Source of the DNA: an uncultured Candidatus Saccharibacteria bacterium
GTDB lineage: Bacteria > Patescibacteria > Saccharimonadia > Saccharimonadales > UBA6022
Length of the DNA: 20,426 nucleotides
Direction of reading: 5' to 3'
NCBI GenBank assembly: GCA_946886725.1
Contig: CAMPJF010000003.1
Span: forward strand, 1 to 20,426
Each line of letters opens with the position of its first letter. Position 1 is the stretch's first letter. The notes under the pieces were generated by a model that was not told the DNA's origin, ran no database searches, and saw only the letters and a list, made by a program, of their open reading frames with translations. Below are positions 1-20,426 of this stretch, in pieces. The translations under genes and the position numbers were made by a program.

Positions 1-49
1 GCTCTAAAGCACCAGTCATCTTCAATTCATAAGGGTCGGTATCAAACAT
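1..49 (-). CDS. Partial CDS (5' end only), possible ribosome recycling factor
   Basis: An ATG at 49 on the minus strand opens a frame that runs off the window edge after 16 codons. It begins MFDTDPYELKMTGALE. A GAGGAA ribosome-binding site lies just upstream and an extended -10 box lies about 28 bases upstream. The pattern D-x-x-x-x-x-K-M-x-x-A-L-E resembles the start of ribosome recycling factor, and frr commonly sits downstream of rpsB-tsf in bacteria, which is the case here on the same strand. Only 16 residues are visible, so the identity is an inference and the gene symbol is left empty. Confidence 0.5.
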   Translation of the reverse strand, partial: MFDTDPYELKMTGALE

Positions 50-76
50 AAGTTCCTCGCTATTATCTTGTTCTTA

Positions 77-85
77 AGTATAGCA
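77..85 (-). promoter_or_regulatory. Extended -10 promoter for the edge gene
   Basis: On the minus strand TG-C-TATACT is an extended -10 element (TATACT at 77-82). The predicted start of transcription is near 70, giving a leader of about 20 nt that contains the GAGGAA ribosome-binding site of the gene starting at 49. No good -35 box is seen, as is usual for extended -10 promoters. Confidence 0.45.
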
Positions 86-89
86 AAAA

Positions 90-449
90 TTATTCACTTT
101 GCGTACGGGGGCGGGAGACGGCGCGCGTGACGACCATCTCATCCAAAGAAGGGCTGATAGCTGGGGTGCCGCCATCAGACAAGTTTCGAATGCGGTTCGC
201 CCCGTCGCTTGCGCCACTACCCCTATCCGTCCGGATAGCATAAATATGCGCAGGAACCGTAGCAACAATGGCCTGATTCAGTTTCTCGTAAAAAGAATCA
301 CTATCATTGCCTACTCCAACGACAAGCCCGACGGCAATTTTACCTAAAAACGGATACGCACGAAAATCACGTTCGCCATTTTCGATCTTATCTGACGCTC
401 GCTGAAGCATTGAATCGTAAAGTTTATCGGTAAAAGTTTGCTTATTCAT
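90..449 (-). CDS. Hypothetical protein, 119 aa, probably leaderless
   Basis: I do not recognise the family. The frame can be opened at 467, but a TATAAT box at 456-461 lies between that codon and the next Met (MNKQTF, 449). Transcription should therefore begin at about 449, making 449 the likely start and the mRNA leaderless, with no Shine-Dalgarno. The protein has a short hydrophobic stretch (GKIAVGLVVGVG, about residues 36-47), too short and glycine-rich for a clear membrane helix, and a basic, Ser/Thr-rich C-terminus. There is no signal peptide. It lies between a ParB-like-motif gene and the edge gene on the same strand, each with its own promoter candidate. It may be lineage-specific. Confidence 0.7.
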   Translation of the reverse strand: MNKQTFTDKLYDSMLQRASDKIENGERDFRAYPFLGKIAVGLVVGVGNDSDSFYEKLNQAIVATVPAHIYAIRTDRGSGASDGANRIRNLSDGGTPAISPSLDEMVVTRAVSRPRTQSE

Positions 450-455
450 GTTACT

Positions 456-464
456 ATTATACCA
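456..464 (-). promoter_or_regulatory. Extended -10 promoter abutting the ATG at 449
   Basis: The minus strand reads TG-G-TATAAT, a perfect extended -10 element. Counting seven bases downstream of the -10 box places the transcription start at the A of the ATG at 449, so the transcript would have essentially no 5' leader. The upstream -35 area is only T-rich. Confidence 0.55.
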
Positions 465-484
465 CATTCGCAGTAAAAAACTAG

Positions 485-1225
485 CTAGCGTGGCCTATGG
501 ACACCAAGTCGACGCAACATATCACGACCAAACCGACGACGCACTGGCTGCCCCGCCTCAACGCGCATCTGTTCGAGTTGCTCCGAAATAGCACTCGTCT
601 CTAGCCTGACATAGGATATCGACGTCGCAGGAATATATTCATCACCTCGTCGCACCGCGCCAGCCAGTCGGTGAGCACCGTCACCTACAAGCGCATAATA
701 CGTATTGCCAGTCGCCGCTTCATAATAAGCTTTTACGTGCTGCACTGGCGGCATAGTGTCGTAAGGCATATCTTTATACTCGTTAATGACCTGTTTGCTA
801 CTGCGTCCATTCTTGAGCGTATCGCGCCCGTTAGTGAAATCATGCAGCTCAGATGCATATACAAATTTATCACTTCGCAAATACATAATCCCATTACTTT
901 CCTCATCGTGCGCTGCCGTCGAAGCTAAAACCTCACTCTCTGTCTGCTCCTCACCTGGCAAGCTTTTCAGCAATGTGCGTTCAGGCGTCTCTAGGAGACG
1001 TCCAGGCGCCGCGTTAAACGCTTTCGTTAACCGAATAATCTCGGGGTCACTTGCTACCCTCTCGCCTACCGGCTCGACCATCGTCAGATCAGGCAATTGC
1101 TCGGTCTCTTTGTCCCACGCTGGATGACGCATCGCAGAACGACTATCCGAATCTTTATAGTGCGGCAAATAAAACCCTTTGCGATCAGAGTTTTGATTAT
1201 GCGAGGAGAAATTTTTTTCGTGCAT
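485..1225 (-). CDS. Protein with ParB/sulfiredoxin-like DGxHR motif, 246 aa
   Basis: The C-terminal half contains YALVGDGAHRLAGAVRRG (residues about 178-194), followed by a predicted beta strand. This matches the pattern of ParB/sulfiredoxin-fold proteins, where a D/E-G-x-H-R loop binds a nucleotide phosphate. The N-terminal 100 residues are polar, Asp/Glu-rich and probably disordered. The last about 25 residues are very basic (VRRRFGRDMLRRLGVHRPR), suggesting nucleic-acid or membrane-surface contact. No signal peptide or membrane segment is seen. The gene lies downstream of the tsf terminator and upstream of the 449 gene, all on the minus strand, but it appears separately transcribed. There is no Shine-Dalgarno before the ATG at 1225. 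The motif is seen directly; the fold is inferred and the molecular role is unknown. Confidence 0.7.
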   Translation of the reverse strand: MHEKNFSSHNQNSDRKGFYLPHYKDSDSRSAMRHPAWDKETEQLPDLTMVEPVGERVASDPEIIRLTKAFNAAPGRLLETPERTLLKSLPGEEQTESEVLASTAAHDEESNGIMYLRSDKFVYASELHDFTNGRDTLKNGRSSKQVINEYKDMPYDTMPPVQHVKAYYEAATGNTYYALVGDGAHRLAGAVRRGDEYIPATSISYVRLETSAISEQLEQMRVEAGQPVRRRFGRDMLRRLGVHRPR

Positions 1226-1241
1226 GTTTTTATTTCAATAC

Positions 1242-1259
1242 GTAAGTTACTGTACTTAC
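1242..1259. promoter_or_regulatory. Inverted repeat upstream of the 1225 start, possible operator
   Basis: GTAAGT-TACTGT-ACTTAC is a perfect 6-bp inverted repeat with a 6-bp centre. It lies 17-34 bp upstream of the ATG at 1225, where the promoter of that gene must be. The size suits a dimeric regulator, but the match could be chance in AT-rich DNA. Confidence 0.3.
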
Positions 1260-1283
1260 TTAAGCATAAACATATTAAAAAGT

Positions 1284-1318
1284 CAATAAAAAGAACCGAC
1301 GCAAGGCCGGTTCTTTTA
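1284..1318 (-). terminator. Intrinsic terminator of rpsB-tsf
   Basis: On the minus strand an 8-bp stem AAGAACCG/CGGTTCTT (arms 1291-1298 and 1308-1315, 9-nt loop) is followed by a T-rich tract TTTTTATT. It lies 24 bases after the tsf stop codon and closes the rpsB-tsf operon. Confidence 0.8.
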
Positions 1319-1341
1319 GCAGGTACAGAGCGTACTTGTTC

Positions 1342-1938
1342 TTACTCGTTAACACCTAGCTCAATTCGCTTGAATTGGCTAACACGAATGTTTTCGCCGC
1401 TTTTTGCGATTTGCTCTTTGATGCGACCTTCAACGGTCATGCTATCGTCAAGAATGTACGCCTGGCTAAGGAGTACTTTTTCCGCAAAATGCTTCTTTAG
1501 CTGACCTTCAACGATTTTCTCACGCATCTCTTCAGGTTTCTTCTGTAGATCTTCACTGGCAAGTAGTTCGGCTTTAACGCGCTCTACTTCTTCAACTGGG
1601 ATATCTTCCTGCGAAACGTACTGAGGTGCCATTGCAGCAATCTGCATAGCGATCTGGTGTGCAAGTTCCTTGAAATCATCAAGTCGAGCAACGAAATCAG
1701 TCTCACAGTTCACTTCGACAACTACGCCGATACGGCCACTATGGACATAGCTATCGATAACACCTTCACGGGTTTCACGATCGCCTTTTTTCTCAGCCTT
1801 TGTCAGACCTTTTTTGCGCATTTCTTCAAGTGCTTTGTCAAAGTTACCGTCAGCTGCAACCAATGCAACCTTCGCATCAGTTAAACCAACACCTGTTAGC
1901 TCTTTAAGCTTTTTAATGTCTTCGATTGAAACGCCCAT
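1342..1938 (-). CDS. tsf: Translation elongation factor Ts
   Basis: EF-Ts is the nucleotide exchange factor that regenerates EF-Tu-GTP in the cytoplasm. The N-terminal UBA-like domain (residues 1-40) carries LTGVGLTDAKVAL. The core signature GRIGVVVEVNCETDFVAR (about 68-85) includes the conserved T-D-F-V that contacts EF-Tu. At 198 aa it is a short form, like those of Thermus and many small-genome lineages, with one reduced core region instead of the longer E. coli type. The start at 1938 lies two bases after the rpsB stop. Its GAGGAG ribosome-binding site sits inside the last codons of rpsB, so the two are translationally close and co-transcribed. Identity is certain. Confidence 0.97.
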   Translation of the reverse strand: MGVSIEDIKKLKELTGVGLTDAKVALVAADGNFDKALEEMRKKGLTKAEKKGDRETREGVIDSYVHSGRIGVVVEVNCETDFVARLDDFKELAHQIAMQIAAMAPQYVSQEDIPVEEVERVKAELLASEDLQKKPEEMREKIVEGQLKKHFAEKVLLSQAYILDDSMTVEGRIKEQIAKSGENIRVSQFKRIELGVNE

Positions 1939-1940
1939 TA

Positions 1941-2660
1941 TTATTTCTCCTCAGATTTATCAGCTGGTTTTTGTGAGCCGGCACCTTCTGCAACTGCAGC
2001 GGTAAAGTAATCAAGCAGCAATTGCACACCCTTGATCGCATCATCGTTGCCTGGAACAACGTAGTCGATGTCGCTAGGGTTAGCGTTTGTGTCAACAAGG
2101 CCAACAACTGGTACGCCAAGTGTCTTTGCTTCTTTCACGGCATTTGCGTCAGTAATAACGTCAATAACAACAATTGCACCCGGCTTGCCGTTTAAGTCTT
2201 TGATGCCGCCGTATTTCACGTTCAATTCATCAATTTCTTCCTGGAAGCGCTGTACTTCGAGTTTGTTATAGCGCTTTTCAAGATCACCAGTTGCCATTCG
2301 CTTTTCAAGATCTTTTAACTTCTTGATCTGCTGTGTAACAGTGTTGACGTTTGTAAGCATACCACCAACCCATCGTTCAGTAACGTATGGTTGGTTTGCT
2401 TTTTCAGCAGCAACACGAACAATATCTTTTGCTTGCTTCTTTGTACCAACGAATAGTACTTGCTTACCGCCTGCCGCTACCTTTGTAAGGAATGGAAGAG
2501 CTTTATCAAGACCTTCAACGGTCTTTGTCAGGTCAATAATGTGACTGTCCTGGCGCTTACTGTGAATGTAAGGTGCCATTTTAGGGTGCCAACGGCTCGT
2601 TTTGTGTCCAAAGTGGACACCAGCTTCGAGCAAAGCTTTAATATCGACATCTACTGCCAT
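1941..2660 (-). CDS. rpsB: 30S ribosomal protein S2
   Basis: S2 is a small-subunit protein that bridges head and body of the 30S subunit. The 239-aa product has the family hallmarks: LLEAGVHFGHKTSRWHPKM (about residues 10-28), HIIDLTKT, VLFVGTKKQAKDIV (near 70), RWVGGMLTN (near 96) and the C-terminal P-V-V-G-L-V-D-T-N-x-x-P-x-x-I-D-Y-x-V-P-G-N-D-D region. Length is normal. An AAGGAG ribosome-binding site precedes the ATG at 2660. It is the first gene of an rpsB-tsf operon with a promoter about 90 bases upstream and a structured leader (see the 2685-2720 hairpin). Confidence 0.98.
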   Translation of the reverse strand: MAVDVDIKALLEAGVHFGHKTSRWHPKMAPYIHSKRQDSHIIDLTKTVEGLDKALPFLTKVAAGGKQVLFVGTKKQAKDIVRVAAEKANQPYVTERWVGGMLTNVNTVTQQIKKLKDLEKRMATGDLEKRYNKLEVQRFQEEIDELNVKYGGIKDLNGKPGAIVVIDVITDANAVKEAKTLGVPVVGLVDTNANPSDIDYVVPGNDDAIKGVQLLLDYFTAAVAEGAGSQKPADKSEEK

Positions 2661-2684
2661 AATTGTTTACTCCTTGTTTCCTCG

Positions 2685-2720
2685 CCGTCCGCTCTGAGAA
2701 TTCAGAAGTATGCGGAACGG
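2685..2720 (-). ncRNA. Structured 5' leader hairpin of rpsB, possible S2 autoregulatory element
   Basis: In the predicted rpsB leader the minus strand folds into one long hairpin. CCGTTCCGC (2712-2720) pairs with GCGGACGG (2685-2692) with one bulged T. After a 5-nt ATACT bulge, TCTGA (2702-2706) pairs with TCAGA (2693-2697) around an ATTC loop. No T-tract follows, so it is not a terminator. S2 autoregulation through leader structures is known in other bacteria; that this is one is an inference. Confidence 0.4.
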
Positions 2721-2749
2721 TTGTGTCGTTAATAATTGTTACCTTGTTA

Positions 2750-2778
2750 ACTTTAACAGATACAAGCAGTCCTGTCTA
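2750..2778 (-). promoter_or_regulatory. Candidate rpsB-tsf promoter
   Basis: On the minus strand TAGACA (2773-2778) and TAAAGT (2750-2755) are separated by exactly 17 bp, with TG one base before the -10 box. The predicted start is near 2743, giving a leader of roughly 80 nt that holds the hairpin at 2685-2720. The region 2661-2890 contains no gene, only this and the divergent lipoprotein promoter. Confidence 0.45.
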
Positions 2779-2823
2779 GTCCCTGTCTATCGTGAACTCA
2801 CTAAATATTTGTGCTCCATGTCA

Positions 2824-2852
2824 TTGACAACGCTTTTTATAGCTTATACTCT
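2824..2852 (+). promoter_or_regulatory. Promoter of the lipoprotein gene
   Basis: A perfect TTGACA (2824-2829) is followed by TATACT at 2845-2850 (15-bp spacer) or TACTCT at 2847-2852 (17-bp spacer). The predicted transcript has a leader of about 30 nt with GGGAGAG at 2881-2887 as the ribosome-binding site. Confidence 0.6.
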
Positions 2853-2890
2853 ATATTTGTCCAAAAAAACGACCCAACCAGGGAGAGACG

Positions 2891-3385
2891 ATGATTCGTA
2901 CAGTTTTTGCAGCACTCCTCGTTGTCGGTATGGCACTGACGGGCTGCAGTGGAAGCACCACCTCACAACCAACCATGGACAATAACTCGCCAACCGTAAC
3001 CACCACCCCGCCCGCAGAAACGACCGTCACGATCGCCGGTAAAGAGTGGACTTGTACGCAGTTCGCTCAGTCTGCCGGCTCAGAACACTGCAACGAGTTG
3101 ATGCAACAGACATTCGATACCAACAAGGAAAATATCAATGCCTACGTGACAAGCGGTAAGCTTGGAGCGCTCAATGAGCGGACTGGATTTGCCTACGAGG
3201 AAATTGCATTCGCCGGTCTGATGGCCTGCGCCTATACGCTCGATGGTCGCGACCGTAACGAATATTACCGCGACTTGACCGAGAACCCTCGATTCAATTC
3301 GCGCATTACTATGGGCGCAATGTACGTCCATGCATGGAACGAGGCAACGAACTCACTCTGCCCCGGACTAAAGCCAGTCAGTTAA
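2891..3385 (+). CDS. Small secreted lipoprotein with four cysteines, DUF732-like helical domain
   Basis: The N-terminus is a clear type II signal peptide: MIRTVFAALLVVGMALTGC with lipobox L-T-G-C and lipidated Cys19. A Ser/Thr/Pro linker (20-47) precedes a compact, mostly helical domain (48-164) with four cysteines, C55, C67, C113 and C157, enough for two disulfides. The pattern of a helix containing G-L-M-A-C-x-x-x-L-D and a final L-C-P-x-L resembles small secreted actinobacterial helical proteins of the DUF732 type, but this is a visual resemblance only. The start at 2891 follows a GGGAGAG site. It has its own promoter and a strong hairpin after it, so it is monocistronic. Its codons look richer in G+C than the flanks. 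Confidence 0.85.
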   Translation: MIRTVFAALLVVGMALTGCSGSTTSQPTMDNNSPTVTTTPPAETTVTIAGKEWTCTQFAQSAGSEHCNELMQQTFDTNKENINAYVTSGKLGALNERTGFAYEEIAFAGLMACAYTLDGRDRNEYYRDLTENPRFNSRITMGAMYVHAWNEATNSLCPGLKPVS

Positions 3386-3390
3386 AATTC

Positions 3391-3405
3391 AGGCTGCTTC
3401 AGCCT
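3391..3405 (+). other. Small perfect hairpin after the lipoprotein stop
   Basis: AGGCTG-CTT-CAGCCT is a perfect 6-bp stem with a 3-nt loop, six bases after the TAA of the lipoprotein gene. It is followed by TTAAACG rather than a T-run, so it may protect the 3' end or act with the larger hairpin at 3424-3478. Confidence 0.45.
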
Positions 3406-3423
3406 TAAACGCCCGCCCCTAAG

Positions 3424-3478
3424 AGAAAGCCTGCTGGATGCTCAGCACCCAGGCCGTCTCTCCGGCGGGCTTTCTTTT
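3424..3478 (+). terminator. Intrinsic terminator of the lipoprotein gene
   Basis: A 14-bp stem pairs 3424-3437 with 3462-3475 (two G-T wobbles) and ends in CTTTCTTTT. The 24-nt loop contains a second, nearly self-complementary stretch, TGGATGCTCAGCACCCA, so the structure may be branched. It is unusually large and G+C-rich compared with the other terminators here. Confidence 0.75.
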
Positions 3479-3495
3479 ACCTCCTGCTTACCCCT

Positions 3496-3524
3496 TTGAC
3501 ATTTTTTAAAAAAGCAGATACAAT
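3496..3524 (+). promoter_or_regulatory. Strong sigma-70 type promoter of L31, leaderless geometry
   Basis: A perfect TTGACA (3496-3501), 17-bp spacer and TACAAT (3519-3524) make the best promoter in the window. The expected transcription start is about 3531 and the ATG is at 3534, so the leader would be 0-4 nt with no Shine-Dalgarno. Confidence 0.75.
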
Positions 3525-3533
3525 AGTCCAGAT

Positions 3534-3854
3534 ATGAAAAGTACTATACACCCAACCGATTACCGTCCCGTCGTATTTAGCGATGACGTGGCTGGGTTTG
3601 CGTTCTTGACACAGTCTACTGCGCAGACCAACGAAACAGTTAAATGGGAAGATGGCAACGAGTATCCACTTGTTAAAGTCCACATCTCATCAGCTTCTCA
3701 CCCGTTCTTTACTGGTGAAGAGCGCATTATTGACACCGAAGGTCGTGTCGATCGCTTCAAGGCGAAATTTGCCGCTGCCGAAGCACGCAAAGAGCTACTC
3801 GCTAGCAAAGCGAAAAAAGCTGCTGCTAAAAAAGCTGCAAAAGCAGAACAATAG
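3534..3854 (+). CDS. rpmE: 50S ribosomal protein L31 (zinc-free, type B-like)
   Basis: L31 bridges the central protuberance of the large subunit to the small subunit. [15 protein letters not shown] at the start, and VDIx-like [28 protein letters not shown] (about 50-78), are the family core. No Cys is present, so it is the zinc-independent form. At 106 aa it is longer than the usual 80-90 because of a C-terminal lysine/alanine tail ([15 protein letters not shown]) that probably binds rRNA. The gene is monocistronic, bounded by a strong promoter and a bidirectional terminator. The ATG at 3534 lies 10 bases past the -10 box and has no ribosome-binding site, implying leaderless translation. Confidence 0.95.
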
Positions 3855-3860
3855 CGCACT

Positions 3861-3900
3861 AACAAAAAAGAGACTGCCCTTTAGCGGTCTCTTTTTTGTT
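3861..3900. terminator. Bidirectional-looking terminator after L31
   Basis: A perfect 14-bp stem (3861-3874 with 3887-3900) encloses a 12-nt loop. The stem is A-rich on the left and T-rich on the right, typical of an intrinsic terminator on the plus strand. It starts six bases after the L31 stop codon. The right arm ends next to the -10 box of prfA. Confidence 0.9.
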
Positions 3901-3910
3901 ACAATATAAT
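3900..3910 (+). promoter_or_regulatory. prfA promoter -10 region
   Basis: TACAAT (3900-3905) and TATAAT (3905-3910) overlap just after the L31 terminator. The former would start transcription near 3912, in front of the AAGGAG ribosome-binding site at 3914-3919. No -35 box is obvious because the terminator occupies that position, so readthrough from L31 may contribute. Confidence 0.4.
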
Positions 3911-3923
3911 AAGAAGGAGAAAT

Positions 3924-4994
3924 ATGCCAAAGATTAGTCTGAATATTGACGAACTCACCACCGAAAAAGCCGAACTGGCTGATTTTTTGGCAACTCCAAG
4001 TGCGTACACTGATCCTGATTTTAGTAGCAAAAATAAGCGATTCACAGATCTGGAAACAATTCTCGAAAAAGCCCACCTGCGCAAAACACTCGAAGCGCAG
4101 CTTATCGAAGCAAAAGAGCTACAGGGCGGCGGCGATGAGCTTGCCGAGCTTGCCAAGATGGAAGTCACCGAAACCACCGAACGCCTCAGCGCACTCGAGG
4201 ACGAACTATTCATCATGCTCGCGCCCAAAGACCCCAACGATGAAAAGAACGTTATCATCGAAATCCGCGCTGGCGCTGGCGGCGACGAAGCGAGCCTATT
4301 TGCCGCCGAACTCTACCGCATGTACCTGCGTTACTGCGAAACACACAGCTTAAAAACCGAGCAATTATCAGAGAGTGCCAACGACACTGGCGGATATAAG
4401 GAAGTTGTCTTTAGCGTTAAGGGTGACATGCCCTACGCACAGCTAAAGTTCGAATCGGGCGTCCACCGAGTACAGCGCGTCCCGGCGACTGAATCACAAG
4501 GCCGTATTCACACTAGTACCGTTACTGTCGCCGTGCTACCTGAAGCACAAGAAACAGATATCGAAATCGGTGCGAATGATCTAAAGATCGACGTCTACCG
4601 AGCTGGTGGCCACGGTGGACAGTCGGTCAATACGACCGACAGCGCCGTACGCATCACCCACCTTCCGACTGGCCTCGTTGTTACCAACCAGGACGAAAAA
4701 TCACAGATCAAAAACAAAGAAAAAGCTATGAGCGTTCTGCGTGCCCGTTTACTGCAGGCAAAGATCGACGAAGAACAGTCAAAGCTTGCCGCTGAACGCC
4801 GCAGCCTTATTGGCAGTGGTGACCGCAGTGAAAAAATCCGTACGTACAACTTCCCACAGGACCGCATTACTGATCACCGTATCGGCTATTCACGTAGCAG
4901 CATCCCACAGGCGATGAACGGCTCAATTGATGACTTAATCGAACACTTACAGGCCTATGAACGAGAACTTGCCGCCAAAAGCGCCAGCAATTAA
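3924..4994 (+). CDS. prfA: Peptide chain release factor 1
   Basis: RF1 reads UAA and UAG in the ribosomal A site and triggers release of the finished protein. The 356-aa protein has the PCRF domain (about 60-175, with [17 protein letters not shown]), the stop-codon-reading tripeptide P-A-T (187-189 within [18 protein letters not shown]), which marks RF1 and not RF2, and the catalytic G-G-Q (231-233). The loop reads [12 protein letters not shown] where E. coli has a G-A-G-G-Q-H-V-N loop, a variant around an intact GGQ. The start at 3924 follows AAGGAG. prmC, whose product methylates the GGQ glutamine, overlaps the end of this gene by 38 bp, so the two are co-expressed. Confidence 0.97.
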
Positions 4995-5808
4995 AGATTG
5001 GCTGCGCAGTGCCGCCAATCAACTCGCCGCCGCTGGCATCAGTTCGGCCAAGCTTGACGCGGAGATTATCTTAGCCCATACACTGCGCGAGAACCGCACC
5101 TATCTTCATGCACATGATGACGAACCCTTATCGCCTCGACGCCTCGAAATCGCCGACGCCCGCCTGCAGCTCCGTATCGATCGCACCCCCATAGCATACA
5201 TCGTCGGCCACAAAGAATTTTACGGGCGACTCTTTCGTGTTAACCCGTCAACACTTATTCCCCGTCCTGAATCAGAGATGATCATCACTATTCTAAAGGA
5301 ATTGACTGCACAATCCACGCTCGGGCTTGATCCTTCACCTCACCGATTAGTTGATGTTGGAACAGGAACTGGTTGCCTGGGCATTTCAGCCAAGTTGGAA
5401 CTACCCGAGCTGGAAGTGACTCTACTAGACGTCAGTCGTCATGCATTAAAGATTGCCGAGACGAATGCAAAATGGCTCCACGCAAAGGTTACCGTTACGC
5501 GCAGCGACCTTTTGCAGGCTTACCCTCTAGTGGCTGACTATATTATCGCCAACCTTCCCTATGTTGACCCGGAATGGCAGCGATCGCCTGAAACAAACTT
5601 CGAGCCAGCGCTGGCATTATTCGCAGATGACGCAGGCCTCGCACTAATTAATAAACTCATCGAACAGGCCCCTTCCCGATTGAATCCTGGCGGCTATCTT
5701 TTGCTCGAGGCTGACCCTCGCCAACACGCAGCAATCATAAAGACCGCCAAATTACAGGGATTCAGCCTGCATTCTATCCAAGATTTTATCGTCGTTTTAC
5801 AAAAATAG
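4957..5808 (+). CDS. prmC: Release factor glutamine methyltransferase
   Basis: PrmC (HemK) methylates the glutamine of the GGQ motif of release factors with S-adenosylmethionine. The 283-aa protein has the helical N-terminal domain (residues 10-95, with [11 protein letters not shown] and the linker [13 protein letters not shown]) and the Rossmann methyltransferase domain with IPRPESE (101-107), SAM loop [12 protein letters not shown] (133-144) and the substrate motif at 199-202. That motif reads NLPY instead of the usual NPPY; the asparagine and tyrosine that hold the glutamine amide are kept. The ATG at 4957 lies inside prfA with only a weak AGG in front, suggesting translational coupling. 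A bidirectional terminator overlaps its stop codon. Confidence 0.95.
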
Positions 5809-5833
5809 GATGCCCTTGATTGCATCCTATTTT
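5802..5833. terminator. Bidirectional terminator between prmC and htrA
   Basis: A perfect 12-bp stem (5802-5813 with 5822-5833; AAAATAGGATGC) encloses an 8-nt loop, with A-run left and T-run right. It serves convergent prmC (plus) and htrA (minus). The TAG stop of prmC (5806-5808) lies inside the left arm. Confidence 0.9.
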
Positions 5834-5852
5834 GTCCGACCGGCATTACCTT

Positions 5853-7076
5853 TTAGCTTTTATATGCCACAAGTTTTGCATCTACGGTAATCGTCTTGCC
5901 GTCACGTAGAATTGTCAATTTAACCGTGTCGTCCGGTGCATACTCCGCAACCAGACTGGCGACACTTCCCCGATCGCCTACCTCGATATCTCCGACCTTA
6001 GTGATAATATCTTTATCCTTAATACCGGCTTTATCGGCTGGACTACCATCAGCGACTGCGGTTTTGCCTTCGCCGTTAAATACATATGCGCCCTTTTTAA
6101 TCGACAGCTTGTAAAACTCTGCGACGTCGGCGGTGATTGGCACATAATTAATCCCCAAGTATGCACGCTGAACGCCTTTTCCTGCCAACACCCCCTTGAG
6201 GATGCCTTTCGTAGCGCCGATTGGAATAGAGAAGCCAATCCCCTGCGCGTCAGCTGCAATCGCAGTGTTGATGCCAATAACTTGACCTTGCAGGTTCAAC
6301 AGCGGACCACCCGAATTACCAGGATTGATTGCAGCATCGGTCTGAATAAGATCCGTTAATGTCTCTACTTGATTGCCGGCTTGTGCCGACACTGGACGAC
6401 CCGTACCGGAAACAATCCCGCTCGTTACCGTGTTTTGATACTGCCCTAGCGAATTACCAATCGCGACAACCTTTTGTCCAACACGGATAGAAGTCGAATC
6501 ACCTAACTCGGCAGCGGGAAGATCGGTGACGTCAGGTATTTTCAAGAAGGCGACGTCATTTAATGGGTCGGTACCTAGCACTTCTACATCCGAATACGTT
6601 GTTCCGTCCGACAGCGCAATACCAACGGTGCTAACACCATCAATGACGTGCTTGTTCGTCATGACATACCCGTCTTTACTGACAATAATGCCAGTACCGG
6701 CGCCCTCTTCAGTAGCACTACCAAAATAAAAATCAGACGACTGTGATTGCGTAATTATCGATACGACGCTCGGAGAAACTTTCGAAACGACACTTGCGAG
6801 GTTTTCCTCCTCTTGTGTAACAATCTTGTTACCGTCAACACCGCTCGTTAGCCGCGAGGAATATTGGTCTTCGCCGGTACTAGCAAGCTTTGCACCGCCA
6901 AATCCCGCGGCTAATCCAAAAACGCTCGCAAGCAAAATCGTCGATAGTAGTCGTACTGGATAGCGTCGCTTTGGTTTAGAGAATGCCTGGGTGTCCGGTG
7001 ACGGTCGCTGGATGTCAGCGTGCGTAACAACTGGCGGAAGTGATTTTCGTGGTTCTGGTGTAGGGTTTGTGTCCAT
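5853..7076 (-). CDS. htrA: Membrane-anchored HtrA/DegP-family serine protease with one PDZ domain
   Basis: A periplasm- or surface-facing quality-control protease. A basic cytoplasmic N-terminus leads to one membrane anchor (about 41-59, LLSTILLASVFGLAAGFGGA). The trypsin-like domain has the catalytic triad H143 (TNKHVI), D174 (NDVAFLKI) and S255 (GNSGGPL). A single PDZ domain follows (about 300-405, with GSPADKAGIKDKDIITKVGD). The frame is open from an ATG at 7085, but AAAGGAG directly abuts that codon. The fourth codon, ATG at 7076, sits 9 bases from the ribosome-binding site, so 7076 (407 aa) is chosen. It is probably co-transcribed with the membrane protein and LCP gene upstream and ends at the shared terminator with prmC. 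Confidence 0.95.
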   Translation of the reverse strand: MDTNPTPEPRKSLPPVVTHADIQRPSPDTQAFSKPKRRYPVRLLSTILLASVFGLAAGFGGAKLASTGEDQYSSRLTSGVDGNKIVTQEEENLASVVSKVSPSVVSIITQSQSSDFYFGSATEEGAGTGIIVSKDGYVMTNKHVIDGVSTVGIALSDGTTYSDVEVLGTDPLNDVAFLKIPDVTDLPAAELGDSTSIRVGQKVVAIGNSLGQYQNTVTSGIVSGTGRPVSAQAGNQVETLTDLIQTDAAINPGNSGGPLLNLQGQVIGINTAIAADAQGIGFSIPIGATKGILKGVLAGKGVQRAYLGINYVPITADVAEFYKLSIKKGAYVFNGEGKTAVADGSPADKAGIKDKDIITKVGDIEVGDRGSVASLVAEYAPDDTVKLTILRDGKTITVDAKLVAYKS

Positions 7077-7126
7077 ATTTTTCATCTCCTTTATGCTAGC
7101 CTAAAAAACTTATATATTACTGAAAA

Positions 7127-7906
7127 TTAAATCGCACCCGTGCTTATTGTGTTAAATAATGTCAGCAAGATAATGATGACGCTCACCGACAATAGCGTCG
7201 GCATGACAATGTCGCTCGATCGGACCGTACCGTGCCTTGTGTAGCTGCGATATACACGCTCGGCCAAGAAACTGATAGCTAATGTAATCAAAGCTATTTG
7301 TGATAACTTTATGTCACCTGCGCCAGGGATTGTATACGCGAACGTCCAATGATACCCCAGCCAGCCCAATTCTGCGAACACGAATCCCCAGGCTAAACTG
7401 TAAAACGAGGTATGTGGCTCGTCGTAGCTACTCACTACGTGACGCGCGGCACTATAGCCAATTAGCCACATAATCAAGACGACAGCTGATGCAATCCAAT
7501 CATACGATACAATCATCAGCGCCGTCACGCCCATAAAAACAGCCGTTCCGGCCTGGATAGCGACGAACATCTTTTTTGATTTTGGCTTGACGTATAGCAG
7601 CCAAACGATATATAAGGCGGTTAGTATTATCTGCACTGCCAGCGCTCCGCCCGCAGCATAGAGCAAAATAACCAGACTTAGGCTTACGATGATGTCTACA
7701 AGATTCGTCTGGATATTTACAAACCAATAACGAGGTCGCACCGCAAGAATACGCCATTTACTTAGCAGTACTAATGCAAATGCAGGTAATGGAGAATCAA
7801 TTGCCAATACGATAACTAGCGTGGCAATAGCGAACGCGACATTAAGGGCGATGTAGACTAACTCACTCACTAGCGAGCGTCGTTTAGATGACTTTAGAAA
7901 CTCCAT
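7127..7906 (-). CDS. Polytopic membrane protein, about seven helices, unknown function
   Basis: The 259-aa protein is almost entirely hydrophobic. It has about seven to eight membrane segments (near 15-35, 40-50, 67-83, 87-105, 113-132, 137-152, 168-190 and 203-215/235-255). A basic N-terminus (KSSKRRS) and the loop after VKPKSKK fit a positive-inside orientation. The motifs [15 protein letters not shown] and SSYDEPHTSFYSLAWGF are notable but I do not recognise the family. It lies 29 bp after the LCP gene and 50 bp before htrA on the same strand, suggesting a role in the same envelope unit. A TATAAT box 12 bases before the ATG suggests an additional leaderless transcript. A transport or enzymatic function cannot be assigned. 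Confidence 0.85.
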   Translation of the reverse strand: MEFLKSSKRRSLVSELVYIALNVAFAIATLVIVLAIDSPLPAFALVLLSKWRILAVRPRYWFVNIQTNLVDIIVSLSLVILLYAAGGALAVQIILTALYIVWLLYVKPKSKKMFVAIQAGTAVFMGVTALMIVSYDWIASAVVLIMWLIGYSAARHVVSSYDEPHTSFYSLAWGFVFAELGWLGYHWTFAYTIPGAGDIKLSQIALITLAISFLAERVYRSYTRHGTVRSSDIVMPTLLSVSVIIILLTLFNTISTGAI

Positions 7907-7917
7907 AATCAGTCTTT

Positions 7918-7923
7918 ATTATA
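7918..7923 (-). promoter_or_regulatory. -10 box upstream of the membrane-protein gene, near-leaderless geometry
   Basis: TATAAT on the minus strand at 7918-7923 predicts a start near 7911, five bases before the ATG at 7906. No Shine-Dalgarno is present and no convincing -35 is seen. It lies in the 29-bp gap after the LCP gene, so it would be an internal promoter of the cluster. Confidence 0.4.
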
Positions 7924-7935
7924 TCACTTTCAGGC

Positions 7936-9606
7936 CTAGTTTGACGAACGGTCTTTACCGAAGATAATAACGAAATTAGTATCCTCACTTACCGTTAGCG
8001 GCAATGCAGTCGTCTTTGTCTTCACATTAAACGACGACTCTAGACGTGTTTTCGTTCCGGCCATCCCGCTACCAACCTGGTAGATCTCGACATCTGCGTA
8101 CGCTGCGTCGGGAGCATTACCTACCTCTGATACGATAAAGCCCGATTCCGTAAGCTTATCCGCCTCTGTCTGAGCAACGCCGGGTACGCCCGAACCGTTC
8201 AATACTATAATATTCGCTCCCTCACGAGTTACCGGGTCGGTACTAAGCTTCTGCTTTAAGAAAATACGAATATCTGCGTAATTAAACACGCCCGCTGCTG
8301 GCATAACGACACTTGCGCCATTATACGGACCACTTGTTAGCACCGGATTGTCACCGTCATACAAACTAATAGATTGAATATTATCCGCCGATATATCTGA
8401 TCCTAGCTGCATCAACGTTCGAATTTCACTTGTTTCAAAGTTGGTACGAAGGTTATTACCAAGACTATCAATTAGCCCGGTCACCTTTCCTAAATCAGTC
8501 AATGTACCCGTACTGACCGCTTTCTCCTTCAGGGCGACGATAATCTTCTGCTGGTTCTTTTCGCGATCAAAGTTAGAATTTCCTAACCCATACGTCGGCT
8601 CGACGCTACCGCGTGCCATAGCCAAGAACAAAGCACGCTCACCGTCTAGGTGATGTACGCCATTGTCATACTTCACCATGTAGCATTTGTAGTTACAGCG
8701 CCAGTCAAAGTTTCGATCTAACACACCGGGCGCACCGTTACTTCCCTGAATATCGACATCAACCCCACCAACAGCGTTAACAGCATCTTTAATGACCGTA
8801 TTGTTGACGTGTACACCGTACTGTATGTCCATGCCAAAGATTTCACCGATAAATTTACGTGTTTCCGTTAGGCGCTCTTGCTCGGCCTCGGCGGTCGTGT
8901 AATCTTGGTTTACGCAGTTGAAATACTCGTTAATTTTGCCTTCATAGCCGCTATTACAAGCCATGCCGTATTTGACATGGAGGTCACGTGGAACGCTAAA
9001 CATTGATGTCGTCTTGTTCTTTTGATCAATACTGACGATCATCATAGAATCTGTCAAAAATGCGCCACCATGCTCAGGATCATCCTCGGAGGTACCTAGA
9101 ATCAGCACATTGCTGCGTCCGTTCGCATCCTGTTTTAATGGCTGACTTTGGATGTAGCCAAGAATATTTCCCTTAAATATATTACCGCCCGCGCTCAAAG
9201 CTTTATAGGCGAGCCAGCCCCCGAGTAACCCCAAAATAATGACGATTGATATGATCGCCCACTTGACCCAATGCCGTTTACCAGATTTCGCTGGCAGTGC
9301 AGCGGCTTTTTTTCGGAACAACCATTTGCGCTTCTTGGGAACCTCCGGAGTACTGTCGCCTATGCTACTAAGCGACTCGTCGACATCGCGCCGCGCTAGG
9401 CCCCGATCGCTGTAACGGAGCGGGGTTGCGGCGTGCTGCGCATCTGCAGTCGCAGCTGACGCCGCTGCTGGTCGCTGTAGGCCGCCGACCGCCTGTTGTG
9501 CGTGCCGACGACGAAGATCCCCCGCTTGGGCTGGATGCTGTTCGCCCAATTGGCTACCAGCTCGGCGTGGAATAAATCCGTCGATAGAGTGTCGTTGTGG
9601 TTTCAT
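7936..9606 (-). CDS. LytR-CpsA-Psr (LCP) family protein with LytR_C domain
   Basis: LCP enzymes transfer glycopolymers from a lipid carrier to the cell wall or to proteins on the outer face of the membrane. Using the Met at 9606 (556 aa), the protein has a 110-residue basic, Ala/Gln-rich cytoplasmic tail beginning with RHSIDGFIPRR, one membrane helix (115-136), the LCP domain (about 160-370; NVLILGTSED, LTDSMMIVSID, SVPRDL, the arginine motif GNSNFDREKNQQKII) and a C-terminal LytR_C domain (about 463-550; NIIVLNGSGVPGVA). Cysteines at 217, 231, 304 and 308 may form disulfides. The frame extends to 9654, but GAGGGAGA ideally precedes the ATG at 9606. It is divergent from lepB and leads the LCP, membrane protein, htrA cluster. 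Confidence 0.95.
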   Translation of the reverse strand: MKPQRHSIDGFIPRRAGSQLGEQHPAQAGDLRRRHAQQAVGGLQRPAAASAATADAQHAATPLRYSDRGLARRDVDESLSSIGDSTPEVPKKRKWLFRKKAAALPAKSGKRHWVKWAIISIVIILGLLGGWLAYKALSAGGNIFKGNILGYIQSQPLKQDANGRSNVLILGTSEDDPEHGGAFLTDSMMIVSIDQKNKTTSMFSVPRDLHVKYGMACNSGYEGKINEYFNCVNQDYTTAEAEQERLTETRKFIGEIFGMDIQYGVHVNNTVIKDAVNAVGGVDVDIQGSNGAPGVLDRNFDWRCNYKCYMVKYDNGVHHLDGERALFLAMARGSVEPTYGLGNSNFDREKNQQKIIVALKEKAVSTGTLTDLGKVTGLIDSLGNNLRTNFETSEIRTLMQLGSDISADNIQSISLYDGDNPVLTSGPYNGASVVMPAAGVFNYADIRIFLKQKLSTDPVTREGANIIVLNGSGVPGVAQTEADKLTESGFIVSEVGNAPDAAYADVEIYQVGSGMAGTKTRLESSFNVKTKTTALPLTVSEDTNFVIIFGKDRSSN

Positions 9607-9619
9607 AAATTCTCCCTCT

Positions 9620-9640
9620 ACTATACCTGAATCTATAGCA
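9620..9640 (-). promoter_or_regulatory. LCP gene promoter elements
   Basis: The minus strand has an extended -10, TG-C-TATAGA (9632-9640), predicting a start near 9625 with a 19-nt leader that holds the GAGGGAGA ribosome-binding site. A second -10-like TATAGT lies at 9620-9625 but would truncate the ribosome-binding site. Both exclude the upstream start codon at 9654. Confidence 0.45.
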
Positions 9641-9694
9641 TTTTTGAACCACAAAAACCATAAACATGATTACATTTATATAGCATCTAAAGCA

Positions 9695-9703
9695 TGTTAT
9701 AGT
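9695..9703 (+). promoter_or_regulatory. Extended -10 promoter of lepB, leaderless geometry
   Basis: TG-T-TATAGT (9695-9703) is an extended -10 element. Seven bases after its end is 9710, and the ATG of lepB is at 9712, so the mRNA would carry 0-3 nt of leader. No ribosome-binding site precedes the ATG. Confidence 0.55.
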
Positions 9704-9711
9704 AAATACCA

Positions 9712-10311
9712 ATGGAAGCTTCATTTTTACAGCGACATCCTTTTATTAAAGACACGGTTGGCATACTGGTCTTTATCGGCTGCGTCTTAATCGGCACAAT
9801 TGTCATCAATGCATTTATTTTCCGCAGTTTTAATGTTGTCGGCCCCAGCATGGAACCAACAATGTATACCGGCGATCGTCTTATTGTGAATCGCCTACCA
9901 GTCACTTGGGCGCAATTACAAAATAAACCCTATATCCCTGAACGCGGACAGGTCATCGTCTTCAAGAACCCTCGATTTAATGTTGGCACCGGTGATGAAT
10001 ATATCGTTAAGCGAGTCATCGCATTCCCTGGTGAACGCGTTGTCGTACGAAACGGCGAGATGACCGTCTACAACGATGAGTTTCCCGGCGGCCTACATCC
10101 TGACGACGCCCACAATAGCGAACCAACCTCACCAACCAGCGGCAATGTCGACACCGTCGTCACCGATGGCACCCTTTTCGTCGCTGGTGACCACCGCCAA
10201 GGTGACTATTCCTACGATTCCCGCAGTGGCCTAGGATTGATCCCCTACTATGATGTCGTCGGACCAGTGAAGTTCCGCATTTACCCGTTCACTGGCTTAC
10301 GCACCTTCTAG
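9712..10311 (+). CDS. lepB: Signal peptidase I
   Basis: This membrane-bound Ser/Lys protease removes Sec signal peptides. The 199-aa protein has one N-terminal membrane helix (about 14-36), the catalytic Ser46 in VVGPSMEPTM, the general-base Lys100 in EYIVKRVIAFPGE, and the conserved box GDHRQGDYSYDSRSGLGLI (159-177). Length is typical of Gram-positive-type signal peptidases. It is transcribed divergently from the LCP gene and ends at a bidirectional terminator shared with parB. Likely clients in this window are the CAP protein region, the Ig-repeat protein and the small WYWWL protein. The ATG at 9712 appears to sit at the transcription start. Confidence 0.97.
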   Translation: MEASFLQRHPFIKDTVGILVFIGCVLIGTIVINAFIFRSFNVVGPSMEPTMYTGDRLIVNRLPVTWAQLQNKPYIPERGQVIVFKNPRFNVGTGDEYIVKRVIAFPGERVVVRNGEMTVYNDEFPGGLHPDDAHNSEPTSPTSGNVDTVVTDGTLFVAGDHRQGDYSYDSRSGLGLIPYYDVVGPVKFRIYPFTGLRTF

Positions 10312-10316
10312 GGTGC

Positions 10317-10363
10317 GAATAAAAAATAACCCGTAGGCTGAAATCTACGGGTTATTTTTATTC
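10317..10363. terminator. Bidirectional terminator between lepB and parB
   Basis: A stem of about 19 bp pairs 10317-10336 with 10345-10363 (one bulged A in the A-run) around an 8-nt loop; the G+C core is AACCCGTAG/CTACGGGTT. A-run on the left and T-run on the right suit both convergent genes. Confidence 0.92.
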
Positions 10364-10374
10364 GTATCGATACC

Positions 10375-11262
10375 CTATTGGTCGAGTAGCTTCTCGAGTC
10401 GTTTAAATTCTTCATCGCTCTTAAATCGGATCACAATTTGTCCGGCACCTTTAGCATTCGTCTTGACGCTAACGTCCGTCGACAATCGCTGTACGAGGCG
10501 CTTCGTCGTATCCTCATATGGCTGCTGGTCAATCTTCTGCTTCTTCGCAGGATCAGCTAAATGCGGTGTCTTTTTTAATTGTACGATGAACTGCTCGATC
10601 TTGCGGGCACTCCACTCTTCTTTCAGAATTTGAGGCAATACCTCTTCGATGATTGCTGGATCAATATTGACCAACGGACGAGCTTGCCCCTCGCGCAATT
10701 TACCGTCAACCAGCGCCTTTCGGACCGATTCTGGCAGACGCAGCAAACGCAGCGTATTACTGACCGCACTTACCGACTTACCGCCGACACGTTGACCAAT
10801 CTGATCAAGTGTCAGATTAAATTGATCGCGAAGTTTCAGATACGCCGTCGCCGTCTCTAGGACGTTCAAATCGCGGCGCTGCAGATTTTCAATCAAGGAT
10901 AGCTCCAGTTTGTGCTGATCACTAAGTGTACGTACTAATGCCGGAATCTTATCCAGACCAGCCATAGTTGCCGCTCGATAGCGACGCTCGCCGGCAACAA
11001 TCTGATAGCCGCCGTCTTTTGGCGTGACGACAATAGGCTGCAGGATGCCATGTTCTTTAATCGAGGCGGACAGCTCTTCTAAGCCCACTTCGTCAAAATG
11101 ACGACGCGGCTGATCCGGGTCTGCAGACACCTCAGTAAGTTTGATATTGCGAAGATCACTCACCTGATCATCTTGTGCTGCCGTAGGATCAAATGATTCA
11201 TCCAGCAATTCCGTGGGAATCAGTGAATCAAATCCTCGTCCTAATCCTTTTTTAACCGACAC
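10375..11262 (-). CDS. parB: Chromosome partitioning protein ParB
   Basis: ParB is a CTP-dependent clamp that loads at parS sites and spreads to organise the origin region for ParA. The start KKGLGRGFDSLIP is the typical chromosomal ParB N-terminus. Box I follows with HGILQPIVV, then the CTP-binding GERRYRAA (91-98), then ENLQRRDLNVLETA and a helix-turn-helix (about 128-160, LTLDQIGQRVGGKSVSAVSNTLRLL). A C-terminal dimerisation domain ends the protein. Start: a TTG at 11268 is only 3 bases from AAGGAGG, while the GTG at 11262 is 9 bases away, so GTG is preferred (295 aa). It overlaps the parA end by 11 bp. No parS-like palindrome is visible in this window. Confidence 0.95.
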   Translation of the reverse strand: MSVKKGLGRGFDSLIPTELLDESFDPTAAQDDQVSDLRNIKLTEVSADPDQPRRHFDEVGLEELSASIKEHGILQPIVVTPKDGGYQIVAGERRYRAATMAGLDKIPALVRTLSDQHKLELSLIENLQRRDLNVLETATAYLKLRDQFNLTLDQIGQRVGGKSVSAVSNTLRLLRLPESVRKALVDGKLREGQARPLVNIDPAIIEEVLPQILKEEWSARKIEQFIVQLKKTPHLADPAKKQKIDQQPYEDTTKRLVQRLSTDVSVKTNAKGAGQIVIRFKSDEEFKRLEKLLDQ

Positions 11263-12013
11263 GTTCAATCACCTCCTTGGTAACGGCTTTGTATGCGCGC
11301 GCACCCTTAGAAAACTTGTCATACACCCCAACCGGTAAACCATGACTAGGCGCTTCAGCCAGGCGAATGTTCCGAGGAATAACTGTCTTAAATACTTTGC
11401 CCGGGAAGTGTTTCTTAATTTCTTCATGCACCTGTCCGCTCAGCGTCGTACGTCCGTCAACCATTGTCGGCAAGACGCCGATTAGGTCGAGCGTCGGATT
11501 CATACTTTTACGAATCAATTTCATCGTCTCTAGCAATTGCCCAAGCCCCTCAAGCGCGTAAAACTCGGCCTGAACTGGCAGTAGCACGTAGCGTGCCGCA
11601 ATCAGTCCATTAACGGTCAGCAGGCTAAGGCTCGGCGGGCTGTCGATAATAACAAAATCATAATTAGGCGTGTTATCAATCGCATTCTTTAAGCGAGTAA
11701 ACCGCCGGTTTGCCTGAGCTAACTCGACTTCCGTATTCGCCAGATGCGACGTCGCGGGAGCCAAGAACAAGTTTTTGTGATCGGTGGGAATAATAATATC
11801 AACCAATGTCTTGGTTTCTAAAATAACGTCAGTCATCGAGCCCTGTAATGACTGTTTGTCGATCCCCAGGCCGCTCGAGGCGTTGCCTTGTGGGTCAAAA
11901 TCAACAAGAAGCGTCTTCTTTCCCATCTTGGCAAGATAATACGCAATATTGACTGCGCTCGTCGTCTTGCCTACGCCACCTTTTTGATTTGTCACTGATA
12001 TGACTGTCGCCAC
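11252..12013 (-). CDS. parA: Chromosome partitioning ATPase ParA (Soj type)
   Basis: ParA is a DNA-binding ATPase that works with ParB to move origins apart. The deviant Walker A NQKGGVGKTT (about 9-18) has the signature lysine, followed by LVDFDPQGNASSGLG (Walker A') and FVIIDSPPSLSLLTVNGL (Walker B). The frame is open to a GTG at 12040, but that codon overlaps the region just downstream of a TATAAT box (12042-12047) and would precede the transcript. The GTG at 12013 (ATVISVTNQKGG, 253 aa) follows GAGAGGGA and is the better start. Downstream parB overlaps and is translationally coupled. Confidence 0.95.
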   Translation of the reverse strand: MATVISVTNQKGGVGKTTSAVNIAYYLAKMGKKTLLVDFDPQGNASSGLGIDKQSLQGSMTDVILETKTLVDIIIPTDHKNLFLAPATSHLANTEVELAQANRRFTRLKNAIDNTPNYDFVIIDSPPSLSLLTVNGLIAARYVLLPVQAEFYALEGLGQLLETMKLIRKSMNPTLDLIGVLPTMVDGRTTLSGQVHEEIKKHFPGKVFKTVIPRNIRLAEAPSHGLPVGVYDKFSKGARAYKAVTKEVIERVG

Positions 12014-12041
12014 TGTGTATTTTCCCTCTCTCTTTTGCACT

Positions 12042-12050
12042 ATTATAGCA
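12042..12050 (-). promoter_or_regulatory. Extended -10 promoter of parAB
   Basis: TG-C-TATAAT on the minus strand (TATAAT at 12042-12047) is a perfect extended -10. The predicted start near 12035 gives a 22-nt leader with GAGAGGGA as the ribosome-binding site for the GTG at 12013. Confidence 0.6.
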
Positions 12051-12061
12051 TGAGCACAATT

Positions 12062-12095
12062 AAAAATCCCCGCTTTATTTCAAGCGGGGATTTTT
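12062..12095. terminator. Terminator after the 12105 gene
   Basis: A perfect 14-bp stem (12062-12075 with 12082-12095; core TCCCCGCTT) with a 6-nt loop, A-run left and T-run right. It closes the minus-strand gene ending at 12105 and insulates the parAB promoter. Confidence 0.9.
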
Positions 12096-12104
12096 CGAGT
12101 ACTA

Positions 12105-12677
12105 TTATTCTACTGGGCGATAGTCGTGATGTGGATCTAAAAGTTTTGATCGTTGTAGCAACAACTCCAGTTCCCGTAATTCATCGAGGGTGGCAGGCTG
12201 ATTATTAACCCCCATATCCTCTTCCAATTGCAGATTGTCGAGTGTATTCTGTGCATTAGCATGCGTAGTCATACCAGCAACGGCGACATCCTCATAGCTA
12301 TGCAACGCAACGACATCCTCCATACTAGATGCTCGCTCCTGAAGCACGCGCTTACGGAACTTGCCATCATGCTTTTCATCAAAGTTATAGTCGATCTGTC
12401 GAAAACTTGGGTTCGCAGCACCACCCGGATGCACTGAAACTTTCAGACCCTGAAAAAAGCGCTCCTCTTCAGGTATATAGTCGGGGCCAGCCTTTTCAAC
12501 TAATACTCTATACCCTTCTGGCGCTTGCATATATATCGCCATGGCATTCTTATTAAAAAGAGATTCTGTCACATACGGCAAGGCAATTAGGCCGAGATCA
12601 TCGATGCCTTCTATAATCTTTTGCGTTTTCTCGGTCACTTCATCTTCAGGATTATTTATTTTTTCAAAATCATTCAT
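12105..12677 (-). CDS. Hypothetical acidic protein, 190 aa, leaderless
   Basis: I do not recognise the family. The protein is soluble and acidic, with a Glu/Asp-rich N-terminus (to about 27), a probable mixed alpha/beta middle (ALPYVTESLFNKNAMAIYMQ and YRVLVEKAG) and a helical C-terminus with PATLDELRELELLLQRSKLL. No signal peptide, membrane segment or catalytic motif is seen. It is monocistronic, between its own terminator and the rplU terminator. Its promoter (12684-12712) puts the transcription start on the A of the ATG at 12677, so translation must begin without a Shine-Dalgarno. It is likely a lineage-specific cytoplasmic protein. Confidence 0.75.
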   Translation of the reverse strand: MNDFEKINNPEDEVTEKTQKIIEGIDDLGLIALPYVTESLFNKNAMAIYMQAPEGYRVLVEKAGPDYIPEEERFFQGLKVSVHPGGAANPSFRQIDYNFDEKHDGKFRKRVLQERASSMEDVVALHSYEDVAVAGMTTHANAQNTLDNLQLEEDMGVNNQPATLDELRELELLLQRSKLLDPHHDYRPVE

Positions 12678-12683
12678 AAATAT

Positions 12684-12712
12684 ATATTAGCATAATAATT
12701 ATGATTCGTCAA
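12684..12712 (-). promoter_or_regulatory. Promoter placing the transcription start exactly on an ATG
   Basis: On the minus strand TTGACG (12707-12712), a 17-bp spacer and an extended TG-C-TAATAT (-10 at 12684-12689) form a full promoter. Seven bases past the -10 is 12677, the A of the start codon. This is the clearest leaderless arrangement in the window. Confidence 0.65.
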
Positions 12713-12730
12713 TTACCCCTGCGACATGCA

Positions 12731-12768
12731 ACAAAAAACCTCGCTATTTTCAGGCGAGGATTTTTTGT
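12731..12768 (-). terminator. rplU terminator
   Basis: Arms 12731-12744 and 12754-12768 (core CCTCGC/GCGAGG) form a 14-bp stem with one bulged base and a 9-nt loop, flanked by A and T runs. It follows the rplU stop by a few bases on the minus strand. Confidence 0.88.
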
Positions 12769-12771
12769 CAG

Positions 12772-13080
12772 CTATTTGATTGAAGTGATTTCAACGCGGC
12801 TGTATTTTTGGCGATGACCCATTTCTTTATGGACGCGCTTTTTCGCTTTATAGCGAATGATGCGGACCTTTTCGCCCTTGACGAGATCGTCAACGACCTT
12901 TGCGGTAACCTTCACACCTTTTACAGTTGGCGCGCCGACGGTTGTTTTATCACCATCAATTACCAACAGTGCATCAAGCGTGAGCTCTTTTGTGCCTTCC
13001 TGGAGGAGGTCCACCAGTAGGGTCTCTTTTTCGGCAACAACGAATTGTTTTCCACCGATCTTAACGACTGCTTTTGTCAT
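12772..13080 (-). CDS. rplU: 50S ribosomal protein L21
   Basis: L21 binds 23S rRNA in the large subunit. The 102-aa sequence has VVKIGGKQFVVAEKETLLVD at the start and the C-terminal signature KVRIIRYKAKKRVHKEMGHRQKYSRVEI. Length is normal. AAAGGA lies before the ATG at 13080. In many bacteria rplU is followed by rpmA (L27); here the next thing downstream is a terminator, so rplU is alone, with its own promoter at 13111-13139. Confidence 0.97.
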   Translation of the reverse strand: MTKAVVKIGGKQFVVAEKETLLVDLLQEGTKELTLDALLVIDGDKTTVGAPTVKGVKVTAKVVDDLVKGEKVRIIRYKAKKRVHKEMGHRQKYSRVEITSIK

Positions 13081-13110
13081 ATGATTCCTTTTGTTATTAA
13101 TCAGTTGTCA

Positions 13111-13139
13111 ATTGTAACAGATTACACCTGTTTGAACAA
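13111..13139 (-). promoter_or_regulatory. rplU promoter
   Basis: TTGTTC (13134-13139), a 17-bp spacer and TACAAT (13111-13116) on the minus strand. The predicted start near 13104 gives a leader of about 24 nt with AAAGGA as the ribosome-binding site. Confidence 0.6.
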
Positions 13140-13149
13140 GAGGCCAGAA

Positions 13150-13208
13150 ATGAAATTGAGTCCGTCCTATGAAAGAGCGGACTCAATTTCATAGGACGGA
13201 CTCGGTTT
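13150..13208. repeat. Two mutually exclusive perfect hairpins (switch-like element)
   Basis: Two long inverted repeats share sequence. Hairpin A pairs 13150-13164 with 13178-13192 (15 bp, 13-nt loop). Hairpin B pairs 13158-13174 with 13187-13203 (17 perfect bp, 12-nt loop) and can extend to 13153 and 13208 through two G-T and three A-T pairs. Segment GAGTCCG (13158-13164) belongs to both, so only one can form. It lies after the stop of the small-gene block and upstream of the rplU promoter on the minus strand. No T-run follows, so it is not a standard terminator. Confidence 0.7.
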
Positions 13209-13223
13209 AGACGAATAATCCGG

Positions 13224-13448
13224 CTAGTTCTGATACCCCCTGATCATCGTCACAATGTCAGCCGCCTTATTAGCGTCTTCATGATCACCGCGCTGCACCA
13301 GCTTTCTGGCTCGAGCCAGAAGATCAGTCACATCTTCGCTCGACAGACTGTCGGCTTCGGCGTAATTTTTCATTACGGCGTCATGGCACCCCAAGCGCCG
13401 TAGCGATTCGTGCACCAGTTGACGCTGCCTATCCGAGTACTGTGTCAT
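13224..13448 (-). CDS. Small hypothetical protein, 74 aa, third gene of the small-gene block
   Basis: I do not recognise it. It is helical and charged (RQRQLVHESLRRLGCHDAVMKNYAEADSL in parts), with a leucine/alanine helix DLLARARKLVQRG in the middle and a final helix DANKAADIVTMIRG. No membrane segment or signal peptide. Two starts are possible: ATG at 13454 overlaps the previous stop as ATGA, and ATG at 13448 lies 7 bases from GGAG. I chose 13448 on ribosome-binding-site spacing. It is the last gene of a three-gene overlapping unit and is followed by the double hairpin at 13150-13208. Confidence 0.7.
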   Translation of the reverse strand: MTQYSDRQRQLVHESLRRLGCHDAVMKNYAEADSLSSEDVTDLLARARKLVQRGDHEDANKAADIVTMIRGYQN

Positions 13449-13450
13449 GG

Positions 13451-13711
13451 TCATTCTCCATTCGACTGGTCGTACGCTTTTTCTTGCAGGAATGCACCAG
13501 AGTGTAATCGCTGATTGGTCGACTCTTCGGCCGTACTGGCGGCCGCAATCATTGCGCGACGATCATCGTGGGTTGCAAACTGCAACTCAGTCGATGTATC
13601 ACCAGCAACAGCGACGCGCCCACTCCCCACTTTGCGTCCGCCTTCGCGAATCGAAAATCCTTGCTTGCGCAGTTCATCATCGCTACGCCACGTTACAGAG
13701 CTCTCACTCAT
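13451..13711 (-). CDS. Small hypothetical protein, 86 aa, second gene of the small-gene block
   Basis: The family is not recognised. The N-terminal half has a mixed strand pattern (VTWRSDDELRKQGFSIREGG and KVGSGRVAVAG), with a DELRKQGFSIREGGR stretch. The C-terminal half is helical and Ala/Gln-rich (DDRRAMIAAASTAEESTNQRL). No signal peptide or membrane helix. It overlaps the upstream gene by 8 bp (13704-13711) and touches the downstream one, and its TGA stop (13451-13453) is read as a stop. The tight overlaps argue for co-translation of all three products. Confidence 0.7.
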   Translation of the reverse strand: MSESSVTWRSDDELRKQGFSIREGGRKVGSGRVAVAGDTSTELQFATHDDRRAMIAAASTAEESTNQRLHSGAFLQEKAYDQSNGE

Positions 13712-13895
13712 CAGATCTCACATCCTCACGATTGCTCGATTGTTCAAGGAAACGCCGATGCGCCTCTAATTCCATTTCGACAAACCCATACGGGTCAGCC
13801 GCACACGCCTCAAAGACTATCACGATAGCTGCACGGGCATTGATATGCGGAACAGCCTGGCTCGCATTACTGCGACCCGACAGCTCTTTCGTCAT
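13704..13895 (-). CDS. Small hypothetical protein, 63 aa, first gene of the small-gene block
   Basis: A strong ribosome-binding site (AAAGGTGGTGATCGT before ATG at 13895) supports this as a real gene despite its length. The product has one amphipathic to hydrophobic helix (residues about 18-33, INARAAIVIVFEACAA) and an acidic C-terminal helix (VEMELEAHRRFLEQSS). Its two-letter-overlap neighbours form a unit of three small proteins. Function is not recognised. Confidence 0.65.
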   Translation of the reverse strand: MTKELSGRSNASQAVPHINARAAIVIVFEACAADPYGFVEMELEAHRRFLEQSSNREDVRSDE

Positions 13896-13924
13896 ACGAT
13901 CACCACCTTTGTTGTAAGTTTTCG

Positions 13925-13930
13925 ACTATA
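13925..13930 (-). promoter_or_regulatory. -10 box of the three-gene small operon
   Basis: TATAGT on the minus strand, preceded by TG, predicts a start near 13918 and a leader of about 23 nt that includes the GGTGGTGAT ribosome-binding site. No clear -35 box is seen. Confidence 0.4.
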
Positions 13931-14033
13931 CAAGCATAGGCCGATTTGATGTATCCGCCAAACGCTCACCCATCAGTTAACGATGAATGTATCATTTATG
14001 CAAACATGTCCGTAATCGGGATATAGCGCCTAA

Positions 14034-14072
14034 AAGTAAAGCGCCCGCCCCGAAGGAGCAGGCGCTTTACTT
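14034..14072 (-). terminator. Terminator of the 14083 gene
   Basis: A 12-bp perfect stem (14034-14045 with 14061-14072; AAGTAAAGCGCC) has a G+C-rich 15-nt inner region. On the minus strand it ends in TTTACTTTTA. It follows the stop at 14083 by about 10 bases. The stretch 13931-14033 shows no gene. Confidence 0.75.
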
Positions 14073-14082
14073 CGTGACAGGC

Positions 14083-14394
14083 TTATTTAAGATCAGTGCG
14101 ATCAAAATGGTTCGCAGCTTGCTCGATCAAGGCTTTTTGCCGCGCGTCTCGCTCGCTAACTTCACGCCGCTGATCAATACTTTTCAATCGCGCAATAGAG
14201 CCAAGCACAATGTCGGCATTCTGAATATCTCTTGCGGCTGCCTCCTTATCGCATTTCAACCCTTCGGCACACTGCACAACCGCACTAACGTCGAGATGCG
14301 CTACATCTTTGACAAGAGCATTAATCTCCGCATTAGCAAAATTTGCTCGGATAACAATACCCCGCACCTGCTGTTCAAGACTCAGCTGGCTCAT
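14083..14394 (-). CDS. Hypothetical protein, 103 aa
   Basis: The family is not recognised. The sequence is predicted to be nearly all helix, with repeated charged heptad-like runs (LEQQVRGIVIRANFANAEINALVKDV and RLKSIDQRREVSERDARQKALIEQAA in parts), so a coiled-coil or helical bundle is likely. Two cysteines (CAEGLKC) are six residues apart. No signal peptide or membrane segment. GAGG lies 9 bases before the ATG at 14394, and the gene ends at its own terminator. It is separated from the CAP-protein gene by the palindrome at 14441-14478, which may lie in its promoter. Confidence 0.75.
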   Translation of the reverse strand: MSQLSLEQQVRGIVIRANFANAEINALVKDVAHLDVSAVVQCAEGLKCDKEAAARDIQNADIVLGSIARLKSIDQRREVSERDARQKALIEQAANHFDRTDLK

Positions 14395-14440
14395 CTAAAA
14401 ACCTCGCTTTTGATCATGTACCCGCAAAACCGAATGCTTC

Positions 14441-14478
14441 GCGTTATATATATTTAAACATGTAAATATATATAACGC
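14441..14478. repeat. Perfect 38-bp AT-rich palindrome
   Basis: Arms 14441-14456 (GCGTTATATATATTTA) and 14463-14478 are perfect complements around a 6-bp centre AACATG. It lies 8 bases after the CAP-gene stop and 47 bp upstream of the 14394 start. No T-run follows on either strand, so it is a poor terminator. It is more consistent with an operator, a cruciform-prone site or an RNA 3'-end structure. The arms include TATAAC and TTTACA-like promoter pieces for the 14394 gene. Confidence 0.75.
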
Positions 14479-14485
14479 AATGTGT

Positions 14486-15382
14486 TTAAATCTGTCCGCC
14501 GCCGTATAGCGTAGCTATCACCAAAACTAAGGAGGTTAAGCCCGCAGCCTTATACGCACCGTGATGGATATACCATGATTTCTTAAATGCCTTTGGCAGT
14601 TTATCGCGATATGCATGTGCGGCAAGCGCCACGATGGTCGCCACAATCAACAGCATGACCGACCCAAGCGCCGCCGGTGTCAGTGACTGTATCATCATTC
14701 CCAGTTGCGAGACAAACCCATGCGAGTCGACCGTAGCGAGTGTCGGTACTGTCGACACACCAGCAACCGTAGCGGGCGTCGCCTCGCTTGCATACATCGC
14801 AACCACCAGCGTCACTGGCTTACCTTCAAGCTCACCGCTAGCAACAGCAAAGCCAACCTGATCATAGTCATCACCCAGTACATTCGCGCGATGTTCAGCT
14901 GAATTCATCCATGCGTCCGTGACTGCACGTGCGGATCGAAAATTCTTTGCCAGATTTTCGCCAGCATGCGCGTAATTGTACCCAACATCAGCGAACCACT
15001 TCCATGGCTCGGTACCATCCGGTGCAGTGTGTGCCCAATATTGTTTATCTAACATGTGTCGCGCCTTCAAAAAGGCGGCTTCGTTAAGCTTTTCATTTGC
15101 CGCAAGTGGATCAAGATGACGCTCGGTGCGATATGTATTCATATCACTTAACAGGTCGACGCTACTAATTGATTCTTCTCGGCCTAATACCGATCCAGTC
15201 GTGCCGACATTATACCCTGCCTGTAATCCGACAACTAACAATAACAGGAATGCCAGTCCGTAGCGTCGCGTCGCGTGTGGTCGATATTGATTACCTTTAT
15301 GTGGAACAAGCGCCATTTTTAAATGACGATGCAGCTGCTTTTTTACCACAGTTATTTTTCGATTAGTTTTTTTTGTTTTCAT
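14486..15382 (-). CDS. Membrane-anchored CAP-domain (SCP/PR-1) protein
   Basis: CAP proteins are extracellular alpha-beta-alpha sandwich domains of varied function. This 298-aa protein has a very basic N-terminus with VPHKGNQYRPHATRR (26-40), a first membrane helix (about 42-58), the CAP domain (about 73-200; YWAHTAPDG with H118, HAGENLA with E142, SAEHRANVLG with H164) and two further helices (about 238-256 and 276-294). Three helices leave the CAP domain on the outer face. The usual metal-binding His and Glu residues are present. The ATG at 15382 has no Shine-Dalgarno and lies 8-13 bases after candidate -10 boxes. Downstream is the 38-bp palindrome. It may act in surface or host contact. 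Confidence 0.93.
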   Translation of the reverse strand: MKTKKTNRKITVVKKQLHRHLKMALVPHKGNQYRPHATRRYGLAFLLLLVVGLQAGYNVGTTGSVLGREESISSVDLLSDMNTYRTERHLDPLAANEKLNEAAFLKARHMLDKQYWAHTAPDGTEPWKWFADVGYNYAHAGENLAKNFRSARAVTDAWMNSAEHRANVLGDDYDQVGFAVASGELEGKPVTLVVAMYASEATPATVAGVSTVPTLATVDSHGFVSQLGMMIQSLTPAALGSVMLLIVATIVALAAHAYRDKLPKAFKKSWYIHHGAYKAAGLTSLVLVIATLYGGGQI

Positions 15383-15396
15383 AAATATCGCTTGTG

Positions 15397-15407
15397 CCTA
15401 TAGTATA
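15397..15407 (-). promoter_or_regulatory. CAP-gene promoter -10 region
   Basis: TATACT (15402-15407) and TATAGG (15397-15402) overlap on the minus strand, predicting starts near 15395 or 15390 and a leader of 8-13 nt without a ribosome-binding site. The terminator of the upstream repeat-protein gene ends just beyond. Confidence 0.4.
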
Positions 15408-15417
15408 CCTATTTACT

Positions 15418-15459
15418 ATATAAAAAGCGAGCGGTTGGATGGCCGCTCGCTTTTTATAT
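15418..15459 (-). terminator. Terminator of the Ig-repeat protein gene
   Basis: A perfect 17-bp stem (15418-15434 with 15443-15459; core AAAAAGCGAGCGG) with an 8-nt loop and A/T runs on both sides lies 14 bases after the stop on the minus strand. It could also work on the plus strand. Confidence 0.93.
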
Positions 15460-15472
15460 CAATAGTGCTATG

Positions 15473-18457
15473 TTACATATCTTGACTGCGACGTCGAGCA
15501 ACCGCATACCAGATAGAAGCAGCCGCTGCGACAAGCACCAACCACCAGTACCATGCAAGTCCAAATAAGCCACCAAGCGCGTTATCTGTATCAATCGCTG
15601 CAACCGTACTGTCGCGACTACCCTTTACGCTAGCATCGTCTGCGTTAGTTGACTGTGTACCTAAAACCGCCGTATCGTCAGCCGTTGCTGCGTCATCATT
15701 ACTACCCAGCTGGGCAAAAAAGATATTCGCTGGCGTCTGAAGATTAGCAAGTGGCAGTGCCGAGAAAGTGCTTCCCCTAGTCGACGTATTAGATGTTGTT
15801 GTGCCGCCAGTCTCCTCAGCTGCTGGAGGCGTATCTACTGGTGTCGGAAGGACACCTACAACTATAGGCTGGGGATTAGCTACAATTATATCTATCACCT
15901 TCGTAGATACCGCATCCTTATTGCCAGCTTGATCCTGAGCTTCGAACTGAACTGCGTATACTCCGTTAACGAGTTTGCTGACATTCCAGTCTAATCGATG
16001 CTCTCGGCTGCCATCGTTTTTAGCATCGGTCTTTTCATAGCCATTCGGGCCTTTAATCAAGAAATGCGTGTTCATCGGGTTTGCGTCATTCACGCCACCC
16101 ACCAGCTCGACATTTCCAGCAACTTCATCATTATTACTATGTGAACCCATAGACGCAATTGGTGCAGTTTTATCAACGGTAAAATAAAACTTTTCGGTAT
16201 TGGAAATATTACCCGCCGTATCTACAGCATTATATTTTACATAATACTTTCCGTCTGTAAGTTGGCTTAGATCGACGAAAAACGGACTCTTAGCAGATGA
16301 GCTACCCCTATAGAGAGTATCGTCTGCGTAATAAAGATTCCCCGTTACCGCCTTTACGGCCGTGTTATCGGTTGCGGCAATAGTAACCCCGTTGGGGTTG
16401 TAGCTATTTGCAGCGGGCGCTGCAATTGTCACCACTGGACGTTCGTTATCTAAAATAAAATCCGTGCTCACATGAGACATATTGCCAGCTTTGTCTTTAA
16501 CCGCCAGATGAGCTGTATACTCACCATCTGTAAGTCCTGCAAGATTTACATGTCCGAGCAAGCTATCGTCCGTGCCGGTAAGAGTTTCAGCGAATGCCGT
16601 TTTGAATAACATACCAAACGCCCAAGCTGTTTGACACTGCGGACCGCGAGTACCAACTTCCCGACCACCTACTTTTGTGACATAGCAGTAATAGTAATTA
16701 AAGTTATCGTCTAACGCAGTTCCATACAGGTTTAAGTTATTATTAGATGCTCGTACGCTGATGGGATTTGCGTAGGGATACAAATTTGCCGATGGAGTGG
16801 TTGCATCAATGCTGATATCGTACCCACTAGTCTTTGAATTACCCGCCCTATCATATGCAACTGCCCTTAGTGCATATCGACCATCCGTGAGCTCGCCGAC
16901 CTGGTAGTTAAAAGTGTCGTTAGTGACTGTTGCTAGCTTAAACTCAATTGCGCGACCGGCGAAACTACCATCCTGATTTAGCTTGTTAGCTACAATTTCT
17001 ACGCGATCGATGCCACTTATTGAATCACTGGCCGTGCCACTGATAGTAAACCCGCCACTCGCCAGCATACTGTCACGTATCGGACTTACGATAGATACGA
17101 CCGGTTTGCTATTGTCGATGATAAATTTACGAACAATCGTTCGATTGTTACCTGCCGCATCAGTCGTACCAACCTTCAGATAATAGTTTCCGTCTTCATA
17201 GGCGGTCGTACTGAATGTACAGGTAAAGCGGTGGTACGTACTACCCATAACTGGTCCTGCGGGGCGACACTGCTCTAATAGAGTGTCCTGCAATTCGCTG
17301 TTAGTTTTCGTCTTATAGAGATTAGCAACGGCTGTAGCACCATGACCAATATTATCGCTCATCTCGACATCAATAATTAGGTCATCTTTTATTGCTTGAC
17401 CTTCTTGTGGCGCATCAAAAACTATAACAGGACGAGTTGTGTCGGGAACGATAGGTAATATACTTTCGTACGCTGGCCAACTAGGGGCGCCATGCTGGAA
17501 TATCATGTTCGTCACTGCCTTAGGGCCGTTTTCGTCAGTAATAATGATTTTTACACTAACCGGCAACGTATCGTTAGTCCAATCGGCAGTAGATGCTGGA
17601 GCCCAATATGCCAAGTCCTGGTTTTCGTTGAATGTACCTGCCTGAATTATAAATGGTGCGGTTAATTGTGCGCCACTGTCATTATTATTGATAATATCAA
17701 GCACACCTTGATTGGCGTTTTTTGTAACAATGCTTTTATCGGCACGGGTTAATTGTACAGAAACGGCCGTCACAGTACCAAAGTACTTTGTATTAAAGCC
17801 TACGCTAATACCTTTAAAATTATCGTCGACCGTATTGAAGTTTTCAACGTCCACTTCGGAGGCTGGAGTGACAACAACTGGGGCTGCGCCGTTTGAAACA
17901 CCTCTACTCTGCATAGCGTCTGCAGACCAACTAGATGCCCCGTCCCAAATTCTTGATATAGTACGTGATGCGTTAGATTGAACAGACGCAACCCCATTGA
18001 CGCCGAGGAACTTATTACCATAATTCAATGTGTCCACTATAGACGACCCACTATAGAGAGTGATGATATCTCCGTCTTTGCTGAGATGGTTGTCGAAATC
18101 TACGACGACAAAGCCGCCAGCAGCAATTTCATTAGCGCTAAATTTACCAATCGTCTTAGCTGGATTCTCTAATTCTTTTACGCTGTATCCGACTAAGGAT
18201 ATTGCGACGTCAGTAGGATTATACAGCTCCACCCAGTCGTTATTGTTGGCAAAAGTGTCCGCTTCATTGATCACGATATGATCAGTTACTGTAGATGTTG
18301 CATTGGCAGTTATTGCGTTCGCAACGAACCCGTAAAGCGGCTGTGCCACCAGCACAAACGCCGCAATTAAAAGTGTTATTGTCTTTCCTTTTAACGCAAT
18401 GCGCTGCTGGATTTTTAGCCCCATAGTAGTAAACTCGCTTGTCTCCACACTCCACAT
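15473..18457 (-). CDS. Giant surface protein: lamin-tail domain, five Ig-like repeats, WYWWL membrane tail
   Basis: A 994-aa exported protein. A signal peptide spans about 12-48 (MGLKIQQRIALKGKTITLLI onward, ending VANA). A lamin-tail domain follows at about 57-180 (DHIVINEADTFANNNDWVEL). After a linker domain come five Ig-like repeats (about 340-860), each ending in a D/N-G-x-Y then D-x-A-G-N motif: DGNYYLKVGTTDAAGN (422), DGRYALRAVAYDRAGN (525), 644, 735 and a degenerate one at 831. A Pro/Thr/Ser and Ala/Asp-rich stalk (865-960) leads to LFGLAWYWWLVLVAAAA and a basic tail ARRR. It fits an adhesin projecting from the cell. The start is uncertain: ATG at 18457 or Met12 at 18424, which begins a cleaner signal peptide. 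The tail motif is shared with the upstream gene. Confidence 0.9.
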   Translation of the reverse strand: MWSVETSEFTTMGLKIQQRIALKGKTITLLIAAFVLVAQPLYGFVANAITANATSTVTDHIVINEADTFANNNDWVELYNPTDVAISLVGYSVKELENPAKTIGKFSANEIAAGGFVVVDFDNHLSKDGDIITLYSGSSIVDTLNYGNKFLGVNGVASVQSNASRTISRIWDGASSWSADAMQSRGVSNGAAPVVVTPASEVDVENFNTVDDNFKGISVGFNTKYFGTVTAVSVQLTRADKSIVTKNANQGVLDIINNNDSGAQLTAPFIIQAGTFNENQDLAYWAPASTADWTNDTLPVSVKIIITDENGPKAVTNMIFQHGAPSWPAYESILPIVPDTTRPVIVFDAPQEGQAIKDDLIIDVEMSDNIGHGATAVANLYKTKTNSELQDTLLEQCRPAGPVMGSTYHRFTCTFSTTAYEDGNYYLKVGTTDAAGNNRTIVRKFIIDNSKPVVSIVSPIRDSMLASGGFTISGTASDSISGIDRVEIVANKLNQDGSFAGRAIEFKLATVTNDTFNYQVGELTDGRYALRAVAYDRAGNSKTSGYDISIDATTPSANLYPYANPISVRASNNNLNLYGTALDDNFNYYYCYVTKVGGREVGTRGPQCQTAWAFGMLFKTAFAETLTGTDDSLLGHVNLAGLTDGEYTAHLAVKDKAGNMSHVSTDFILDNERPVVTIAAPAANSYNPNGVTIAATDNTAVKAVTGNLYYADDTLYRGSSSAKSPFFVDLSQLTDGKYYVKYNAVDTAGNISNTEKFYFTVDKTAPIASMGSHSNNDEVAGNVELVGGVNDANPMNTHFLIKGPNGYEKTDAKNDGSREHRLDWNVSKLVNGVYAVQFEAQDQAGNKDAVSTKVIDIIVANPQPIVVGVLPTPVDTPPAAEETGGTTTSNTSTRGSTFSALPLANLQTPANIFFAQLGSNDDAATADDTAVLGTQSTNADDASVKGSRDSTVAAIDTDNALGGLFGLAWYWWLVLVAAAASIWYAVARRRSQDM

Positions 18458-18476
18458 GTGGTGTTATTTTGTGATC

Positions 18477-18482
18477 ACTATA
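18477..18482 (-). promoter_or_regulatory. -10 box of the Ig-repeat protein gene
   Basis: TATAGT on the minus strand predicts a start near 18470, 13 bases before the ATG at 18457 or 46 before the one at 18424. It lies in the 37-bp gap after the small WYWWL gene, so the two may also be co-transcribed. Confidence 0.35.
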
Positions 18483-18494
18483 TCACACTGAGAG

Positions 18495-19082
18495 CTAGCT
18501 GACTATTACATTGTTAGACTTGCGACGAAGATTCCAGTATGTAAACTGCCTAGCTAAATAGTATCCAGCTGCCGGCAGTATCAGCCACCAATACCATGGC
18601 ACATTAAAAAGCTTCCAGCCATGATTGGAAGCTTGCAACATCGAAGATGTTTCGACGACGGCGGGATTAGTGACCGTTGGCGGAATCGCAGATTTGGCTA
18701 ATCGAGAAGATCTGATGTCATTTTCTTGCACAGCGTACGGATCGATCAACGAGAGTTCCTTTATCGGTTCGGTGACGACCATCGTGGTCCTATCAGCTAC
18801 TGCATTTGCTGGAGGTGGGACAAAATTATTCGACGACGGGTTAGTCGTTGAAGCGGCACGAGAATTGTCAGCAGAAGGACCGATCTTTTCCGCGCCATCA
18901 CTCACTACCCTATCCGCAGGCTGATTCAATTTCGTAATCGAGAGTACATTATCAATCACGGGGCCGACGGGTAATGCATAAGAAGGCACGGGAAGCATGG
19001 CTGAAATCAGCAAAGCCCATGACAAGACAGCCGCTCCGGATCGAACCGAAAGTAACGTCGCACTGCTACTGTATCGTTTCAT
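18495..19082 (-). CDS. Small secreted protein with WYWWL C-terminal membrane tail
   Basis: The start at 19082 (MKRYSSSATL) follows a GGGGGTG ribosome-binding site; the GTG at 19103 is rejected because it leaves no such site in front. An N-terminal signal peptide (about 1-36, ending PSYA) is followed by about 110 residues of low-complexity Asn/Ser/Pro/Ala sequence. The C-terminus WKLFNVPWYWWLILPAAGYY (WYWWL at 163-167) ends in a basic tail with LRRKS. It has no recognisable globular domain, so it is likely a spacer or short stalk protein on the surface. The tail matches that of the 994-aa neighbour just downstream. Confidence 0.85.
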   Translation of the reverse strand: MKRYSSSATLLSVRSGAAVLSWALLISAMLPVPSYALPVGPVIDNVLSITKLNQPADRVVSDGAEKIGPSADNSRAASTTNPSSNNFVPPPANAVADRTTMVVTEPIKELSLIDPYAVQENDIRSSRLAKSAIPPTVTNPAVVETSSMLQASNHGWKLFNVPWYWWLILPAAGYYLARQFTYWNLRRKSNNVIVS

Positions 19083-19129
19083 TTCACCCCCACTTTTTAC
19101 CACCGGAATCAGATGGCTCAGTACATTTA

Positions 19130-19138
19130 ATTATACCA
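19130..19138 (-). promoter_or_regulatory. Extended -10 promoter of the surface-protein pair
   Basis: TG-G-TATAAT on the minus strand (TATAAT at 19130-19135) predicts a start near 19123 and a 41-nt leader containing the GGGGGTG site of the gene starting at 19082. Confidence 0.55.
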
Positions 19139-19175
19139 TACCCGCCTAATCACCCTTCGCTAGCCCGTGTTCTAC

Positions 19176-19205
19176 TTATGCTTGCATAAACGTTACTCGT
19201 ATTAT
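19176..19205 (+). promoter_or_regulatory. Candidate promoter and operator palindrome of the 19243 gene
   Basis: TATTAT (19200-19205) is a -10 candidate with a 37-nt distance to the ATG. A perfect palindrome TTATGC-TT-GCATAA (19176-19189) covers the -35 position, where a repressor or activator could bind. The evidence is weak. Confidence 0.3.
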
Positions 19206-19242
19206 TAAATACACACAGAATCACAGAGACGACAGAGTACCC

Positions 19243-20121
19243 ATGGACATTCCCTCCTACACCCCCTACTTACAACAAGAGCGCCATCGTGCGGTAGAGT
19301 CCGTATTAACTTCGAGTGCCGAAACGCTGCAGATTCCAGAGGTTTCGCGGCAGCTTGGTCACTACGCCGCGATACTTACAAAGATCGTCGACCACGCCGT
19401 AATACCTAATATGCGCGATGGTGAGATCATCATGGACGGGCATAGCGCGAATAGCATACCCGTTATTGCGGTACGTATTGGTGAGCGAGTGCTGCGACGA
19501 TCACGGGACCTTGTGTTTAATCCCAGTCAAAAATATGCCATCAATCGACAATATAAATCCGGCATCGCACGCGACATCTTTAAATGCCAGGCACAGTCCT
19601 ACGAGAACGGCCCGGAGTTGCTCCAAGTAGCTCCCCTGAATACCAATTCGGTTCTTGCGCGCGTTCAGGTGAATACTCTGAAAAATGAAAACGGCGCATG
19701 GCCAATGCACCTATATAGTCGTCCACTCGTTCAGTTTAATTTAGATGCTGGTCGTATTTTCAGCCCCGTCGTTGCACTGCACGAGTTTACGCACGTCATG
19801 CAAATGAATCAAAGACCTATCGAGCGCGCCAACAAGAGCATGTTACCTAACGAGTTAGAAGCCTATCATGTGGCAGCCAGGATAGTCCGAGGCTACCAAG
19901 ACGCCGGCAAGCACGATGAGCTCGCCCGTCACACGCAACAAAACGATCAAGATATCGCCCTAGAAGTCGAAGCACTTCGCCATCAACACAATGGATCGAT
20001 TAGTGGCCAGCAGCCATTCAGCTCAAGCCCTGATCTGGTCGAAGATTTAGCGCTGAATAATTTAGCGATTACGACCGCGATTGAAAATCTAATGAACTCC
20101 CGATCCGAAGCTAGGGTTTAG
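19243..20121 (+). CDS. Putative zinc metalloprotease-like protein (HEFTH motif), 292 aa
   Basis: The sequence VALHEFTHVMQ (H180 to H184) is a classic HExxH zinc site; ELEAYHVA at about 204-211 could provide the third glutamate ligand, as in gluzincins. No signal peptide or membrane segment is visible, so it is probably cytoplasmic or secreted by another route. The N-terminal 160 residues show no known domain, with a helical start and a VRIGERVLRRSRDLVF strand/helix. The ATG at 19243 has a poor ribosome-binding site (AGAG). It converges on the 20111 gene, which is also a zincin, and the two overlap by 11 bp. The exact family and activity are not known. Confidence 0.75.
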   Translation: MDIPSYTPYLQQERHRAVESVLTSSAETLQIPEVSRQLGHYAAILTKIVDHAVIPNMRDGEIIMDGHSANSIPVIAVRIGERVLRRSRDLVFNPSQKYAINRQYKSGIARDIFKCQAQSYENGPELLQVAPLNTNSVLARVQVNTLKNENGAWPMHLYSRPLVQFNLDAGRIFSPVVALHEFTHVMQMNQRPIERANKSMLPNELEAYHVAARIVRGYQDAGKHDELARHTQQNDQDIALEVEALRHQHNGSISGQQPFSSSPDLVEDLALNNLAITTAIENLMNSRSEARV

Positions 20122-20426
20122 ATTCTAGCTTGTCGATATGTGAATGATTTAACCCGTAATAGTGCGCGATTTCGTGCCACAAGGTCCGTTTGACCTGTTC
20201 AAAAAGCTCGTCCTCGTTCTCAACGACAGCAAGAATAGAATTTTTAAACATAGTTATCTTATCTGGTAACATACCTGAAAATCCACTACCCCGCTGCGTC
20301 AGTGGAATGCCTTCGTATAATCCCAGCAAAACATGGTGAGGATCAATCTTCATCTTCTCCATTTGCTCGGGCGTCGGAGTATCAGCTTGAACGATCACAA
20401 CATTATCAAGACCTTTAATATACTCC
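20111..20426 (-). CDS. Partial CDS: Zincin_1-type (COG3824) metallopeptidase family protein
   Basis: The reading frame stays open to the window edge; the residues before the GTG at 20398 (EYIKGLDNVV) continue the family pattern, so the true start lies outside. The visible 105 residues contain LLGLYEGIPLTQRG and LPDKITMFKN, both hallmarks of this small zincin-like family, and VKRTLWHEIAHYYGLNHSHIDKL with the H-E-x-x-H site near the C-terminus. Full length in relatives is about 115-130. These proteins are cytoplasmic and their substrate is unknown. It ends inside the last codons of the convergent 19243 gene. Confidence 0.88.
   Translation of the reverse strand, partial: EYIKGLDNVVIVQADTPTPEQMEKMKIDPHHVLLGLYEGIPLTQRGSGFSGMLPDKITMFKNSILAVVENEDELFEQVKRTLWHEIAHYYGLNHSHIDKLESKP

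Follow-up and report, generated by a model that had tools for sequence, protein, structure and literature searches.

A WYWW C-terminal tail on otherwise unlike surface proteins of Saccharibacteria, a possible lineage-specific membrane anchor

Introduction

The Saccharibacteria in culture are surface dwellers on other bacteria. To our knowledge, how they display the proteins that contact the host is poorly understood. The window analyzed here, 20,426 nucleotides of contig CAMPJF010000003.1 (assembly GCA_946886725.1) from an uncultured Candidatus Saccharibacteria bacterium, contains two adjacent genes whose products end alike. This raises the question of whether the common ending is a sorting signal, a dedicated membrane anchor or an ordinary helix. 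Literature searches found nothing that joins Saccharibacteria with a C-terminal sorting signal or with a surface protein bearing an Ig-like domain, or Patescibacteria with a C-terminal transmembrane Ig-like adhesin, and among the WYWW matches listed no title concerned a bacterial anchor. A term search of a transposon-genetics study of a Saccharibacterium returned nothing relevant (PMC10633639).

Results

Two adjacent proteins share a C-terminal tail

14486..15382, minus strand: CAP-domain protein (PF00188, 8.8e-19), hydrophobic C-terminal part ending GGGQI, without a WYWW tail
15473..18457, minus strand: Ig-type surface protein, 994 aa (open reading frame, Pfam, relatives L001-L007)
15476..15574, minus strand: C-terminal tail of the Ig protein (GGLFGLAWYWW...RRRSQDM; open reading frame, profile A3, AlphaFold helix)
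15542..15553, minus strand: WYWW core of the Ig protein
18495..19082, minus strand: S protein, 195 aa (open reading frame, close copy P0001, distant relatives aligned in A4)
18498..18620, minus strand: C-terminal tail of the S protein (GWKLFNVPWYWW...; open reading frame, alignment, AlphaFold helix)
18585..18596, minus strand: WYWW core of the S protein
20111..20425, minus strand: zincin-like metallopeptidase (PF06262, 1.8e-26), cut by the window edge

The first-pass annotation had described a WYWWL tail shared by two tandem proteins, and both minus-strand reading frames and both tails are indeed present. The genes lie 37 bp apart on the same strand with S upstream of Ig; the S protein starts at an ATG at 19082 (195 aa) or alternatively at a GTG at 19103 (202 aa). 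The tails, GGLFGLAWYWWLVLVAAAASIWYAVARRRSQDM in the Ig protein and GWKLFNVPWYWWLILPAAGYYLARQFTYWNLRRKSNNVIVS in the S protein, are built alike, from LF-x3-WYWWL through a hydrophobic segment to a basic end, with WYWW beginning at nucleotides 15553 and 18596 and followed by 22 and 29 residues, respectively. W[YFW]W is found in none of the window's other stop-to-stop frames of at least 60 aa. AlphaFold predicts a helix over residues 164–192 of the S protein (block pLDDT 88, 94, 84) and over residues 27–63 of the last 64 residues of the Ig protein (blocks 69, 91, 89), within models of low overall confidence (mean pLDDT 54.3 and 67.9).

Ahead of its tail the Ig protein has a hydrophobic N-terminus, a borderline lamin-tail domain (LTD, 33.7 bits against a Pfam cut-off of 34.3) and bacterial Ig-like repeats (Big_13, 3e-22; Big_7, 4.9e-16), while the S protein has a hydrophobic N-terminus and a low-complexity linker. 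Judged by eye, both N-termini are putative signal peptides. The S protein matched no family in Pfam or in NCBIfam (up to E 10), and the Ig protein's matches, judged by their best stretches, fall in its body only, with no curated C-terminal model among them. The two bodies had been called unrelated, and within the window they look so, but L075 (385 aa), a relative of the S protein at the same position, has both Ig-like and PKD-like domains, and its N-terminus is common to the short S protein of L078. The short S protein may be a pared-down relative of an Ig-type surface protein.

The tail is conserved in part of the class

We searched a class sample of 294 genomes with the tail profile A3 at a match threshold of E 0.001. 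The profile has 42 rows (47 tails minus L051, L053, L073, L080, L085 and L086, plus P0003). Most genomes gave no match; 46 did, and in 39 of these a C-terminal tail could be read, with W[YF]WW in 28 and a near variant in 11. The count of 39 combines a hand list of 37 with G042 (WLWW) and G123 (WYWW). Outside it stand seven matched genomes: the match is internal in G043 (near the start of the reading frame, L216) and G194 (L084), a stop falls inside it in G132, unread bases follow the core in G250, and the frames of G079, G206 and G244 are 22, 31 and 80 aa long. Also left out of the carriers were the second tails of G144 (L080, DWLWF) and G067 (on a cutinase protein), G028 (L225) and the W-rich lookalikes of G522 and G325 (L149, L150). 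In a phylum-wide sample of 286 genomes, matches at E < 1e-10 were limited to four genomes, all of them also part of the class sample. A protein search with S returned a single near-identical copy (P0001, 97%). The Ig tail region as query found P0003 besides the window's own protein, and the S alignment found four proteins, including the known copy, among the 7994 best candidates scored.

The first-pass annotation had proposed a search for the motif at a fixed distance from the C-terminus, and W[YF]WW lies 15–30 residues from the end at 39 of 42 distinct sites (fetched frames of at least 100 aa). The basic end is usual, but in L073/L220 (G285) the frame stops 15 residues past the core and has no basic cluster. 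Together with the predicted helix and the confinement of the phylum matches to class genomes, this position supports the proposal of a lineage-specific anchor. Neither randomly placed internal helices nor two recent duplicates account for the overall pattern, with a single internal AWYWW helix found near the N-terminus of a protein of another kind (L089). The tail is both ancient and specific to the lineage.

How often such a tail would arise by chance was estimated from an 845-kb contig of a relative. Among its 831 filtered ORFs the tail is present on just two, adjacent to each other and both with it at the C-terminus. From the composition of the 831 ORFs, 0.03 W[YFW]WW would be expected anywhere and 0.003 near C-termini, so the observed two exceed chance, although this naive figure ignores the aromatic richness of membrane helices. 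Because this allows about one chance C-terminal case over 294 genomes, isolated cases such as the G067 cutinase protein may represent convergence.

In 38 aligned tails the core columns are W (38), Y (36, with F in 2), W (37) and W (35), position -3 is G in 36 and N in 2, position -1 is A in 23, the remaining helix columns are less conserved, and arginine rises at +18 to +23. The apparent conservation of the core is inflated, as patterns and profiles containing the motif gathered the tails and the core pattern selected the 38. A rival explanation is an ordinary stop-transfer helix with an aromatic belt, the likeness of the two tails being due to common descent plus hydrophobic bias and serving no specific function. 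Aromatics are common at membrane interfaces, the chance estimate leaves room for a case in the sample, and the AWYWW of L089 lies at the likely outer end of its helix. We nevertheless regard this explanation as improbable, given four near-invariant aromatics and the G at -3 while other helix columns drift, and given that the motif is missing from the other candidate membrane tails in the G064 list.

The outer parts vary, and most carrier genomes show a single carrier type

The bodies in front of W[YF]WW range from 184 to 1353 aa and comprise Ig, lamin-tail, beta-helix, PKD and linker types. At the same locus in L201, L202 and L205 the Ig protein (Big_13 in each) has another membrane end, and other relatives have none. 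Judging from these comparisons, the tail acts like an anchor that can be replaced.

If the S and Ig proteins bound each other through their tails, the adjacency of their genes in the window would be explained, as would the six of 39 carrier genomes that hold both types. In the remaining 33, however, only one carrier type is seen at the profile level (or in 32, leaving out G048 with its second protein ending in NWWWL), yet the motif or a near variant is kept. Furthermore, the tails of same-genome neighbors match each other no better than tails paired at random (0.359 vs 0.364, p 0.64, 8 pairs). Pairing of S with Ig is thereby left as a very remote prospect, though tails of one kind may pair with themselves. 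The same 8 pairs led us to reject a recent duplication of the tails, and gene conversion between them as well: since same-genome tails are no more alike than tails across genomes, the neighbors are not recent duplicates. In G167 the two tail genes lie on different contigs.

The flanking genes recur. The CAP-domain protein is the usual downstream neighbor, a similar protein being found by eye 3' of the Ig gene in L001–L007, and the zincin-like metallopeptidase is the usual upstream neighbor, in the same position in most loci read but not seen in L003.

No enzyme family tracks the tail

The first-pass annotation had suggested recognition by a processing enzyme, and co-occurrence with a transpeptidase or protease family was checked in 54 genomes, comprising 34 carriers (G006, G250 and 32 from the count of 39) and 20 chosen as tail-negative. 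Rhomboid was detected in none of the 54 (controls, 14 of 14) and exosortase (PF09721) in none over the cut-off, with weak matches below it in G007 and G078. Sortase (PF04203) was present in all 54, including 20/20 tail-negative genomes, and an Rce1-like (CAAX-type) protease in 53, including 19/20 tail-negative genomes, with exactly one match in 42. These four families fail to separate carriers from non-carriers, and the suggestion of an enzyme accompanying the tail is not borne out. The families and neighbors examined yielded no gene occurring only with the tail, and no carrier-specific protease gene was seen adjoining it at the loci read.

The tail likewise matches none of the known sorting signals compared, in line with the first-pass annotation. 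Like LPXTG proteins, the carriers have a hydrophobic N-terminus, a C-terminal motif, a helix and a basic end, in genomes with sortases; unlike them, they show LPxTG in 0/42 tails (two rows have a looser APTSG ahead of the core), and their conserved residues lie within the hydrophobic segment, not ahead of it. LAPNTG, LPRTG and LPVTG tails sit on other proteins of the same genomes. As in PEP-CTERM, a C-terminal homology region is found on otherwise unlike proteins, but PEP occurs in 0/42 tails and no exosortase exceeds the cut-off. PEP-CTERM species are reported often to have twenty or more carriers (PMC3237569), whereas the WYWW tail is usually on one or two proteins per genome. The tripartite outline recalls GlyGly-CTERM/rhombosortase, for which single-target systems are known (PMC3237569), but here there is neither a rhomboid nor a conserved glycine-rich motif before the helix. 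MYXO-CTERM proteins share the basic end and reportedly number dozens of carriers served by myxosortase, an Rce1/CAAX-type protease (PMC11980579). Their invariant cysteine contrasts with cysteine in only 4/42 tails here, and presence of the CAAX-type protease does not track the tail. Similar in arrangement, by description, is the VARTIG Ig module of Thermococcales, reported as a large Ig protein beside smaller proteins sharing its C-terminal end, hypervariable by recombination and with a putative C-terminal sorting motif, DNNxxxGG, that frequently follows a hydrophobic region (PMC8416519). The window also has a large Ig protein adjoining a smaller one with the same ending, but VARTIG is archaeal, hypervariable and built on another motif.

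Cleavage by an intramembrane protease or transpeptidase near FG-x-A/WYWW, which would hand the protein to the surface, draws on the tripartite look of motif, helix and arginines, on the small residue often found before the core and on the near-ubiquity of the Rce1-like protease, a member of myxosortase's family. We consider it unlikely, given the enzyme distribution above, the proline directly before WYWW in the window's S protein and the paucity of carriers where a sorting signal would be expected to have many substrates. With just two carriers among the 831 filtered ORFs of the 845-kb contig, the tail does not look like a general sorting tag.

A predicted uncleaved anchor with exchangeable outer domains

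The general features of a C-terminal transmembrane anchor, a hydrophobic N-terminus, a single C-terminal helix and a basic end, are all predicted here (the basic end being absent from L073). We favor, at a probability of about 0.6, a constitutive, uncleaved C-terminal membrane anchor with its aromatic block at the outer face and exchangeable outer domains, perhaps docking a partner. The signal peptide would export the protein and the tail helix would halt transfer, leaving the basic end inside and the WYWW block on the outer side of the cell membrane, about one membrane thickness (18–23 residues) away; the protein would then keep its tail. An anchor alone fails to explain the conservation, because an invariant WYWW is more than ordinary anchoring requires, and the near-invariant block may dock a shared membrane partner, itself conjectural, or hold the helix in place at the interface. 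A bolder version, which we consider unlikely, makes the tail (WYWW-CTERM) a dedicated docking or sorting tag of an undescribed Saccharibacteria membrane machine that would use a single conserved locus, by the small zincin and cell-envelope genes, for mounting host-contact domains that can be interchanged.

With the uncleaved anchor, the locus would be a conserved mount whose outward domains, probably serving to contact the surroundings or a host cell, are exchanged, and profile A3 would offer a search handle for host-contact proteins. If the aromatic block does dock a partner, it would indicate that genomes in which the searches found no rhomboid and no exosortase have a display system.

A smaller structural detail concerns the residues before the core. 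The Ig tail model is one continuous helix without a strand pair, and the S model has a two-residue strand pair (157–158 with 161–162) ahead of its helix; in a beta-hairpin at this point, G or N at -3 would suit the turn.

Tail sequences of two adjacent window genes

The first-pass annotation described two tandem genes whose products end in a common C-terminal tail (LF-x3-WYWWL, a hydrophobic stretch and a basic end), and the window sequence bears out both genes, on the minus strand, and both tails. The genes and two neighbors are as follows (G and L numbers below denote genomes and fetched loci).

14486-15382, CAP-domain protein
15473-18457 (-), 994-aa Ig protein, 22 residues after WYWW
18495-19082 (-), 195-aa S protein, 29 residues after WYWW
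19243-20121 (+), 292-aa protein with a zinc-protease-like HEFTH sequence

Pfam and NCBIfam searches assigned bacterial Ig-like domains and a borderline lamin-tail domain to the Ig protein and gave no family match for the S protein. AlphaFold predicts a helix for both tails, with local confidence that is good there and low elsewhere. The CAP-domain protein carries GG[QS][IL] at its extreme C-terminus, as is also seen in L001-L007. The HEFTH protein, located between the zincin and S genes, has no Pfam match, and no counterpart was seen at this position in the relatives' loci inspected.

Relatives and gene order

Scanning genome contigs with the Ig protein yielded seven loci with best-segment identities of 23-45%, five of them recorded as Candidatus Saccharibacteria. 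WYWW lies 22-30 residues from the C-terminus in all seven Ig-type relatives, a set that is biased towards the tail because FGLAWYWW was among the six scan patterns. In L006 and L007 an S-type protein bearing its own WYWW is encoded upstream of the Ig-type protein. Gene order is mostly conserved: zincin-like metallopeptidase, S and/or Ig protein, CAP protein, genes that we take from their sequence to be galU-like, rplU, parA and parB, then signal peptidase and a LytR-type protein; the Pfam check covered the window's zincin, CAP, LytR and signal-peptidase genes. The S proteins of L006, L007, L077, L078 and L079 have paired cysteines directly behind the hydrophobic N-terminus that the window S protein lacks.

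The tail is a probable lineage-specific anchor

Two tail profiles were searched against 294 genomes from the class to which G002 (genome of record GW2011_GWC2_44_17) belongs. Profile A2 (E up to 1) matched 101 genomes, many weakly or in short frames, while A3 (E up to 0.001) matched 46, of which 39 could be read as C-terminal tails; the core is W[YF]WW in 28 and a variant in 11 (WYWL 3, WFLW 2, WWWL 5, WLWW 1). S and Ig types occur together in six of these 39 carriers, and a seventh two-tail genome, G048, pairs an S-type tail with a beta-helix/Ig protein ending in NWWWL. A sample of 286 genomes from the phylum gave E below 1e-10 in four genomes, all already on the class list; the weaker matches inspected included W-rich lookalikes and short frames. 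We regard the tail as genuine, old and lineage-specific, a probable C-terminal membrane anchor module that a genome usually carries on one or two surface proteins.

In an alignment of 42 tails we counted the 38 with W[YF][WL][WL], leaving out four WWWL rows. Conservation in the core columns is 38 (W), 36 (Y), 37 (W) and 35 (W) of 38, with 36 for G at -3 and 27 for W at -7, figures that are in part circular, since the register is set by the core itself. Within a genome, S and Ig tails are no more alike (identity 0.359) than between genomes (0.364; permutation p 0.64, 8 pairs), and S tails share a longer lead, roughly PLxPSxxGWxxFG. A short VLG motif ([AVIEG][VIA]LG) lies 14-78 residues ahead of WYWW in many Ig proteins and relatives; it occurs within 90 residues in 27 of 50 distinct tails (in one solely inside the tail) and is also found in G064 ahead of a membrane end of another kind (445-aa ORF).

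A search of seven genomes for the DNA pattern encoding WYWW gave 23 hits, of which nine are C-terminal in an Ig or S gene and 14 fall in open frames no longer than 94 aa. On an 845,464-base contig, W[YFW]WW is present in two of 831 ORFs (at least 100 aa, overlapping frames filtered out), which are the adjacent S and Ig genes; the unfiltered 1672 frames add one internal occurrence, in a frame overlapping a 329-aa ORF. The contig also encodes two other proteins, with LPRTG and LPVTG tails at their ends. When all fetched loci are pooled, closed frames of at least 100 aa contain 42 distinct W[YF]WW sites. Of these, 37 are followed by 21-30 residues and two by 15 and 19; the other three are not simply C-terminal (the overlap frame above, in G064, an L089 N-terminal helix, and G250, with unread bases). 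In the L089 case (L089:1603-2664, G020), a 353-aa protein that is otherwise dissimilar has AWYWW at what is probably the outer end of this helix.

The bodies ahead of the tail vary, comprising Ig repeats, PKD-like domains, low-complexity linkers, lamin-tail plus Ig (L001), lamin-tail plus beta-helix (L218) and beta-helix (L076). Among carriers scanned for domains, the L006 Ig-type protein and L070 gave no match. One 385-aa S-type protein has Ig-like domains; its close S relative in L078 has a linker only. G067 has an additional carrier off the usual locus (L223:9368-11719), a 783-aa cutinase-PKD protein ending in EIAWYWW without G at -3, which could reflect convergence. This protein appears to be a membrane-anchored esterase.

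Zincin-like genes were found in 141 of the 294 class genomes. We inspected by eye 20 neighborhoods without a clear tail match, including G132, G043 and G244, each weakly matched in the A3 search. Three (L201, L202, L205) encode an Ig-domain protein whose membrane end is of another type, six lead directly to a CAP-like gene and four to galU or rplU, one has a pilin-like protein, one an LPXTG-like (LARTG) protein, and five are otherwise different.

Processing enzymes do not separate carriers

The first-pass annotation had proposed an anchor or sorting signal, perhaps recognized by a processing enzyme. The lineage-specific anchor is supported; for the enzyme part, four families were examined. The panel consisted of 54 genomes: 34 bear the tail (32 of the 39 carrier genomes, G250, with its unread bases, and G006, which is not part of the class sample), and 20 had no A3 match. 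Rhomboid protease was matched in none of the 54, compared with 14 of 14 controls, and exosortase exceeded the cut-off in none (two weak matches). Sortase was present in all 54 and an Rce1-like protease in 53, the single miss being a tail-negative genome. None of the four distinguishes tail-bearing from tail-negative genomes in this panel. A sorting enzyme for the tail may exist but is unsupported. A number of class genomes, tail-bearing or not, encode an Rce1/CAAX-type protease at a distance of ~14-25 kb from the tail locus or the zincin locus.
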